From positions 1-64,000 of the forward strand of contig NZ_NQVN01000025.1 in assembly GCF_002770725.1 (NCBI RefSeq): a stretch of 64,000 nucleotides of DNA, in the 5' to 3' direction. Positions 1 to 64,000 of the stretch are shown here, one piece after another (within the stretch, counting starts at the first letter, position 1; each line of letters begins with the position of its first letter). The DNA comes from Pleomorphomonas carboxyditropha (lineage in GTDB: Bacteria > Pseudomonadota > Alphaproteobacteria > Rhizobiales > Pleomorphomonadaceae). Under the pieces are notes generated by a model. The model was not told the DNA's origin and ran no database searches. It saw nothing but the letters and a program-made list of their open reading frames with translations. A program made the position numbers and the translations under genes.

Positions 1-950
1 AGCTTCTTGAACAGCGCCACGAACTCGTCGGCGATGCTCTCCTGGACGCAGACCACCGGCAGGGCCATGCAGCGCTGGCCGGCGCAGCCATAGGTCGAGT
101 TGATGATGCCGCGCACCGTGCGCTCCAACACGCAATCCTCGAGCACCAGGGCATGGTTCTTGGCTTCCGTCAGCGCCTGGACGCGCTTGCCGTTGGCGGC
201 GGCCGTCTTGTAGATGTGCAGACCGACCGAGGTCGAGCCGACGAAGGCGACGCCCTTGATGGCCGGATTGACCAGGAGGCTGTCGGCCTCGACGCGCGAG
301 CAGGTGACCAGGTTGACGACGCCCTTGGGCAGGCCGGCTTCGATCAACAGTTCCAGCATGCGGCTTGCCGTCTGCGGCACCATCGAGGCGGCTTTCAGCA
401 CCACGGTGTTGCCGGTGGTGATGGCGAAGGGAATCATCCAGCCCATGGGGATCATGGCCGGGAAGTTGTAGGGCGCGATGGCGGCGAACACGCCGAGCGG
501 CTCGCGGAAGGACACCGTGTCGTAGCCGGTGGAGACGTTCATGCAGGTATCGCCCTGCATCAGGTAATGGGTCGAGCAGGCGCATTCGACCACTTCGATC
601 GCCTTGAGCACGTCGCCCTTGGCCTCGGCCAGCACCTTGCCGTTCTCGGTGGCGAGCAGTTCGGTCAGCTCGTCGAGATGGGCGTCGAGCAGCTGCTTGA
701 AGCGGAACATCAGTTGGATGCGGGTGGGGATCGGCGTATCGCGCCAGGCCGGGAAGGCGCGGGCAGCGGCTTCGACGGCGGCGTCGACCTCGTCCTGGGT
801 GCAGCAGGGCGCCTCGGCGATCTGCTTGCCGGTCGAGGGATCCATCACCGGCATGTACTTGGCCGTCTTCGACACCCGCCATTCGTTGTCGACCAGGTAC
901 CTGAGACGCGCCACCGTGCCGAACTGATGCTGCAGGATTTCCTTGTTCAT
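1..950 (-). CDS. mmsA: CoA-acylating methylmalonate-semialdehyde dehydrogenase, 3' end cut by window
   Basis: This aldehyde dehydrogenase superfamily enzyme oxidises methylmalonate or malonate semialdehyde to propionyl- or acetyl-CoA in valine and myo-inositol breakdown. It acts in the cytoplasm. About 316 N-terminal residues are present (family length about 500). Visible family signatures are APYNFPAMIPMGW in the cofactor domain, FVGSTSVG, EAKNHALV, and the catalytic cysteine in GCAGQRCMALP near the truncated end. The start is the ATG at 950, preceded by a GA-rich ribosome site. The gene is divergent from the transaldolase at 1519. Whether it serves inositol (iolA) or valine catabolism cannot be told here. 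Confidence 0.9.
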   Translation of the reverse strand, partial: MNKEILQHQFGTVARLRYLVDNEWRVSKTAKYMPVMDPSTGKQIAEAPCCTQDEVDAAVEAAARAFPAWRDTPIPTRIQLMFRFKQLLDAHLDELTELLATENGKVLAEAKGDVLKAIEVVECACSTHYLMQGDTCMNVSTGYDTVSFREPLGVFAAIAPYNFPAMIPMGWMIPFAITTGNTVVLKAASMVPQTASRMLELLIEAGLPKGVVNLVTCSRVEADSLLVNPAIKGVAFVGSTSVGLHIYKTAAANGKRVQALTEAKNHALVLEDCVLERTVRGIINSTYGCAGQRCMALPVVCVQESIADEFVALFKK

Positions 951-1518
951 GATCCTCTCCCTTTGGCTGCGCCAGGACGCCGATCGCATCCGCCGGCCAG
1001 GTGCGCACGAAAATAGAATGTTTATTCTTTATTATTTTCCCGGTGGAATGTAAATACGCATTCGGATTTCAAACGTTCTACAAGCCCGTTCGCGCCGTTT
1101 GGCCGGCGCCGATAGGCCCTTTTCCGCGCCCGGGCGTGCCGCGCCGCGCGACTGAGTGGCGCGTTCATTTCGCAGGGTTCGCGGGCCAGGCTTGCCGGCG
1201 CCGCCGGGACCGTTGCCATGGCGCGAACGGCGTGCCGACGGCAGACTTTCGTTGTAGTCGTCAAAAATGGAATTTACATGCCGTATATAATCTAATAGGG
1301 AATAAATAGATCGAAACGCTTGCCGGCCCCGAACCTCGGCGCCGCTGACCGGCAGCCCCGTGCCGGAAGATTTTCCCGGGGCGCACGGATTTGCCCTGTC
1401 CCTTGCCCGGCGACGCCGAGCGACGGCCGATTTCGCTTTCGCAGCAAAAAAACTTGGCCCAGCCGATGACCGATCCGCCGGCTATCCGTCCGGCCAACAG
1501 CCCGAGGAGGAATGCATC
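951..1518. other. Divergent intergenic region between mmsA and transaldolase
   Basis: This 568-bp stretch holds both promoters. The first 100 bp beside mmsA are AT-rich with nested inverted repeats (separate entry). A second AT-rich patch lies at about 1263-1310. Open frames through the middle are low-complexity Arg/Ala-rich translations with no ribosome site, so I see no gene. Confidence 0.6.
1015..1063. promoter_or_regulatory. Paired inverted repeats in the mmsA promoter
   Basis: Two inverted repeats sit 65-113 bp upstream of the mmsA start: AGAAT-GTTT-ATTCT (1015-1028) and GAATG-N8-CATTC (1046-1063). They share the GAAT/ATTC half-site, as expected for a dimeric regulator. The regulator is not identified. 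Confidence 0.45.
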
Positions 1519-2604
1519 ATGTCCCGCGCCGAAACCGACCTTGCAACGCCGCTGTCGAGGACCGTCGCGACGACGCCCACCGACGTCTGGAACGATTCCT
1601 GCTCGATCAGGGAGCTGCAATATTCGCTCGCCAACGGCGCGGTGGGCGCCACCACCAATCCGTCGATCGTCCTGGCCGTCCTCAAGAAGGAATATGACGC
1701 CTGGAAGGAGCCGCTGCGGCAACTGGTCGCGCAGCATCCGGCGGAAACCGAGGACGCCATCGCCTGGCGGCTGATCGAGGCCATGGGCCTCAAGGGCGCC
1801 GAGCTGCTGTTGCCGGTGTTCGAGCGCCAACGCGGGCGCAAGGGCCGGCTGTCGATGCAGACCAGCCCGGTCTACTACATGGACAAGGAGCGCCTGGTGG
1901 AGCAGGCGGTCCGCTTCGCCGGGCTGGCGCCCAATATCCAGGTCAAGATTCCGGTGACCGCCGCCGGCGTCGCCGCCATCGAGGAGGCGACCTATCGCGG
2001 CGTGGTGATCAACGCCACGGTCAGCTTCACCCTTCCCCAGGCGATCGCCGTCGCCGAGGCGGTCGAGCGCGGCCTGAAGCGCCGCGCCGCCGAAGGGCAC
2101 GACGTTTCGGCCATGACGCCGGCCTGCACCATCATGATCGGCCGCACCGACGACTGGATCAAGGCGGTGGCCAAGCGCGACGGCATCGTCGTCACGCCGG
2201 GTCACCTCGAATGGGCCGGCCTCGCCGTCATGAAGAAGGCCTACCGCCTCTTCGGGGAGCGGGGATACCGGACGCGCCTGCTCGCCGCCGCCTACCGCAA
2301 CCACATGCATTGGTCGGAGCTGATCGGCGGCGACCTGATCCTCACCATTCCCTATGACTGGCAGGTGCTGTTCAACGGCTCCGACATCGAGGTGAAGCCG
2401 CGCATCGACGATCCCGTCGACCCCGCCATCGTCGACGAGCTCTATCGGAAGTTCCCCGATTTCCGGGCCGCCTACGACGAGAACGGCCTCGCCATCGCCG
2501 CCTTCGACGGCTACGGCGCCACCCGCCGGACGCTGCGCGCCTTCATCGAAGCCTACCGCGACCTGACGGCCATCGTCCGCGACATCATGATCCCGCCGGC
2601 CTGA
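1519..2604 (+). CDS. Transaldolase family protein (361 aa)
   Basis: Transaldolases move a dihydroxyacetone unit between sugar phosphates through a lysine Schiff base. The sequence has the family hallmarks: GATTNPSIV near residues 43-51 and the Schiff-base lysine in QVKIPVT (K143), with an acidic residue in WNDSC (D26) as the likely acid/base. I chose the ATG at 1519 because AGGAGG lies just upstream; longer frames back to 1360 look untranslated. At about 360 residues it is longer than the minimal TalA/FSA type. It is divergent from mmsA and tail-to-tail with the acyltransferase fusion. Its exact sugar substrate is unknown; the neighbouring polysaccharide locus makes a role in sugar catabolism plausible. 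Confidence 0.85.
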   Translation: MSRAETDLATPLSRTVATTPTDVWNDSCSIRELQYSLANGAVGATTNPSIVLAVLKKEYDAWKEPLRQLVAQHPAETEDAIAWRLIEAMGLKGAELLLPVFERQRGRKGRLSMQTSPVYYMDKERLVEQAVRFAGLAPNIQVKIPVTAAGVAAIEEATYRGVVINATVSFTLPQAIAVAEAVERGLKRRAAEGHDVSAMTPACTIMIGRTDDWIKAVAKRDGIVVTPGHLEWAGLAVMKKAYRLFGERGYRTRLLAAAYRNHMHWSELIGGDLILTIPYDWQVLFNGSDIEVKPRIDDPVDPAIVDELYRKFPDFRAAYDENGLAIAAFDGYGATRRTLRAFIEAYRDLTAIVRDIMIPPA

Positions 2605-2632
2605 GGTCTGCCCGCCGCGCCTGAGACCGGCA

Positions 2633-4354
2633 TTACAGCCCCAGGCCGGCGGCGTTCGTTCTGTGCACGCCCTTGGGAACGAAGGGAAAGCCGTGGTCGA
2701 GGCCGAGGACGCTTGCGGCGAGGTGGAGCACCGACAGCCACATCTCCGTACCCTGGAGGCCGGGCGGCTGGCCGTCCGCGAAGGCGAAGCCGGCGCCCGG
2801 CTGCCAGCGTTCGGGCGCCCGTAGCAGGATGTCCTCGGCCATCGCTTCCGCCTCGGCCCGGCGATGGTCGGTCTGCCGCAGGCAGAGCATGAGGGGATGG
2901 ATGGTGTCGAGAAGGTTGCAGGCGTTGTAGGCGGCGCCCGCGAAGCCGTTATTCGCGCGGTAGTGCATGAGGACGGTGCCGATGGTCGCCTCGGGGTAGG
3001 GCAGCGGCAGGCCGAACTGGGCGTAGGTGCCGCGGGTGAGCCGGTAGAAGCCGTTGACCGGCTGCAGCCAGCCGTCGGCGTCGCTGGGCCTCCCCCACAG
3101 GCCGGTCGTCCGGTCCGCCCGCAGGGTGAGCCAGCCGAACAGCGTGGCAAGCGGCCCCCGGGCGGCGAAATAGCGGGCGTTGAGGTAGAGCCCGGTGCCG
3201 ATGGCGTCGACGGCGGCGCCGGCGCCCCAGGCATTGTCCGCCCACGGCAGGCCGTCGAGCCAGGCGCCGAGGGGCGGCGCGTCGATGTCGACGGCGGCGA
3301 CGGGGTGGCGCGGCTTTGCGCCGAGAACTTCCAGCGCATAGCCGACGGCCAGCACGTTGTAGAGCGCCAGCGGGTCGTCCCGCGGCGGAACGCCGGCCGC
3401 GGCCGGCCGGGCCGGGTCGGGGAACAGGCCGGTCGTGGCGTCCTGCAGGGCCTGCAACCGCGCGACGGTGGTGGAGCGGGACGCGCCGCCGCCCGCCTCC
3501 GGGGGCAGCGCTTCCTCGACCGCGCCGAAGCCGGCGGCGATCTCAAACGCGTCGCAGAGATGGCGGGCACTCGGGCGGGCGACGCCGTCGGCTTCGGGCG
3601 ACAGGTAGCCGTCGCCGGTCCGGTGGCGCGCCAGCACCTGCCGCCAGTCCGCCGCGACGCGCGTGCCGAGGGTGGCGAGCGCCCGTTCCGCCTCGCCGCG
3701 CCGGCTCGGCGTGACGCGGTGGCCGTCGCCGCGCCGGCGGACGACCTTGGCCGGAACGCCCGCCACGATGGCCAGGGGCGGCACGTCCCGCGTCACCACG
3801 GCGCCGGCGGCGATCACCGCGCCGCGGCCGATGTTGACGCCGTCGACGATCACCGCGCCGCGGCCGATGTTGACGCCGTCGACGATCACCGCGTTGGCGC
3901 CGATCCAGACGTCGTCGCCGATGTCGATGCCGGCGGAAACCAGCCCCTGGTGATGGATGGGGCGGTCGGGGTCCTCGAAGCCGTGGTTGAAGCCGACGAT
4001 CGAGACGAGCGAGGCGATCCTCACGCCGTTGCCGCACCGCACCTTGCCGGAGAGGCAGGCGTAGGCGTTGACGGTGCAGTCGTCGCCGAGGGCGATGTCG
4101 CCGCGCACGACGGCTTGGGCGGCGATCCACGACCGTTCGCCGAGGATCAGACGCTCCGTGAACACCTGCGCGCCCGGCGCGACGAAGGCGGTCGCCGCGA
4201 TTTGCGCCCCGGCATGTCGCGTCAGGTCGGCGACCCGGGCCCGATGGGCCGGATCGGCAATATCCGCGTCGGTTCGCTCCCAGCTCAGGACGGCGACGCG
4301 CGCCTTGCGGTGCGCTTCGGCGGCGCTGCCGGTGTCGACATGCGATTCAGTCAT
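2633..4354 (-). CDS. Hexapeptide acyltransferase fused to a helical (alpha/alpha-type) domain
   Basis: Residues about 55-205 are a left-handed beta-helix acyltransferase of the WcaF/maltose O-acetyltransferase type, with a probable catalytic histidine in [15 protein letters not shown] (H124), [13 protein letters not shown], and the C-terminal [11 protein letters not shown]. Residues about 215-573 are a separate, mostly helical, Trp/Leu-rich region (for example [20 protein letters not shown] and [12 protein letters not shown]) that resembles an alpha/alpha toroid; I cannot name its family. A 12-residue block, [12 protein letters not shown], is perfectly duplicated in tandem at 156-179. The gene is divergent from the LacI regulator at 4505, with operator-like repeats between them, so it probably belongs to the same regulon. 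The acyl acceptor is unknown; an oligosaccharide is a guess. No signal peptide is visible. Confidence 0.75.
3811..3892. repeat. Perfect in-frame 36-bp tandem duplication
   Basis: Two identical 36-bp units (3812-3847 and 3848-3883) lie in tandem, and the first 9 bp continue into a third partial copy. They encode [12 protein letters not shown] twice in the acyltransferase beta-helix. Perfect identity implies a recent event or an assembly artefact. Confidence 0.9.
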
Positions 4355-4410
4355 TTTCGGGTTCTTTCACAGAAGCGGATGCGGCAAGGCGGATGTCGGC
4401 ACATCCTTCA

Positions 4411-4435
4411 TGGAAAATGAGTCGATATTTTTCCA
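4411..4435. promoter_or_regulatory. TGGAAAA...TTTTCCA inverted repeat, putative LacI-family operator
   Basis: TGGAAAA (4411-4417) and TTTTCCA (4429-4435) form a perfect inverted repeat between the acyltransferase fusion and the lacI-type gene. A further TTTTTCC half-site follows at 4445-4451. The same half-site recurs in the promoter region at 7409-7610. Confidence 0.55.
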
Positions 4436-4504
4436 CATAGAAACTTTTTCCTGATCGTCCTAGTATGCCGGCGGCAAAGGCAGGCCGACCAGGGGAAGGT
4501 TGGA

Positions 4505-5545
4505 ATGGGCAAGCACAAACCGCCGCGTTCGGCGACTCTCAGCGACATCGCCGCGGCGGCGGGCGTTTCCGTGGGCACCGTGTCGAAGGCGCTGAACGCC
4601 AAGGTCGGCGTCAGCCCGGTCAACCGCGAGCGAATCATGCGGGCGGTGGAGGCCGTCGGCTATCGCAAGTCGGACGGCCGTCCCCGGCAGTCGACCGGTC
4701 TCGGCACGGCGACCATCGTCACCTACGACCGCTATGTCGGAAACGACAGCTTCTATGGCGAGATCCTGCGCGGCATCACCGAGGAGGCCGAGCGCATCGG
4801 CATCGGGCTCAGCGTCGAGATGCTGTTCCACGGCGAGCCGACGCCCGATCCGTCGAGCCTGTTCCGCCGGGGCCTGCCGGAGAGCATCATCATGATGGGG
4901 CTCGACCAGCCGGTGCTGGTCGACGCCGTCGCCGCCCTCGGCTGTCCGGCGGTGATCATCAACGGCATGGACCCCGCCATGCGGATCGACAGCGTTTCGC
5001 CCGACTATCACTTCGGCGGCTGGGCGGCGGCGCGGCACCTCCTCGACAGGGGGCACCGCAATCTCCTGCACGTCACCCATCCGTTCCGGGAATCGCTGAC
5101 GCTTCGCCTCGAAGGATTCCGCAAGGCGCTCGAACGGTCCGGCGTTGCCTTCGACGCCGGCCGCCATCTGCTCGATACCGACGACGCCGGGCTGACCAGC
5201 GCCGGCGCGCAGCAGGCGGTGGCCAGGCTCATCGACAGCGGCAGGTTCGAGGCGACGGCGCTTTGCTGCGTGTCCGACATGCTGGCCATCGGCGCCATGC
5301 GCGCCGTGCTCGCCGCCGGCTACCGGGTGCCCGAGGACGTGTCGATCACCGGCTTCGACGATCTGCCGATCAGCGCCCACTGCGAGATTCCGCTCACCAC
5401 ATTCCACATCGAGCGCGCCGAGATGGGGCGGGCGGCGGTGCACATGCTGCTCGAGGGGGCGGCCAACCCGCTCCGCAACGGCCGCCGCCTCAGCCTCGGC
5501 GTCCAGCTCGTGGAACGGGCCTCCGTGGCGCCGCCGCCGCGCTGA
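4505..5545 (+). CDS. LacI-family transcriptional regulator
   Basis: This sugar-responsive DNA-binding repressor has an N-terminal helix-turn-helix and hinge (LSDIAAAAGVSVGTVSKALN, residues about 12-31) and a periplasmic-binding-protein-like effector domain (FYGEILRGI, ITGFDDLPIS). Its 346 residues are normal for the family. The start ATG follows GGGGAAGG. It is divergent from the acyltransferase fusion and convergent, with a 5-bp gap, with the heparinase-like gene. TGGAAA inverted repeats beside it and ahead of the transporter suggest that it controls the whole 2.6-16.7 kb locus. The inducer is presumably an oligosaccharide taken up by that importer. Confidence 0.9.
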   Translation: MGKHKPPRSATLSDIAAAAGVSVGTVSKALNAKVGVSPVNRERIMRAVEAVGYRKSDGRPRQSTGLGTATIVTYDRYVGNDSFYGEILRGITEEAERIGIGLSVEMLFHGEPTPDPSSLFRRGLPESIIMMGLDQPVLVDAVAALGCPAVIINGMDPAMRIDSVSPDYHFGGWAAARHLLDRGHRNLLHVTHPFRESLTLRLEGFRKALERSGVAFDAGRHLLDTDDAGLTSAGAQQAVARLIDSGRFEATALCCVSDMLAIGAMRAVLAAGYRVPEDVSITGFDDLPISAHCEIPLTTFHIERAEMGRAAVHMLLEGAANPLRNGRRLSLGVQLVERASVAPPPR

Positions 5546-5550
5546 TCCGG

Positions 5551-7347
5551 TCATCGGCGGATCCTCACGGCGATGCGCTCTTCGAAGGGAATGGCAACGC
5601 GATAGAGCGTGTCCGGCCAGGCGAGGCGCAGCCGCGCATCGGCGACGGCGATCGCCTCGACCGTGGCCGCGCCGCCGCCGTCGATCTCGATCGCGCCGAG
5701 GCCGGGCAGCACCAGCCCGTCCGCCGCGATGCCCGGACGCCGCGCCAGCATCAGGTGCAGCGTCGAGGGGCCGGCCGGCGACCGCACGTCCTCGATTTCG
5801 ATCCGTTCGCCCTTGACGAAGCGGACGGTGCGGTGCGCCGTCGTCACGCCGGCGGCCGGCGGAAAGGCGCCGGCGAGGTCCATCGACACGCGGCTTTCCC
5901 GCTCGCCCGGCTCGAAGACGAGGTCGCGGGCGCCGTAGGCGGCGCCGTAGCCCTCCTCGACACCGCCGAACAGCGGCAGGTTGTGATAGGCCGACCGGAT
6001 GGTCCAGATCTCGTGACGGGCGGCGGAGAAGGTCTTGGCCGTGTAGGTTTCCACGCCGACGTCGATCAGCAGGGGCTCGCCGTCCCTGAACAGGATCAGC
6101 GAGCCGGCGTCGGCGTGGCCGTGGCTGTCGCCGTTGTCGCCGGCCTTGACGGCGAGGTCGAAGCTGGCGTCGCGCAGGATGAACAGGCCGACGCCGGGAT
6201 AGTGGATGTCCGCCGCAGCGCGCGGCGCGGCCGGGCGGTGGGCGGCGAGCCGTTCGGCGGCGAACGCCGCCTGCAGCCGGTAGTAGAGGTTGATCTCGTC
6301 GGGCAGGTCGCGGTCGGTGGAGACCGCCCAGTCGGCGGCGGCGAAGTCGGCCAGGCGGTCCGAGCCGACGGCGAGGCCGAACAGGTATTCGCGGGCGCCG
6401 GCCCGGCCGGCCAGCGGCGAACAGTCGGCGAAGTTGAAGTAATAGGCGCCGCGCGCGTTGATGTTGACGATATACTCGGCGATGTTGCGGATCTTGTCCG
6501 ACCGGGCGGCCGCGGCGAAGGCGCCGCCGGTGACCTTGTTCAGGATGTCCATGGCGTTGAACAGGCAGAGGCCGGCGTGGCGATAATATTGCGCGCCCTC
6601 CTCGCAGCAGCCGTCGTCCTGGTAGTCCTTGAGGAACGCGTCGAGGCTTTCGGCCGCCTTGACCACCACCCGCCGCCGCAGGTCGGCCGGGTAGTCGCCG
6701 CTCATGATCGCCAGCAGCACGTTCTGGGTGCACCAGACGGTCCAGTTGCACATCGGCTCGTCGCCGTCGCCCATCCACCAGAAATGCCGGCCGAGGTAGG
6801 GGGCGACGATGCGCGCGTCGATTTCGCGGCGGATGCGCGCCCGGATCAGCGGGCTGACGGCGTCGAGCGCGGCGCCGAGCAGGTGGTCGACGACCGCCAG
6901 CTGCGCGCCGGTTTCGCAGGCGAACAGGTCGAGGACCGGCGCGCCGACATCCGGCAGGATGGCCGTCGGCGTGTCGCGGACCAGCGTGTTGTGGGCCGGA
7001 AGCTGCCAGCCGCTTTCCTCGCAGAGGGCGAAGATGCCGTCGATGACCTGGTCGAGAAAGCGGCCGTCGCCGGCCACGCATTCGGCCATGACGGCGGCGT
7101 TGAGGGTCCGCCGCCGCGTGAGGTAGCGCGCCTCGAAGCGGGCGCGGTCGCCGTTGCGGCGGAAATCCATGTAGGCGGAGGCAGCAAGCGGCGGATAGGC
7201 CGCGCCGGCAAGGCTTTCGCCGCGCGCCGTCAGGGCGTCGCGGACGTCGGCCGGCAGGCGAAGCCAGGCCGCACGATCCCGGGCCGGTGGCGCCGGAACG
7301 AAGCGATCGATCGTCCGCGGCAGATCGGCCAGGCATTCGACGAACAT
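5551..7347 (-). CDS. Heparinase II/III-family protein (598 aa)
   Basis: The N-terminal two thirds are an alpha/alpha-toroid (WWMGDGDEPMCNWTVWCTQN and DDGCCEEGAQYYRHAG, both typical of the family). The C-terminal third is the heparinase II/III beta-sandwich, with the conserved NGDSHGHADAGSLILF block. Relatives are polysaccharide lyases acting on uronate-containing polymers. There is no signal peptide, so it probably acts on imported oligosaccharides. I chose the ATG at 7347 because GGGAGA precedes it at good spacing; the upstream in-frame ATG at 7416 lies inside operator sequence. It is divergent from the ABC permease at 7658, with which it shares the GGAAA-rich promoter region. Confidence 0.8.
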   Translation of the reverse strand: MFVECLADLPRTIDRFVPAPPARDRAAWLRLPADVRDALTARGESLAGAAYPPLAASAYMDFRRNGDRARFEARYLTRRRTLNAAVMAECVAGDGRFLDQVIDGIFALCEESGWQLPAHNTLVRDTPTAILPDVGAPVLDLFACETGAQLAVVDHLLGAALDAVSPLIRARIRREIDARIVAPYLGRHFWWMGDGDEPMCNWTVWCTQNVLLAIMSGDYPADLRRRVVVKAAESLDAFLKDYQDDGCCEEGAQYYRHAGLCLFNAMDILNKVTGGAFAAAARSDKIRNIAEYIVNINARGAYYFNFADCSPLAGRAGAREYLFGLAVGSDRLADFAAADWAVSTDRDLPDEINLYYRLQAAFAAERLAAHRPAAPRAAADIHYPGVGLFILRDASFDLAVKAGDNGDSHGHADAGSLILFRDGEPLLIDVGVETYTAKTFSAARHEIWTIRSAYHNLPLFGGVEEGYGAAYGARDLVFEPGERESRVSMDLAGAFPPAAGVTTAHRTVRFVKGERIEIEDVRSPAGPSTLHLMLARRPGIAADGLVLPGLGAIEIDGGGAATVEAIAVADARLRLAWPDTLYRVAIPFEERIAVRIRR

Positions 7348-7408
7348 GATGGTCTCCCGATTGTCATCCGGGCCGGCGGCGGCGCCGGCCGGCGTTCGCA
7401 TCTTTCTA

Positions 7409-7465
7409 TTTTCCATTAGGTGGAAAACACAACGTTTTTGGAAAGATGGAAAATATGCGTATTTT
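7409..7465. promoter_or_regulatory. Operator-like inverted repeats between heparinase gene and ABC permease
   Basis: TTTTCCA-TTAGG-TGGAAAA (7409-7427) is a perfect inverted repeat with the same half-site as 4411-4435. AAAATA-TGCG-TATTTT (7450-7465) follows, with further GGAAA half-sites at 7440 and 7448. The region is well placed to control both divergent genes. Confidence 0.55.
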
Positions 7466-7581
7466 TTCGATTGCGTTTCGACGATTTGTGGAGTTTACAC
7501 TCGTCCGGCCGTCGCGAGAATATCGCGATGTAGGGATCTCCGCCATTCCCAGCATATCCGTCGGGGAGGTGCCACGGACAG

Positions 7582-7610
7582 GCGGAAAGTGGAAATGTTT
7601 GGAAATTTCC
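7582..7610. promoter_or_regulatory. Phased GGAAA repeats ending in palindrome GGAAATTTCC
   Basis: Three GGAAA half-sites at 7583, 7591 and 7601 end in the palindrome GGAAATTTCC (7601-7610), 48 bp ahead of the permease start. They probably form a promoter-proximal operator for the ABC operon. Confidence 0.45.
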
Positions 7611-7657
7611 GCTGACCCGATTGACGAAAAACGGAAAAGATTCCCGGGGAGGAAGCA

Positions 7658-8575
7658 ATGGCGGTCACCGCTCCAGTTCGCAAGCCGCGCCCCATGACGC
7701 CCGCCCGCCGGCGGTTGCGCAACAACGTGGTCGCCTACAGCTTCATCGCTCCGAATTTCATCGGCTTCGCCGTCTTCACGCTCGGGCCGATCCTGTTCGC
7801 CTTCGCGCTCGCCTTCATGGACTGGGACGGCTCGAACGAGATGACGTTCGCCGGCCTCAGGAACTTCTGGCGCCTGTTCTCCGACGACGTGTTCCAGACC
7901 GCGCTCTGGAACACGCTCGTCTACACGGCGCTGACCGTGCCGCTGACGCTGGTCTGCTCGCTGCTTCTGGCGGTGCTGCTCAACCAGAAGGTCTTCGGCC
8001 GCAATTTCTTCCGCACCGTCATGTTCTTCCCCTACGTCGCCTCGCTGGTGGCGGTCGCCGTGGTCTGGAATATGATCTTCAATCCGGCCATGGGCCCGTT
8101 CAACATGCTGCTGGTGGCCTTCGGCCTCGATCCGGCGCATCTGCCCGGCTGGTCGGCCGACAAGAACTGGGCGATGGTCACGGTCATCCTGTTCTCCGTG
8201 TGGAAGAACATGGGCTACTACATGGTGATCTACCTCGCCGGCCTGCAGGGCGTGAATCCCGAGCTCTACGAGGCGGCCGGCATCGACGGCGCCAACGCCT
8301 GGGACAAGTTCCGCCATGTCACCATTCCGCAACTGAGCGCGACGACCTTCTTCGTCAGCATCATGCTGACCATCCAGTGCTTCAAGGTCTTCGACCAGAT
8401 CTACATGCTGACGCAGGGCGGGCCGGGCACGTCGACGCTGGTCCTCGTCTACCACATCTACAACGAAGCCTTCATCTCCTGGGACCTGGGATACGCCAGC
8501 ATGGTCGCCCTCGTCCTGTTCCTGCTCGTTCTCGTCGTCACGGTCGTCCAGTTCCGTCGCGAGCGGGACGCGTGA
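7658..8575 (+). CDS. Carbohydrate ABC transporter permease, MalF type
   Basis: Inner-membrane subunit of a carbohydrate uptake-1 family importer. About six hydrophobic segments begin at residue 30 (FIAPNFIGFAVFTLGPILFA). The cytoplasmic EAA loop that docks on the ATPase is visible as EAAGIDGANAWDKFRHVTIP. Its 305 residues are typical for MalF/UgpA-type subunits lacking the large MalF periplasmic loop. GGGGAGGAAG precedes the start. It is first in the operon with the second permease at 8599, GH88, a heparinase-like protein, the ATPase and the binding protein. Confidence 0.92.
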   Translation: MAVTAPVRKPRPMTPARRRLRNNVVAYSFIAPNFIGFAVFTLGPILFAFALAFMDWDGSNEMTFAGLRNFWRLFSDDVFQTALWNTLVYTALTVPLTLVCSLLLAVLLNQKVFGRNFFRTVMFFPYVASLVAVAVVWNMIFNPAMGPFNMLLVAFGLDPAHLPGWSADKNWAMVTVILFSVWKNMGYYMVIYLAGLQGVNPELYEAAGIDGANAWDKFRHVTIPQLSATTFFVSIMLTIQCFKVFDQIYMLTQGGPGTSTLVLVYHIYNEAFISWDLGYASMVALVLFLLVLVVTVVQFRRERDA

Positions 8576-8598
8576 CGGTTCGGGCCGGAGGAAACGCC

Positions 8599-9435
8599 AT
8601 GAAAATTCTCGGTCGCAAGGTCAAGCCCGCCCGCATCCTCGTCTACGCCATCCTGGTCGCGACGGCGGTGACCATGCTGGTGCCCTTCGTGTGGATGCTG
8701 TCGGCGTCGCTGAAGCTCAGCAAGGACGTGTTCTCCTTCCCGGTGGAGTGGTTCCCCGCCCAGCCGGTGTGGCACAACTACGTCGACATCTGGACCAAGG
8801 TGCCGCTGGCGCTGTTCATCTGGAACACCTCCAAGCTGACCGTCATCGTCACGCTGCTGCAGCTCCTCACTTCGAGCTTCGCCGCCTACGCCTTCGCCAA
8901 GCTCGACTTCAAGTACAAGAACGCGCTGTTCCTCGGTTACATCGGCACCATCGCCATGCCCTGGCAGGTCTACATGGTGCCGCAGTTCATCATGATGCGC
9001 GAGTTCCACCTCAACAACACGCATCTGGCGCTGATCTGCCTGCAGGCCTTCACCGCCTTCGGCGTGTTCCTGATGCGGCAGTTCTACCAGAGCATTCCCG
9101 ACGAGCTCTGCGAGGCCGCCCGCATCGACGGCATGAACGAATACCAGATCTGGTGGAAGATCATGCTGCCGCTGTCCAAGCCGGCGCTGTCGACGCTGAC
9201 GATCTTCACCTTCGTCACCACCTGGAACGACTTCCTCGGGCCGATGATCTACCTCACCAAGACCGAGCTCAAGACGATCCAGATCGGCCTCCGCATGTTC
9301 ATCGCCCAGTATTCGGCCGAATACGGGCTGATCATGGCGGCGTCGGTGGTGACGCTGATCCCCGTGCTCGTCGTCTTCCTCGCCCTGCAACGCTTCTTCG
9401 TCGAAGGCATCGCCTCGAGCGGCCTCAAGGGCTGA
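8599..9435 (+). CDS. Carbohydrate ABC transporter permease, MalG type
   Basis: Second membrane subunit of the importer. It has about six membrane segments, an N-terminal first helix (ILVYAILVATAVTMLVPFVW), and a clear EAA loop, EAARIDGMNEYQIWWKIMLP. The ATG at 8599 follows GGAGGAAA, 24 bp after the stop of the MalF-type gene. Its 278 residues are normal for MalG/UgpE. It should form a heterodimer with the 7658 product and use the ATPase encoded at 12693. Confidence 0.92.
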   Translation: MKILGRKVKPARILVYAILVATAVTMLVPFVWMLSASLKLSKDVFSFPVEWFPAQPVWHNYVDIWTKVPLALFIWNTSKLTVIVTLLQLLTSSFAAYAFAKLDFKYKNALFLGYIGTIAMPWQVYMVPQFIMMREFHLNNTHLALICLQAFTAFGVFLMRQFYQSIPDELCEAARIDGMNEYQIWWKIMLPLSKPALSTLTIFTFVTTWNDFLGPMIYLTKTELKTIQIGLRMFIAQYSAEYGLIMAASVVTLIPVLVVFLALQRFFVEGIASSGLKG

Positions 9436-9454
9436 GCGCAGCGAAAGGACCATC

Positions 9455-10627
9455 ATGACCGCGTGTATTTCGCCGACGATCGATCCGGTGACCGACGACG
9501 AGGTGGCGGCTGCGCTCGACCTCGCCGTCGACCTGGTGCGGCGCAACCTGCCCGAATTCACCCACGCCGCCCGCAATCATTCGAGCGTCGACAATTTCTA
9601 CCCGACCTGCGCCAACGACCAGTGGACCTGCGGCTTCTGGCCGGGCCAGGTCTGGCTCGCCTACGAGCGCTCGCGAGACGAGGCCTTTCTCGACGCCGCC
9701 CGCGTGCAGGTCAGGGACTTCCACCATCGGGTGGAGAACCGCATCGCGGTCGATCATCACGACATGGGTTTCCTCTATTCGCCGAGCTGCGTCGCCGCCT
9801 ACAGGCTGACCGGCGACCGGCTGGCCCGCGCGGCGGCCCTTCTCGCCGCCGACCGGCTGATGGACCGCTTCCAGCCGGTCGGCGGCTTCATTCAGGCATG
9901 GGGCGCCTTCGGGGAGCCGGAGAACTATCGCTTCATCATCGACTGCCTGATGAACCTGCCGCTGCTCTACTGGGCGACCGCCGAGACCGGCGACGGCAGC
10001 TATGCCGACGTCGCCCGCATCCACACCGCCACCTGCCTTGCCAACTCCATCCGGCCGGATTTCTCGACCTATCACACCTTCTTCATGGATCCGGTGACCG
10101 GCCAGCCGTCGCACGGGGCGACCTGCCAGGGCTACAGCGACGATTCGCCGTGGACGCGCGGCCAGGCCTGGAGCATCTACGGCACGGCACTCGCCTACAA
10201 GGTCGACCGCACGGAGGAAAAGCGCCAGCTTTTCGACCGCCTGCTCGGCTTCTACCTGAAGAAGCTGCCCGACGATCTCGTGCCCTACTGGGACCTGATG
10301 TTCACCTCGGGCACCGAGGAGCCCCGCGATTCCTCGAGCGCGTCGATCGTCGCCTGCGGCCTCCTCGAGATGGCGCTCCACGTCGACGAGGCAGCCGCCG
10401 CCGGCTATCGCGACCTGGCCCGGCGCATGGTGGCGAGCCTCGTGCAAACCTATGCCGTCACCGATCCGGCGGTTTCCAACGGCCTGGTGCTGCACGGAAC
10501 CTATTCCAAGAAGACGCCCTTCAACACCTGTACGCCCGAGGGCGTCGACGAGTGCGTCATCTGGGGCGACTATTTCTACATGGAGGCGCTGACGCGCCTG
10601 TCCTCCGACTGGGTTTCCTACTGGTGA
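9455..10627 (+). CDS. Glycoside hydrolase family 88, unsaturated uronyl hydrolase
   Basis: GH88 enzymes remove the 4,5-unsaturated uronate that polysaccharide lyases leave at the non-reducing end of oligosaccharides. The 390-residue (alpha/alpha)6-barrel protein has the two conserved aspartates in DHHDMGFLYSP (D103) and IIDCLMNLPLLYW (D163), plus TRGQAWSIYG. No signal peptide is visible, so the enzyme should be cytoplasmic. It lies 19 bp after the permease and 10 bp before the second heparinase-like gene, so the operon pairs lyase and hydrolase steps. The natural glycan (glycosaminoglycan, alginate-, ulvan- or pectin-like) cannot be told from sequence alone. Confidence 0.88.
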   Translation: MTACISPTIDPVTDDEVAAALDLAVDLVRRNLPEFTHAARNHSSVDNFYPTCANDQWTCGFWPGQVWLAYERSRDEAFLDAARVQVRDFHHRVENRIAVDHHDMGFLYSPSCVAAYRLTGDRLARAAALLAADRLMDRFQPVGGFIQAWGAFGEPENYRFIIDCLMNLPLLYWATAETGDGSYADVARIHTATCLANSIRPDFSTYHTFFMDPVTGQPSHGATCQGYSDDSPWTRGQAWSIYGTALAYKVDRTEEKRQLFDRLLGFYLKKLPDDLVPYWDLMFTSGTEEPRDSSSASIVACGLLEMALHVDEAAAAGYRDLARRMVASLVQTYAVTDPAVSNGLVLHGTYSKKTPFNTCTPEGVDECVIWGDYFYMEALTRLSSDWVSYW

Positions 10628-10637
10628 GGCGTCTATC

Positions 10638-12662
10638 GTGAATCCTCAGGCGTTCTTCGAAGGATCCGACCGTCTGTTCATGCGCGGCGCCGCCGACCGC
10701 GACCGGATCGCCGCCTTCGTGCGCGAGACCTATCCGGACGAGGCGGCCCGCCTCGTCGCCGCCGCCGACATGGTCGTCGCCCAGCGCTTCGTGTTCGAGG
10801 AGCGGTGGGACATGGAGCGCACCCACGTGCCCGAGGTCTTCCCGGGCGAGATCGACTGGCTGCACCAGCCGGGCGACGATCCCGAGTGGATCTTCGCCTT
10901 CAACCGGATGCGCTTCTGGATCACCCTCGGCCGCGCCTATGCGCTGACCGGCGACGAGCGCTACGCCAATGCCTTCGCCGGCCAGCTCGTCCACTGGGTG
11001 CGGACGGTCAGGCGGGACGATCCGGCCAATGCCAAGGCCTGGCGGACCATCGAGGCCGGCATCCGCATGGAATACTGGGTCAAGGCGATGGCCTGCTTCG
11101 AGGGCAGCCCGGCCATCACCCCCGAGGTGATGGACGCCTTCGTCGCCTCGATGACCGAGCACGCCGAATTCCTCATGGGGGTGTGGAACAGCTACAACCT
11201 GATGAGCAACTGGGGCGTTCTCGCCAACCACGGCCTGTTCATCGTCGGCGCCGCCGTGCCGGCCCCGCGCGCCGGCGACTACCGGCGCGAGGCCGCCCGC
11301 CGCCTTGCCGAGGAAGCGCGCATCCAGATCGACGACGACGGCTTCCAGTGGGAGCAGAGCCCGATGTACCACAACGAGGTCACGGCCTGTTACCTCGACG
11401 TGGTGACGCTCGCCGACCGGGGCGGCCACGAGCTGCCGGAGCCGATCCGCCGCAAGACGCGGGACCTTTGCCGCGTCACCGCGCTTTCCGGCAAGCCGGA
11501 CGGCCACGAATTGTCGATGGGCGACAGCGACGACATCGACCAGCGCGACCTGGTGGTGCGCGGCGCCGTGATCTTCTCCGATCCGCTGCTCAGGGCGTTC
11601 GGCGGTCCGGTCATGGACGTCGACGCGGTGTGGGATCTCGGCGCCGACGCCATCGCCGCCTACGCGGCCCTGCCGGCGGAGCCGCCGCGCTCGGCCGATA
11701 CGGCGCTCCACCACTCCGGCAATTTCTACCTCCGCGACCGCTGGGGCGAGGACGGCACCTTCGTGCATTTCCACTGCGGCACGCTCGGCGCCGGCCACGG
11801 CCATTCCGACAAGCTGCATGTCGACCTGTTCGCCCGCGGCGAGGACATCCTCGTCGACGCCGGCCGCTACACCTACGTCGACAAGCCGGAGCGCTTCGAG
11901 TTCAAGAACGCCTCGGCCCACAACACCGTCACAGTCGACGACGAGGAAGTCTACACGCCCGTCGACAGCTGGGGCTGCTCGCGCCTGTCGCGGGCGGTCA
12001 ACCGCCGCTTCGTCGCCGGCGACCGCTACGCCTATGCCGAGGGCGGGCATCTCGGCTATCAGGAGCTCGCCTCGGGCGGCGTGTTCGTCAATCGCCGGCT
12101 GCTGTTCCTGAAGCCGGACATCCTGGTGATCACGGACGAGTTCCACACCGGGGCCGCCCACGCCTACCAGCGCTACTTCCATTTCGACAGCCGCGGCAAG
12201 GTGACCGGCGACGGCCGCCGCTTCGGCTACGACAGCGCGCGCAACGCGGTCGACCTCCTGCTGGTCGGCGGCGAGCCGCACGCGAGGCTCGTCGAGAGCC
12301 GCCTGTCCCGCCGCTACAACGAGGTGGAAGCCAACCTCACGCTGCGCGTCGACGACCGCGGCGACGGCCCGCTCCGCCTCTTCACCGTCATCGGCCTCAA
12401 TCCGGCCGGCCGGCGCGAAGCGCTGTCCGCCGCGACGGTGCCGGTGACCTCGAACTTCAAGGGCGTCCGGTTCGACGATGCGACGATCCACGCCCTCGAC
12501 ATCACCAAGGGGGAACGGGCTTTCACTGTGGTGATCGCCCACCGCGAATACGCGAGCCCCACCGATACCTTCAACGCGGACGGCTGCACCGGCTTCGGCG
12601 AGGTCTCGGTCTTCGACCGCAGCGCCGGCGAAACCAGCGTTGGAACCATTCTCGTCCGGTAA
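10638..12662 (+). CDS. Heparinase II/III-family polysaccharide lyase-like protein (674 aa)
   Basis: It has an N-terminal alpha/alpha-toroid (WLHQPGDDPEWIFAFNRMRF, SYNLMSNWGVLANHG) with the likely catalytic tyrosine in FQWEQSPMYHNEV, and a C-terminal beta-sandwich with GAGHGHSDKLHVDLF and DILVDAGRYTY. The pattern matches Hepar_II_III_N plus Heparinase_II_III architecture and its length. There is no signal peptide. The GTG at 10638 is the most upstream good start; ATG at 10680 is an alternative. It sits in the importer operon directly after GH88 and is only distantly similar to the divergent heparinase-like protein at 5551-7347, so the two probably attack different bonds or chain positions. Confidence 0.85.
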   Translation: MNPQAFFEGSDRLFMRGAADRDRIAAFVRETYPDEAARLVAAADMVVAQRFVFEERWDMERTHVPEVFPGEIDWLHQPGDDPEWIFAFNRMRFWITLGRAYALTGDERYANAFAGQLVHWVRTVRRDDPANAKAWRTIEAGIRMEYWVKAMACFEGSPAITPEVMDAFVASMTEHAEFLMGVWNSYNLMSNWGVLANHGLFIVGAAVPAPRAGDYRREAARRLAEEARIQIDDDGFQWEQSPMYHNEVTACYLDVVTLADRGGHELPEPIRRKTRDLCRVTALSGKPDGHELSMGDSDDIDQRDLVVRGAVIFSDPLLRAFGGPVMDVDAVWDLGADAIAAYAALPAEPPRSADTALHHSGNFYLRDRWGEDGTFVHFHCGTLGAGHGHSDKLHVDLFARGEDILVDAGRYTYVDKPERFEFKNASAHNTVTVDDEEVYTPVDSWGCSRLSRAVNRRFVAGDRYAYAEGGHLGYQELASGGVFVNRRLLFLKPDILVITDEFHTGAAHAYQRYFHFDSRGKVTGDGRRFGYDSARNAVDLLLVGGEPHARLVESRLSRRYNEVEANLTLRVDDRGDGPLRLFTVIGLNPAGRREALSAATVPVTSNFKGVRFDDATIHALDITKGERAFTVVIAHREYASPTDTFNADGCTGFGEVSVFDRSAGETSVGTILVR

Positions 12663-12692
12663 CGGGCGACACTGAGCAATCGGAGGACCGTC

Positions 12693-13802
12693 ATGGCGGG
12701 CATTTCGCTTCGTGACATTCAGAAGACCTACGGCTCCCTGACCGTCGTGCACAAGCTCAACCTCGAAATCCGGGACAAGGAGTTCATCGTTCTGGTCGGA
12801 CCGTCGGGCTGCGGCAAGTCGACGACCCTCAGGATGATCGCCGGGCTGGAGGAGATCACCGCCGGCCAGCTCTACATCGGCGACGCCCTCGTCAACGATC
12901 TGGAGTCCAAGGATCGCGACATCGCCATGGTGTTCCAGAACTATGCGCTCTACCCGCATATGACGGTCTACAAGAACATGGCCTTCGGCCTCGAGCTTCG
13001 GAAGGCGCCCCGCGCCGAGATCGACGCCAAGGTCCGCGAGGCCGCCAGGATCCTCGACATCGAGCACCTGCTCAACCGCAAGCCGAAGGCGCTCAGCGGC
13101 GGCCAGCGCCAGCGCGTGGCGCTCGGGCGCGCCATGGTGCGCAATCCGGCGGTGTTCCTGCTCGACGAGCCGCTCAGCAACCTCGACGCCAAGCTGCGCG
13201 CGACGATGCGGGTGGAGATTTCAAAGCTGCACAAGAGCCTCGGCACCACCTTCATCTACGTCACCCACGATCAGGTGGAGGCGATGACCATGGCCGACCG
13301 CATCGTGGTGATGAAGGACGGCTTCATCCAGCAGGTCGACACGCCGCAGAACCTCTACGACAATCCCTGCAACATGTTCGTGGCCGGCTTCATCGGCTCG
13401 CCGCAGATGAACATGCTGCCCGTGCGCATCGAGCGGACCGCCGCCGGCTTCGCCGCCCGCTTCGGCGACGATGTCATTCCGCTGCCCGAGCGCGCCGGCG
13501 AAGCGGTGCTGGCGCCCTGGCTCGGCCGCGACTGCATGCTCGGCATCCGGCCGGAAGACCTGCACGACGAGGCCTCCTCCTACATGGGGCAGGCGACGAC
13601 GACGCCGATCACCACCACGGTCGAGCTCGCCGAGCCCATGGGATCGGAGGTCCACCTCAATCTCATCGTCAACGGAACCAAGATGGTGGCCAAGGTGCCG
13701 CCGCGCTGCAAGGCGCGCGACGGCGACGCGGTGACGCTCGGCATCGACACCACCAAGCTGCACCTGTTCGACAGGGAAAGCGAGAACACCATCTTCAACT
13801 GA
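12693..13802 (+). CDS. Sugar ABC transporter ATP-binding protein (UgpC/MsmK type)
   Basis: Energising subunit of the importer. The nucleotide-binding domain has Walker [10 protein letters not shown], signature [14 protein letters not shown] and Walker B VFLLDEP, followed by the switch histidine in YVTHDQ. A C-terminal TOBE/MalK-like regulatory domain (CMLGIRPEDL) extends to residue 369. It lies between the heparinase-like and YesL-like genes in the operon. A second, similar ATPase at 21190 serves the GH42 operon. Confidence 0.92.
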   Translation: MAGISLRDIQKTYGSLTVVHKLNLEIRDKEFIVLVGPSGCGKSTTLRMIAGLEEITAGQLYIGDALVNDLESKDRDIAMVFQNYALYPHMTVYKNMAFGLELRKAPRAEIDAKVREAARILDIEHLLNRKPKALSGGQRQRVALGRAMVRNPAVFLLDEPLSNLDAKLRATMRVEISKLHKSLGTTFIYVTHDQVEAMTMADRIVVMKDGFIQQVDTPQNLYDNPCNMFVAGFIGSPQMNMLPVRIERTAAGFAARFGDDVIPLPERAGEAVLAPWLGRDCMLGIRPEDLHDEASSYMGQATTTPITTTVELAEPMGSEVHLNLIVNGTKMVAKVPPRCKARDGDAVTLGIDTTKLHLFDRESENTIFN

Positions 13803-13819
13803 GGCCAATGGAGGCCGGC

Positions 13820-14527
13820 ATGTGGAGGTTCGGCGCCCGCCGCGGCGACGTCAGGGAGATCGACAGGAACGCGCCGCCCAAGAGGGGCGCGGCGCTTTTC
13901 GTCGACATCCTGGCGCGCGAATGGTGGGAGCTGTTCAAGCTCAACCTGCTCATGGTGCTGTTCGCCCTGCCGATCGTCACCATTCCGGCGATGCTGGCGG
14001 CGACGACGCGCATCACCACCACGATGATCCGCGACGAGAACCACTATCTGTGGCGGGACTTCCAGGAGAGCTTCCGGCGGCAGTTCTGGCGCGCCACCCT
14101 TGTCGGCTGGATTTTCGGGGCGGCCATCGCCCTCGGCGTCGCCGCCGTCGCCGTCTATGCGAGAGCGGCGGCCACCGAGCCGCTTTTCGTGCTGCCGGTG
14201 GTGGTGTCGCTGTTCGGCACCATCGTGCTCCTGCTCATGGCCTCGCACAGCCTGACGCTGATGGCGCTCACCGGCCTTCCCACCCTGCAACTGCTCGGCA
14301 AGGCCTGCCTGATGACCGTCGCCGGCTTCCTGCCGGGGCTGGCAGCGCTGCTGCTCTGCGCCGTGGTCTGGCTGGTGCATGTCGCCGCCTATCCGGTCAG
14401 CATCTTCATTCCGGCCACCTTCGGCTTTTCGCTCTGCGCCCTGGTGATGACCTTCCAGAGCCAGCGCGCGCTCGTCCGCTACCAGTCGCTCGCCCGCCGG
14501 GCGGCCGGCACGGGAAACATGGTTTGA
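13820..14527 (+). CDS. YesL/DUF624-type membrane protein
   Basis: A 235-residue integral membrane protein with about five hydrophobic segments (LFKLNLLMVLFALPIVTIPA first). The WWELFKLNLL opening and overall layout match the YesL/DUF624 family, repeatedly found beside carbohydrate ABC importers and lyases but of unproven function. I prefer the ATG at 13820, with GGAGG five bases upstream, over the ATG at 13808. It sits between the ATPase and binding-protein genes, so an accessory role in uptake is inferred. Confidence 0.75.
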   Translation: MWRFGARRGDVREIDRNAPPKRGAALFVDILAREWWELFKLNLLMVLFALPIVTIPAMLAATTRITTTMIRDENHYLWRDFQESFRRQFWRATLVGWIFGAAIALGVAAVAVYARAAATEPLFVLPVVVSLFGTIVLLLMASHSLTLMALTGLPTLQLLGKACLMTVAGFLPGLAALLLCAVVWLVHVAAYPVSIFIPATFGFSLCALVMTFQSQRALVRYQSLARRAAGTGNMV

Positions 14528-14567
14528 CAAGGGGTGCCAGCGGCATCCGAAATCGAGGGAGAGAGAG

Positions 14568-15836
14568 ATGAAAAACTTGAAAGCCTTCGCAGCGGCGATG
14601 TCCGCCGTCGCTTCCGTCGCCGTCGTCGGCCACGCCTTCGCCGCCGACAGCGAAACCATCAAGTGGGCGCTGTGGGACTGGGACAAGACCGCCTATTACC
14701 AGCCCCTCATCGACGCCTACCAGGCCAAGCATCCCAACGTGAAGATCGAATATGTCGACCTCGGCTCGACCGACTACCAGACGATGCTGAGCACGCAGCT
14801 CACCGGCGGCGCCGACGACCTCGACGTCCTGACCATCAAGGACATTCCCGGCTACGCCACCGTGGTGCGCGCCGGCCAGCTCGAAGACCTGACCGGCTAC
14901 ATGAAGGACAACGCCATCGACCCGGCCGCCTATTCCGGCCTGATCGAGCAGATCACCATCAAGGACAAGGTCTACGCGCTGCCGTTCCGCAGCGACTTCT
15001 GGGTCGTCTATTACAACAAGGACCTGTTCGACAAGGCCGGCGTTGCCTATCCGACCAACGACATGACGGTGGCCCAGTATGACGAGCTGTCGCGGAAGAT
15101 GACCAGCGGCGCCGGCTCCGACAAGGTCTACGGCAGCATCTTCCACATCTGGCGCAGCACCGTCGAGCTGTTCGGCATCCTCGACGGCCAGCACACCGTG
15201 GTGGACGGCAACTACGACTTCCTGAAGCCGTGGTACGAGCGGGCGCTCCAGTTGCAGAGCGACGGCATCGTGCCGGACTACGCCATGCTGAAGACGTCGA
15301 ACACCCACTATTCGGCGCCCTTCTTCAACAACACGGTGGCGATGCTGCCGATGGGCACCTGGTTCGCCGCGACGCAGATCGCCAAGGTCCAGTCCGGCGA
15401 ATCCAAGTCGACCAACTGGGGCATCGTCAAGTATCCGCATCCGGACGGCGTCACGGCGGGCACCACCATCGCCACCATCACGTCGCTCGCCGTCAACACG
15501 CAGTCGAGCCACAAGGAGACGGCCCTCGACTTCCTCAAGTTCGTGACCGGCCCCGAGGGCGCGGCCATCGTCGCCGCGACCGGCACCATCCCGGCGGTGC
15601 GCGACGCCAAGGTGATCGACACCATCACGGCGATCGACGGCTTCCCGAAGGACGAGAACAGCAAGGCGGCGCTCACCATCGAGAAGGGCTATCTCGAGAT
15701 GCCGGTGCATCCCAAGGCGCCGCAGATCGAGGTGGCGCTCAACCGCGTCCACGATTCGATCATGACCAAGAACGAGACGGTCGAGGACGGCATCGCCGAA
15801 ATGAACAAGACGGTGGGCAACATCATCGGGCAGTGA
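14568..15836 (+). CDS. Sugar ABC transporter substrate-binding protein (family 1)
   Basis: Periplasmic receptor that delivers the oligosaccharide to the importer. A Sec signal peptide spans residues about 1-25, ending at HAFA. The mature protein has the family 1 solute-binding pattern: IKWALWDWDK, YNKDLFDKAGVAYP, and a long region of aromatic residues for ring stacking. Length is 422 residues. GAGAGAG precedes the start. A strong hairpin follows the gene (15865-15895) and may raise the level of this message over the downstream gene. Confidence 0.9.
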   Translation: MKNLKAFAAAMSAVASVAVVGHAFAADSETIKWALWDWDKTAYYQPLIDAYQAKHPNVKIEYVDLGSTDYQTMLSTQLTGGADDLDVLTIKDIPGYATVVRAGQLEDLTGYMKDNAIDPAAYSGLIEQITIKDKVYALPFRSDFWVVYYNKDLFDKAGVAYPTNDMTVAQYDELSRKMTSGAGSDKVYGSIFHIWRSTVELFGILDGQHTVVDGNYDFLKPWYERALQLQSDGIVPDYAMLKTSNTHYSAPFFNNTVAMLPMGTWFAATQIAKVQSGESKSTNWGIVKYPHPDGVTAGTTIATITSLAVNTQSSHKETALDFLKFVTGPEGAAIVAATGTIPAVRDAKVIDTITAIDGFPKDENSKAALTIEKGYLEMPVHPKAPQIEVALNRVHDSIMTKNETVEDGIAEMNKTVGNIIGQ

Positions 15837-15864
15837 ACTGCCGGTGCACCGCCAAGGAAACAGG

Positions 15865-15895
15865 GCGCCGCGGCCGGATTTTCCCGCCGCGGCGC
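15865..15895 (+). terminator. Intra-operon hairpin after the binding-protein gene
   Basis: Perfect 10-bp arms GCGCCGCGGC and GCCGCGGCGC flank an 11-nt loop, followed by TCATTTA. There is no long T-run, so it is more likely a partial terminator or mRNA-stabilising hairpin than a full stop. Confidence 0.55.
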
Positions 15896-15913
15896 TCATT
15901 TAAGGAGGGATGA

Positions 15914-16711
15914 ATGTCCATTCGCCTGAAAATCGTCGCCGCCGACGGGACCGTGCACGCCGAGGCCCGCGGCGAGACCGAAGTGCAGCTCGTCTATTCG
16001 GCCGCCTATGCGCCGGGTGACCGCATTCTCCTCGCTACGGACGCAACGCCCGCGCATGTCCGGGTTCGCCTGGACGATTGTCTCGCCTGTCCGCTGCTGT
16101 GGCTGCCGGAGGGGCGCTTCGACTATTCGCCGCCCTTCGGCGACGCCGCGAAGGCCTTTGCTCCCTTCGCCTTTGCCGGCGAGCGGCATTTTCTCACGGC
16201 ACGGCTGGCCACGCCCGAGGAGATCGGAACGCGGCGCGACCTGGCGCTGAACCCGTTCGACTTCGCCGACAGCACCGTCTTTCCGCACGCCTTTGCCAAC
16301 TCGGTGACGCGCGGCGAGGCGCTGTTCGCCGCCCGCAACGCCATCGACGGGCTAACCGCCACCGCCGGCCATGGCGAGTGGCCGTACACCAGTTGGGGCA
16401 TCGATCGCAATCCCGAGGCGGAGCTGACCGTCGCCTTCGGCCGTCCGGTGCTCGTCGACGAGGTGGTGTTGCATACCCGCGCCGACTTTCCGCACGACGC
16501 CTGGTGGTCCCAGGCCCTCCTGTCCTTTTCCGAAGGGCCGGATCTGGCGATCAAGCTGGAGAAGACCGGCAGCGGTCAGCGGACCCGCTTTCCGAAGCGC
16601 CCGACCGAATGGATCCGGCTGCACCGCCTGATCAAGGCGGACGATCCGTCGCCTTTTCCGGCGCTGACGTCGATCGGTTGCCTGGGAGTGGAGGCCGGCG
16701 CCGGACTGTGA
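15914..16711 (+). CDS. Discoidin-like (F5/8 C-type) carbohydrate-binding protein
   Basis: A 265-residue protein, last in the operon. The C-terminal half (residues about 110-255) carries a recognisable jelly-roll pattern: ARNAIDG, SWGIDRNPEAELTVAFGRPV and LHTRADFPHDAWW, followed by FSEGPDLAIKL. The N-terminal 100 residues form a separate domain I do not recognise. No signal peptide is visible, so it is predicted to be cytoplasmic, which is odd for a carbohydrate-binding module. The start follows AAGGAGGG. It may hold oligosaccharides for the intracellular lyase and GH88, but this is inference. Confidence 0.65.
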   Translation: MSIRLKIVAADGTVHAEARGETEVQLVYSAAYAPGDRILLATDATPAHVRVRLDDCLACPLLWLPEGRFDYSPPFGDAAKAFAPFAFAGERHFLTARLATPEEIGTRRDLALNPFDFADSTVFPHAFANSVTRGEALFAARNAIDGLTATAGHGEWPYTSWGIDRNPEAELTVAFGRPVLVDEVVLHTRADFPHDAWWSQALLSFSEGPDLAIKLEKTGSGQRTRFPKRPTEWIRLHRLIKADDPSPFPALTSIGCLGVEAGAGL

Positions 16712-16749
16712 GGCCGACGAATCCGCTGGAAGGCTGACGGCCGATTGGT

Positions 16750-16763
16750 ATCACTGATTTTTC
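16750..16763. promoter_or_regulatory. ATCACTGATTTTTC site upstream of second LacI gene
   Basis: ATCACTGATTTTTC, 51 bp before the lacI-type start, is repeated exactly at 17869-17882 just after the same gene. This suggests autoregulation by the encoded repressor. Confidence 0.55.
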
Positions 16764-16813
16764 TCCGGCCTCGGCTATGCTAGGCTGCGTTCCAGAGTCA
16801 ACTGGAACTGAGA

Positions 16814-17863
16814 ATGGTTACCATCAAGCAGATCGCCAAGGCCGTCGGCGTATCCTCGACCACCGTGTCGCGGGTGCTGAATTACGATCCGTCGCTGACC
16901 ATGTCGGAGGCCAAGCGTCAGGCCATCATCGAGACGGCCGAGGCGCTGAATTACGAAACGCCGCGCAACCGCTCCAGGGCCGGGACGGCGGCGGAGGCGA
17001 GCCAGCCGGCGAAGCTGGTGATCGTGCATTTTCTCGACCCGTCGGAAGAGATCGCCGATCCCTATTATGTGGGCGTTCGCCTGGGGATCGAGAACCGCTG
17101 CCGCGAGCTGAACGCCGAGGTCACCAAGGCCTTTCACCCCGACGGTCTTCCTGACGCGCAGCAACTGGCGGCCTCGGCGGGCGTCATCGTGATCGGCAAG
17201 CATAGCGCCAGGGATATCGCCTGGCTGCGCCGGCATGCGCGCCACGTGGTCTTCGCCGATTTCGACCCCCACAACGACGAGGTCGACAGCGTCTTTTCCG
17301 ACATGGGGGTGGCCACCCTCAAAATACTGAATTTCCTGAAGGCGAGCGGCTATGGCCGCATCGGCTTCATCGGCAGCTCGGATTATCTCGACGGCGAGAC
17401 CCGGCAGTTCGGCGAGTGGCGATGCGCCACCTATATCGACTGGCAGAAGGCCGAGGGGCGCTTCGATCCCGATCTGGTGCTGCTGGCCGACAGCGGGCTC
17501 GGCCAAAGCCACCGCCTCGAGGACGGCTACCGGCTGGCCTTGCAGATGCTGTCGCTGCCGGCGCCGCCGGACGCCATCGTCACCTCCAACGACAACATGG
17601 CGATCGGCGCCTACCGGGCCATCCAGGAGCGCGGCCTGCGCATTCCCGACGATATCGGCATCGCCTCCTTCAACGACATCCCGGTGGCCCAGTTCCTGAC
17701 GCCGCCGCTGACCACGGTGCGCATCCACGCCGAGCATATCGGCGAAACGGCCGTCGACCTGCTGTTCGAGCGGCTGGCCGGCCGCACCTTCGGCCGGCAG
17801 GTGCGCATCGCCACCGAACTGATGCTGCGGGCCAGTTGCCGCACGCCGGGAGCGGCCGACTAG
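16814..17863 (+). CDS. LacI-family transcriptional regulator of the GH42 operon
   Basis: It has a helix-turn-helix and hinge at the N-terminus (IKQIAKAVGVSSTTVSRVLN) and a sugar-binding effector domain (IGIASFNDIPVAQFLTPPLTT). Length is 349 residues. Identical ATCACTGATTTTTC sites flank the gene and a palindromic version lies before the next operon, so it most likely represses itself and the genes at 17989-24327. Its closest functional analogues would be galactose- or beta-galactoside-responsive repressors (EbgR/GalR type); the effector is inferred from the GH42 gene only. Confidence 0.9.
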   Translation: MVTIKQIAKAVGVSSTTVSRVLNYDPSLTMSEAKRQAIIETAEALNYETPRNRSRAGTAAEASQPAKLVIVHFLDPSEEIADPYYVGVRLGIENRCRELNAEVTKAFHPDGLPDAQQLAASAGVIVIGKHSARDIAWLRRHARHVVFADFDPHNDEVDSVFSDMGVATLKILNFLKASGYGRIGFIGSSDYLDGETRQFGEWRCATYIDWQKAEGRFDPDLVLLADSGLGQSHRLEDGYRLALQMLSLPAPPDAIVTSNDNMAIGAYRAIQERGLRIPDDIGIASFNDIPVAQFLTPPLTTVRIHAEHIGETAVDLLFERLAGRTFGRQVRIATELMLRASCRTPGAAD

Positions 17864-17868
17864 ATTTC

Positions 17869-17943
17869 ATCACTGATTTTTCCCTTGAGGGTTAGAGAAA
17901 TTTCTCTTGATCGATCGCCGCTGCATCAGTAAAAAATCACTGA
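17869..17943. promoter_or_regulatory. Operator cluster ahead of the beta-galactoside operon
   Basis: Three elements lie in 75 bp before the binding-protein gene: ATCACTGATTTTTC (17869-17882), the perfect palindrome AGAGAAATTTCTCT (17894-17907), and TCAGT-N8-ACTGA within TCAGTAAAAAATCACTGA (17926-17943). They are probably binding sites for the adjacent LacI protein. Confidence 0.6.
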
Positions 17944-17988
17944 CGCGGCGGGTAGGCGCCGCGGTGCCATCGCTCAAGGGAGGAAACA

Positions 17989-19248
17989 ATGATCTATTCG
18001 AGGAAAGGTGCCTATTGCGCGCTGATCGGCGCCAGCCTGCTTCTGTCCACCTCGGCCATGGCCGGCGAGATCACCGTCTGGTGCTGGGACCCCAACTTCA
18101 ACGGCGCCATCATGCAGGAAGCCGGCGCGCGCTATGCCGCCAGGCATCCTGAGACGACCATCAAGGTGGTGGATTTCGCCAAGGGCGACGTCGAGCAGAA
18201 GCTGCAGACGGCGCTCGCTTCCGGCACCACCCAGGCGCTGCCCGACATCGTGCTGATCGAGGACTACGGCGCCCAGAAATACCTCCAGTCCTTCCCAGGC
18301 GCTTTCGCCGCCCTGTCGGACAAGGTCGATCACGCGGCCTTCGCGCCCTACAAGGTCAAGCTGATGACCGTCGACGGCACGGTCTACGGCATGCCGTTCG
18401 ACACCGGCGTCGCCGGCATGTTCTACCGCAAGGACTATCTGGAAGCGGCCGGCTTCAAGCCGTCGGACATGGAGAACATCACCTGGGACCGCTACGTCGA
18501 GATCGGCAAGGCGGTGGTCGAGAAGACCGGCAAGAAGATGGTCGCCATCGACCCGAACGGCGCCGACCTCATCCGCATCATGATGCAGTCGCAGGGCAAG
18601 TGGTATGTCGACGACCAGGACAACCTGACCATCACCGACAACCCGGCGCTCAGGGCCAGCCTTGAGGTCGAGGGCAAGCTGATCAACGCCGGCGTCGTGA
18701 AGACGCTGTCGGGCTGGACGGAATGGGCCGGCTCGATCGGCTCCGGCGACGTGGCCACCGTGATGAGCGGCGTCTGGATCACCGGCACCATCAAGGCGCA
18801 GGCCGACCAGTTCGGCAAATGGGGCGTCGCGCCGATCCCGAGCTTCAGCGCCGACGGCAAGGGCCACGCCTCCAACCTCGGCGGCTCGAGCTGGTATGTG
18901 CTCGATGCCTCCGCCGAGAAGGACGAGGCGATCGACTTCCTGAACGAGATCTACGGCAAGGACGTCGATTTCTACCAGAAGATCCTCACCGAGCGCGGCG
19001 CCGTCGGCTCGCTGCTCGCCGCCCGCACGGGCGACGCCTATTCGACCGCCGACGACTTCTTCGGCGGCGAGAAGGTCTGGCAGCGCTTCGCCACCTGGCT
19101 GGCCGAGGTGCCGCCGGTCAACTACGGCGCCTTCACCACCGAGATCGACACCGCCGTCATGGCGCACCTGCCGGACGTCCTGAAGGGCGAACCGCTCGAC
19201 GACGTGCTGAAGTCGATCGAGGCGCAGGCCCAGGGCCAGATCCAATAA
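17989..19248 (+). CDS. Sugar ABC transporter substrate-binding protein (family 1)
   Basis: Periplasmic receptor of the second sugar importer. The signal peptide covers residues about 1-24 (ALIGASLLLSTSAMAG). The mature part shows ITVWCWDPNFNGAIM and MPFDTGVAGMFYRKDYLEAAG, typical of family 1 binding proteins. Length is 419 residues; GGGAGGAAA precedes the start. It opens the operon with permeases, ATPase and GH42, so its ligand is probably a galactoside. Two hairpins follow before the permease genes. Confidence 0.9.
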   Translation: MIYSRKGAYCALIGASLLLSTSAMAGEITVWCWDPNFNGAIMQEAGARYAARHPETTIKVVDFAKGDVEQKLQTALASGTTQALPDIVLIEDYGAQKYLQSFPGAFAALSDKVDHAAFAPYKVKLMTVDGTVYGMPFDTGVAGMFYRKDYLEAAGFKPSDMENITWDRYVEIGKAVVEKTGKKMVAIDPNGADLIRIMMQSQGKWYVDDQDNLTITDNPALRASLEVEGKLINAGVVKTLSGWTEWAGSIGSGDVATVMSGVWITGTIKAQADQFGKWGVAPIPSFSADGKGHASNLGGSSWYVLDASAEKDEAIDFLNEIYGKDVDFYQKILTERGAVGSLLAARTGDAYSTADDFFGGEKVWQRFATWLAEVPPVNYGAFTTEIDTAVMAHLPDVLKGEPLDDVLKSIEAQAQGQIQ

Positions 19249-19280
19249 GCCTGTGGGGCGAATCCGCCCGACTTGCACGG

Positions 19281-19310
19281 CGCGCCGCGGCCTCCTGCCG
19301 CCGCGGCGCG
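19281..19310 (+). terminator. Hairpin after the second binding-protein gene
   Basis: Perfect 11-bp arms CGCGCCGCGGC and GCCGCGGCGCG surround an 8-nt loop. The position matches the hairpin at 15865 in the first operon. There is no U-tract, so attenuation or mRNA protection fits better than complete termination. Confidence 0.55.
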
Positions 19311-19364
19311 TTCCGAACGACGCCTGATGCCGAGATGCATTGAAAATGCCTCTTGGTATTCCGC

Positions 19365-19407
19365 TTGCCGATTCCTCATGCCCTCGATGCAGATGAGAAA
19401 TCGGCAA
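19365..19407. promoter_or_regulatory. Second inverted repeat in the binding-protein/permease gap
   Basis: TTGCCGATT (19365-19373) pairs with AATCGGCAA (19399-19407), extended inward by CTCAT/ATGAG after one mismatch. It could be an RNA hairpin or an operator for the downstream permease genes. Confidence 0.4.
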
Positions 19408-19470
19408 TGGCCTCAATGAGCGGATGCGTCAGCATCTTCGCGAATTGGTATGATGCCCGAAAGGCGGCCC

Positions 19471-20367
19471 ATGACCATCGCCCGAGCTAACGGACTGAAG
19501 CGCAGCTACGACCTCAACGGCTGGCTGTTCATCGGCCCGTCGGTCGCGCTGATCGCGATCTACCTCGTCTATCCGATCTTCCGCTCGCTCTACCTGTCGT
19601 TCTACGCGGGCAAGGGCATGATGATGAAGTTCGCCGGGTTCGGCAACGTCGTCCGCCTGTGGCACGATCCGGTCTTCCTGTCGGCGCTCACCAACACGGT
19701 CGTGTTCTTCGTGGTGCAGGTGCCGATCATGATCACGCTGGCGCTGATGCTCGCCTCGGTGCTCAACAACGACCGCCTGAAATTCATCGGCCTGTTCCGC
19801 ACGGCGATCTTCCTGCCCTGCGTCACCTCGCTGGTCGCCTATTCGGTGCTGTTCAAGAGCATGTTCTCGGCCGACGGGGTGGTGAACGCCAGCCTTCTCG
19901 CCGTCGGCCTGATCGGAACGCCGATCGGCTGGCTCACCGAGCCGTTCTGGGCCAAGGTGCTGGTCATCCTGTCCATCACCTGGCGGTGGACCGGCTACAA
20001 TATGATCTTCTACCTGGCGGCCATGCAGAACATCGACCGCTCGGTCTACGAGGCGGCCCGCATCGACGGCGTGCCGGCCTGGGCGCGTTTCGCGCGCCTC
20101 ACCGTTCCCATGCTGAAGCCGGTGATCCTGTTCACCACCATCACCTCGACCATCGGCACGCTGCAATTGTTCGACGAGGTCTACAACCTCACCGAGGGCA
20201 AGGGCGGGCCGTCGGATTCGACGCTGACGCTGTCGCTCTACATCTACAACCTGACCTTCCGCTACATGCCGAGCTTCGGCTACGCGGCGACCGTCTCCTA
20301 CGTCATCGTCATCATGGTGGCGCTGCTCTCCTTCCTGCAATTCTACGCCGCGAGGGACCGGTCATGA
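19471..20367 (+). CDS. Sugar ABC transporter permease, MalF type
   Basis: Membrane subunit with about six segments (WLFIGPSVALIAIYLVYPIF first) and EAA loop EAARIDGVPAWARFARLTVP. I prefer the ATG at 19471, preceded by GAAAGG, over the ATG at 19450, which lacks a ribosome site. The 298-residue product pairs with the next gene, whose start overlaps its stop by 4 bp (ATGA), a sign of translational coupling. Confidence 0.9.
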   Translation: MTIARANGLKRSYDLNGWLFIGPSVALIAIYLVYPIFRSLYLSFYAGKGMMMKFAGFGNVVRLWHDPVFLSALTNTVVFFVVQVPIMITLALMLASVLNNDRLKFIGLFRTAIFLPCVTSLVAYSVLFKSMFSADGVVNASLLAVGLIGTPIGWLTEPFWAKVLVILSITWRWTGYNMIFYLAAMQNIDRSVYEAARIDGVPAWARFARLTVPMLKPVILFTTITSTIGTLQLFDEVYNLTEGKGGPSDSTLTLSLYIYNLTFRYMPSFGYAATVSYVIVIMVALLSFLQFYAARDRS

Positions 20368-21179
20368 ACCTTTCGCGCCTCGCCGGCGACGCCGTCCAGT
20401 ACCTGTTCGTCGGCATCGCCGCCTTCCTGTCGGTGTTCCCCTTCGCCTGGATGGTGATCAGCTCCACCAACACCTCGATCGACATCCTCGGCGGCAAGGC
20501 CACCTTCGGGCAGGCGTTCGCCGCCAACGTCGGCAACTTCTTCGCCCAGGTGGATGCGCCGCTGGTGTTCTGGAACTCCGCCAAGGTGGCGGTGATGGCG
20601 ACGGTGCTGACCATCGCGATCTCGTCGCTGGCCGGCTACGGCTTCGAGATGTTCAGGTCGAAGACGCGCGACCGCGTCTATTCGATGGTGCTCCTGACGC
20701 TGATGGTGCCGTTCGCGGCGCTGATGATCCCGCTGTTCATGATGATGGCCAAATCGGGCCTGATCGACACCCATATCGCCATCGTGCTGCCCGGCATCGC
20801 CTCGGCCTTCATCATCTTCTACTTCCGCCAGTCGACCAAGGCCTTCCCGGTGGAGCTCCGCGACGCCGCCAAGGTGGACGGGCTGAAGGAATGGCAGATC
20901 TTCCTCTACATCTACGTGCCGGTGATGCGCTCGACCTACGCGGCGGCGATCATCATCGTCTTCATGGCCAGTTGGAACAACTATCTCTGGCCGCTGATCG
21001 TGCTGCAGTCCAACGAGACCAAGACGATCACCCTCGTCGTGTCGTCGCTGGCCTCCGCCTACAATCCCGACTTCGGCGTGGTGATGATCGGCACCATCCT
21101 GGCTACCCTGCCAACCCTCTTCATCTTCTTCGTCATGCAGCGCCAGTTCGTGCAGGGCATGCTTGGCTCCGTCAAATAG
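20364..21179 (+). CDS. Sugar ABC transporter permease, MalG type
   Basis: Second membrane subunit (271 residues) with an N-terminal membrane helix ([20 protein letters not shown]). Its EAA-type loop is slightly unusual, [20 protein letters not shown], with Asp replacing the first Glu. It is translationally coupled to the upstream permease through ATGA and followed after 10 bp by the ATPase gene. Confidence 0.9.
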
Positions 21180-21189
21180 GAAAGTCCCG

Positions 21190-22278
<1,089 letters not shown>

Positions 22279-22386
22279 CAAGATCAAAATCTTAAGAACA
22301 AGCGTGCGGCGAGGCGGAGGCCATTCGTCTCTTCGCCGGCGCCAAATCCATCTGATGCGGCGGATCGCCGCGAGCGGGGTCGGGAC

Positions 22387-24327
22387 ATGTTGGGCGTCTG
22401 TTACTATCCGGAGCACTGGCACGAGAGCCGCTGGCAGCGCGACGCCGCGCGCATGCGCGAGATCGGCATCACCCACGTCCGGATCGGCGAGTTCGCCTGG
22501 TCGCGGATCGAGCCGGCGCGGGACAGCTTCGACTTCGGCTGGCTCGACCGCGCCATGGAGGTGCTGGCCGGCGCCGGGCTGAAGATCATCCTGGGCACGC
22601 CGACCGCCACGCCGCCCAAATGGCTGGTCGACGAATGCCCGGACATCCTGCCGGTCGACGTGGAGGGGCGGGTGCGCGGCTTCGGCTCGCGGCGCCACTA
22701 CACGTTCTCCTCCGAGCGCTGGTGGAAGGAAAGCGCCCGCATCGTCGAGGCGCTGGCGAGGCGCTACGGCCGCCACCCCGGCGTCGTCGGCTGGCAGACC
22801 GACAACGAGTTCGGCTGCCACGGCACCACCCTGTCCTGGGGGCCGGAAGACCTCGGGGCGTTCCGGGACTGGCTGCGCCGCCGCTACCAGTCGACCGACC
22901 AGCTCAACGCGGCGTGGAACAGCGTGTTCTGGTCGATGGAAGTCGGCAGCTTCGACGAGGTGACGCTGCCCAACCTGACGGTGACCGACGCCAACCCGTC
23001 CGCCCGCATGGATTTCTGGCGCTTCGCCTCCGAGCAGGTCGCCGCCTACAACGCCGCCCAGGCGGAGATCATCCGCCGCCATTCGCCGGGGCGCTGGATC
23101 ACCCACAACTTCATGGGCTTCTTCACCGACTTCGACCATTTCGCCGCCGCCGACAGCATGGATATCGCCGCCTGGGACAGCTATCCCACCGGCTTCCTGG
23201 AGGTGTTTCCCTTCAGCGAAGCGGAGCGGACCCGCTGGGCCGAGACCTCGCACCCGGACGTCGCCCCCTTCAATCACGACCTCTATCGCGCCGTCGGCCG
23301 GGGCCGCTTCTGCGTCATGGAGCAGCAGGCGGGACCGGTCAACTGGGCGCCGTGGAACGCGGTGCCGAAGCCGGGCATGGTCCGGCTGTGGACGCTGGAG
23401 GCGCTGGCGCACGGCGCCGAGCTGGTCAGCTACTTCCGCTGGCGGCAGGCGACGACGGCGCAGGAGCAGATGCATTCCGGCCTCAACCTGCCGGGCCTCG
23501 ACGAACTGTCGCCGGGCGGCAAGGAAGTGGCGGCCGTCGCCCCCGAAATCGCCGCCCTGGGCGAGCTGCCGCCGGTCGAGCCGGCCAGGGTGGCCATCGT
23601 CATGGACTACCCGAGCCACTGGGCGGCGGCCATCCAGCCGCTGGCCGCCGATTTCCGGCCGATGGAACTGATCTTCCGCTGGTACGAGGCGTTGCGGCGG
23701 CGCGGCCTCGACGTCGACTTCATCCGGCCGGGCAACGCGCTCGATGCCTACGATCTCGTCGTCGTCCCCACCCTGTCGGAGGTCGACGCGGCGATGGAGG
23801 CGAGCCTCGCCGCCTTCGGCGGCGTGGCGCAGATCGGCCCGCGCACCGGCTGCCGCGACCGCGCCTTCGCCATTCCGGACAACCTGCCGCCCGGCCCTCT
23901 GGCCGATCTGACCGGCAACCGGATCATCCAGGTGGCGACGCTGCGGCCGGGCCTCGGCCATCCGGTCACCGGCGACGTCACGGGCGCGGCGGTGCGCTGG
24001 CGCGAGCATGCCGAGACGACGGCCACCGTGCTGGGCCGGTTCGCCGACGGCGGCCCGGCGCTGACCCGCAAGGGCGGCGTCTTCCATCTCCTGTGCTGGC
24101 CGGATGGCGACTTGCTGGAGGCGGCGATCGGCCAGGCGGTGACTGCCGCGCGATTGCCGGTCCTGGCCCTGCCGGAGCACGTCCGCATCCGCCGCCGCGG
24201 CCCGCTCATCTTCGCCTTCAACTACGGCGACGAGCCTTGGCCGCTACCGGAGGCGGGCGACCTGATCCTCGGCGATCCCCTTGTCGCCCCTCGATCAGTC
24301 GCGATCTGGCGATCGCGCCCGCGCTAG
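22387..24327 (+). CDS. Beta-galactosidase, glycoside hydrolase family 42
   Basis: It hydrolyses terminal beta-galactosides with retention. The (beta/alpha)8 catalytic domain has the acid/base glutamate in WQTDNEFGCHG (E141) and the nucleophile in CVMEQQAGPVNW (E312). The trimerisation domain and a C-terminal beta domain follow to residue 646. No signal peptide is visible, so it works on substrates brought in by the ABC importer encoded directly upstream (108-bp gap with a small AAGAT-CAAA-ATCTT inverted repeat at 22280). Natural substrates may be galactan or arabinogalactan fragments rather than lactose. Confidence 0.93.
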   Translation: MLGVCYYPEHWHESRWQRDAARMREIGITHVRIGEFAWSRIEPARDSFDFGWLDRAMEVLAGAGLKIILGTPTATPPKWLVDECPDILPVDVEGRVRGFGSRRHYTFSSERWWKESARIVEALARRYGRHPGVVGWQTDNEFGCHGTTLSWGPEDLGAFRDWLRRRYQSTDQLNAAWNSVFWSMEVGSFDEVTLPNLTVTDANPSARMDFWRFASEQVAAYNAAQAEIIRRHSPGRWITHNFMGFFTDFDHFAAADSMDIAAWDSYPTGFLEVFPFSEAERTRWAETSHPDVAPFNHDLYRAVGRGRFCVMEQQAGPVNWAPWNAVPKPGMVRLWTLEALAHGAELVSYFRWRQATTAQEQMHSGLNLPGLDELSPGGKEVAAVAPEIAALGELPPVEPARVAIVMDYPSHWAAAIQPLAADFRPMELIFRWYEALRRRGLDVDFIRPGNALDAYDLVVVPTLSEVDAAMEASLAAFGGVAQIGPRTGCRDRAFAIPDNLPPGPLADLTGNRIIQVATLRPGLGHPVTGDVTGAAVRWREHAETTATVLGRFADGGPALTRKGGVFHLLCWPDGDLLEAAIGQAVTAARLPVLALPEHVRIRRRGPLIFAFNYGDEPWPLPEAGDLILGDPLVAPRSVAIWRSRPR

Positions 24328-24422
24328 GCCAATATGCGGCTATGCGCATAGACTTGGGCAAACAGGCGATTGGGTATTGCCTTCCGCCCATATCCCGGCA
24401 AACCGCGTCCGGCGGTGCCGGT

Positions 24423-24554
24423 TCAGTCCCGCTCTCCCGGCGCGAGCATCGATTTCAGCGGCTCTTCGGCGACGTTGGCCGCGATTTCCTAGCGGCCGGG
24501 CATCTCGGGCAGGGCCTTGCGGGCCGAAGACGTGGTGCGCGTGTCGGAGGGCGT
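24423..24554 (-). pseudogene. Possible remnant of a small gene with in-frame stop
   Basis: Directly downstream of the 73-residue gene and in the same frame, a coding-like stretch reads SSARKALPEMPGR, then an amber stop, then EIAANVAEEPLKSMLAPGE and a TGA. The two halves would make sense joined, so this may be a broken or read-through gene. No start or ribosome site is evident and I do not recognise the family. Confidence 0.25.
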
Positions 24555-24557
24555 CGC

Positions 24558-24779
24558 CTATTCCTCCGGTGGAAGACGGTTGGCGGCGTGATCCTGCTCC
24601 AGGTCGGTCTTGATGGCGTTGCCGTCCTGGCCGCGCTCCTCCGAATGCTGCTTCTTGTCCCGGTTCGACAGGATGTCGTTTTCGCCCACGAGGTTCTTGT
24701 CGAGCTCGGTCATGGCGCCCGTGCCGTCGCCCTTGCCTTGCGATCCCTTGCCGAAATGCTTGCCGTCGCCGTTGACCAT
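24558..24779 (-). CDS. Small conserved hydrophilic protein (73 aa)
   Basis: A short Gly/Lys/Asp-rich cytosolic protein (MVNGDGKHFGKGSQGKG at the start, ENDILSNRDKKQHSEERGQD in the middle). The ATG at 24779 has AAGGAG seven bases upstream, strong support for translation. It resembles small hypothetical proteins I know from Hyphomicrobiales genomes, of unknown function. It is probably disordered. It lies between the GH42 operon and an MFS gene with no clear partner. Confidence 0.65.
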   Translation of the reverse strand: MVNGDGKHFGKGSQGKGDGTGAMTELDKNLVGENDILSNRDKKQHSEERGQDGNAIKTDLEQDHAANRLPPEE

Positions 24780-24918
24780 TGCGCGCTCCTTGGCGTTCGA
24801 GGGGGTGGGAATTGGCAGTTGAAAGACTCCAACCCCGGTTGCCGGCATTTGTTCCGGAACATCCGTGGTCGCGGTGGGGCCGTAGAGGCATGGAAGGCAC
24901 GAGCGCGAGGAGGTCCCG

Positions 24919-25074
24919 ATGACCAGCCAGCGCTTCAAGACCAAGCGTGGCCAGTTGTGCTGGGTGCCCGATATTGGCGGCTTGTTCTACTCGTCCCGAG
25001 GTCCTCGCCTGCGCGAGGATGACAGCCTGATGGCAGCGCTCGCGAGCGGCTATATAATTGACATATATATATAA
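24919..25074 (+). CDS. Short ORF, possibly a gene truncated by a repeat
   Basis: A 51-codon frame with a good ribosome site (GAGGAGG, five bases before ATG) starts MTSQRFKTKRGQLCWVPD. From about codon 26 the translation is simply the palindromic repeat (SRGPRLREDD) and then AT-rich DNA. The simplest reading is a small gene whose 3' part was replaced by a repeat-element end. Function unknown. Confidence 0.35.
   Translation: MTSQRFKTKRGQLCWVPDIGGLFYSSRGPRLREDDSLMAALASGYIIDIYI
24995..25024 (+). repeat. Single terminal repeat of the MITE-like element
   Basis: This 30-bp sequence (CCCGAGGTCCTCGCC... to GATGACA) is identical to the right terminal inverted repeat of the element at 43641-43775. No matching left end lies nearby, so it is a solo end or decayed copy. 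Confidence 0.8.
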
Positions 25075-25087
25075 TTTATCCGCTCGC
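25042..25087. terminator. Inverted repeat with AT-rich loop downstream of the MFS gene
   Basis: GCGAGCGG (25042-25049) pairs with CCGCTCGC (25080-25087) around a 30-nt TA-rich loop, just past the stop of the MFS gene on the minus strand. It may stop that transcript, but the loop is unusually long and AT-rich. Confidence 0.35.
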
Positions 25088-25100
25088 TCCGAGGTCCGCC

Positions 25101-26309
25101 CTACGCCGCCGCCAGCGCCCCTTGCCTCGCCGGAAACGGCCGGAACGTCATCAGGATCAACATGGCTGCCAGCCCCATGCCCCACGAGCCGATATACATC
25201 AGCGCGTAGCTGTCGAAGCGGTCGTAGATCATGCCGCCCACCAGCGGGCCGGTGGACATGCCGAGGCTGCCGGCCATCGCCGTGCCGCCGATGATGGTGC
25301 CCATCATCTTCAGCGGGAAGTTCTCGCGGATGATCACCGCGTAGAGCGGCATGGTGCCGGCGTAGATGAAGCCGACCATCGCCGCCACCGCATAGAAGCC
25401 GCCGAGCTCACTGACGAAGGCATAGGCGAGCACGCCGAAGGCCTGCGCCAGCAATCCGAGCACGAGAACACGCTGCGCGCCGAACCGGTCGCCGGCCAGG
25501 CCGAAGCCGATGCGGCCGAACATACCGGCCAGGCCCTCGACGCTGTAGATCGACACGGCGGCGATCATCGGGATGCCGCAGGTCACCGCATAGCTCACCG
25601 TGTGGAAGATCGGGCCGGAGTGGGTGGCGCAGCAGAAGAAGTTGGCCAGCATCAGCGTGATGAACTGCGGCGGCAGCACCGCCTGCCGCACCGTCATGCC
25701 CGATTGCGGCTCGTCGGCCGCCGTCGCGTCCTGCGGGCCGTCCAGCGCCGGCGGCCGGCGCACGAAGAGCGCCGCGGGAATCATCAGGGCGGCGGTGAGG
25801 CCGGCGATGATCAGCATGGCGCTGCGCCAGTCATGGATGGTGACCAGCCAGGCCGCGAAGGGGGCCATGGTCATCGGCGCCATCCCCATGCCGGCGGAGA
25901 CGAGCGAGACGGCAAGGCTGCGCTGCGTGTCGAACCAGCCGGTCACGCAGGCCATCATCGGTGCGAACACCGCGGCGGTCGCCACCCCGACCAGCAGCCC
26001 GAACAGCAGTTGGAACTCGATCAGCGACCCCGCCCGGCTGGCGAGCGCCAGGCTCGCGGCCAGCACGACCGATCCCGTGAGCACCACCGGCCGCGGCCCG
26101 AACCGGTCGGAGAGGTTGCCCCACGCCATGCTGGCGACCGCCATGGCGAGGAAGCCGATGGTCATCGCCGTGGATATGCCGGTGACCGACCAGCCGGTAT
26201 CCTGCGACATCGGCCTCAGGAAGATCGGCAGCGAGAACATGGCGCCGATGGCGACGCAGCCCAGAAGGCCGCCCGCCGCGACGATCACCCAGCGATAGGA
26301 AGGGTTCAT
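25101..26309 (-). CDS. MFS transporter (monocarboxylate/oxalate-formate antiporter-like)
   Basis: A 402-residue protein with about 12 hydrophobic segments and the MFS loop signature GNLSDRFGPRPVVL between helices 2 and 3, repeated in weaker form as GLAGDRFGAQRVLV in the second half. The general look (MSQDTGWSVTGIS, FAPMMACVTGWF) is that of the monocarboxylate or oxalate/formate antiporter branch; the substrate is not known. The ATG at 26309 follows GGGGGA. It lies downstream of the VOC gene in the same orientation, 78 bp away, so they may be co-transcribed. Confidence 0.85.
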   Translation of the reverse strand: MNPSYRWVIVAAGGLLGCVAIGAMFSLPIFLRPMSQDTGWSVTGISTAMTIGFLAMAVASMAWGNLSDRFGPRPVVLTGSVVLAASLALASRAGSLIEFQLLFGLLVGVATAAVFAPMMACVTGWFDTQRSLAVSLVSAGMGMAPMTMAPFAAWLVTIHDWRSAMLIIAGLTAALMIPAALFVRRPPALDGPQDATAADEPQSGMTVRQAVLPPQFITLMLANFFCCATHSGPIFHTVSYAVTCGIPMIAAVSIYSVEGLAGMFGRIGFGLAGDRFGAQRVLVLGLLAQAFGVLAYAFVSELGGFYAVAAMVGFIYAGTMPLYAVIIRENFPLKMMGTIIGGTAMAGSLGMSTGPLVGGMIYDRFDSYALMYIGSWGMGLAAMLILMTFRPFPARQGALAAA

Positions 26310-26386
26310 GGCGTTCCCCCGAGGGCAGGGCGCACGACGCCGGTCACGGGTCGGAGCCTGCCTGATGTTGTTTCGGTATCTGCCGG

Positions 26387-26833
26387 TCAGCCCTGCTGCG
26401 GCTTCCAGTCGACCGATGGAACGACGTTGACCATCCACGGGACGCCGAACCTGTCGATCAGCGAGCCGAAGCCGGGCGACCAGAAGGTTTCGCCGAACGG
26501 CATCACCGCCGTGCCGCCTTCGGAGAGTTCGTCATACCAGCGCTGCCCCTCGGCCTTGTCCGGGGTGTGCAGGGTGACGTCGAAGCCGTTCTTGGGCTTG
26601 TCGATATTCCTGGCCCACTGGACATCCATGTCGGCGCCCATCAGCGCCTGATCGCCGACCTCGAGCCAGCAATGCATCAGCCACGTCTTGTACTTCTCGT
26701 CGGTGATCGGCATGTCCGGCGGGCCGTCGCCGTAGGGAAAGGCGGCGGTGATCCTGCCGCCGAGCACCTTGGCATAGAACTCGAACGCCTCGCGGCACTG
26801 GCCCTGGAAGCCCAAGCTGGTCACGATCTTCAT
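26387..26833 (-). CDS. VOC-superfamily (PhnB-like) protein
   Basis: A 148-residue protein of the glyoxalase/bleomycin-resistance fold, PhnB-like branch (SLGFQGQCREAFEFYAKVLGG at the start, DRFGVPWMVN near the end). Most relatives have no proven reaction. It is divergent from the MarR gene, with a perfect palindrome between them, so it is a probable MarR target together with the MFS gene downstream. A role in handling a toxic small molecule is inferred from that context only. Confidence 0.85.
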   Translation of the reverse strand: MKIVTSLGFQGQCREAFEFYAKVLGGRITAAFPYGDGPPDMPITDEKYKTWLMHCWLEVGDQALMGADMDVQWARNIDKPKNGFDVTLHTPDKAEGQRWYDELSEGGTAVMPFGETFWSPGFGSLIDRFGVPWMVNVVPSVDWKPQQG

Positions 26834-26975
26834 GGCTCTCTCCTCTCAAGTCGGGCACGGCGCATCAGGCGAGCCCGATGCTGCCCTTCGCGCCGTGTTT
26901 CGGCATGCTCGCCCCCTTTTCCGCCGGATCCCCGGGCCGGCGGTGGCCGATATCGATTGACGCTCCTTCGTCTAG

Positions 26976-26987
26976 GTTGATATCAAC
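26976..26987. promoter_or_regulatory. Palindrome GTTGATATCAAC in the VOC-MarR divergent promoter
   Basis: A perfect 12-bp palindrome sits 29 bp before the marR start, with a related GTCAAC half-site at 27004-27009. This is the usual place for an autoregulatory MarR operator. Confidence 0.65.
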
Positions 26988-27015
26988 GTAAAACAACCAC
27001 GGATGTCAACCTCGA

Positions 27016-27468
27016 ATGCAAACGCCTGTCAGTCCCAGCTTCGAAACCACCCTTCTGGTGCGCGACACCTGCCTGTGCCTGCATGCGCAGCGGGCCGCGC
27101 GGGCGCTCGCCCGCCGGTTCGACGTGGCGCTGAAGCCCGCCGGCATCACCAGCGGGCAGTTCTCGCTGCTCATGTCACTCAACCGGCCGCAGCCGCCGAA
27201 CGTCGGCAGCGTGGCGACGCTCCTGGCGATGGACCGGACGACCTTGACCGCCAACCTCAAGCCGCTGGAGCGCCGTGGCCTCGTCGAGACGGAGGCCGAT
27301 CCCACCGACAAACGCGCCCGCCTGCTGCGGCTGACGCCGGCCGGCCGGGCGGTTCTCGCCGGGGCGGTGCCGATCTGGAAGGCCGTTCACGCCTCGATCG
27401 AAACGGCGCTGTCCAACCCGGATCGTCTGCGCGCCGAGCTGATGGTGCTTTCTGGGCCTGACATTTGA
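27016..27468 (+). CDS. MarR-family transcriptional regulator
   Basis: A 150-residue winged-helix protein: ITSGQFSLLMSLNR leads into the recognition helix (VATLLAMDRTTLTANLKPLE), followed by the wing ETEADPTDKRARLLRLTPAG. Two N-terminal cysteines (RDTCLCLHAQRAARAL) resemble oxidant-sensing members of the family, but no mechanism is shown. It probably represses itself and the divergent VOC-MFS unit through the 26976 palindrome. Confidence 0.88.
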   Translation: MQTPVSPSFETTLLVRDTCLCLHAQRAARALARRFDVALKPAGITSGQFSLLMSLNRPQPPNVGSVATLLAMDRTTLTANLKPLERRGLVETEADPTDKRARLLRLTPAGRAVLAGAVPIWKAVHASIETALSNPDRLRAELMVLSGPDI

Positions 27469-28251
27469 GACCCGCCGTGGCGCATCCGCGAACGGTGGCC
27501 AATGACGAGAGGTCTCGCACGTAAGCCGCTGAAATTTATGGTGAAATTGGCGATCTACGCCGGGCGATGATGAGAACTACGTCTATGCTACAGCCTTTAA
27601 GCCATTTTGGCGTCCGCACTGTGGGTTTCAGCACATCGACCGAGCTCAGCATGTGCGCAATTCGGCCAGGAAATATCTAAACCGCACTCGATTGGGTCAT
27701 GGACATGGTCTGAAATCGGCCGGGAGCGGAATGGCGGGTTTGAGAGACGAGAGCCGTAAAGCGGCCGTTCGCGCGCCACATATTCAGAACTGCTACCGAC
27801 CCACGCCGGACATTGGGAAGCGTCGTGGCAAATAACGGCTCCATAGCCTGTGGCAGTCGTTCGAGCCAAGCACAGCAAGCGCCTGGGACCAGCCCAAAGC
27901 CTCCAATCACGCAATGCTCCACGGTGTGTCGCTAAGCATGTAAAAATGATATCCTGCAATCATGCACAATGTCGGTCCTTGTCTTCCGCGCAGCGGATAA
28001 AGGGGTGGCCGCGTAGATACTACTTTTTGCAGACGCTGCAGCGCGAAAGTCCGGATCGTCAAGGCTACTTTGTCCTGTTGCCAATCGGGGTTATAAAGTC
28101 AAAAAAGAGTACCCAGAACTTATATTGGATGAGGCAGGCTAGAAATTAATCTTCTTCAGGAGTAACTTCAGAAAATTACTAGCCATCTACTCACCGTGAC
28201 GCCGATGTGGTATCGCGCCGACATTTTTTCCGTAGAGGAGACCGCATCATA
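27469..28251. other. Gene-poor boundary of the accessory island
   Basis: This 783-bp stretch has visibly lower GC than the genes to its left and no convincing gene. Frames on both strands at 27597-27959 lack ribosome sites and have no recognisable domain. A short coding-like tail, NRGYKVKKEYPELILDEAG, ends at 28142 and may be the 3' remnant of a lost gene. I found no integrase and no copy of the tRNA-Arg 3' end here. Confidence 0.5.
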
Positions 28252-29592
28252 ATGGTGGCGGCTGGCGGTTACATACTCCCTGTACCCTCGGCTCGAAGGG
28301 ACCTGCTTCTGCAAGAAGCCGAACACGGTGGGTCCTTCTACCGCTCGAAGCCCTTTGTGTCGGAACCTGTTCCCCGCTTCGACCACAGCCGCCGCGCGCC
28401 TCTTGCCGTCTTCGCCTCGTTCGAGGACGGCTACATCACACACATTGCCGAAGGGAGGAAAGGTCAGTCTGCAGGCACCGGCCTCGTTCGGCTCAATCTG
28501 GAAGAGCTCGAGTCTCTGAAGCGGCCCGTGAGCTTCGATGAGATCCTTGCTGGCATCGACATACGCGTTGCCCGGCACGTCAGGCAGCGCCTGGAAACAG
28601 GCGGCCTGCTCCCGCCGAAGTCGCTCGGCGCCTTTGTCGATCGTATCACGCAACTCGATGAGACCGTCAGCCCACGTCTTGCACGCTATTCCGAGCGTCG
28701 CGCCCAAGCGCTACGGCGGCTCCAGCCCCGTGCCCGCGAAAACCTCGCCTACCAGAAGGAGGCACTCGGCCTCGCACTCGAGATTGCTGGCATATCGCGA
28801 GACGACCTTTTGGGGTGGACCCCGACGGACGCTTTACAGCAATCCTTCCTCGACGGACTGTCGGGCGCACAGGTTCGGGAAGACGTTATGCTTTTGTCAG
28901 ACTTCTCGACGGTGCCGGGCTTTGAAGCTGTGGGCGAAACCACCCACTACGGTTCAAAGGTATTCGCGAGCGAAGAGGATTCGTCGAAAAGGTTGACGGT
29001 GATCATGGCTAACCGTCTGCCCCTCGAACAACAAACTGGCGCCGATCTCATCTACTTCAACGAAGCTTACCGCAGTTTCGTGATGGTCCAATACAAGGCA
29101 ATGGAGAAGCGCGAAGACGAAGTGGAATTTCGTTGGCAGGCGAAGGATCAGTTCTGCGACGAAGTTGAGCGGATGGAGGCCCTGCTGGAGGCGATCAGGA
29201 AGCTCCCAAGCGGCGAACACCCTGACGGGTTCCGTTTCTCGGACAACCCGTTCTTCCTGAAATTCTGTCCGCGCGTTGTCTTCAACCCCGACGACAAAGG
29301 GCTCTTCAAGGGTATCTATCTGCCTCTCGATTTATGGAAGCGGGCGGATGCCGCTGGTCTATTCACGGGGCCGCGCGGCGGCAAAGTTCTGACCTTCAGG
29401 AACGTCGGTCGTCGAATCAACAATTCGGAGTTTGTCGGGCTCGTGGCCGGATCGTGGGTAGGCACGTCGATAGAGCAATCCGCTGTGCTCAGCGAGATTG
29501 TTCGGCAGGTGCTGGAAACCGGGAAGACCGTCACGATCGCCATCAAGCACACCCCGCCTCCTCATGCGTCCGAAATGGAGGCCGCTGAATGA
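28252..29592 (+). CDS. Putative PD-(D/E)XK-like protein, first gene of a two-gene candidate defence module
   Basis: I do not recognise a named family for this 446-residue protein. Residues about 262-282 read TGADLIYFNEAYRSFVMVQYK, one residue longer than quoted in motif form: G-x-D265 ... V-x-Q280-x-K282. This matches the core of PD-(D/E)XK nucleases such as Holliday-junction resolvase-like and restriction-type enzymes. The N-terminal 200 residues are helical and charged. I chose the ATG at 28252 (AGGAG 11 bases upstream); a GTG at 28207 is possible. Its TGA overlaps the next ATG (ATGA), so the two proteins are probably made in fixed ratio. Base composition is lower in GC than the flanking core genes. 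Confidence 0.6.
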   Translation: MVAAGGYILPVPSARRDLLLQEAEHGGSFYRSKPFVSEPVPRFDHSRRAPLAVFASFEDGYITHIAEGRKGQSAGTGLVRLNLEELESLKRPVSFDEILAGIDIRVARHVRQRLETGGLLPPKSLGAFVDRITQLDETVSPRLARYSERRAQALRRLQPRARENLAYQKEALGLALEIAGISRDDLLGWTPTDALQQSFLDGLSGAQVREDVMLLSDFSTVPGFEAVGETTHYGSKVFASEEDSSKRLTVIMANRLPLEQQTGADLIYFNEAYRSFVMVQYKAMEKREDEVEFRWQAKDQFCDEVERMEALLEAIRKLPSGEHPDGFRFSDNPFFLKFCPRVVFNPDDKGLFKGIYLPLDLWKRADAAGLFTGPRGGKVLTFRNVGRRINNSEFVGLVAGSWVGTSIEQSAVLSEIVRQVLETGKTVTIAIKHTPPPHASEMEAAE

Positions 29593-31244
29593 GCAATACC
29601 CAGAAGCTTTCCATTCGCCTCTTGCGAGATGGCCTCGCCCCCGCTGACGCAGTGCGCGACGGTGTAGACCTAACACCATGGGACAAGCTGGAAGGCGCAC
29701 TCATTTCATTGGCAACGCTCGGCGGCGGCGCGCCGAAATGGGCGGGCTTTCTCGAACTGTCAGAAGACGAGAAGAAGAAGGTCTTCAACCACACGGCCTT
29801 CGGACTCGTGTTCGTCCAGGCGTCCGGGCGCTGGTTCGCGGTGTCTTTTGGCATGGGTCATGTCAAGCTTGATCCTGCAGCGTTCGAGCAGGATTTTGGG
29901 CTGCGGGTTGTCCTCAACGCCGTTGATCCGAAGCAGTTAAAAAGCGCGGACGTTCGGACACCGGATGAGAATACGCTATCCCGCCGTACGCAGACCAGCA
30001 GGGGCTCCGATCAGACTGCCTTTGCCATCGACATCGAGCGCGACCTTGTCCGTGGACTGGCTGGGACGCCCAAGGATGCAGGCTTCGGCTCCTATGTGGC
30101 GGGGACCGACGGCCTGACGCTCAACCGAAAGCTTGAGATCGCGGAGCTCGCCCAGGCCTGTGCGGATGCGTATGCAATCTACCAGAAGACCGACTACAAG
30201 ACCGACTTCGGTTGGATCGACCAGATTCGCCACATCCGTGAGCAAGAATTGATCGACAAGTTGGACGCCAAGCTGGTCGAAGCTTTGGCGAAGGCGGTTG
30301 ACGAAGGCGAGACCGACGGTATTCACCTCGCCTTTCCGGTCATCTATGACCCTGAGAAATCAAGCCTCATCCGCTACAAGGGGTTTCGCAGCTGGCAGCT
30401 TTATGCCGACCTCGACTTGCCCGGTTACCTCGACGCATTGAAGGAGCGCGAGAAAGCCGGCTACTCGGACGAGGACCTCCGCAATCACACCGTCCACGAA
30501 GTCGATGATGATGGCCACGACTGTGGTGGGAAATGGAAGTTGCGGGAATGCATAGTGTTCGAAACAGAACTCGATGGCTCGACCTACGTCTTCTCTGGAG
30601 GCCGCTGGTACCAGATCGACCAGAACCTCGCCAAAGAGGTACAGGAGTTTTTCGACGCGACAAGCAAGGTCGACATGCCTGCCGCTGAGGCTGACGAGAC
30701 AGAAGAGACCTACAACAAGCGCGTCGCCGGTCTGGATGCGGACATGATCTGCTTAGACCGTCGGCTCATCAAGCCGACAGGTGCTGCGAGCAAGATCGAA
30801 GCCTGCGACTTTCTCGGCCGTGAGCGTCAACTGATCCACGTTAAGGACAAGACGTCCTCGTCTCGACTCAGTCACCTTTTTAGCCAGGGGACCGTCTCCG
30901 CACGCGTCCTCGCGACCGACCCGCCGTCGCGCGACAGCGTTCGGAACGAAGTGATCGCGGTCCAGGCTGAAACCGGACAGAGCGGCTACGAGGACATCAT
31001 CCCGAATTCTGGGAATGACTTCACCCGTGGCGATTTCACCGTCGTCTACAGCGTCATTGCTGCATCGGATAAGCCGAAACTTCCCTTCTTCAGCTTGGTG
31101 TCGTTCCGCCAGGCTGCGCGCGAATTGCATGCTCTCGGCTACAAATGGGCTTTCGCCTGGATCGAGAAGCCAAAGTCTGGCGCGAAGGCGAAAGCCAAAC
31201 GATCCGCGAAGGGTGCTGGAGAAGATGCGGAGCTCATAGAATGA
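29589..31244 (+). CDS. TIGR04141/DUF6119-family sporadically distributed protein
   Basis: A 551-residue protein, near the usual length of the family. The recognisable block is residues about 403-434: IEACDFLG, then LIHVKDKTSSSRLSHLFSQG. The acidic residues (E404, D407) before H-V-K419 look like a degenerate nuclease core. Members occur patchily across bacteria, often in islands, and their biochemical role is not established to my knowledge. It is translationally coupled (ATGA) to the upstream PD-(D/E)XK-like gene and lies 340 bp from the 3' end of a tRNA-Arg. The C-terminus is Lys/Ala-rich. A role in defence against foreign DNA is inference from context. Confidence 0.7.
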   Translation: MSNTQKLSIRLLRDGLAPADAVRDGVDLTPWDKLEGALISLATLGGGAPKWAGFLELSEDEKKKVFNHTAFGLVFVQASGRWFAVSFGMGHVKLDPAAFEQDFGLRVVLNAVDPKQLKSADVRTPDENTLSRRTQTSRGSDQTAFAIDIERDLVRGLAGTPKDAGFGSYVAGTDGLTLNRKLEIAELAQACADAYAIYQKTDYKTDFGWIDQIRHIREQELIDKLDAKLVEALAKAVDEGETDGIHLAFPVIYDPEKSSLIRYKGFRSWQLYADLDLPGYLDALKEREKAGYSDEDLRNHTVHEVDDDGHDCGGKWKLRECIVFETELDGSTYVFSGGRWYQIDQNLAKEVQEFFDATSKVDMPAAEADETEETYNKRVAGLDADMICLDRRLIKPTGAASKIEACDFLGRERQLIHVKDKTSSSRLSHLFSQGTVSARVLATDPPSRDSVRNEVIAVQAETGQSGYEDIIPNSGNDFTRGDFTVVYSVIAASDKPKLPFFSLVSFRQAARELHALGYKWAFAWIEKPKSGAKAKAKRSAKGAGEDAELIE

Positions 31245-31584
31245 CCGCAAGCCCGAAATTCTAGCTCTCTGAAGCTGGCTGGAGCGAATATTCTTAGAGC
31301 GTCAACTTGCTGCGGATCGGCAACCTTCCAGTCAGTTACAGTTAACGTCCGGATTCAAGTGACGTAGATGGTACCATGAACGTCGGCCTTGGGGGCGCAA
31401 AGCTGCCATTCCAAGCCACCACGCGACATTTTCGTGGGTGCAAGCAATCGACCGCAAGCGATACGAACTTTTCGCCGCCGAACGCAGCCGCTTCTACGCT
31501 TTCCTGCATAGGAGCTACATCTGCCAGATTCAACAGCGTACATTCGGCGGCTATAGCGCGCTGTGGGAGGCAATCGGCGGAATT
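31245..31584. other. Gap between the island genes and tRNA-Arg
   Basis: About 340 bp without a supported gene. One frame (roughly 31363-31613) encodes a coding-like peptide that includes YELFAAERSRFYAFLHRSYI, but it has no start codon and runs into the tRNA. It could be the 3' remnant of a mobile-element gene. No terminator is obvious. Confidence 0.4.
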
Positions 31585-31661
31585 TGGCGCACCCGACAGG
31601 ATTCGAACCTGTGACCTCTGCCTTCGGAGGGCAGCACTCTATCCAGCTGAGCTACGGGTGC
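31585..31661 (-). tRNA. tRNA-Arg (anticodon CCG)
   Basis: A complete cloverleaf can be folded on the minus strand: acceptor GCACCCG pairs with CGGGTGC, the D-arm contains GCTCAGCTGGATAGAG, the anticodon loop is CTCCGAA giving CCG, the T-loop is TTCGAATC, and CCA is encoded. Its 3' end faces the accessory island, the usual orientation for integration at a tRNA. Confidence 0.95.
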
Positions 31662-31806
31662 GTGATCGTCGCGGACACGCGAAACACGGTTCGTATAGCC
31701 GAGTTCGCGGGCAAGGCAAAGGAAAAAGCGGTGCATTTTGCACCTCGGGCCGACAGCCCGGAAAATACGGAAGGCGCAACGGCGAGCGGGCAGCCGCTCA
31801 TATGAA

Positions 31807-31833
31807 AACGGCGCCGGAAGAACCGGCGCCGTT
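31807..31833 (-). terminator. Rho-independent terminator of the WDPADSAFV-repeat gene
   Basis: Perfect 11-bp arms AACGGCGCCGG and CCGGCGCCGTT with a 5-nt loop lie 26 bp past the stop codon; read on the minus strand the stem is followed by TTTTC. Confidence 0.8.
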
Positions 31834-31859
31834 GCCTGGGTCGGCGGTTGCCGACGATA

Positions 31860-32186
31860 TCAGTTGCCGACGGGCACTTCGACGAAGGCGCTGTCGGCCG
31901 GCTCCCACATGCGGATGGTGGTGGTGCCGGTCTTCACCGCGTCGTGCGTGGCGATGACCGGCGTGGCGGCGACCTTGGTCGTCACGAAGGCGCTGTCGGC
32001 CGGATCCCAGTAGGTGACGGTCTCGGTGTAGCGCGCCGAATCGTTGTTGGCGGTCGCCGGGGCCTGCATCGAACCGGTGACAAAGGCGCTGTCGGCCGGA
32101 TCCCAATAGGTCTGCTCGGCGGCGGAGGCCAGGCTCGGAAGGGCGATGGCGGTGACAGCAACGACGGCAAGAGCTAAGGTTTTCAT
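31860..32186 (-). CDS. Small secreted protein with three WDPADSAFV repeats
   Basis: A 108-residue protein with a clear Sec signal peptide (residues 1-22, cleavage after ASA). The mature 86 residues contain three copies of the motif W-(D/E)-P-A-D-S-A-F-V at about residues 29, 60 and 94, separated by variable Thr/Ala-rich linkers. CGGAG precedes the ATG at good spacing and a strong terminator follows, so it is a well-expressed single gene. I know no function for this motif. Export to the periplasm or outside the cell is likely, and the repeat may bind a ligand or surface. Confidence 0.8.
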   Translation of the reverse strand: MKTLALAVVAVTAIALPSLASAAEQTYWDPADSAFVTGSMQAPATANNDSARYTETVTYWDPADSAFVTTKVAATPVIATHDAVKTGTTTIRMWEPADSAFVEVPVGN

Positions 32187-32623
32187 TTTGATACTCCGTG
32201 TAGTTCGATAGCGTCGTCAGGCCGTTGGAAGTTCAATCCAGCCCCGGACATTCCTCTCGCTTCGATACTTGAGATGTAGACCGTTGCTTTTCACGGAGAA
32301 AGGGGGCGGCCAGTCAATACGACACGACGGGTTTCGTGAACTGTTCTCACAAGATCGTGTGAAAACGTGATCGAAAGGGCAAATCCTCGCGACTGATGCC
32401 ACACGACTGCGTGATGAGGCGGCAAAAGAGGCACCGCGTCGGCTCTCAGGAGGCAAATCGGCCGTCCGAACGGCCTTCGGAGCGGGCCGCGACGCTTGCC
32501 TCCGCCACGGCTTGATACACTTTTTCTGGAGGATGGTTCCGATCGCCGGAGCGCTGTCGGGCCGTGCCGCAGGGATTGTCCTGTGCTATGTCGTGATGGC
32601 TCCAGATGCGAAGGATCGCCGCC
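32187..32623. other. Intergenic region with a TCACA-N6-TGTGA palindrome
   Basis: This 437-bp stretch separates the divergent repeat-protein and aldolase genes. The only clear element is TCACA-AGATCG-TGTGA at 32347-32362, an inverted repeat. The half-sites are in the opposite order to the classical CRP site, so I do not assign it. Frames here lack coding character. Confidence 0.45.
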
Positions 32624-33703
32624 ATGAACGCCCTGCCGGAAGCCGCCCTCGACAGTCTCGACACGCCGGCGGTGGTGATCGACGCGCGCAAGGTCGAGGC
32701 CAATCTCCGGCGGGCGCAGGCCTATGCCGACCGGCACGGCCTGAAGCTCAGGCCGCATATCAAGACCCACAAGATGCCGCATCTGGCGGCGCGCCAGCTC
32801 GCGCTCGGCGCCGCAGGCATCACCTGCCAGAAGCTGGGCGAGGCGGAGGTGATGGCCGACGCCGGCATCGCCGACATCTTCCTGCCCTACAACATCATCG
32901 GCGCGGCCAAGCTCGCCCGCCTGGCGGCGCTGAAGCGCAAGGTGAAGCTGTCGGTCACCGCTGACAGCGCCGTCGTCGTCGCCGGCTACGCTTCCGCGTT
33001 CACCGATGCCGCCGCCCCGCTTGCCGTGCTCGTCGAGTGCGACACCGGCATGGGCCGCTGCGGCGTGACGACGCCCGAGGCGGCCCTGGACCTCGCCCGG
33101 ACGATCGCCGCCGTTCCGGGGCTCCGCTTCGGCGGCCTGATGACGTTTCCGGCGACCCACCGGACGGCCGAGGCGCGCGCCTTTCTCGAACGGGCGATCG
33201 CGCTGCTCGCCGCCGCCGGCCTGCCGCCGGCCGTTATCTCGTCGGGCGGAACGCCCGATCTCTACGGCGCCGGCGAGGATGCCGGCATCGTCAACGAATA
33301 CCGGCCCGGCACCTACGTCTTCTCCGACCGTTTCCAGGTGGCGAAGGGCGTCGGCAGCTATGACGACTGCGCGCTCAGCGTGCTCGCCACCGTGGTGAGC
33401 CGGCCGACCGACGGCCGCGCCGTGATCGACGCCGGCTCCAAGGCGCTGACCTCCGATCTCCTGGGCCTCGACGGTTACGGCTATCTGCCGGCCTATCCGG
33501 ATGCCCGGATCGTGTCGCTGTCCGAAGAGCACGGGGTGATCGACTTTTCAGCCTCGCCCCGCCGCCCCGCCATCGGCGAGCGCATCCACGTCATCCCCAA
33601 CCACGTCTGCCCGGTGGTCAACCTGTTCGACAGCGTGCATTTCGTCGAAGCCGACGGATCGATCGAGGAGGTGCCGGTGGCGGCGCGCGGCCGGGTCGGC
33701 TGA
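32624..33703 (+). CDS. D-threonine aldolase / D-serine dehydratase-like PLP enzyme
   Basis: A fold-type III PLP enzyme, cytoplasmic. The alanine-racemase-like barrel carries the PLP lysine in LRPHIKTHKMPHLA and the phosphate-binding SSGGTPDLYG. The C-terminal DSD1-like domain has the metal-ligand pair His-x-Cys in VIPNHVCPVVNLFD. This set fits metal-activated D-threonine aldolases or D-serine dehydratases. I prefer the ATG at 32624 (AAGGA upstream; MNALPEAALDSLDTPAVVID), giving 359 residues, over the ATG at 32606. It appears monocistronic, and tRNA-His follows on the opposite strand. Confidence 0.85.
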   Translation: MNALPEAALDSLDTPAVVIDARKVEANLRRAQAYADRHGLKLRPHIKTHKMPHLAARQLALGAAGITCQKLGEAEVMADAGIADIFLPYNIIGAAKLARLAALKRKVKLSVTADSAVVVAGYASAFTDAAAPLAVLVECDTGMGRCGVTTPEAALDLARTIAAVPGLRFGGLMTFPATHRTAEARAFLERAIALLAAAGLPPAVISSGGTPDLYGAGEDAGIVNEYRPGTYVFSDRFQVAKGVGSYDDCALSVLATVVSRPTDGRAVIDAGSKALTSDLLGLDGYGYLPAYPDARIVSLSEEHGVIDFSASPRRPAIGERIHVIPNHVCPVVNLFDSVHFVEADGSIEEVPVAARGRVG

Positions 33704-33782
33704 CGCGGGTTCCGGCCGGCCCGCAAATCAATACGGTCCGTCTCGCCGGGATGGCGTCAAGGGCGGAGATTTCCGGGAGAAA

Positions 33783-33859
33783 TGGTACAGCTGGCTGGGC
33801 TTGAACCAGCGACCTTCGGAGCCACAATCCGACGCTCTAGCCAACTGAGCTACAGCTGC
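33783..33859 (-). tRNA. tRNA-His (anticodon GTG), with A73 and no encoded G-1
   Basis: Minus-strand cloverleaf: acceptor GCAGCTG pairs with CAGCTGT (G-U at the top), D-stem GCTC/GAGC, anticodon stem TCGGA/TCCGA with loop TTGTGGC giving GTG, and encoded CCA. The discriminator is A and the base before position 1 is T, so the usual bacterial G-1:C73 identity pair is absent. This is known for a large group of Alphaproteobacteria with a divergent HisRS. Confidence 0.93.
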
Positions 33860-33966
33860 ACATGACGGCGCGGAACCTAGTTGGATCGCCCCGGCAATGC
33901 AAGCCCCCGCCGGCCACTTTTTTACGGCCGATCGCCGCCGGTGCGCGGAGGGCTTGCGACGGGATG

Positions 33967-35673
33967 TCAGGCGGCGATCACCGCGCCGAGGAAGGTGTCG
34001 ATCGTCGAGCGGAGCTGGCGCGCCTCGTCGGCGACTTCCCGCGAGGCCGCGTCGAGCCTTTGGGCCGCCCCTTCGGTGTCGCGGGCCGTCGCGAGCACGG
34101 CGCCGACATTGGCCGCCACCTGCTGCGAGCCGTCCGCGACCGCGTTGACCGAGCGGCTGATGCTGCCGGTGGCCGTACCCTGTTCCTCGACGGCGGCGGC
34201 GATGGCGCCGGTATAGCGGTCGACCTCCTGCATGGTGGCGCCGATCGCCTGGATCGCCTCGACCGCGTCGGCCGTCGCGCTCTGGATGTCGTCGACCTGG
34301 GCGGCGATGTCCTCGGTCGCCCTGGCGGTCTGGCCGGCGAGATTCTTCACCTCGGAAGCGACGACGGCAAATCCCTTGCCGGCCTCGCCGGCCCGCGCCG
34401 CCTCGATGGTGGCGTTGAGCGCCAGGAGATTGGTCTGCTCGGCGATCGCCCGGATCAGCGTCACCACCTCGCCGATCTTGGCGGCGCCGGCGGCGAGATG
34501 GTTGATCTTGGCGTCGGCATCGCGCGTGCCGCGCGCAGCGTCGGCGACGACGGCGCCGGTGCGCTGGATCTGGGCGGATATCTCGCCGATCGACGCGGCC
34601 AGTTCCTCGGTCGCCGAGGCGACGGCCTGCACGTTGCCGGTGGCGTCGCAGGAGGCGTTGGAGGCGGCCCCGGCGTCTTCCACCGTGCGCAGGGCGCCGG
34701 CTCCCAGCGAATTGGCGGTGGCCAGGAGGTCGTCGACCGTCTTGTTCACCGCGCCGAGCGCCGTCCGAGTGGTCGCCCTGAAGTCGTCGATCAGCGCTTC
34801 GACGCGTTCCTGCCGCGCGGTGCGCTCGGCGATCTCGACGCTCTTGTCCCGTTCGAGGGCGAGGCGGGTGGCGGCGCTGTTCCTGAGGATGACCACGGCG
34901 CGGGCGATGGTGCCCACCTCGTTGCCGTAGCCGGCATAGGGAACGTCCTCGGCGAGATCGTCGCGCGAGATGCGCTCCATCAGCGCCGAGAGCTGCGTCA
35001 CCGGCCGGATGAGGCGCGCCACCAGCCAGGAGGCGCCGCCGGATATGGCCGCCGCCAGCAACAGGCCGAGCAGCGAGATCTTCAGCACCAGCCCGTCCTT
35101 GGTGGCGTTGACGGCCGCCTCGGGAATGCCGGCGAACAGGATGCCGATCACCTTGCCGGCCGGATCCTTGATCGGCGTGTAGATGGTGAGATAGGGCGCC
35201 CCGAGGATCGGTGCCTGGCCGGTGAAGCTCCGCCCCTGCTTGAGCGCCGCGTAGGCCGGCGACGCCTTGCCGAGATCGGTTCCGACGGCGCGGCTGCCGT
35301 CCGGCTTCTTGATCGAGGTCGTCACCCGCGTGAAGTCGTCCTTGCCCGCGTCATAGGCGAAGATCGTGGCGGCGGCGCCCGCCGTGCGGGTGAGGTCGTC
35401 GATGAGCTCGTGGGTCGGGAAGGGGAGAAGGGCCGGCGCCTCGATATGGTCGACGGCATCGCCCGACCAGGCGATGGTGGCGCCGGCGATATCCTTCTCC
35501 ATCAGCAGGGCGCCCGTCTTGATGGCGATCATCTGCTTTTCGAGCGCCTGCCGCGCGGCGTCGGACGACAGCGTCGTATAGACGACGAATAGCAACAGGC
35601 ACACCGTTCCGATGATGAATATCGCTACGGCTGTACCGATGACTTTCCACAACTTTACACGATTGAGGAACAT
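33967..35673 (-). CDS. Methyl-accepting chemotaxis protein with periplasmic Cache-type sensor
   Basis: A 568-residue chemoreceptor. The first membrane helix is at about 10-32 ([21 protein letters not shown]). A periplasmic sensor follows at 35-195, with the Cache-like [20 protein letters not shown] at its end. The second membrane helix is at about 196-217, then HAMP ([20 protein letters not shown]) and a long methyl-accepting coiled coil with the CheA-contact hairpin [20 protein letters not shown]. It transmits ligand binding to the CheA/CheW array at the inner membrane. The ligand is unknown; small carboxylates are common for this sensor class. It is transcribed alone. Confidence 0.93.
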
Positions 35674-36069
35674 TGCTGATTCTTCTTGTAATGAAAACTG
35701 CCTATTGCCAGGATTGCACCGGCAATGGTGAACCGGGACTTAAGGCGGCGGCCTTTGACGGCACTTGGCAGCAATGCATTTCCCGCCGATGGGCGCCCCT
35801 CGGCGTCGAGCGCCCATCCTTGGCGGCGGATGCCGCCAGATCGGCGGGGCCGGATGTGGAAAAGGCCGGCGCGGCGTTAACCGTTTGTTCAGCCTTAAAT
35901 TCTTTTTCTGCCCGAAGAATTCGCCTCGCAAGGGAAAGAAAAGCTTTCCGCGCCTATCTGTTGCAGAGCCACGCGGAGCGGCTCGTCGAGCCGGCTCCGA
36001 ATGTCCTGCCGTTTCATGGCAGGGTCGGTTCGATAGGTGGAGGAACAGCGCGCATCGAGGGAGCGGGCT
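35674..36069. other. Divergent intergenic region upstream of the chemoreceptor
   Basis: A 396-bp gap without a supported gene. It contains AATTCTT-N10-AAGAATT (35898-35921) and TTAA-rich sequence at 35876-35899 that could hold promoter elements. Confidence 0.45.
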
Positions 36070-36552
36070 ATGCAGTCACGGGTCGTCGCCTCGCAGCACA
36101 CGTCGCTCGGCAGCCCCGCCAGGAAGACGGGCGGCAAGACCGCGTCCTTCCGACGCCGCAAAGCCGGCGGCCATCAGGATGCCCGTTCCTTCGTCATCGC
36201 CGGCTTCGTGGCGCTGGTGCTCGCGTCGGTCGTCGTGGCGATCTGGCTCCACGTGCAGCCGTTTCCGGTTGCCGCCGTCGAGCGCGGGCCGCGCCCGCCG
36301 CCGAGCGCCGCCGACCTCGAGGCCAAGAAGACCCATTCCTACTGGAAGGTCGGCAGCAGCACCTACCGGCACTACATCACCGACACCGCGACCGGCGAGA
36401 TCGTCGACGCCGGCACCGTGACGGTCAAGGAGATGCTGGAGCAGGGCATCGCGGTGCCCGGCTATTCGCTGCCGGCCAAAGGCTCCGGCGCCTCGAGCGG
36501 CCGTAGCGAGCTGGCCATCCGCTTCCAGGCGCTCCAGGATCACCTCAAGTAG
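36070..36552 (+). CDS. Single-pass membrane protein of unknown function (160 aa)
   Basis: An N-terminal basic cytoplasmic segment (FRRRKAGGHQDARS) is followed by one membrane helix at about residues 40-62 (FVIAGFVALVLASVVVAIWL) and a periplasmic tail of about 95 residues (KTHSYWKVGSSTYRHYITDT). I do not recognise a family. The ATG at 36070, after GAGGGAG, is preferred to the GTG at 36037. Its stop overlaps the ornithine cyclodeaminase stop tail-to-tail by 8 bp. Confidence 0.65.
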   Translation: MQSRVVASQHTSLGSPARKTGGKTASFRRRKAGGHQDARSFVIAGFVALVLASVVVAIWLHVQPFPVAAVERGPRPPPSAADLEAKKTHSYWKVGSSTYRHYITDTATGEIVDAGTVTVKEMLEQGIAVPGYSLPAKGSGASSGRSELAIRFQALQDHLK

Positions 36553-37600
36553 CCGCCGCCCCGGCGCGCACCAGCATTCCGTAGAGATCGCGCGGCTCGT
36601 CCGGATCGGCGAGCAGGTCCAGTTCCTCGTAAAAGGAGGTGCCGGCCAGCTTGTCGCGCACGTAGCGGAGCGCCGAGAAGTCCTCGATGGCGAACCCGAC
36701 GGAATCGAACAGCGTCACCTCGCCGGGTGACGTGCGGCCCGGCGCCGCGCCGTTCAGCACTTCCCAGAGCTCGGTAACCGGATGATCGGCCGGAAGCTGC
36801 TGGATCTCGCCTTCGACACGCGTCTGCGGCGCATATTCCACGAAGATCGACGACCGCTTCAGGATGTCGCGGTGAAGCTCCGTCTTGCCGGGGCAGTCGC
36901 CGCCGACCGCGTTGATGTGCACGCCGGAGCCGACCATGTTGTCGGTGAGAATGGTGGCATACTGCTTGTCGGCGGTGACCGTGGTGACGACGTCGGCGCC
37001 CTCGACGGCCTCCTGGCCGGAGCGGCAGACGGTGATCGAGAAGCCGTGCGGGGCGAGGTTGCGCCGGCACTTCTCCGTGGCGGCGGGGTCTATGTCGTAA
37101 AGGCGCAGGCGGTCGATGCCGAGGAGCGCCCGGAAGGCCAGCGCCTGGAACTCCGACTGGGCGCCGTTGCCGATGATCGCCATGCTGGCCGCGCCCTCCG
37201 GCGCGAGGCGCCGCGCCGCCATCGCCGAGGTCGCGCCGGTGCGGAGCGCCGTCAGCAGCGTCATCTCGGTGAGCAGCATCGGATAGCCCGAGCCGACGTC
37301 GGCCAGCACGCCGAAGGCGGTCACCGTCTGCTTGCCCTCGCGCATGTTCTTGGGGTGGCCGTTGACATACTTGAAGCCGTAGAGCGCCCCGTCCGAGGTC
37401 GGCATCAGCTCGATGACGCCGTCGACCGAATGGGAGGCGACGCGCGGCGTCTTGTCGAAGGTCGGCCAGCGGCGGAAGTCCTCCTCGATGTAGGCCGCCA
37501 GTTCGACGAGGAAGGAGTCGACGCCGACGCTGAGCACCAGCCGCATCATGTTGTCGACCGACACGAACGGGACGATGGCGAGCGGGGAAAGGACGGTCAT
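36545..37600 (-). CDS. Ornithine cyclodeaminase / mu-crystallin family enzyme
   Basis: It converts L-ornithine to L-proline and ammonia with bound NAD+. The Rossmann motif is [17 protein letters not shown]; the substrate-side region includes [13 protein letters not shown] (active-site lysine region) and [15 protein letters not shown], with the catalytic aspartate in GGDCPG. Length is 351 residues. It starts 4 bp inside the arginase stop (ATGA overlap), so the two form one unit turning arginine into proline. The ATG at 37600 is set by this overlap. Confidence 0.9.
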
Positions 37601-38523
37601 GCGGCAAAGCTCCGGGTCGGGCGGTCCATGACGGTGCGGCCCATCAGGCTGGCGAGAAGGTCGACCATCAGCGTGGCGGTGCGGCCGCGCTCGTCGAGGA
37701 AGGGGTTGAGCTCGACGAGGTCGATCGACGAGACGAGGCCGCTGTCGTTGAGCATCTCCATGATCAGGTGCGCCTCGCGGAAGGTGGCGCCGCCCGGCAC
37801 CGTGGTGCCGACGCCGGGAGCGATCGACGGGTCGAGGAAGTCGACGTCGAGGCTGACGTGCAGCCGGCCGTCGGCCGCCGCGACGCGTTCGAGAAAGCGC
37901 CAGACCAAGGCGCCGACGCCGTGTTCGTCGAGGGCGCGCATGTCGTGCACGGTGACGCCGGAGCCGCCGAGCGCCCGCCGTTCGGCGGGATCGACCGAGC
38001 GGATGCCGACCATGGCGACGTTGCCGGGCGGCACCGGGTGGGAGAGCGGCGGATAGCAGCCGTGAAAACCGCTCGCGCCGGTGAAATAGGCCACCGGCGT
38101 GCCGTGCAGATTGCCGCTCCGGGTGGTGTCGAGCGTGTGGAAGTCGGTATGCGCGTCGAGCCACAGCACGAAGAGCGGCCGCCCGTCCTCCGCCGCGCGG
38201 CGGGCGATGCCGGGCACCGTGCCGGCGGCGAGCGCGTGGTCGCCGCCGAGGAAGACCGGCAGGGCGCCGTCGCTCGCCCGGTGGGCGGCGTCCGTCACCG
38301 TTGCGATCCAGGCGGCGATCTCCGGCAGGCGGCGAAGATGCGGATGGGGAAGCGTGATGGCCGGCAGCGGGCCGCGGGCAACGTTGCCGAGATCCTCGAC
38401 ATCGTGGCCGAGCTCGGCGATCGCCTGGGCGATGCCGGCGGTGCGATAGGCGCTCGGCCCCATCTCGCAGCCCATGCGGCCGGCGCCGTCCTCGATCGGA
38501 ATCCCCAGAAGCCTCACCTTCAT
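37597..38523 (-). CDS. Arginase
   Basis: A manganese enzyme splitting L-arginine into ornithine and urea. All metal-ligand motifs are present: [21 protein letters not shown] and [14 protein letters not shown]. The typical [11 protein letters not shown] closes the domain. Length is 308 residues from the ATG at 38523, preceded by GAGGG. It is followed by ornithine cyclodeaminase and is divergent from an Lrp/AsnC regulator, the classic layout for arginine-inducible catabolism. Confidence 0.93.
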
Positions 38524-38590
38524 GCCCGTTCGCCCTCGCTCTGCTCGACTACCGGCATAAGGCCATCGCCAGCCGGCGAAGTGAACAGGC

Positions 38591-38616
38591 GGGATTGGCA
38601 AATGAAAGGGATTGGC
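38591..38616. promoter_or_regulatory. Direct repeat GGGATTGGC in the arginase-Lrp divergent promoter
   Basis: GGGATTGGC occurs at 38591-38599 and again at 38608-38616, a 17-bp period. It lies between the divergent arginase and Lrp-type genes and may be part of the regulator's site. Confidence 0.4.
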
Positions 38617-38656
38617 TTATCAAAACGGCAGTTCTTCTGTCCAAAACGGCGGCGCC

Positions 38657-39103
38657 ATGGATCGGCTCGACCAGCAACTGGTGACGCTGCTGCGTCACGA
38701 CGGCCGCCGTTCGGTGTCCGATCTCGCCGCCGAGCTCGGCGTGTCGCGCGCCACGGTGCGCGCCCGCATGGAGCGGCTCGAGCGCGACGGCGACATCCTC
38801 GGCTACACGGTGATCCTGCGCAACGACGCCATCGAGATCCCGGTCAGGGCGGTGATGATGATCGAGATCGAGGGCCACGTGCTCGACAAGGTGATCCGCC
38901 AGCTCGGCGGCTTTCCGGAAGTGGCGGCCATCCACACCACCAACGGCCGCTGGGATCTGGTCGTCGAGCTGGGGGCCGCCACGCTCACCGATTTCGACAC
39001 GGTGCTGCGCCGCATCCGGCTGCTGCCCGGCATCACCGGTTCCGACACCAGCCTGCTCTTGACGACGCCGCGCACGACGCGCGCCCGCCTGAGCCCGCGC
39101 TGA
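38657..39103 (+). CDS. Lrp/AsnC-family transcriptional regulator
   Basis: A 148-residue protein with an N-terminal helix-turn-helix (VSDLAAELGVSRATVRARME) and a C-terminal RAM ligand-binding domain (VAAIHTTNGRWDLVVELG). It is divergent from the arginase/ornithine cyclodeaminase operon, so it probably activates it in response to arginine or ornithine. The ATG at 38657 gives a standard N-terminus (MDRLDQQLVTLLRHDGR). The 3' end overlaps the convergent PilZ gene. Confidence 0.9.
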   Translation: MDRLDQQLVTLLRHDGRRSVSDLAAELGVSRATVRARMERLERDGDILGYTVILRNDAIEIPVRAVMMIEIEGHVLDKVIRQLGGFPEVAAIHTTNGRWDLVVELGAATLTDFDTVLRRIRLLPGITGSDTSLLLTTPRTTRARLSPR

Positions 39104-39518
39104 CGCCGCGGCAGCGCGGCGACCGGCCATCGGGGGCGGCCAGCATGAGGTCGGACGCCCAGCTTTCCGGCCGTGTCCACCCGGTCTCCGGCTTGGCGTC
39201 GAGGGTGATGCCGATTTCGTCGCCCCTTTGCCAGACCACCCGGCCGGTCGCCATGCGGCGGCAGGAGGGAATGAACATGCTCACCGCGTCCTCGGGGGCG
39301 AGCACCACGCGCGCCGTCAGGCGCAGGCGGCAGCCGGAAGCGCTGAGATTCTCGATGACGCAGCCGATCGGCGCTGGCAGTCCGTCGCGGTTGAGGGCGG
39401 CCACGCGATTGCAGTTGTGACGCGGCTCGCGACGCCCTTCGAAGCTGTGGACGGCGGGATGCCGCATGCGGCGGAAAAGATCGAACAGCTCCGGATCGGG
39501 AGCGGAAGGCCTGGACAT
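39033..39518 (-). CDS. PilZ-domain protein
   Basis: PilZ domains bind cyclic di-GMP. The two binding motifs are present, RREPR (R-x3-R, near residues 29-33) and NLSASG (N-x-S-x2-G), followed by the barrel ending in GRVVWQRGDEIGITL at about residue 105. The last 50 residues are Ser/Gly/Arg-rich, lie partly inside the 3' end of the Lrp gene (71-bp convergent overlap), and look non-domain. Length is 161 residues. The diguanylate cyclase PleD encoded 2.3 kb away could supply the ligand. Target process unknown. Confidence 0.8.
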   Translation of the reverse strand: MSRPSAPDPELFDLFRRMRHPAVHSFEGRREPRHNCNRVAALNRDGLPAPIGCVIENLSASGCRLRLTARVVLAPEDAVSMFIPSCRRMATGRVVWQRGDEIGITLDAKPETGWTRPESWASDLMLAAPDGRSPRCRGVSAGSGGRASCAASSRAGWCRNR

Positions 39519-39670
39519 GGAAAGGCGCCTTCATGCGAGTTTCGACGAGGGATCGCACATTCCGCGGTTGCGTTCAACGAAAAGGACAAGTTGATGAAAA
39601 TTGGCCTTAACGGAGGGTAACCAACTGATAACGCTCATCGAACGGTGAGGCGGGACTCCCGCGTCATCGT

Positions 39671-40957
39671 TCATTCCTTGTGGCGGCGATGGTTGCCGAA
39701 CACGAGGCCGGTCTCGAGCGCCCGCTTGCCGAACTTCTGCCTGACCTCGTCCATCGCCCGCTCGGCGGCGGCCTTGCGCGTCGCCGTCTGGTCGACGAGG
39801 TCGGCCGGGTCGGCGAAGCGGCTCTCGCAGAGATCGGCGACGGAAACGCCGAGCAGCCGATATTTCTGGCCGTGCGCCTCCTCGGCGAGGAGCGCGTCGG
39901 CCGCCGCGAAGATGCGGTCGGCGAGCTGGGTGGGGTCGTTGAGGCGCCGCGCCCGCGTCCTCAGTTTGAAGTCGGCGGTTTTCAGCTTCAGCGTCACCGT
40001 CGACCCGGCGATATCCTCATGCTTGAGGCCGAAGGAAACGCGCTCCGCCTGTTCCCGCAGGATCGGCCTGAGATCGCGGAGATCGGCGATATCCTCGAAG
40101 AAGGTCACCTCCGAGCCGACGCTCTTGCGCTTCGAATTGGGGACGACGTGCCGGCTGTCCTCGCCGTGCGCCAGCTTGGCGATCCTGAGGCCGAGCGCCC
40201 CGTAGCGGCCGGCCAGCCGGGCCGCATCGGCCGCCTGCAGGTCGCCGACGGTGCGGTAGCCGTCGGCGGCCAGGCGCTCGGAGAAGGCGCGGCCGATGCC
40301 CCAGAGCGCCGTCACCGGCCGCGGCGCCAGGAAGGCCGCGGCCTCCGACTGGCCGATCACCGAAAAGCCCCTGGGCTTGTCGAGGTCGGAGGCGATCTTG
40401 GCCAGGAACTTGTTGGCGGCGAGCCCCACCGAGACGGTGATGCCCACCTCGCGCTCCACGTCCTTGGCGAAGCGGGCGAGCACCAGCGCCGGACTGGCGC
40501 GGTGCAGCTTCTCGGTGCCGGACAGGTCGAGAAAGGCCTCGTCGATCGACAGCGGTTCGACGAGCGGCGTCAGCTCCAGCATCCGCCGCCGGATCTCGCG
40601 GCCGACGCGGGCATATTTTTCCATGTCGGGCCGCATCACCACCGCGTCGGGACAGAGCTGCAACGCCTTGAACATCGGCATGGCCGAGCGTACGCCGCTG
40701 ATGCGGGCGATGTAGCAGGCCGTCGACACGACGCCGCGCTTGCCGCCGCCGATGATCAGCGGCCGGGTGGCGAGCGAGGGATCGTCGCGCTTTTCCACCG
40801 AGGCGTAGAAGGCATCGCAATCGATATGGGCGATGACCAGGCGGTCGAGGTCGGGGTGGCGCAGAAGGCGAGGGCCGCCGCAGGCCGGGCAGCGGCGCCC
40901 CTCGGCCGGCGCCGGGGCGAGGCAATCCCTGCAGAAACCGGTCGCCGCCTCGGACAT
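39671..40957 (-). CDS. dinB: DNA polymerase IV with N-terminal zinc ribbon
   Basis: A Y-family translesion polymerase. Catalytic motifs are [19 protein letters not shown] and [12 protein letters not shown], followed by the thumb helix-hairpin-helix ([15 protein letters not shown]) and the little-finger domain. An N-terminal extension of about 35 residues has C-x2-C...C-x2-C ([16 protein letters not shown]), a probable zinc ribbon. Length is 428 residues. The C-terminus (FGNHRRHKE) lacks an obvious beta-clamp motif in that tail. No LexA-type site is evident upstream. Confidence 0.93.
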
Positions 40958-40995
40958 GCTCGCCTCCCGCCGCCTGGACCCGGCTGGCCGGCCGG

Positions 40996-41283
40996 TCAGA
41001 ACTCGCTGTCGCCGGCCAGCGCGTGGCGCGCGGCCGCGATCATGGTCGGCCTTATCCGCGCCTCCTCGACGAAGGACAGCAGCAGCGCTTCATCGGCCAG
41101 GAAGAATTCCAGGACGCCGGCGAGAAAGCCGGGCTCGCGCGCCGCCGCCCTAAGATCGGCCGGGCCGATGCCGGAAAGTGACAGGAAGCGGCCGAGCGCA
41201 TCCGGGTTGCCGGCGAGATAGCCGAGGGCGGAAATGGCCAATTCCTCCGCCGCGTCGACGTTAAGCCTTTTATCAATGGGCAT
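40996..41283 (-). CDS. DUF3572-type small protein
   Basis: A 95-residue, helix-rich acidic protein ([29 protein letters not shown]), matching the short DUF3572 family known from Alphaproteobacteria, with no assigned function. The start is the ATG at 41283. It is divergent from divK, an arrangement I have seen in related genomes, which hints at a link to cell-cycle genes but proves nothing. Confidence 0.75.
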
Positions 41284-41457
41284 GTTCGGACCATCGTTTG
41301 GGATTGCTAAAGGAATCCATACTATATTTGTTATACTGGAATCAGTGCGGCAACCTATCCCTACCGGAAGGCGTTCCTGCGTACGAGCCGAGTGCGCAGG
41401 AATGAAAACCCGCCGAGCACCCGGCTGCACCGGCGCGCGAGGCGGAAAGAGAGTCGA

Positions 41458-41829
41458 ATGGCCAAGACAGTTCTCATCGTCGAGGACAACGAGCTCAACA
41501 TGAAGCTCTTCCACGATCTCCTGGAAGCGCACGGTTATCGCACGATTCAGACACGCAACGGCATCGAGGCCCTGGAGCTGGTGCGCACCCACCGGCCGGA
41601 TCTCGTCCTGATGGACATCCAGTTGCCGGAAGTGTCGGGGCTCGAGGTCACCAAGTGGCTGAAGGAGGACGACGAACTGCGCTCGATCCCGGTGGTCGCG
41701 GTCACCGCCTTTGCCATGAAGGGCGACGAGGAGCGCATCCGTCAGGGCGGCTGCGAGGCCTATATTTCCAAGCCGATCTCGGTTTCCAAATTCATCGAGA
41801 CGGTGCGGACCTATATCGGCGACCAGTAG
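41458..41829 (+). CDS. divK: Single-domain response regulator DivK
   Basis: A 123-residue CheY-like receiver with no output domain. Phosphoacceptor D53 sits in [13 protein letters not shown]; the acidic pair ED is at residues 9-10, and the conserved Thr and Lys are in AVTAFAMKG and YISKPIS. In Caulobacter and rhizobia DivK is phosphorylated by DivJ, dephosphorylated by PleC, and restrains CtrA activity in the cell cycle. Adjacency to pleD supports the assignment. It is probably essential. Confidence 0.93.
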
Positions 41830-41854
41830 GCGTCGTCCGGAACGGAAGAGTGTG

Positions 41855-43225
41855 ATGACAGCGCGTATTCTTGTTGTCGACGACATCCTGGTCAACGTGC
41901 GCCTCATGGAGGCCCGACTCACCGCCGAATACTTCGATGTCCACACCGCCACCTCCGGCGCCGAGGCGCTGGCCATGCTCGACAACGCCGCCTACGACAT
42001 CGTGCTGCTCGACGTCATGATGCCGGGCATGGACGGCTTCGAGGTCTGCCGCCGCATCCGCGCCAATCCCAGGACGACGCAGTTGCCGGTGATCATGGTC
42101 ACCGCCCTCGACCAGCCGGCCGACCGCGTCCACGGCCTCGAGGTCGGCGCCGACGACTTCCTCACCAAGCCGGTGTCCGACACCCAGCTCATCACCCGCG
42201 TCAAGAGCCTCGTCCGTCTGAAGCAGCTCACCGACGAGCTCGATCTCCGAGCCAACCAGGGCTCGGTCGCCTTCGACCGGGCGATGACCTACGCCGACCT
42301 CACCGCCCGCGCCCCCGGCCGCATCCTGCTGGTCGAGGACCGCCGCTCGGCCTATGTGCGCATCGCCCAGGCGCTGGCCGGCGAAATGGCCGTCGACATC
42401 GAGACCAACCCGCAGGAAGCCCTGTTCCGCGCCGCCGAGGGCGACTACGACCTGGCGCTGGTATCGACGAGCCTCGACGACTACGACGCGCTACGCCTCT
42501 GCTCGCAGCTCAGGTCGCTCGACCGGACGCGCCTGCTGCCGATCCTGCTGATCGCCGATCCGGACGAGGACAGCCGGTTGGCGCGCGGCCTCGATCTCGG
42601 CATCAACGACTACCTGGTCCGTCCCGTCGATACCCAGGAACTGACGGCCCGCTGCCGCACCCAGATCCGCCGCAAGCGCTACACCGACCGGCTGCGCGCC
42701 AGCGTGCTGCAGACGATGGAGCTTGCCATCACCGACGCGCTGACCGGCCTCTACAATCGCCGCTACCTGGATTCGCATCTCGCCGCGCTGGTCGAGCGCA
42801 CCACCGAGAAGAAGGGCGACCTGTCGCTGCTGATCGTCGACATCGACTATTTCAAGAAGGTCAACGACACCCACGGCCACGACGCCGGCGACGAGATCCT
42901 GCGCGAGTTCGCCACCCGCATCCGCCGCAACCTGCGGGCCCTCGATCTTCCCTGCCGTTTCGGCGGCGAGGAATTCGTCATCGTCATGCCGGAAACCGAC
43001 TACGGCATCGCCTCCATCGTCGCCGAGCGGCTGCGCACCAAGATCGCCCGCGATCCCTTCGCCATTCACGGCGGGGCGGCGTTCGTCGACGTGACGATTT
43101 CCGTCGGCGCCGCCTATATCCTGCACGACGGCGACACGCCGGAATCGCTGCTGAAGCGGGCCGACAACGCCCTCTACCGCGCCAAGGCGGAAGGCCGCAA
43201 CCGCGTCGTTCTCGCCGCCGCCTGA
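41855..43225 (+). CDS. pleD: Response regulator / diguanylate cyclase PleD
   Basis: A 456-residue protein with receiver 1 (phosphoacceptor D53 in VLLDVMMPGMDG), an adaptor receiver 2 (ILLVEDRRSAYVRI onward, residues about 150-285), and a C-terminal diguanylate cyclase domain with active-site GGEEF. An inhibitory RxxD site (RALD) lies five residues before GGEEF, so product feedback is expected. It makes c-di-GMP at the developing pole in Caulobacter. It follows divK by 25 bp. No rpmG gene follows, unlike many relatives; a repeat island occupies that position. Confidence 0.94.
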   Translation: MTARILVVDDILVNVRLMEARLTAEYFDVHTATSGAEALAMLDNAAYDIVLLDVMMPGMDGFEVCRRIRANPRTTQLPVIMVTALDQPADRVHGLEVGADDFLTKPVSDTQLITRVKSLVRLKQLTDELDLRANQGSVAFDRAMTYADLTARAPGRILLVEDRRSAYVRIAQALAGEMAVDIETNPQEALFRAAEGDYDLALVSTSLDDYDALRLCSQLRSLDRTRLLPILLIADPDEDSRLARGLDLGINDYLVRPVDTQELTARCRTQIRRKRYTDRLRASVLQTMELAITDALTGLYNRRYLDSHLAALVERTTEKKGDLSLLIVDIDYFKKVNDTHGHDAGDEILREFATRIRRNLRALDLPCRFGGEEFVIVMPETDYGIASIVAERLRTKIARDPFAIHGGAAFVDVTISVGAAYILHDGDTPESLLKRADNALYRAKAEGRNRVVLAAA

Positions 43226-43332
43226 CAGGCCGTTCGCGGCTTTTTCCTGAATTACGCCCTGTCGCGTCGCCCGGAGGGTCGATGACTTTCCGGCCCGGCG
43301 GACGCTGGAAAACAAGCCGACGCCATATCCGG

Positions 43333-43380
43333 GGCAAATTCCCGGGCAAGCTCGAGAAATAGCGCACCCGGGAATTTGCC
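43333..43380. repeat. AAATTCCCGGG palindromic repeat, copy 1
   Basis: GGCAAATTCCCGGG (43333-43346) and CCCGGGAATTTGCC (43367-43380) are perfect 14-bp inverted arms around a 20-nt loop containing GAGAAA. The same unit recurs at 43842, 57988 and, as a half, 58352. Confidence 0.85.
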
Positions 43381-43448
43381 TCGGGTACCGGTGTGCCGAC
43401 CTATCCCTTTGTTCCTCATGTATAAAGCTGTCATCCTCGATATAAAGC

Positions 43449-43584
43449 TGTCCTCCTCTCGCAGGCGAGGACCTCGGGCAGAACAAAGCTCGACGCCGAT
43501 ATAGCGCTCCAGCAACGCTGGGGGCGCCCGATACACCCCTCATCACCTTCTCGTCCCGAGGTCCTCGCCTTCGCGAGGATGACA
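43449..43584. repeat. MITE-like element, copy 1 (degenerate left end)
   Basis: About 136 bp bounded by 30-bp inverted ends (43449-43478 and 43555-43584). The left end has substitutions and a partly duplicated TGTCATCCTC just outside it (43430). The interior matches copy 2 almost base for base. Confidence 0.85.
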
Positions 43585-43640
43585 ATCTATGGGAGGTACA
43601 GTGCGCGCTGACCTATCCCTTTGTTCCCTCTATATAAATC

Positions 43641-43775
43641 TGTCATCCTCGCGCAGGCGAGGACCTCGGGCAGAACAAAGCTCGACGCCGATATAGCGCT
43701 CCAGCAACGCTGGGGCGCCCGATATACCCCTCACCACCTTCTCGTCCCGAGGTCCTCGCCTGCGCGAGGATGACA
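43641..43775. repeat. MITE-like element, copy 2 (perfect 30-bp TIRs)
   Basis: A 135-bp element whose ends 43641-43670 and 43746-43775 are exact reverse complements. Each end contains its own hairpin, TCCTCGC-GCAG-GCGAGGA. The interior of about 75 bp has no coding capacity. Confidence 0.92.
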
Positions 43776-43841
43776 ATCTATGGGACCATGGGAGGCGATG
43801 CGCTCGGCGATGACGGCGTGACAAGAACGTTCACAGACTTG

Positions 43842-43888
43842 GGCAAATTTCCGGGCCAGCTTGAGAAATGGCGTGCCCGGGAATTTGC
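43842..43888. repeat. AAATTCCCGGG palindromic repeat, copy 2
   Basis: GGCAAATTTCCGGGC and GCCCGGGAATTTGC flank a loop with TTGAGAAATG; one arm has a T for C change compared with copy 1. Confidence 0.8.
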
Positions 43889-44095
43889 TCCAGCTACGCC
43901 GGCGCCGCTCCAGCCTTTTGTTATCGCATCGGATTTTCCGAAAACCGGAGTCCACTTTTCGGTCCGATGCTCTCGAAGCGTTCTTCGCCGGTCGGCTGTG
44001 GGCGGCCGATGCCGCGCGATGTTCACAGGCCGCCGATGCTGGAATTAAGGTTACCTTTTTATGATTAACTCACTGAGGCGCAGCGTCTTGCCGGG

Positions 44096-44112
44096 TTGAT
44101 GTTGTAAACAAC
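44096..44112. promoter_or_regulatory. TTGATGTTGTAAACAAC site upstream of the P1 peptidase
   Basis: This 17-bp sequence, containing the inverted repeat GTTGT-AA-ACAAC, is identical to 60220-60236 ahead of the polyamine-type importer. Two exact copies 16 kb apart beside related catabolic genes point to a shared operator. Confidence 0.6.
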
Positions 44113-44153
44113 TCGTTAAAACGGTAGAACAATATCGTTGATAGTCTAGAGAT

Positions 44154-44181
44154 TTTGGAAAGAGTACATATACTTTCCAAA
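44154..44181. promoter_or_regulatory. TTTGGAAAG-N10-CTTTCCAAA inverted repeat
   Basis: Perfect 9-bp arms with an inner AGTA/TACT pairing, in AT-rich DNA 183 bp before the P1 peptidase start. No T-run follows, so it is more likely an operator than a terminator. Confidence 0.5.
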
Positions 44182-44363
44182 CTACAACCCGGTGAAGCCA
44201 GGTCCGCCGCATCTCCTGGTCTTGTCGGGTCGGTCGGTCGATGCCGGCGAGAGTGGCCTCCTCGTTGACCCGGCATCGATCGACCACTCTTGCCTTTCCG
44301 GCCCGGCCGGCGCCTATCCTGCATCTCCCGCCGAAGAAAACACCCGCCGGAGACGCAGCGACC

Positions 44364-45485
44364 GTGACAGACTTTCATTTCTCGACGCCGTCGGGCCTGC
44401 CGCGCGCCCGCGCTTTCGCCATTCCCTTCGATGGCGAGCCGGGCGCCTTCAACGCCATCACCGACGTTGCCGGCGTCAGCGTCGGCTATACGACGCTGAT
44501 CTCCGGCGACGGGCCGCTCCAAGTCGGCCGCGGCCCGGTGCGGACCGGCGTGACGGCCATCCTGCCGCGGCCGCCGGCCGACATCGCCCGACCCTGTCAC
44601 GCCGGCTTCTTCTCCGGCAACGGCAATGGCGAGCTCACCGGCATCCATCTGATCGAGGAGGTCGGCGCCTTCAGCCTGCCGATCACCATCACCAACACCC
44701 ATTCGCTCGGCGTCGCCCGCGACGCCACGCTGAAGTGGGTGGCGGCCAACCGGCCCGAGGCGCTCGCCTCGGCCTGGGGACTGCCGGTGGCCGGCGAGAC
44801 CTATGACGGCTTCCTGAGCGACATCAACGGCCATCACCTGACCGAGGCTGATGTTTTCGCCGCCCTGGACGGCGCGGTCGCCGGACCGCTCGACGAGGGC
44901 TCGGTGGGCGGCGGCACCGGCATGTCCACCTTCGAGTTCAAGGCCGGTTCCGGTACCGCCTCGCGCCGCGTCGGCTGGGCCGGCGAGACCTTCACCCTCG
45001 GCGTGTTCGTGCAGAGCAACTTCGGCAACCGGCGTAATCTGGTGATCCGTGGCCGCCGCGCCGGCGCGGAGCTCGCCGAACCGCCCGTCGTCCAGGCGAC
45101 GCCGCGCGCCGAGAAAAGCTCGATCATCGCCATCGTCGCCACCGATGCGCCGCTGTTGCCGCACCAGTTGAAGCGCCTCGCCCGGCGCGTGCCGCTCGGC
45201 ATCGCCTGGACCGGCGGTCTCGGCTACAATTCGTCCGGCGACATCTTCCTCGCCTTCTCCACCGCCAACGGCGAGGCGGCCACCGGTCCGTCCGGGCGCC
45301 TGGCGTCGCTGGTCTCCATCCCCGACGTCGACATCGATCCGTTCTTCGACGCCACCGTCCAGGCGGTGGAAGAGGCCATCCTCAACGCCCTCGTCGCCAA
45401 TGCCGATATGACCGGCCGCGACGGCAACGTCGTGCCGGCGCTGCCGCACGACTGGCTGGCGGCGACCTTCGGCCGGAGCGGATGA
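44364..45485 (+). CDS. P1-family N-terminal-nucleophile aminopeptidase (DmpA/BapA-like)
   Basis: Self-cleaving peptidase of the DmpA family, whose members act on D-alanine amides/esters or beta-amino-acid peptides. Signatures are FNAITDVAGVSVGYTTL, SVGGGTGMSTFEFKAG, SNFGNRRNLVIRG and the block SSIIAIVATDAPLLPHQLKR. The expected autocleavage is before S253; the residue before it is Ser rather than the Gly of DmpA. Length is 373 residues from a GTG at 44364 (DmpA is of very similar size). No signal peptide. It heads a cluster with an ABC importer and a D-aminopeptidase. Confidence 0.85.
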   Translation: MTDFHFSTPSGLPRARAFAIPFDGEPGAFNAITDVAGVSVGYTTLISGDGPLQVGRGPVRTGVTAILPRPPADIARPCHAGFFSGNGNGELTGIHLIEEVGAFSLPITITNTHSLGVARDATLKWVAANRPEALASAWGLPVAGETYDGFLSDINGHHLTEADVFAALDGAVAGPLDEGSVGGGTGMSTFEFKAGSGTASRRVGWAGETFTLGVFVQSNFGNRRNLVIRGRRAGAELAEPPVVQATPRAEKSSIIAIVATDAPLLPHQLKRLARRVPLGIAWTGGLGYNSSGDIFLAFSTANGEAATGPSGRLASLVSIPDVDIDPFFDATVQAVEEAILNALVANADMTGRDGNVVPALPHDWLAATFGRSG

Positions 45486-45669
45486 TCTCCTGGAGGGCGG
45501 CCATTGCAGCTATCCACAGCCGATTGCCGCTCCTGAAGGCAGATTCGCCCACGTCACAGCATAGAAATAAGGCAAGGTGCAAGTTGCTTAGACAATGAGC
45601 AATTTGGCTTGCAATCGCTATCGCTTCCCCGGCAAGATGGTGTCATTCCAAGCCAATAAGGGGAACGTC

Positions 45670-46713
45670 ATGCTGAAATCCGCCCGCCGCCTTGCCGCGA
45701 GGGCCGCTTTCGTCGGTCTTGCCGGGATCGCCTCGCTCGCCGCCGGCGCCACCGCCGCCTTTGCCGACACGCCGGTCAAATTCACCCTCGACTGGAAGTT
45801 CGAGGGGCCGGCCGCCGGCTTCCTGCTGGCGCTCGACAAGGGCTACTTCAAGGCGGAGGGGCTCGACGTCACCATCGACAGCGGCAACGGCTCGGTGGAA
45901 GCCATCTCCCGCGTTGCCACCGGCACCTACGACATGGGCTTCGGCGACATCAACTCGCTGATCAAGCTCCTCGACGAGGATCCGTCGCAGAAGATCACCG
46001 GCGTCTTCATGGTCTACGACCGTCCGACCTTCGCCGTGGTCGGCCGCAAGTCGCTCGGCATCACCGACGATCCCAAGTCGCTCGAAGGCAAGAAGCTCGG
46101 CGCGCCGCCGCCGGACGGCGCCTTTGCCCAGTGGAAGGCCTTCAAGGCGGTGGCCGGCATCGACGACAGCAAGATCACGCTCGAGTCGGTCGGCTTCCCG
46201 GTGCGCGAGCCGATGCTGGCCAAGGGCGACGTCGACGCCGTGTTCGGCTTTTCCTTCTCGGTGATCCTGAACCTCAAGGCGCAGGGCGTGCCGGCCGACG
46301 ACATCGTGCCGATCCTGATGGCCGAGCACGGCCTCAACCTCTACGGCAACACCGTCACCGTCAACACCGACTTCGCCGCCAACAACCCGGATGCCGTGAA
46401 GGGCGTGCTCAAGGCGCTCGCCAAGGGCTTCGCCGACGCGGTCGCCAACCCCGAGGAGGGCGTCGAGGCGGTGCTGAAGCGCAACGAGACGCTGAACTCC
46501 GACATCGAGCTCGAACGCCTCACCATGGCCAACGCCCAGAACATCAAGACGCCCTATGTCGCCGAGCACGGCATGGGCGGCGTCGATCCGGCGCGGCTCG
46601 CCGCCTCCATCGAGACGCTGAAGACCTCGATGGGCCTCAAGGGCACGGTGACCGCCGACAAGGTGTTCGACGCCAGTTTCCTGCCGCCGGAAGCCGAACG
46701 CAAGCTGCCCTGA
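45670..46713 (+). CDS. NMT1/THI5-type ABC substrate-binding protein
   Basis: Periplasmic receptor of the SsuA/TauA/ThiY class. The signal peptide spans residues about 1-32 (ending ATAAFAD). The mature part shows VKFTLDWKFEGPAAGFLLALDKGYF and ISRVATGTYDMGFGDINSL, the hallmark pattern of the family. Length is 347 residues; AAGGGGAA precedes the ATG at 45670. Known ligands of the class include pyrimidines, sulfonates and similar small molecules; here the flanking peptidases suggest an amide or amino-acid derivative. A hairpin with a T-run follows the gene. Confidence 0.88.
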   Translation: MLKSARRLAARAAFVGLAGIASLAAGATAAFADTPVKFTLDWKFEGPAAGFLLALDKGYFKAEGLDVTIDSGNGSVEAISRVATGTYDMGFGDINSLIKLLDEDPSQKITGVFMVYDRPTFAVVGRKSLGITDDPKSLEGKKLGAPPPDGAFAQWKAFKAVAGIDDSKITLESVGFPVREPMLAKGDVDAVFGFSFSVILNLKAQGVPADDIVPILMAEHGLNLYGNTVTVNTDFAANNPDAVKGVLKALAKGFADAVANPEEGVEAVLKRNETLNSDIELERLTMANAQNIKTPYVAEHGMGGVDPARLAASIETLKTSMGLKGTVTADKVFDASFLPPEAERKLP

Positions 46714-46722
46714 TCGAGCTCC

Positions 46723-46758
46723 GGACCGGTCGGTCCCGCCGGCCGGTCCCGCCTTTTT
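46723..46758 (+). terminator. Intra-operon attenuator after the binding-protein gene
   Basis: GGACCGG (46723-46729) pairs with CCGGTCC (46743-46749), followed by GCCTTTTT. It lies between the binding protein and ATPase genes and could lower downstream expression. Confidence 0.5.
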
Positions 46759-46775
46759 CCGGAAACGCCCGACAA

Positions 46776-47564
46776 ATGACCCACCTCGTCTCCATCGAAA
46801 ACGTCGACATGCGCTATGGCGGGGCGAGCGGCACGCTGGCCGTCGCCGATCTCACCTTCAAGGTCGACAAGGGCGAGTTCGCCGCCGTGGTCGGCCCGTC
46901 CGGCTGCGGCAAGTCGACGCTGATGCGCCTCGTCACCGGACTGCACATTCCGCAGGCCGGCAACGTCATCGTCGCCGGCCAGCACGTCACCGAGCCGGTG
47001 AGCATCGTCGGCATGGCCTTCCAGAACCCCAGCATGCTGCCCTGGCGTACCACGCTCGACAACATCCTGCTGCCGCTGGAGATCGTCGAGCGGCACAGGA
47101 AGCGGTTGCGCGCCCACAAGGCGGAATACGTGGAGAAGGCCGAGCATCTGCTCGAGGTGGTCGGCCTCAAGGACTTCGGCTCGAAATATCCCTGGCAGCT
47201 TTCCGGCGGCATGCAGCAGCGCGCCAACCTCTGCCGGGCGCTGATCCACGAGCCGCAGCTTCTGATGCTGGACGAGCCGTTCGGCGCCCTCGACGCCTTC
47301 ACCCGCGAGGAGCTCTGGTGCGTCATCCGCGACCTGCACGCGGCGCAGGACGTCACCATCGTCCTGGTCACCCACGACCTGCGCGAGGCGGTGTTCCTCG
47401 CCGACAAGATCCTGGTGATGAGCGCCCGGCCCGGCCGCGTGCTGCGCGAGCATCGCGTGCCGTTCGCCCGGCCGCGCGATCTCGAGATCACCTACGACAA
47501 GGCCTTCAACGACGTGGTCCACGAACTGCACGGCGAGATCGCCAGCGCCAGGAGGGCGGCATGA
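46776..47564 (+). CDS. ABC transporter ATP-binding protein (SsuB/TauB type)
   Basis: A 262-residue single-domain ATPase with Walker [10 protein letters not shown], an NPSMLPWRT segment typical of nitrate/sulfonate/taurine importers, signature LSGGMQQRANLCRA, Walker B LLMLDEPFGALD and switch LVTHDL. It drives the importer with the permease encoded next; the two genes overlap by 4 bp (ATGA). Confidence 0.92.
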   Translation: MTHLVSIENVDMRYGGASGTLAVADLTFKVDKGEFAAVVGPSGCGKSTLMRLVTGLHIPQAGNVIVAGQHVTEPVSIVGMAFQNPSMLPWRTTLDNILLPLEIVERHRKRLRAHKAEYVEKAEHLLEVVGLKDFGSKYPWQLSGGMQQRANLCRALIHEPQLLMLDEPFGALDAFTREELWCVIRDLHAAQDVTIVLVTHDLREAVFLADKILVMSARPGRVLREHRVPFARPRDLEITYDKAFNDVVHELHGEIASARRAA

Positions 47565-48379
47565 GCGCGGTCATCGAGGATATCCAGAAGCCCGAGCCGG
47601 CACGGCCGCTGATCGCCCGCATCGACTGGGTGAAGGCGTCGCCCTGGCTCTACACCGTCGCCCTGTTCGCGATCTGGGAGGCGGCGGTCCGCATCTTCGA
47701 TCTGCCCTACACCGTGCTGCCGGCGCCCTCGCGCATCTTCGCGGCACTCTACCAGTATTGGTCGCCGATCTGGAAGAACTCGCTGCAGACGCTCTACACG
47801 ACGACGCTCGGCTTTCTGATGGCGGTGGTCGGCGGCCTCGCCCTCGGCCTGTTCATCGGCTGGTCCAAGGTGATCTACGCCGGCCTCTATCCGCTGATGA
47901 TCGGCTTCAACGCCGTGCCCAAGGTGGCGGTGGTGCCGATCCTGGTCATCTGGTTCGGCATCGGCGCGGTGCCGGCCATGCTGACCGCCTTCCTGATCTC
48001 CTTCTTCCCGATCGTCGTCAACGTCGCCACCGGCCTCGCCACCATCGAGCCGGAGACCGAGGACGTGCTGAGGGCGCTTGGCGCCAAGAAGCTCGATATC
48101 ATGCTGAAGGTCGGCATCCCCCGCTCGATGCCCTATTTCTTCGGCTCGCTGAAGGTGGCGATCACGCTGGCCTTCGTCGGCTCGGTGGTGTCGGAAACGG
48201 TCGCCTCCAACTACGGCCTCGGCAACCTGATGAGCTCGGCCCAGAGCCAGTTCAACGTACCGCTGGTGTTCGCCGGCCTGTTGGCGCTCGCCGTCGAGGG
48301 CATCGTCATGTACTCGATCATGGCCTGGGTGGAAAAGCGCATGACCGGCTGGGCGCACCGGTCCACCATGTCGCACTGA
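47561..48379 (+). CDS. ABC transporter permease (SsuC/TauC type)
   Basis: A 272-residue permease with about six membrane segments and the coupling loop DVLRALGAKKLDIMLKVGIP (EAA-like). It shows the class signature YPLMIGFNAVPKVAVVPILV. Start coupled to the ATPase stop (ATGA). It completes the importer; the D-aminopeptidase gene follows after 85 bp. Confidence 0.92.
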   Translation: MSAVIEDIQKPEPARPLIARIDWVKASPWLYTVALFAIWEAAVRIFDLPYTVLPAPSRIFAALYQYWSPIWKNSLQTLYTTTLGFLMAVVGGLALGLFIGWSKVIYAGLYPLMIGFNAVPKVAVVPILVIWFGIGAVPAMLTAFLISFFPIVVNVATGLATIEPETEDVLRALGAKKLDIMLKVGIPRSMPYFFGSLKVAITLAFVGSVVSETVASNYGLGNLMSSAQSQFNVPLVFAGLLALAVEGIVMYSIMAWVEKRMTGWAHRSTMSH

Positions 48380-48464
48380 GCGAACGGACTTTGCCGGAAA
48401 AGACCTTGCGCGGCGGGGAATTGCCCCCTTAGCTGCACCGGGTTCATCCGAAGGAAAAGTGAAG

Positions 48465-50027
48465 ATGTCGTCGATCGATCGTGCCGCCCTCGCCGCCGCC
48501 GTGGCCTCGCTGCCGGAGCGTTTCAAGGGGCCGGGCGGCGCGGTCGGCGTGATCAAGGACGGCGAGGGGGTCGTCAGAGAGGCCTGGGGCTACGCCGATC
48601 CCGACACGGGGCTGGCGATGACGCCGTCCCGCCTGATGCCGATCTGCTCGATCAGCAAGCAGATGACATGCGGCGTGCTGCTCGACCTCCTCGGCGACCC
48701 GTCGCCGCTCGACGACCGGATCGCCGGCTTCCTGCCGAACCTTAAGGGACGGCGGCCGACCGCCCGCGAGCTCTGCGACAACCGCTCGGGCCTGCGCGAC
48801 TACTGGGCGCTCACCGCGCTGCACGGCGCCCATCACGAGGGCGTCTTCCGCCGCGAGGATGCGCGGCCGCTGTTCGGCCGCATGAAGACCACCCACTTCG
48901 AGCCGGGCAGCCAGTATTCCTATTCCAACGGCAATTTCCGCATTGTCGCCGATCTCCTGGAGGAGCAGTCCGGCCGCTCGCTCGCCGAACTCTACGCGCG
49001 CCACATCTTCGGCCCGGCCGGCATGCGCGACGCCCGCCTGGCCGCCGACACGGCATCGCCGCTCAACGGCGCCGTCGGCCACGAGGGCAACGCCGCCGTC
49101 GGCTGGTTCCCGGCGACGAATCGCATCTTCTGGGCGGGCGATGCCGGCGTGGCGGCGACGCTCGACGACATGCTCGCCTGGGAGCGCTTCATCGACCGTA
49201 CCCGCAACGATGCGGATGGGCTTTACCGGCGCTTGTCGGCGCCGTCCGCCTTCGCCGACGGGCGTCCGGCCCGCTACGGCATGGGCCTCGGCCACGACCG
49301 AATCGACGATGTCGCCCTGACCGGCCACGGCGGCGCCCTGCGCGGTTTCCGCATTCGCCGCCTGCACGCGGCGGAGGAGCGGCTGTCGGTGGTGGTGATG
49401 TTCAACCACGAGGCCGACGCGCACGCCGCCGCCCTTTTCCTGATGCGCGCCGCCCTCGGCCGGCCGGCCGCGGCGCCGGCCGGCGACACCCCCGCCGACC
49501 GGTCGTGGACCGGCGCCTATCTCGAGCCGTCGTCCGGCCTCATGCTCGACGTCACCGCCCATGGCGGCGCCATTCTCGCCCGCTTCGCCGGCGGCACCGA
49601 AGTGCTGGCCTTCGGGCCGGACAATATCGCCCGCTCCGCCGGCATGACGCTGTCCCGCGACGGCGACGGCCTCGCGGTCGACCGTCCCGGCGACAACCTC
49701 CGCGGCGTCGCGGCGCGGCTCGCCGGAGCGGCTGCGCCGGACATCGCCGGCCGCTACTGGTCGCCCGAGACCGAGTCCGTGCTGGACATCGACGCCGCCG
49801 GTTCCACCTTCGCTGCCCGCTTCGACGGCTTCCTCGGCCGCGGTCCGATGCACGCGATGAGCCCCGTCGCCGCCGACGTCTGGAAGCTTTCGACGCCGCG
49901 CGGCATGGACGCGCCGGCGCCGGGCGACTGGACGGTCCGCGTCCGCCGGACGGCCGACGGCGCCGTCGAGGGCCTCGCCCTCGGCTGTTGGCTGGCCCGA
50001 AACGTTGTGTTTTCGCGCCTCGCCTGA
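48465..50027 (+). CDS. dap: D-aminopeptidase DAP-type serine hydrolase
   Basis: A penicillin-recognising enzyme removing N-terminal D-residues (D-Ala, D-Ser, D-Thr) from peptides and amides. From the ATG at 48465 (AAGGAAA nine bases upstream) the protein is 520 residues, the same length as the Ochrobactrum anthropi enzyme. The nucleophile/base S62-x-x-K65 (CSISKQM) and Y153 in YSYSN fall at the same numbers, with the third motif HGG at H288. Two C-terminal beta-barrel-like domains (residues about 330-520) match domains B and C of DAP. No signal peptide, so it works on imported substrates. Confidence 0.88.
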   Translation: MSSIDRAALAAAVASLPERFKGPGGAVGVIKDGEGVVREAWGYADPDTGLAMTPSRLMPICSISKQMTCGVLLDLLGDPSPLDDRIAGFLPNLKGRRPTARELCDNRSGLRDYWALTALHGAHHEGVFRREDARPLFGRMKTTHFEPGSQYSYSNGNFRIVADLLEEQSGRSLAELYARHIFGPAGMRDARLAADTASPLNGAVGHEGNAAVGWFPATNRIFWAGDAGVAATLDDMLAWERFIDRTRNDADGLYRRLSAPSAFADGRPARYGMGLGHDRIDDVALTGHGGALRGFRIRRLHAAEERLSVVVMFNHEADAHAAALFLMRAALGRPAAAPAGDTPADRSWTGAYLEPSSGLMLDVTAHGGAILARFAGGTEVLAFGPDNIARSAGMTLSRDGDGLAVDRPGDNLRGVAARLAGAAAPDIAGRYWSPETESVLDIDAAGSTFAARFDGFLGRGPMHAMSPVAADVWKLSTPRGMDAPAPGDWTVRVRRTADGAVEGLALGCWLARNVVFSRLA

Positions 50028-50301
50028 CCGCTTGTTCCTTGAAACAATTCAATTTTTGCCCGGCATTGCGCTTGCGCGCGATGCAATAACCCATTGGTCG
50101 AGTCAACGCCATCCGGGTCATTCTTTTGGTTGAATTGACCGTCCGGCTCATCGGACCTAGGTTCATCACCGTGAATTAATTAATCGAGGGAAGCACGGGA
50201 GAACTTGCCTCGGCTGGGCGACGACGGTTGGGAGGCCGTCGTCGCCACTTTCAACAGCCTGACAGGTTCGGTTGCTTGCCTTTGCTCCGGGGGGAGTGAG
50301 A

Positions 50302-51570
50302 ATGTCGGCCCGCAAGACGCGGACCGGGCAGGGGTCGAACTCTGCTCAGGTCCGTCTCTACAACGAGCGGATCGTGTTGCAGGCGCTGCGCCGTTTCGGC
50401 GAGGCGTCGAAAGCCGACCTCGCCCGGGCGGCCGGCCTGACCAACAACGCCATCGGCACCATCACCGCCTATCTCGGCGCCGCCGGCCTCGTCGTCGAGC
50501 TGGGCAAGAAGCGCGAGGGGCAGCGCGGCCAGCCGGCCACCATGCTGGCGCTCGCCCCGGAGGGGGCGTATTCCATCGGCGTCCGCATCGACCGCGTCGG
50601 CTGCGAGACCGTCTGCGTCGATTTCGGCGGCCACATCCTGGCCAGCCGGTCGCACGACACGCTGCTGCCGCCGCCCAAGGACATGCTGGCCGCCGTCGCC
50701 GGCGACATCAAGTCGATCGAGCGGGAGATCGGCCCGGAGCGCTGGGAACGGCTCGCCGGCATCGGCCTCGCCCAGCCCTACCACCTCGGCAGCTGGCTGA
50801 GGGAGCTGGAGCTGCCGGCCAGCTCCTTCCGCCTGTGGGACGACTTCGATTTCTGCGCCGCCCTCGAGGCGGAGACCGGCATCCCGGTGTTCCTGGAGAA
50901 CGACGGCAACGCCGCCGCCATCGCCGAGCTGTTCTACGGCCACGGCCGCGCATTGTCCGACTTCGTCTATCTGTTCATCGGCGGCGCCGTCGGCGGCGGC
51001 GTCGTGCTCGACGGCGACTGCCTGCGCGGCGGCCATGGCAACGCCGGCGACTTCGCCATGATGCCGGTGCCGGCCTCCACGCTGCCGTCGGTGCCGCGGC
51101 CGCAGCGCTCTTTCGACGTGCTGCTCACCCGCACGTCGCTGGCCGGCCTGAAGCGGCATCTGCGCTGGCACGGACACGCCGTCGACACGCTGGCCGAGAT
51201 CGGCGACCTGTTCCGCCGCGCGCCGCGCCCGGTCGCCTTCGACGAGTGGATCGACGACGCCGTCGCCGCCTTCGTGCCGGCCATCCTCGCGACGACGGCG
51301 ACGCTCGACGTCGACCACGTCATCCTCGAGGGCGACCTCGACTGCGGCCTGATCGAGGCCATCGTCGAGCGTCTTGCCGCGGCGCTCGCCGCCGCCACGC
51401 CGGAAAGCGTGGCCGCCCCGACGGTGCTCGACGGCTCGTTCCGGGCTCGGGCCGGCGCGCTCGGCGCCGCCACGCTGCCGCTGTTCTTCAACTTCTCGCC
51501 GCGCTCGTCGATCCTGACCGGCACGGCGCCCATGTTCAGGGAGTTCAGAGACTATGCCGTCCGCGCCTGA
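50302..51570 (+). CDS. ROK-family transcriptional regulator
   Basis: A 422-residue NagC/XylR-type repressor. The N-terminal winged helix includes [20 protein letters not shown]. The C-terminal sugar-kinase-like domain has the ROK block [19 protein letters not shown] and a glycine-rich loop, [12 protein letters not shown]. The cysteine cluster that binds structural zinc in most ROK proteins is absent ([13 protein letters not shown] stands in that area). It lies directly before and overlaps the ribose-type ATPase gene by 17 bp, so it probably controls that importer. Ligand unknown. Confidence 0.88.
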
Positions 51571-53101
51571 GCCGACACCCATCCTCGAAATGCGGGGCAT
51601 CACCAAGACCTTCCCGGGCGTCAAGGCGCTGGCGGGCGTCGAGCTCACCGTCTATCCGGGCGAGGTGCACGCCCTGATGGGCGAGAACGGCGCCGGCAAG
51701 TCGACGCTGATGAAGATCCTGTCCGGCGCCTACAAGGCCGACCCCGGCGGCGAGATCCGCATCGACGGCAAGCTCGCCCATATCGACGGCCCGCTCAGCG
51801 CCAAGACGCTGGGCATCGCCGTCATCTACCAGGAGCTCAGCCTGTCGCCCAACCTGACGGTGGCCGAGAACATCTATCTCGGACGCGAACTGTCGTCGGG
51901 CGGCCAGGTCGACCGGGCGCGCATGCGCCGCGAGTGCCAGGGCGTGCTCGACCGGCTCGGCGCCGGCTTCGGCCCGGCGACGGTGGTATCGACGCTGTCG
52001 ATCGCCGAACGGCAGATGGTGGAGATCGCCCGCGCCATCCACGCCAACGCCCGCATCCTGGTGATGGACGAGCCGACGACCGCCCTGTCGTCGCGCGAGA
52101 CCGACAAGCTGTTCGACCTGATCCGCACGCTGCGCGCCGACGGCCTCGCCATCATCTACATCTCGCACCGCATGGCCGAGGTCTACGAGCTGGCCGACCG
52201 CTGCTCGGTGCTGCGCGACGGCGCCTACGTCGGCACGCTCCTGCGCGACGAGCTCAAGGCCGAGACGCTGGTCAAGATGATGGTCGGCCGCGATCTCTCC
52301 AAGTTCTACAAGAAGGACCACGACGCCGAGGGCAGCCGCGGCGAGGTGATCCTGTCGGTGCGCGACATGAGCGACGGCCGCCGCGTGCGCGGCTGCTCCT
52401 TCGATCTGCACCGCGGCGAGGTGCTCTGCCTCGCCGGCCTGGTCGGCTCGGGACGCACCGAGCTGGCCCGCCTGATCTACGGCGCCGACGCCCGCAAGAG
52501 CGGCACGGTGGCGCTCGACGGCAAGCCGCTCGACATCGTCAGGCCGATCCAGGCGGTGGACGCCGGCATCGTCTATCTCACCGAGGACCGCAAGGGGCAG
52601 GGCCTGTTCCTCGACATGACGGTGCAGGAGAACATCAACCTGCAGGTCATCGGCCGCGACGCCGGCAAGGGCGGCCTGCTCGACCTCAGGAAGGCGAGGG
52701 GACGGGCGGTCGACGCCATCAGGGCGCTGTCGATCCGCGTCGCCGGGCCGGTGGTCGAGGTGGGTTCGCTGTCGGGCGGCAACCAGCAGAAGGTGCTGCT
52801 GTCGCGGCTCCTGGAGACGCGGCCGCGCGTGCTGATCCTCGACGAGCCGACGCGCGGCGTCGACATCGGCGCCAAGTCCGAAATCTACCGCATCATCGAC
52901 GATCTCGTGAAGGCGGGCATCGGCGTGCTGGTCATCTCCTCGGAGATGCCGGAAGTGGTCGGCATCGCCGACCGCGTGCTGGTGATGCGGGAAGGCCATA
53001 TCGCTGGCGAGGTCGGCGGCACCACCGGCATCGCGATCACCCAGGAAAACATCATCGCCCTGGCCGCCGGCCTCGCTCACCCGAGCGCCCCGGCCGCCTG
53101 A
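51554..53101 (+). CDS. Ribose-type sugar ABC transporter ATP-binding protein (two domains)
   Basis: A 515-residue tandem ATPase of the RbsA/MglA/XylG class. Domain 1 has Walker [10 protein letters not shown] and [10 protein letters not shown]. Domain 2 has a diverged P-loop, [10 protein letters not shown], the signature [13 protein letters not shown], and [19 protein letters not shown]. It energises uptake with the permease at 53134 and the binding protein at 54337. The start lies inside the end of the ROK gene, suggesting coupled translation. Confidence 0.93.
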
Positions 53102-53133
53102 CGCCAGAAGAGACATAAAACAAGGGAACCGCC

Positions 53134-54138
53134 ATGTCCCAGGAAACTTCGTCGGCCGCTCTCACCCGCGAAAAGGCCGCTGCCAATCGCCAGATTCTCA
53201 TCCAGCAGATCATCCGCACGGTCGGCATGCTGCCGATCCTGATCCTGCTCGGCATCGGTTTCCAATTGATGTCGGGCCGCTTCTTCTCGGGGCAGAATCT
53301 CTCCATCGTCACCCAGCAGGCGTCGATCAACACCGTGCTGGCCTGCGGCATGACGGCGGTGATCCTGACCGGCGGCATCGACCTGTCCGTCGGCTCGATC
53401 CTGGCCGCCTCGGCCATGGTGGCGGTGATCGGCTCGCTGGTCCCCGACATGGGCATGATCGGCATTCCGCTGGCGCTGTTCGCCGGCCTGGTGTTCGGCC
53501 TGATCAACGGTTCGCTGGTCGCCTTCATCGGCCTGCCGCCGTTCATCACGACGCTCGGCTCGCTCACCGCCGTGCGCGGCGTCGCCCGCCTGCTCGGCAA
53601 CGACACCACCGTCTTCAACTCGCACCTGCCCTTCGCCTTCATCGGCAACGGCTACCTCTTCGGCATTCCCTGGCTGGTGATCATCGCCTTCCTGTCGGTG
53701 ATCGTCACCTGGATCATCCTGCGCCGGACGGTGCTCGGCGTGCATATCTATGCCACCGGCGGCAACGAGAGCGCCGCCCGTCTCTCCGGCATCAAGGTCT
53801 GGGCGGTGTTTCTGTTCGTCTACGGCTTCTCGGGGCTGATGGCCGGCCTCGGCGGCGTGATGAGCGCGGCGCGCCTGTTCGCGGCCAACGGCACCCAGCT
53901 CGGCCAGTCCTACGAGCTCGACGCCATCGCCGCCGTCATCCTGGGCGGCACCTCGTTCACCGGCGGCGTCGGCTCGATCTGGGGCACGCTGATCGGCGCG
54001 CTGATCATCGCCGTCCTGTCCAACGGCCTGGTGCTCGTCGGCGTCAGCGACATCTGGCAGTACATCATCAAGGGCCTCGTCATCATCATCGCCGTGGCGC
54101 TCGACCGCGTCCGTTCGCAGGGCGGCGCCCGCACCTAG
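53134..54138 (+). CDS. Ribose-type sugar ABC transporter permease
   Basis: A 334-residue RbsC-class permease with about eight to ten membrane segments and the class signatures TGGIDLSVGSILAASAM, LPPFITTLGSLTAVRG and AVILGGTSFTGGVGSI. The start ATG follows an AAGGGAA ribosome site. It is preceded by the tandem ATPase gene (32-bp gap). Confidence 0.93.
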   Translation: MSQETSSAALTREKAAANRQILIQQIIRTVGMLPILILLGIGFQLMSGRFFSGQNLSIVTQQASINTVLACGMTAVILTGGIDLSVGSILAASAMVAVIGSLVPDMGMIGIPLALFAGLVFGLINGSLVAFIGLPPFITTLGSLTAVRGVARLLGNDTTVFNSHLPFAFIGNGYLFGIPWLVIIAFLSVIVTWIILRRTVLGVHIYATGGNESAARLSGIKVWAVFLFVYGFSGLMAGLGGVMSAARLFAANGTQLGQSYELDAIAAVILGGTSFTGGVGSIWGTLIGALIIAVLSNGLVLVGVSDIWQYIIKGLVIIIAVALDRVRSQGGART

Positions 54139-54336
54139 AGCGTTCGCCAGGCAGAATTCGGCGGCGGGCCGTCCCCGCCTCCGCATCTGGGGTGTCGTGC
54201 CCGCCGGCCTCTCCGGCAATCGCGATACCCCGGCAATCCACCGGCGGGACCGCCTCGCGGCCGGCCGGACACAGCAGGCGCGTCGGGCGGGAGGAGATCC
54301 GTCAGGCCCAGCCGGCACCCCAAGGAGGAGTAAGTC

Positions 54337-55272
54337 ATGAAGTCTCGCAGCATTCTGCTCGGCGCCGCCGCTGCCGTCGCCCTCACCGGCGCCGCCGGAG
54401 CCAAGGACCTCAACAAGATCGGCATTTCCCTCGGCTCGATGGGCAATCCGTTCTTCGTGGCGCTGGCCACCGGCGCCACCGACAAGGCCAAGGAGATCAA
54501 TCCCAACGTCGAAGTCACCGCCCTCGGCTACGACTACGACATGAACAAGCAGTTCACCCAGATCGACAACTTCATCGCCGCCGGCGTCGACCTGATCCTG
54601 CTCAACCCGGCCGATCCGCAGGCCGTGGCGCCCGCCATCGCCCGCGCCCAGGCCGCCGGCATCCCGGTCGTCGCCGTCGACACCGCCGCCGAGGGCGCCG
54701 ATGCCACGGTGACCACCGACAACGTCCAGGCCGGCGAGATCGCCTGCCAGTACATCGTCGACAAGCTCGGCGGCAAGGGCGACGTCGTCATCGTCAACGG
54801 CCCGCAGGTGTCGGCGGTCATCGACCGCGTCGTCGGCTGCAAGAAGGTGTTCGAGGCCAACTCCGGCATCAACGTGCTGTCGTCGGACCAGGACGCCAAG
54901 GGCTCGCGCGACGGCGGCCTCAACGTCATGCAGTCGCTGCTGACCCGCTTCGAGAAGATCGACGCCGTGTTCGCCATCAACGACCCGACGGGCATCGGCG
55001 CCAGCCTCGCCTCCAAGCAGGCCAACCGCACCAGCCTGTTCATCACCTCCGTCGACGGCGCGCCGGACATCGAAGCCGAGCTCAAGGACACGTCGTCGCT
55101 GGTCGAGGCGTCGTCGAGCCAGGATCCCTATGCCATGGCCCAGCTCGCCACCCAGATCGGCATCGACCTGATCAACGGCAAGAAGCCGGAGCAGCAGGTG
55201 ACGTTGCTGCCCTCCAAGCTGGTGACGCGCGACAACATCGCCGACTACAAGGGCTGGACGGCGGCCCGCTGA
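54337..55272 (+). CDS. Periplasmic sugar-binding protein, RbsB class
   Basis: A 311-residue receptor with a signal peptide (residues about 1-22, LLGAAAAVALTGAAGA). The mature part has the type I binding-protein pattern IGISLGSMGNPFFVALATGA, DQDAKGSRDGGLNVMQ and FAINDPTGIGA. Two cysteines (IACQY, GCKKV) are unusual and may form a disulphide. GGAGGAG precedes the start. It ends the ROK-controlled operon, followed by a strong terminator. The sugar or polyol is unknown. Confidence 0.92.
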   Translation: MKSRSILLGAAAAVALTGAAGAKDLNKIGISLGSMGNPFFVALATGATDKAKEINPNVEVTALGYDYDMNKQFTQIDNFIAAGVDLILLNPADPQAVAPAIARAQAAGIPVVAVDTAAEGADATVTTDNVQAGEIACQYIVDKLGGKGDVVIVNGPQVSAVIDRVVGCKKVFEANSGINVLSSDQDAKGSRDGGLNVMQSLLTRFEKIDAVFAINDPTGIGASLASKQANRTSLFITSVDGAPDIEAELKDTSSLVEASSSQDPYAMAQLATQIGIDLINGKKPEQQVTLLPSKLVTRDNIADYKGWTAAR

Positions 55273-55302
55273 GGCACGCTTCGGCTGTTTTAGTCTAGAC
55301 TG

Positions 55303-55340
55303 CATCCCCGGGCGGCGGCGCTGCCCGGGGATGTGTTTTT
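55303..55340 (+). terminator. Rho-independent terminator of the ribose-type ABC operon
   Basis: CATCCCCGGGC (55303-55313) pairs perfectly with GCCCGGGGATG (55323-55333), followed by TGTTTTT. Confidence 0.9.
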
Positions 55341-55390
55341 ATGGCGGACATGGTTTTCTGCCAGCGGGGCGGGCAATGGCTGCCCGCTTT

Positions 55391-55422
55391 TTGATGTTGC
55401 AATTCCAACATTAATGTTGTTG
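55391..55422. promoter_or_regulatory. Nested ATGTTG/CAACAT palindromes before the kinase gene
   Basis: ATGTTG-CAATTC-CAACAT (55394-55411) and the perfect palindrome AACATTAATGTT (55407-55418) overlap, starting with TTGATGTTG as in the 44096 and 60220 sites. Probably a related operator. Confidence 0.5.
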
Positions 55423-55458
55423 CATTCCCAAACATCGTCCAACACGGATCCGGCCAGC

Positions 55459-56475
55459 ATGCTCTATGACGACGCCTTCCTTGCCCGCCTTGAAGACGGC
55501 CTGCGCTCGGCGCTACCGACCTGGAATGTCGACGAAACGGCGAAATTATCGCTGCTGACCATTTCCGAGAACGCCACCTTTCTGGTGGATGACGTCAAGG
55601 GCGGCCGCCGGCTGGTCCTGCGCGTCCACCGTCCGGCCTACCACAGTGACGAGGAGATTTCCTCCGAGCTCGAATGGATCGAGGCGCTACGGTCGGCCGG
55701 CGTCATCGCCACGCCGGCGCCGATTCATGCGAGAGATGGCCGGCTGCTCGCCACCTTCTTCGACGGCGAGACCCAGCGCAACGCCGTGGCCTTCGAGTTC
55801 ATGAGCGGCCGGGCACCTGACGAGACTGGCGGCGAGGCCGGCGATCTCGCCCGCTGGTACGGCCATCTCGGCGAGATCTCAGCCCGCCTGCACGCCCATA
55901 GCCGCGCCTGGTCGCCGCCCGGGGGCTTCGTCCGCAAGACCTGGACCTTCGACACCATCATCGGCCCCAACGCCTACTGGGGCGACTGGCGCGCCGCGCT
56001 CGGCCTCGATGCCGCCGGCCGGGCGGTGCTCGAGAAGGCGGCGGCGCGGCTTCACCGCGAAACGGCGGCCTTGGGCACCGCGCCCGACCGCTTCGGCCTG
56101 ATCCACGCCGACATGCGCGCCGCCAACCTGCTGGTCGACGGCGACCGGCTCGGCGTCATCGACTTCGACGACTGCGGCTTCTCCTGGTTCGCCTACGACT
56201 TCGCCGCCTCGATTTCCTTCATCGAGGCCGAGCCCATCGTTCCCGAGCTGATGGCCGCCTGGCTCGACGGCTACGCCCGCGTCGCCCCGCTCGATGCCGG
56301 GCAGGCGGCGGCGCTGCCCATGCTGGTGATGCTGAGGCGGATGCAGCTCACCGCCTGGATCGCCTCGCATTCCGAGACGCCGACCGGGCAATCGACGGGA
56401 CCGGCCTACACGGCCGGCACCGTCGACCTCGCCGAACGCTATCTGACCGCCGATTTCCTGAAGGGTGTGGCATGA
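55459..56475 (+). CDS. APH-family kinase (hydroxylysine/homoserine kinase-like)
   Basis: A 338-residue protein-kinase-fold phosphotransferase. The catalytic loop is LIHADMRAANLLVDGD and the metal-binding aspartate lies in GVIDFDDCGFSWFAYD. An upstream lysine in RRLVLRVHRP is the likely ATP ligand region. The start at 55459 has only a weak ribosome site; ATG at 55414 is an alternative but lies inside the operator. It overlaps the class III aminotransferase gene by 4 bp (ATGA). This pairing is known for amino-alcohol phosphorylation followed by PLP phospho-lyase action; the substrate here is unproven. Confidence 0.8.
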   Translation: MLYDDAFLARLEDGLRSALPTWNVDETAKLSLLTISENATFLVDDVKGGRRLVLRVHRPAYHSDEEISSELEWIEALRSAGVIATPAPIHARDGRLLATFFDGETQRNAVAFEFMSGRAPDETGGEAGDLARWYGHLGEISARLHAHSRAWSPPGGFVRKTWTFDTIIGPNAYWGDWRAALGLDAAGRAVLEKAAARLHRETAALGTAPDRFGLIHADMRAANLLVDGDRLGVIDFDDCGFSWFAYDFAASISFIEAEPIVPELMAAWLDGYARVAPLDAGQAAALPMLVMLRRMQLTAWIASHSETPTGQSTGPAYTAGTVDLAERYLTADFLKGVA

Positions 56476-57800
56476 GCCCGACCAAGCAGATCCTCGCCCT
56501 CAACCGCTTCGAGGCCTCCGACGGCGCCGCCCTGGCGCCCGAACTGGCGGCGCGCGTCGCCAGGCGGCAGGCCACCTTCGGCGCCTCGTCGGTCCTGTTC
56601 TACAAGGAGCCGATCGAGATGGTGCGGGCGGAGGGCGTCTTCATGTACGACGCCCACGGCAGGCGCTATCTCGACGTCTACAACAACGTGCCGTCCGTCG
56701 GCCATTCGCATCCGGCCGTCGCCGAGGCGGTGGCCAAGCAGATCGCCGTCCTCAACATTCACACCCGCTACCTGACCGGGCCGGTCGAGGCCTATGCCGA
56801 GGCGCTGCTGTCGAAGTTCCCGGCGCCGCTCTCCAACCTCACCATGACCTGCACCGGCTCGGAGAGCAACGACCTCGCCATGCGCATCGCCGAGGCGGCG
56901 ACGGGCAAGCGCGGCTTCGTCGTCACCCGCGCCGCCTATCACGGCAATACCCATCACGTGACGGCCATCTCGCCGTCGTCGATGAAGTCGAAGCCGGTGC
57001 CGGACTTCGTGCGCGTCATTCCCGAGCCCGATCCGGCGCTGGCGCCCGGCGGCGACGTCGCGGCCTTCTTCGCCGCCAACCTTCGGGCGGCCATCGACGA
57101 TCTCGAGGACAAGGGCGTCGGCTTCGCCGCCGTCATCGTCGACACCATCTTCTCCTCCGACGGCATCTTCGCCGATCCGCCCGGCTTCCTGAAGGCGGCG
57201 GTCGAGGTGGCGCACAGGGCCGGCGGCCTGTTCATCGCCGACGAGGTACAGCCCGGTTTCGGCCGCACCGGCGGCGGCCTCTGGGGATTTTCGCGGCACG
57301 GCATCGTTCCCGATATCGTCACCATGGGCAAGCCGATGGGCAACGGCTTCCCGATGGCCGGCGTCGTCACCCGGCCGGAGCTGTTGTCGCTGTTCTGCGA
57401 GGAGACCGGCTATTTCAACACCTTCGGCGGCAATCCGGTGGCGGCGGCCGCCGGCGCGGCGGTGCTCGGCGTCATCGAGCGGGAAGGGCTGATCGGCAAC
57501 GCCCGCGAGGTCGGCGCCTATTTCAAGGCGGCTCTCACGGCGGTGATGGGCAATCGCCGCGACATCGGCGCGGTGCGGGGAGCGGGCCTGTTCATCGGCC
57601 TCGACTTCGTCGATGCCGAAGGCCGGCCCGACCAGGCGCTCGCCACCTTCGTCATCAACGCCCTGAAGGAGCGGGGCATCCTGATCGGCGCCGCCGGCCT
57701 CTGGGGCAGCACGCTGAAGATCCGGCCGCCGCTCTGCTTCTCCAGGGACAATGCCGACTTCTTCGTCGCAACGCTGAAGGCCATTCTCGGAGACCGGTGA
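56472..57800 (+). CDS. Class III aminotransferase / PLP phospho-lyase-like enzyme
   Basis: A 442-residue fold-type I PLP enzyme of the AGXT2 class. Visible motifs are CTGSESNDLAMRIAEAATG, AYHGNTHHVTAIS, the cofactor aspartate in FIADEVQPGFGRTG, and the Schiff-base lysine in VTMGKPMGNGFPMAGV. Relatives next to APH-type kinases are ethanolamine-phosphate or phosphohydroxylysine phospho-lyases rather than true transaminases. Coupled start (ATGA) with the kinase supports a two-step pathway; plain transamination of a diamine cannot be excluded. Confidence 0.85.
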   Translation: MSPTKQILALNRFEASDGAALAPELAARVARRQATFGASSVLFYKEPIEMVRAEGVFMYDAHGRRYLDVYNNVPSVGHSHPAVAEAVAKQIAVLNIHTRYLTGPVEAYAEALLSKFPAPLSNLTMTCTGSESNDLAMRIAEAATGKRGFVVTRAAYHGNTHHVTAISPSSMKSKPVPDFVRVIPEPDPALAPGGDVAAFFAANLRAAIDDLEDKGVGFAAVIVDTIFSSDGIFADPPGFLKAAVEVAHRAGGLFIADEVQPGFGRTGGGLWGFSRHGIVPDIVTMGKPMGNGFPMAGVVTRPELLSLFCEETGYFNTFGGNPVAAAAGAAVLGVIEREGLIGNAREVGAYFKAALTAVMGNRRDIGAVRGAGLFIGLDFVDAEGRPDQALATFVINALKERGILIGAAGLWGSTLKIRPPLCFSRDNADFFVATLKAILGDR

Positions 57801-57906
57801 GAACCCGGCCGGCTGGGGGCCAGGGGGAGGGCGCCTTAAAACCCAACGATGCTAAGCAGCGCTCCGGTTCGCTTGGAGACCTATATCTGTCGCTCGCCTT
57901 TCCCGG

Positions 57907-57938
57907 CCCGAGGTCCTGCGCCTTCGCGCAGGATGACA
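57907..57938. repeat. Solo MITE end (variant hairpin)
   Basis: CCCGAGGTCCTGCGCC... to GATGACA matches the right end of the element, but the hairpin stem is TCCTGCGC/GCGCAGGA, with paired changes that preserve base pairing. Confidence 0.8.
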
Positions 57939-57987
57939 GAATTATACATATGAAACATATACATAGGTTGTCATCCTGGTACCCGGA

Positions 57988-58115
57988 GCAAATTCCCGGG
58001 CACGCTTGAGAAACGCCGCTTGGAAAGCGGCGGCAATATTTATCGAGTCATTGAAATGGCATGATCTCGCACATGCGAGGCCAGAAATTTCGTGCCAGCG
58101 TATCCGGGAATTTGC
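57988..58115. repeat. AAATTCCCGGG palindromic repeat, long-loop copy
   Basis: GCAAATTCCCGGG at 57988-58000 and CCGGGAATTTGC at 58103-58114 are inverted, but separated by about 100 bp instead of 20, suggesting an insertion within the unit. Confidence 0.7.
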
Positions 58116-58163
58116 CTCGGCTACCAGTGCGCCGACCTATCCCTTTGTTCCCCAATATAAAGC

Positions 58164-58297
58164 TGTCATCCTCGCGCAGGCGAGGACCTCAGGCAGGATG
58201 GAGCAATCGGTCGATATAGCGCTCCGGCAACGCAAGGCGCCTGATACGCCCCTCATCCCCTTCTCGTCCTGAGGTCCTCGCCTTCGCGAGGATGACA
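58164..58297. repeat. MITE-like element, copy 3
   Basis: A 134-bp copy with ends 58164-58193 and 58268-58297 that are inverted with a single mismatch. Both ends carry the same CTCAGG/CCTGAG change relative to copies 1 and 2, i.e. the ends changed together. Confidence 0.9.
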
Positions 58298-58351
58298 ATC
58301 CATGGGAGGCGATGCGCTCAGCGATGGCGGCGTGACAGGGACTGCACCAGC

Positions 58352-58376
58352 GTGCCCGGGAATTTGCCCCGGATAC
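58352..58376. repeat. Half copy of the AAATTCCCGGG repeat
   Basis: GTGCCCGGGAATTTGCCCC matches the right arm of the palindromic repeat; no left arm lies nearby. Confidence 0.7.
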
Positions 58377-58380
58377 GTCT

Positions 58381-58407
58381 TCCTGCGCGAAGGCGCAGGA
58401 CCTCGGG
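58381..58407. repeat. Solo MITE left end (variant hairpin)
   Basis: TCCTGCGCGAAGGCGCAGGA followed by CCTCGGG is the left-end counterpart of the variant at 57907. Together they may be the ends of one larger composite (57907-58407). Confidence 0.75.
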
Positions 58408-58578
58408 CCGGACGGGGCCGTGCCTCCATTGATGATCCCGCCCCACCACGAACCGCCGCTGTCCGCGGCCGGGGGGCCGGATACGACCTTGGTTCAACCC
58501 AGGAACCGTCGGTTGCTTGATACGTAGTCTTCCCGTCCGGCGATTCATGTAAGCCGGTCTGTAGAGGAGGACCACGCG

Positions 58579-59166
58579 ATGTCTGATCGCATCATTCGGA
58601 CCGGTCCGCTCGCCGTCTGCCTGACGCTGGCGCTGTCTGTCGGCGTTTCCGCCCAGAGCCTTTCGATCGGCGGACAGAACGGCGTCAACGCCGGTATCAG
58701 CACCAACAACGGCCTCGGCGCCAGCGCTTCGGTCGGCGGCTCGAACGGCGTCAACGCCAACGCGACGGTCGGCGGCAGCAGCGCTGCCGATGCCAACGCC
58801 TCGGTCGGCGGCTCGAACGGCGTCAACGCCAATGCCACGGTCGGCGGCAGCAGCGTCGCCGATGTCGATGCCACGGTCGGCGGCTCGAACGGCGTCAACG
58901 CCAACGCCACGGTCGGCGGCACCAACGGCCTCGCCGATGTCGACGTCACCGTCGGCGGCACGGCCCCCGGCACCACCCCCGGCGCCGATGACGGCACGGG
59001 CAACGCCGGAGGCGGGCTGACGCCGGCCCAGCAGGAGGCCTTCAATAATATGTCGGACAGCGAACGCCGCGACCTCCTGCGTCGCTGCGATAGCGTCAAC
59101 GCCGGCAGCTACGATCCGCAGCTCGTCGCGCTTTGCCGGTTGCTGAAGCTGAGCGCCATGCGCTGA
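58579..59166 (+). CDS. Secreted Gly/Asn/Ser-rich repeat protein (195 aa)
   Basis: A signal peptide covers residues 1-25 (LAVCLTLALSVGVSA). Residues 50-121 are three near-identical 24-residue repeats built on VGGSNGVNANATVGGSS, each made of two 12-residue halves; this periodicity suits a beta-solenoid or an amyloid-like fibre. The C-terminal 45 residues (LTPAQQEAFNNMSDSERRDL, then Cys170 and Cys186) look like a separate helical cap with a possible disulphide. GAGGAGG precedes the start and a strong terminator follows. I know no assigned function; a surface or matrix role is inferred. Confidence 0.75.
   Translation: MSDRIIRTGPLAVCLTLALSVGVSAQSLSIGGQNGVNAGISTNNGLGASASVGGSNGVNANATVGGSSAADANASVGGSNGVNANATVGGSSVADVDATVGGSNGVNANATVGGTNGLADVDVTVGGTAPGTTPGADDGTGNAGGGLTPAQQEAFNNMSDSERRDLLRRCDSVNAGSYDPQLVALCRLLKLSAMR
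58726..58941 (+). repeat. Three tandem 72-bp coding repeats
   Basis: Three 72-bp units encode residues 50-73, 74-97 and 98-121 of the secreted protein, with few base differences between them. Copy-number variation by slippage is expected. Confidence 0.8.
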
Positions 59167-59178
59167 TCCCTGCGACGC

Positions 59179-59211
59179 AAAGCGGGCCCGCTCCGCGGGG
59201 CGGCCCGCTTT
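59179..59211. terminator. Bidirectional terminator hairpin
   Basis: AAAGCGGGCC (59179-59188) pairs with GGCCCGCTTT (59202-59211), between the convergent repeat-protein and SDR genes. A-rich on one side and T-rich on the other, it can serve both strands. Confidence 0.8.
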
Positions 59212-59230
59212 GGTCGGATCTTTTCCAGCC

Positions 59231-60004
59231 TCACGCCATGGCTTCGAGGGCGCCCAGGCTCTCGGGCAGGATCTGGCCGCCATCGACGGTGATGGTCTGG
59301 CCGGTGATATAGGCGGCTTCCTCGGAGGCCAGGAACAGCGCGGCGTTGGCGATGTCGGCGACCGTGCCGAGCCGTTTCAGCGGGATCGACGCCTCCATCC
59401 TGGCGATGTAGTCCGCGCCCATCCCCTCGAGACCTTCCGTGAAGATATTGCCCGGCAGCACGGCGTTGACCGTGATGCCCTTCGGCGCCAGCTCGATCGC
59501 CGCCGTGCGCATGAAGCCGAGCTGGCCGGCCTTGCTGGCGCCGTAGTGCGACCAGCCGGGATAGCCGGTGACCGGACCGGTGATCGACGAGGTGAGGACG
59601 ATGCGGCCGCCGCCCGCCGCCGTCAGCGCCGGCAGCACCGCCGACACGCTGAGGAAGGTCGAGCGGAGGTTGGTCGAAATTACCCGGTCGAAGTCGGCCG
59701 GCGTCATCTCCGCCAGCTTGGCCGCCGGGAAGATGCCGGCGTTGGCGCACAGCACGTTGATCGCGCCGTAGCGGTCGACCGCCGACTCAGCCATGGCCGC
59801 GCAGCCTTCCGGCGTCGACACGTCGGCGGCAAAGCCGCTGGCATTCGGCCCGATCGCCCCGGCGACGGCTACGGCATCGGCTTCGCTGCGCGATACCACC
59901 AGCACGTTGAGGCCGGCCTCGCCGAACCGCAGGGCGATTCCCTTGCCGATGCCGCGGCTGCCGCCGGTGACGATCACCGTCTTTCCATGTAGCGACTTCA
60001 ACAT
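59231..60004 (-). CDS. Short-chain dehydrogenase/reductase
   Basis: A 257-residue classical SDR. Cofactor site TGGSRGIGKGIALRF, NAG motif CANAGIF, catalytic Ser in LTSSITGPVTG and YGASK with the Tyr-x3-Lys pair, and the closing VDGGQ. Arg after the second Gly (SRGIG) and further basic residues suggest NADP(H) or NAD(H) cannot be settled by eye. The ATG at 60004 follows AGAAGGGGAAAC. It is divergent from the polyamine-type importer, with the TTGATGTTGTAAACAAC site between them, so it may process the imported compound. Confidence 0.88.
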   Translation of the reverse strand: MLKSLHGKTVIVTGGSRGIGKGIALRFGEAGLNVLVVSRSEADAVAVAGAIGPNASGFAADVSTPEGCAAMAESAVDRYGAINVLCANAGIFPAAKLAEMTPADFDRVISTNLRSTFLSVSAVLPALTAAGGGRIVLTSSITGPVTGYPGWSHYGASKAGQLGFMRTAAIELAPKGITVNAVLPGNIFTEGLEGMGADYIARMEASIPLKRLGTVADIANAALFLASEEAAYITGQTITVDGGQILPESLGALEAMA

Positions 60005-60306
60005 TTCGTTTCCCCTTCTGTCGTTGCTTGACCAAAATTCCGGCACATCGACTACGCTTGCGGCAGCGGTCGAACAAAAAAGATGCGGCCGGCGGCGAGG
60101 TTGCGGAATTTCCCGGAAAACAACGGATTTTAACGCGTATTCATGCCGCTCTTGCAACCTTCGAGCCCCTCGCTCGCCGCACGGCTGCCCTTCGATGCCG
60201 GCCACCATGCCCATTGAAATTGATGTTGTAAACAACACATTTTTGCGACAGACTTCCAACATAACAAAAGGGAACAGACCAACCATCAGCAGGAAAGGGT
60301 TTTCCA
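60005..60306. other. Divergent promoter region, SDR and polyamine-type importer
   Basis: A 302-bp region with the shared 17-bp palindrome (60220-60236) 70 bp before the binding-protein start. No gene is supported; the only short frame (60143 onward, 24 codons) lacks a ribosome site. Confidence 0.55.
60220..60236. promoter_or_regulatory. TTGATGTTGTAAACAAC site, second exact copy
   Basis: Identical over 17 bp to 44096-44112. Here the inverted repeat extends one base further (TGTTGT-AA-ACAACA). It lies between the divergent SDR and ABC operon. Confidence 0.65.
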
Positions 60307-61446
60307 ATGGGTCCGATGTCCAGGCGCAACATGTTGCAGATGATGGGGGCGGCCGCTTTCGCCGGCCCGCTTCTTTCCATGAGCCGTGCCTTCGCCGCCC
60401 GCGAGGGCGAGCTCAACATCCTCTGCTGGGAGGGCTACAACTCAGCGCAGGTGCTCGACCCGTTCCGGTCGGCCAAGAGCGCCACGGTGAAGGCGGAAAG
60501 CCTCACCAACGATCCGACGATGATCAACCGCCTCCGGGCCGGCGAGACCAACGTCTGGGATCTGATCAACGTCAACAATCCCTGGGCGCGCAAGGTGATG
60601 GCGCCGGCCGGCCTGATCAAGCCGCTGCCGCGCGAAACCTTCGAGCCCTATTTCGACAAGATGCTGCCGGCCTTCAAGGCGCCCTACCGCTGGGCGATGA
60701 GCGACGACGGCAAGGACCTCCTCGGCATGGCCCAGCGCTTCGGGCCCTATTCCTTCGTCGTCAACACCGACAAGATCAGCCGGGCCACCGCCGAGGAGCA
60801 GGGCTGGGACCTGTTCAACGATCCGTCGCTCGCCGGCAAGTACGGCATCCTGGAATCCGACGACTGGAACGTCTTCGACATCTTCCTGACCGCCGGCATC
60901 AACCCGTTCGTCGAGCACACGGACGCCGACTTCAAGGCCTTCGAGGAGACCGCCGTCCGCATCTTCAAGGGCGCCAAGATGATCGGCGACATCGCCACCA
61001 TGAACCAGGCGCTGATCTCCGGCGAGATCGACCTGCACTTCACCGGCGGCACCTATTCGGTGTCGCCGGCCCGCGCCGACGGCTACCCGAACCTGCGGGC
61101 GGTCACGCCGCTGAAGGGACCGATCGACGGCAAGGGCGGCGTGTCGTGGATCGAGATCACCTCGACGGTCAACAACCCGCAGCTGTCGCCGCTCGCCGCC
61201 CAGTTCCTGGAGTATGTCCAGGACCCGGAGGTGGCGCACACGGTGGCGTTTGCCGAAGGCACCTTCAACCCGGTGACGCAGATGGGCAACAAGGCCTGCT
61301 TCGATCTGTTCACCAAGGAAGAGCTCGACGCCATCCAGTGGGACAGCGTCGAGGAGGAGATGGCCCGGTCGGCCGAGTACGACATCGTGCCCGACTACGA
61401 CAAGGCGCTGGAGATCGTCCTCGCCGCCAAGCGCCAGCGCGGCTGA
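60307..61446 (+). CDS. Polyamine-type ABC substrate-binding protein (PotD-like)
   Basis: A 379-residue receptor of the spermidine/putrescine class. A twin-arginine-like leader (MSRRNMLQMMGAAAFAGPLL) suggests export, possibly by Tat. The mature part begins LNILCWEGYNSAQVL, a typical PotD opening, and has AQRFGPYSFVVNTDKI and WDLFNDPSLAGKYGI. AGGAAAGGG precedes the ATG. It heads the operon with PotA-, PotB- and PotC-type genes. The amine ligand is not defined. Confidence 0.88.
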   Translation: MGPMSRRNMLQMMGAAAFAGPLLSMSRAFAAREGELNILCWEGYNSAQVLDPFRSAKSATVKAESLTNDPTMINRLRAGETNVWDLINVNNPWARKVMAPAGLIKPLPRETFEPYFDKMLPAFKAPYRWAMSDDGKDLLGMAQRFGPYSFVVNTDKISRATAEEQGWDLFNDPSLAGKYGILESDDWNVFDIFLTAGINPFVEHTDADFKAFEETAVRIFKGAKMIGDIATMNQALISGEIDLHFTGGTYSVSPARADGYPNLRAVTPLKGPIDGKGGVSWIEITSTVNNPQLSPLAAQFLEYVQDPEVAHTVAFAEGTFNPVTQMGNKACFDLFTKEELDAIQWDSVEEEMARSAEYDIVPDYDKALEIVLAAKRQRG

Positions 61447-61522
61447 CCGCTCCCCGAACACTGCCGTCCGCCATATCCGGCGGACGGCTCCTCCCAAGTC
61501 TTGCCGTCAGGATCGCTCGCCC

Positions 61523-62629
61523 ATGTCGTCTGTCGCCGCCTCTTCCCTGTCCGATTCATCCGCTGCCCCGAAGACGCCGCGGCCGGTGCTGCAACTCGTC
61601 GACGTCCGCAAGGTGTTCGATGGCTTCGCGGCGGTCGACGGCATCAGCCTCGACATCGAGGAAGGCGAGTTCGTCACCATCGTCGGCCCGTCCGGCTCGG
61701 GCAAGACGACGCTGCTCAGGATGCTGGCCGGCCTCGAAAGCCCCAGCGGCGGCTACATCACCTTGCGCGGCGAGCTGATCAACGACGTGCCGTCCAACCG
61801 GCGGCCGACCTGTCTGGTCTTCCAGTCCTTGGCGCTTTTCCCGCACATGACGGTGGGCGACAACATCGAGTTCCCGTTGCGCGTCCGCAAGATGGCGCCC
61901 GAGGAGCGGCGCAGGCGGGCGCTCGAGCTGATGGCCAAGGTGCGCCTGCCGGAAGACTATTACGCCAAGAACGTCATGCTCTGCTCGGGCGGCGAGAAGC
62001 AACGCGTGGCGCTCGCCCGCGCCTTCGCCTACGACCCCGACGTCCTGTTCTTCGACGAACCGCTCAGCGCCCTCGACTACAAGCTGAAGAAGCTGCTGGA
62101 AAAGGAGCTCAAGGATCTGCACCGCGAAAGTGGCAAGACCTTCGTCTACATCACCCATTCGCTCGAAGAGGCGATGGTGATGTCCGACCGCATCGGCGTC
62201 ATGCGCGCCGGCAAGGTGGTGCAGATCGGCACGCCCGAACAGATCTACTCGACGCCGGCCGACCGCTTCGTCGCCGAGTTCTTCGGCGAGGTGAACGTCG
62301 TGCCGATCCGCCGCACGGAAGGCGGCTGGCTGCGCCGCGACGGCAAGCCGGTGGCGGTGGCGCCCGGGCTGTCCATCGACGGCGACGAAGCCAGTGTCGT
62401 CATCCGCCCCGAATACATGCGCTTCGTCACCGAGGAAGCCGGCGCCGACAACACGCTGTCGGGCACCATCTTCAACGAGTACTCGCTCGGTTCGCGTCTT
62501 CAGTATCAGATAAGGAGCCGCACCGGCCGCACCTTCCTCGTCGAGGTGCCGCGCGCCGCCGCCTGGAAGGGCGACGGCGAGGTGACCATCGGCTGGGATG
62601 CCGCAAACGCCATCGTGGTGGGAGGCTGA
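61523..62629 (+). CDS. Polyamine-type ABC transporter ATP-binding protein (PotA-like)
   Basis: A 368-residue ATPase with Walker A GPSGSGKTT, a signature that is unusual in lacking the first LSGG leucine (MLCSGGEKQRVALARA), Walker B VLFFDEPLSALD and switch YITHSLEEA, with Ser after the His where Asp is usual. The C-terminal TOBE domain (VIRPEYMRFV) follows. It energises the importer; the permease gene starts 1 bp after its stop codon. Confidence 0.9.
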   Translation: MSSVAASSLSDSSAAPKTPRPVLQLVDVRKVFDGFAAVDGISLDIEEGEFVTIVGPSGSGKTTLLRMLAGLESPSGGYITLRGELINDVPSNRRPTCLVFQSLALFPHMTVGDNIEFPLRVRKMAPEERRRRALELMAKVRLPEDYYAKNVMLCSGGEKQRVALARAFAYDPDVLFFDEPLSALDYKLKKLLEKELKDLHRESGKTFVYITHSLEEAMVMSDRIGVMRAGKVVQIGTPEQIYSTPADRFVAEFFGEVNVVPIRRTEGGWLRRDGKPVAVAPGLSIDGDEASVVIRPEYMRFVTEEAGADNTLSGTIFNEYSLGSRLQYQIRSRTGRTFLVEVPRAAAWKGDGEVTIGWDAANAIVVGG

Positions 62630-62630
62630 G

Positions 62631-63509
62631 ATGGCCGACGGCTCGCTTTCCGCCCCCGCGCCGAAGCTCACGCCCGGCTTTCGCGCCTCGCTGCCGGTGC
62701 TGTTCCTGCTGGTCGCCGGTTTCCTCGCCCCGCTCGTCACCGTCGCCGCCTACGCCTTCGCGACGCCCAAGAGCTTCGACGTCTTCCGCTCCTTCACGCT
62801 GCAGAACTTCGCGGCGATCTTCGATCCGCAGAATACCGTCTGGACGTCGTTCGCCTGGGCGCTGGCGCTTGCCTTCTGCTGCGTCGCCATCCTGCTGATC
62901 GTCTGCTATCCGATCGCCTTCGGCCTCAACAAGGTGTTCGGCAAGTGGTCCGGCCTGGTGTCGGTGCTGTTCGTCTTCCCGCTGTTCGTCTCCGAGAACG
63001 TCCGGCTCTACGGCTGGGTGCTGTTCTTCATCAAGAACGGCGTGCTCGACGGAGCGCTGAAGTGGTTCGGCTTTTCCGGCGGGCCGGAGCTGCTCTACAC
63101 GCCCGGCATCACGCTGTTCGGCATGGTCTACGTCTACCTGCCGTTCATGCTGTTCCCGATGACGCTCGGCATCGCCATGATCCCGCGCGACCTCGTCGAC
63201 GCCGCCCGCGACCTCGGGGCCGGGCGCATGATGATCTGGCGCGAGGTGGAACTGCCGCTCGCCATGCCCGGCATCCTGATCGGCGCGCTGCTCACCTTCG
63301 TGCTGGCGGCCGGCGCGGTGGCCGAGGCCAAGATCCTCGGCGGACAGTCGGTGATCACCATCACCCAGGACATCGAGGTGGCCTTCACCTACGCCCAGAA
63401 CTGGCCGCTCGGATCGGCGCTCGCCCTCATCCTCGTCCTCATCGTCTCCGGTCTGGCGCTCGCCGCCATGGCCCGGCTCGACCTCGACAAGATCCTCGGA
63501 AAGCGCTGA
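62631..63509 (+). CDS. Polyamine-type ABC permease, PotB-like
   Basis: A 292-residue permease with about six membrane segments (LPVLFLLVAGFLAPLVTVAA first) and an EAA-type loop DAARDLGAGRMMIWREVELP. GGGAGG lies just upstream at the end of the ATPase gene. It forms the channel with the next gene product. Confidence 0.9.
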   Translation: MADGSLSAPAPKLTPGFRASLPVLFLLVAGFLAPLVTVAAYAFATPKSFDVFRSFTLQNFAAIFDPQNTVWTSFAWALALAFCCVAILLIVCYPIAFGLNKVFGKWSGLVSVLFVFPLFVSENVRLYGWVLFFIKNGVLDGALKWFGFSGGPELLYTPGITLFGMVYVYLPFMLFPMTLGIAMIPRDLVDAARDLGAGRMMIWREVELPLAMPGILIGALLTFVLAAGAVAEAKILGGQSVITITQDIEVAFTYAQNWPLGSALALILVLIVSGLALAAMARLDLDKILGKR

Positions 63510-63512
63510 GCC

Positions 63513-64000
63513 ATGCAGACCGTCGGACGTACCCGCACCCATTTCCTCATCCGCGCCTGGACCGTCTTCGTCGTGCTGGCGATCTACCTGCCGATCGCCT
63601 GCGGCGCCCTGGCCGGCCTCTCCAAGGGACGCTATTTCGCCTTTCCCGTCCGGATCTTCTCCACCGAGTGGTGGGGCAAGACCCTGGACTCCTTCGAAAT
63701 CCACGTTCTGGTGCAGAACTCGGTGCTGATCGCCCTGATCGTCACCGTGCTGAGCGTCCTGTTCGCCTTCTTCGGCGCGCTGGCTTTCGCCCGCTACCCC
63801 TGGAAGGGCCGCCGCGCCTTCCAGCGCCTGCTGCTGCTGCCGATCTTCTTTCCGCAGCCGGTGCTCGGCCTGGCGCTGCTGCTCTGGTTCAACGCGCTCG
63901 GCATCAGCCCCAGTTGGAAGACGGCCGTCGTCGCCCATCTCGTCTGGATCGTGCCGGTGGTGACGCTGGTGATCGCCATCCAGGTGTTCAGCTTCGATCC
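63513..64000 (+). CDS. Polyamine-type ABC permease, PotC-like, 3' end cut by window
   Basis: The first 162 residues are present. The N-terminal membrane helix (AWTVFVVLAIYLPIACGALA), FSTEWWGKTLDS and a run of further hydrophobic segments match PotC-type permeases. It starts 3 bp after the PotB-like stop. The EAA loop and C-terminus lie beyond the window. Confidence 0.88.
   Translation, partial: MQTVGRTRTHFLIRAWTVFVVLAIYLPIACGALAGLSKGRYFAFPVRIFSTEWWGKTLDSFEIHVLVQNSVLIALIVTVLSVLFAFFGALAFARYPWKGRRAFQRLLLLPIFFPQPVLGLALLLWFNALGISPSWKTAVVAHLVWIVPVVTLVIAIQVFSFD

What the first reader, a model, noticed from the sequence alone, without database searches (positions are those of the whole stretch)
28252..31244. 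Coupled PD-(D/E)XK-like gene and TIGR04141/DUF6119 gene: candidate undescribed defence module
Seen: two genes overlap by ATGA, have lower GC than their surroundings, and sit alone between a gene-poor boundary and a tRNA-Arg. The first has G-x-D265...Q280-x-K282; the second has E404/D407...HVK419 followed by SSSRLSHLFSQG. Known: TIGR04141/DUF6119 proteins are sporadically distributed with no established role that I am aware of. Inference: two nuclease-like proteins made in fixed ratio in an island suggest DNA targeting or abortive infection.
Basis: partly seen in the sequence, partly recalled or inferred. Interest (0 to 1): 0.8.

Follow-up and report, generated by a model that had tools for sequence, protein, structure and literature searches.

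The report
Orphaned base-reader nuclease plus DUF6119 pair
Two coupled bacterial genes, left over from a restriction-modification operon, encode a protein shaped like readers of chemically modified DNA or RNA bases joined to a probable nuclease, plus a partner of unknown fold; relatives of the first gene sit in or beside many different anti-phage systems, so the pair is probably a small add-on defence module.

Summary
Gene 1 (28252-29592, 446 aa) and gene 2 (29589-31244, 551 aa, DUF6119/TIGR04141) overlap by ATGA in a low-GC stretch ending at a tRNA-Arg. Gene 1 matches no Pfam, PADLOC or NCBIfam model. The C-terminal half carries an invariant E259/G-x-D265/Q280-x-K282 motif that registers, weakly, with two PD-(D/E)XK families; its fold is unconfirmed. 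In 18 of 30 loci (two weak) gene 1 relatives lie in or beside type I, II, III or IIG restriction-modification, BREX or Gabija genes. DUF6119 recurs between hsdS and hsdR of type I operons. The window pair is such an operon's remnant: 34 bases of hsdR start, with a stop, survive. Pairs without hsd genes elsewhere are under purifying selection. Best reading: a modification-dependent (type IV-like) nuclease with a DUF6119 partner, complementing systems that attack unmodified DNA. The DUF6119 fold, any activity and the cue sensed are unknown; the pairing is optional, not fixed.

The parts
28252..29592 (+). Gene 1, 446 aa: EVE/YTH-like N-terminal domain, helical middle, PD-(D/E)XK-like C-terminal half; no Pfam/PADLOC/NCBIfam model
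28252..28689 (+). Residues 1-146 of gene 1: PUA-superfamily (EVE/YTH/ASCH) fold
28990..29271 (+). Residues 247-340 of gene 1: strand-strand-strand-helix-strand core with E259, G-x-D265 and Q280-x-K282
   Evidence: invariant; secondary structure; registered with YhcG_C and Mrr_cat, not with SduA_C
29589..29592 (+). ATGA start/stop overlap of the two genes
29589..31244 (+). Gene 2, 551 aa, DUF6119 / TIGR04141
30702..30887 (+). Residues 372-433 of gene 2: E372, D390, E404, D407, K419 and Q433 invariant, C406, H417 and H429 nearly so; PD-(D/E)XK-like spacing by eye only
   Evidence: no profile support
31241..31278 (+). Remnant of the start of hsdR (ATG, then an in-frame TAG): 33 of the first 40 bases equal the hsdR start in L005
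27462..31445 (.). Stretch covered by no listed match in 13 other genomes of the genus; matches of most of them resume at 31573-31584, next to the tRNA-Arg 3' end
   Evidence: 21 candidates scored per genome
31585..31661 (-). tRNA-Arg (CCG), right-hand border

Best explanation
Gene 1 is a modification-sensing nuclease of the type IV kind: an EVE/YTH-like domain reads a modified base in incoming DNA and a PD-(D/E)XK-like domain cuts. Gene 2 (DUF6119) is its co-translated partner, an accessory subunit or second nuclease inherited from type I restriction operons. As a cassette it covers the blind spot of systems that attack unmodified DNA; the window copy is such a cassette freed from an hsdS-gene1-gene2-hsdR operon. 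Shown by computation: fold of the N-terminal domain, invariance of the motif, defence contexts, operon origin, purifying selection. Inferred: base recognition, DNA rather than RNA as target, cleavage, and cooperation with gene 2.
For: N-terminal fold: the 50 VIA rows shown are all PUA-superfamily chains on residues 1-188 at most; 47 are YTH, ASCH, VcaM4I or THYN1, three (1zce, 2ar1, 2gbs) have uninformative titles and their EVE label is recalled. Motif: E259, D265, Q280, K282 invariant in 28 rows; G-x-D..Q-x-K kept in 4 of 5 further homologues; the fifth, L033:7488-8978, lacks D and K but keeps Q and lies beside an intact copy. The motif registers with YhcG_C (1 of 150 block-shuffled profiles scores as high) and Mrr_cat (7 of 150). 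Context: 18 of 30 loci, 6 of them with BrxC; BrxC occurs in 8 of 200 sampled genomes, one place each, three of the eight partial. DUF6119 between hsdS and hsdR in L037, L038, L039, L061, L068. dN/dS between copies without hsd genes 0.09-0.11 (gene 1) and 0.08-0.10 (gene 2); window-L005 0.11 and 0.04. Precedent: a BREX island with the type IV enzyme BrxU gives complementary protection (PMC8565348, abstract).
Confidence: 0.55

Rival explanations
1. Sentinel toxin: the pair is silent while the host restriction, BREX or Gabija system works and kills the infected cell when a phage inhibitor disables that system, as the anticodon nuclease PrrC does inside a type I system (recalled).
For: Tight translational coupling inside hsdS-gene1-gene2-hsdR; gene 1 sits inside BREX operons after HerA or BrxC and before a PglX-like gene (PglX named by eye).
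Against: Copies without hsd genes persist under purifying selection, though L008 has a type II system close by; one gene family in unrelated systems is hard to square with sensing one complex.
Confidence: 0.15
2. RNA-targeting defence: the PUA-like domain binds (modified) RNA and the C-terminal half cleaves RNA, giving abortive infection.
For: YTH and ASCH chains are as close as EVE chains, within one Z unit; YTH domains are mostly RNA readers (PMC7897488 and PMC7641849, passages).
Against: Partners in the loci are mostly DNA-restriction systems; VcaM4I, the one reader-nuclease among the top rows, acts on DNA (PMC7897488, passages).
Confidence: 0.15
3. Passenger remnant: after loss of hsdM, hsdS and hsdR the two genes are drifting and do nothing in this genome.
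For: The hsdR start is decayed; no DNA methyltransferase among the 10 flanking ORFs scanned.
Against: Both ORFs intact; dN/dS window-L005 0.11 and 0.04, although part of that divergence may predate the loss.
Confidence: 0.1

Closest known systems
EVE-HNH modification-dependent endonuclease VcaM4I (PMC7897488)
   Different: HNH nuclease instead of a PD-(D/E)XK-like half; 303-residue chain in the PDB row against 446 aa; no coupled DUF6119 gene known to me
YTH-like and DCD fusions to PD(D/E)XK nucleases described in silico (PMC7641849)
   Same: Reported kind of architecture: EVE-like reader fused to PD(D/E)XK (passages)
   Different: Main text holds neither 'BREX' nor 'Gabija'; whether this family is among their sequences was not tested
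BrxU (GmrSD type IV enzyme) in a BREX island (PMC8565348)
   Same: Type IV function beside BREX, complementary protection (abstract)
   Different: GmrSD-family enzyme; gene 1 relatives lie inside BREX gene rows in 6 loci and also with restriction-modification and Gabija genes
DUF6119 / TIGR04141 family
   Same: Gene 2 is a member
   Different: Family has no stated function; here coupled to gene 1

Membership tests
DUF6119 / TIGR04141 | Score above the curated cut-off over the profile | tested here: met
   514.5 bits against 27, profile 1-524 of 524; 443.9 against 35, profile 45-516 of 516
PUA-superfamily modification-dependent (type IV) endonuclease, gene 1 | PUA-superfamily reader fold | tested here: met
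PUA-superfamily modification-dependent (type IV) endonuclease, gene 1 | Nuclease catalytic domain (here PD-(D/E)XK) | tested here: inconclusive
   Invariant motif and strand order fit, weak registered profile alignments to two of three families; no fold match, separate model failed
PUA-superfamily modification-dependent (type IV) endonuclease, gene 1 | No cognate methyltransferase beside the gene | tested here: inconclusive
   No DNA methyltransferase among 10 window ORFs scanned; many relatives sit in loci with methyltransferases of other systems
PUA-superfamily modification-dependent (type IV) endonuclease, gene 1 | Modification-dependent cleavage | not testable with these tools
   needs biochemistry
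PD-(D/E)XK nuclease, gene 2 | Profile or fold similarity to the superfamily | tested here: inconclusive
   No meaningful alignment to Mrr_cat, YhcG_C or SduA_C profiles, which themselves barely align to one another except YhcG_C with SduA_C; no model made
Type I restriction-modification system (window) | hsdM, hsdS and hsdR present | tested here: not met
   Beside the pair only a 34-base hsdR start remnant matches the L005, L006 and L011 operons; no such domain among 10 flanking ORFs

The most novel reading that the evidence does not exclude
Gene 1 is a portable base-modification-sensing nuclease that has been plugged into type I, II, III and IIG restriction-modification, BREX and Gabija loci as a general second line against phages that evade them by modifying their DNA, and DUF6119 is a new co-operating effector or nuclease class whose home includes the hsdS-hsdR junction of type I operons; the two-gene form is a new defence system able to work alone.
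Probability: 0.3. Interest if true: 0.75.

Novelty: new variant of a known kind. Interest (0 to 1): 0.55.

Why it matters
It gives a testable function to an unnamed protein family that recurs with several unrelated anti-phage systems, and a first functional context for DUF6119/TIGR04141: a full-text search of 5.39 million open papers for the two names returned one paper, by title unrelated. If right, one reader-nuclease family serves as a common add-on against modified phage DNA across restriction-modification, BREX and Gabija loci.

Tried and rejected
Viral reservoir: five scans of viral contigs with gene 2 or its relatives and one with gene 1 confirmed no relative; phage records held no match to gene 1 (gene 2 was not searched there). 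The seeds of the contig scans are short, so absence is weak evidence.

Family searches: lax Pfam scans of 28 gene 1 and 22 gene 2 rows and a PHROGs scan of the gene 1 rows gave, beyond DUF6119 itself, only scattered weak hits, among them YhcG_C for 1 of 28 and Endonuc_Holl for 1 of 22. PDB sequence searches gave no convincing relative (best E 0.022). The two proteins do not resemble each other by profile.

Gene 2 therefore has no model. The VIA list covers mainly residues 1-141, so absence of a nuclease row says nothing about the rest. The viral library gave one row under E 0.001, an uncharacterised 132-aa protein; its weak UL24 rows (E about 0.18) were not used.

Trees: the concatenated tree joins window and L005 (support 1.0), the gene 2 tree with outgroups does not; the conflict suggests recombination.

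Literature: searches for DUF6119/TIGR04141, EVE domains, accessory genes, BREX plus type IV and a mixed search showed no description of gene 1 in what was listed. Seen: passages of PMC7897488 and PMC7641849, abstract and outline of PMC8565348; listings otherwise.

Limits of the counts: defence neighbours were found by scanning chosen neighbours, not every ORF, and by BLAST to those; PglX, Vsr and some hsd names are by eye. I looked at the surroundings of 7 of 30 plasmid places of gene 2 and of 2 of 10 of gene 1. ORF choices are mechanical. L007, L020 and L031 were left out of the gene 1 alignment.

Full report
The observation. The two ORFs, the ATGA overlap, the low GC, the tRNA-Arg border and the quoted motif residues are real. 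Gene 1 has no Pfam, PADLOC or NCBIfam model. Gene 2 is DUF6119/TIGR04141. No listed match from 13 other genomes of the genus covers 27462-31445; where both flanks are listed (9 genomes) they lie apart, so the simple picture of an insert in a shared site is not shown.

Where gene 1 lives. Recognised defence genes lie in or beside 18 of the 30 loci: type I restriction-modification in L005, L006, L011, L012, L030; a type II EcoRII-like enzyme with a cytosine methylase in L008; BREX in L016, L017, L019, L020, L021, L024; Gabija in L022 and L028; a type IIG enzyme with a helicase in L027; a type III methyltransferase with a helicase in L014; and, weaker, L018 (methyltransferase plus helicase) and L026 (Ppl-like). 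Twelve have none recognised among the neighbours examined, which were not scanned completely. Plasmid record L043 adds a Gabija case. L017, L020 and L021 are near-identical loci, so the six BREX cases are not independent. BrxC occurs in 8 of 200 sampled genomes, one place each, three partial, so 6 of 30 by chance is not credible.

Where gene 2 lives. Of 19 examined DUF6119 loci without gene 1 (6 plasmid, 13 genome), 7 hold hsdM and hsdR. In L037, L038, L039, L061 and L068 DUF6119 lies directly between hsdS and hsdR, with a SprT/YgjP-type metallopeptidase after hsdR. The other 12 gave no hit to the defence query set. The residues E372, D390, E404, D407, K419 and Q433 are invariant in 22 rows and could be a PD-(D/E)XK site, but profile comparison gave nothing and no model exists.

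How the pair arose. In L005, L006 and L011 the order is hsdM, DUF4357 gene, hsdS, gene 1, gene 2, hsdR, metallopeptidase. The window keeps 34 bases past gene 2 that match the hsdR start (E 4e-5), with an in-frame TAG. So the window copy was freed from such an operon. L007, L008, L009 and plasmid L036 carry pairs without hsd genes (L007 is a 3.7-kb contig; L008 has a type II system 0.6 kb away). In both trees these do not form one group with the window copy, so freeing probably happened more than once; but the concatenated tree joins window and L005 (support 1.0) while the gene 2 tree does not, so history is blurred, perhaps by recombination. dN/dS between such copies is 0.09-0.11 (gene 1) and 0.08-0.10 (gene 2) (L008 with L009 and L036). 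A divergent gene 1/DUF6119 neighbourhood exists in L013 with a 22%-identical DUF6119. The pairing is optional: 7 of 30 gene 1 loci, 1 plasmid record with both against 30 and 10, and only the window's own genome among 398.

How it most likely works. An EVE/YTH-like reader joined to a PD-(D/E)XK-like half is the layout of a modification-dependent endonuclease. EVE flips 5mC/5hmC into a pocket in VcaM4I (PMC7897488, passages), and YTH-like and DCD domains fused to PD(D/E)XK nucleases have been reported in silico (PMC7641849, passages). Classical restriction and BREX attack unmodified DNA; a modified-base reader would cover what they miss, as BrxU does beside BREX (PMC8565348, abstract). Base recognition, cleavage and the role of gene 2 are inferred.

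Novelty and score. This is a new, unannotated family of a known kind, with a partner family of unknown function. Interest is 0.55: well-supported context and a clear test, but the mechanism is not shown.

Noticed in passing
window 31863-32186 (-): 108-aa protein with three repeats of a W-x-P-A-D-S-A-F-V-like motif and a signal-like start (by eye); no Pfam match.
   Followed up: no
L033:7488-8978 and L033:9923-11236: Two gene 1 paralogues in one locus; the first lacks the D and K of the motif, the second keeps them.
   Followed up: partly
L022:7276-9141, L023:1639-3504, L029:8053-9918, L043:6016-7935: A 621-aa protein with weak HATPase similarity precedes gene 1; Gabija genes follow in L022 and L043 but were not found in L023 and L029.
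   Followed up: partly
L012:11442, L030:11438, L031:736: A resolvase/recombinase gene directly follows gene 1.
   Followed up: no
L005, L006, L011, L037, L038, L039, L060, L061, L068: A SprT/YgjP-type metallopeptidase recurs next to hsdR.
   Followed up: no
L017:6491-7861 and 7858-9990: SIR2-like and HerA genes lie between BrxC and gene 1.
   Followed up: no
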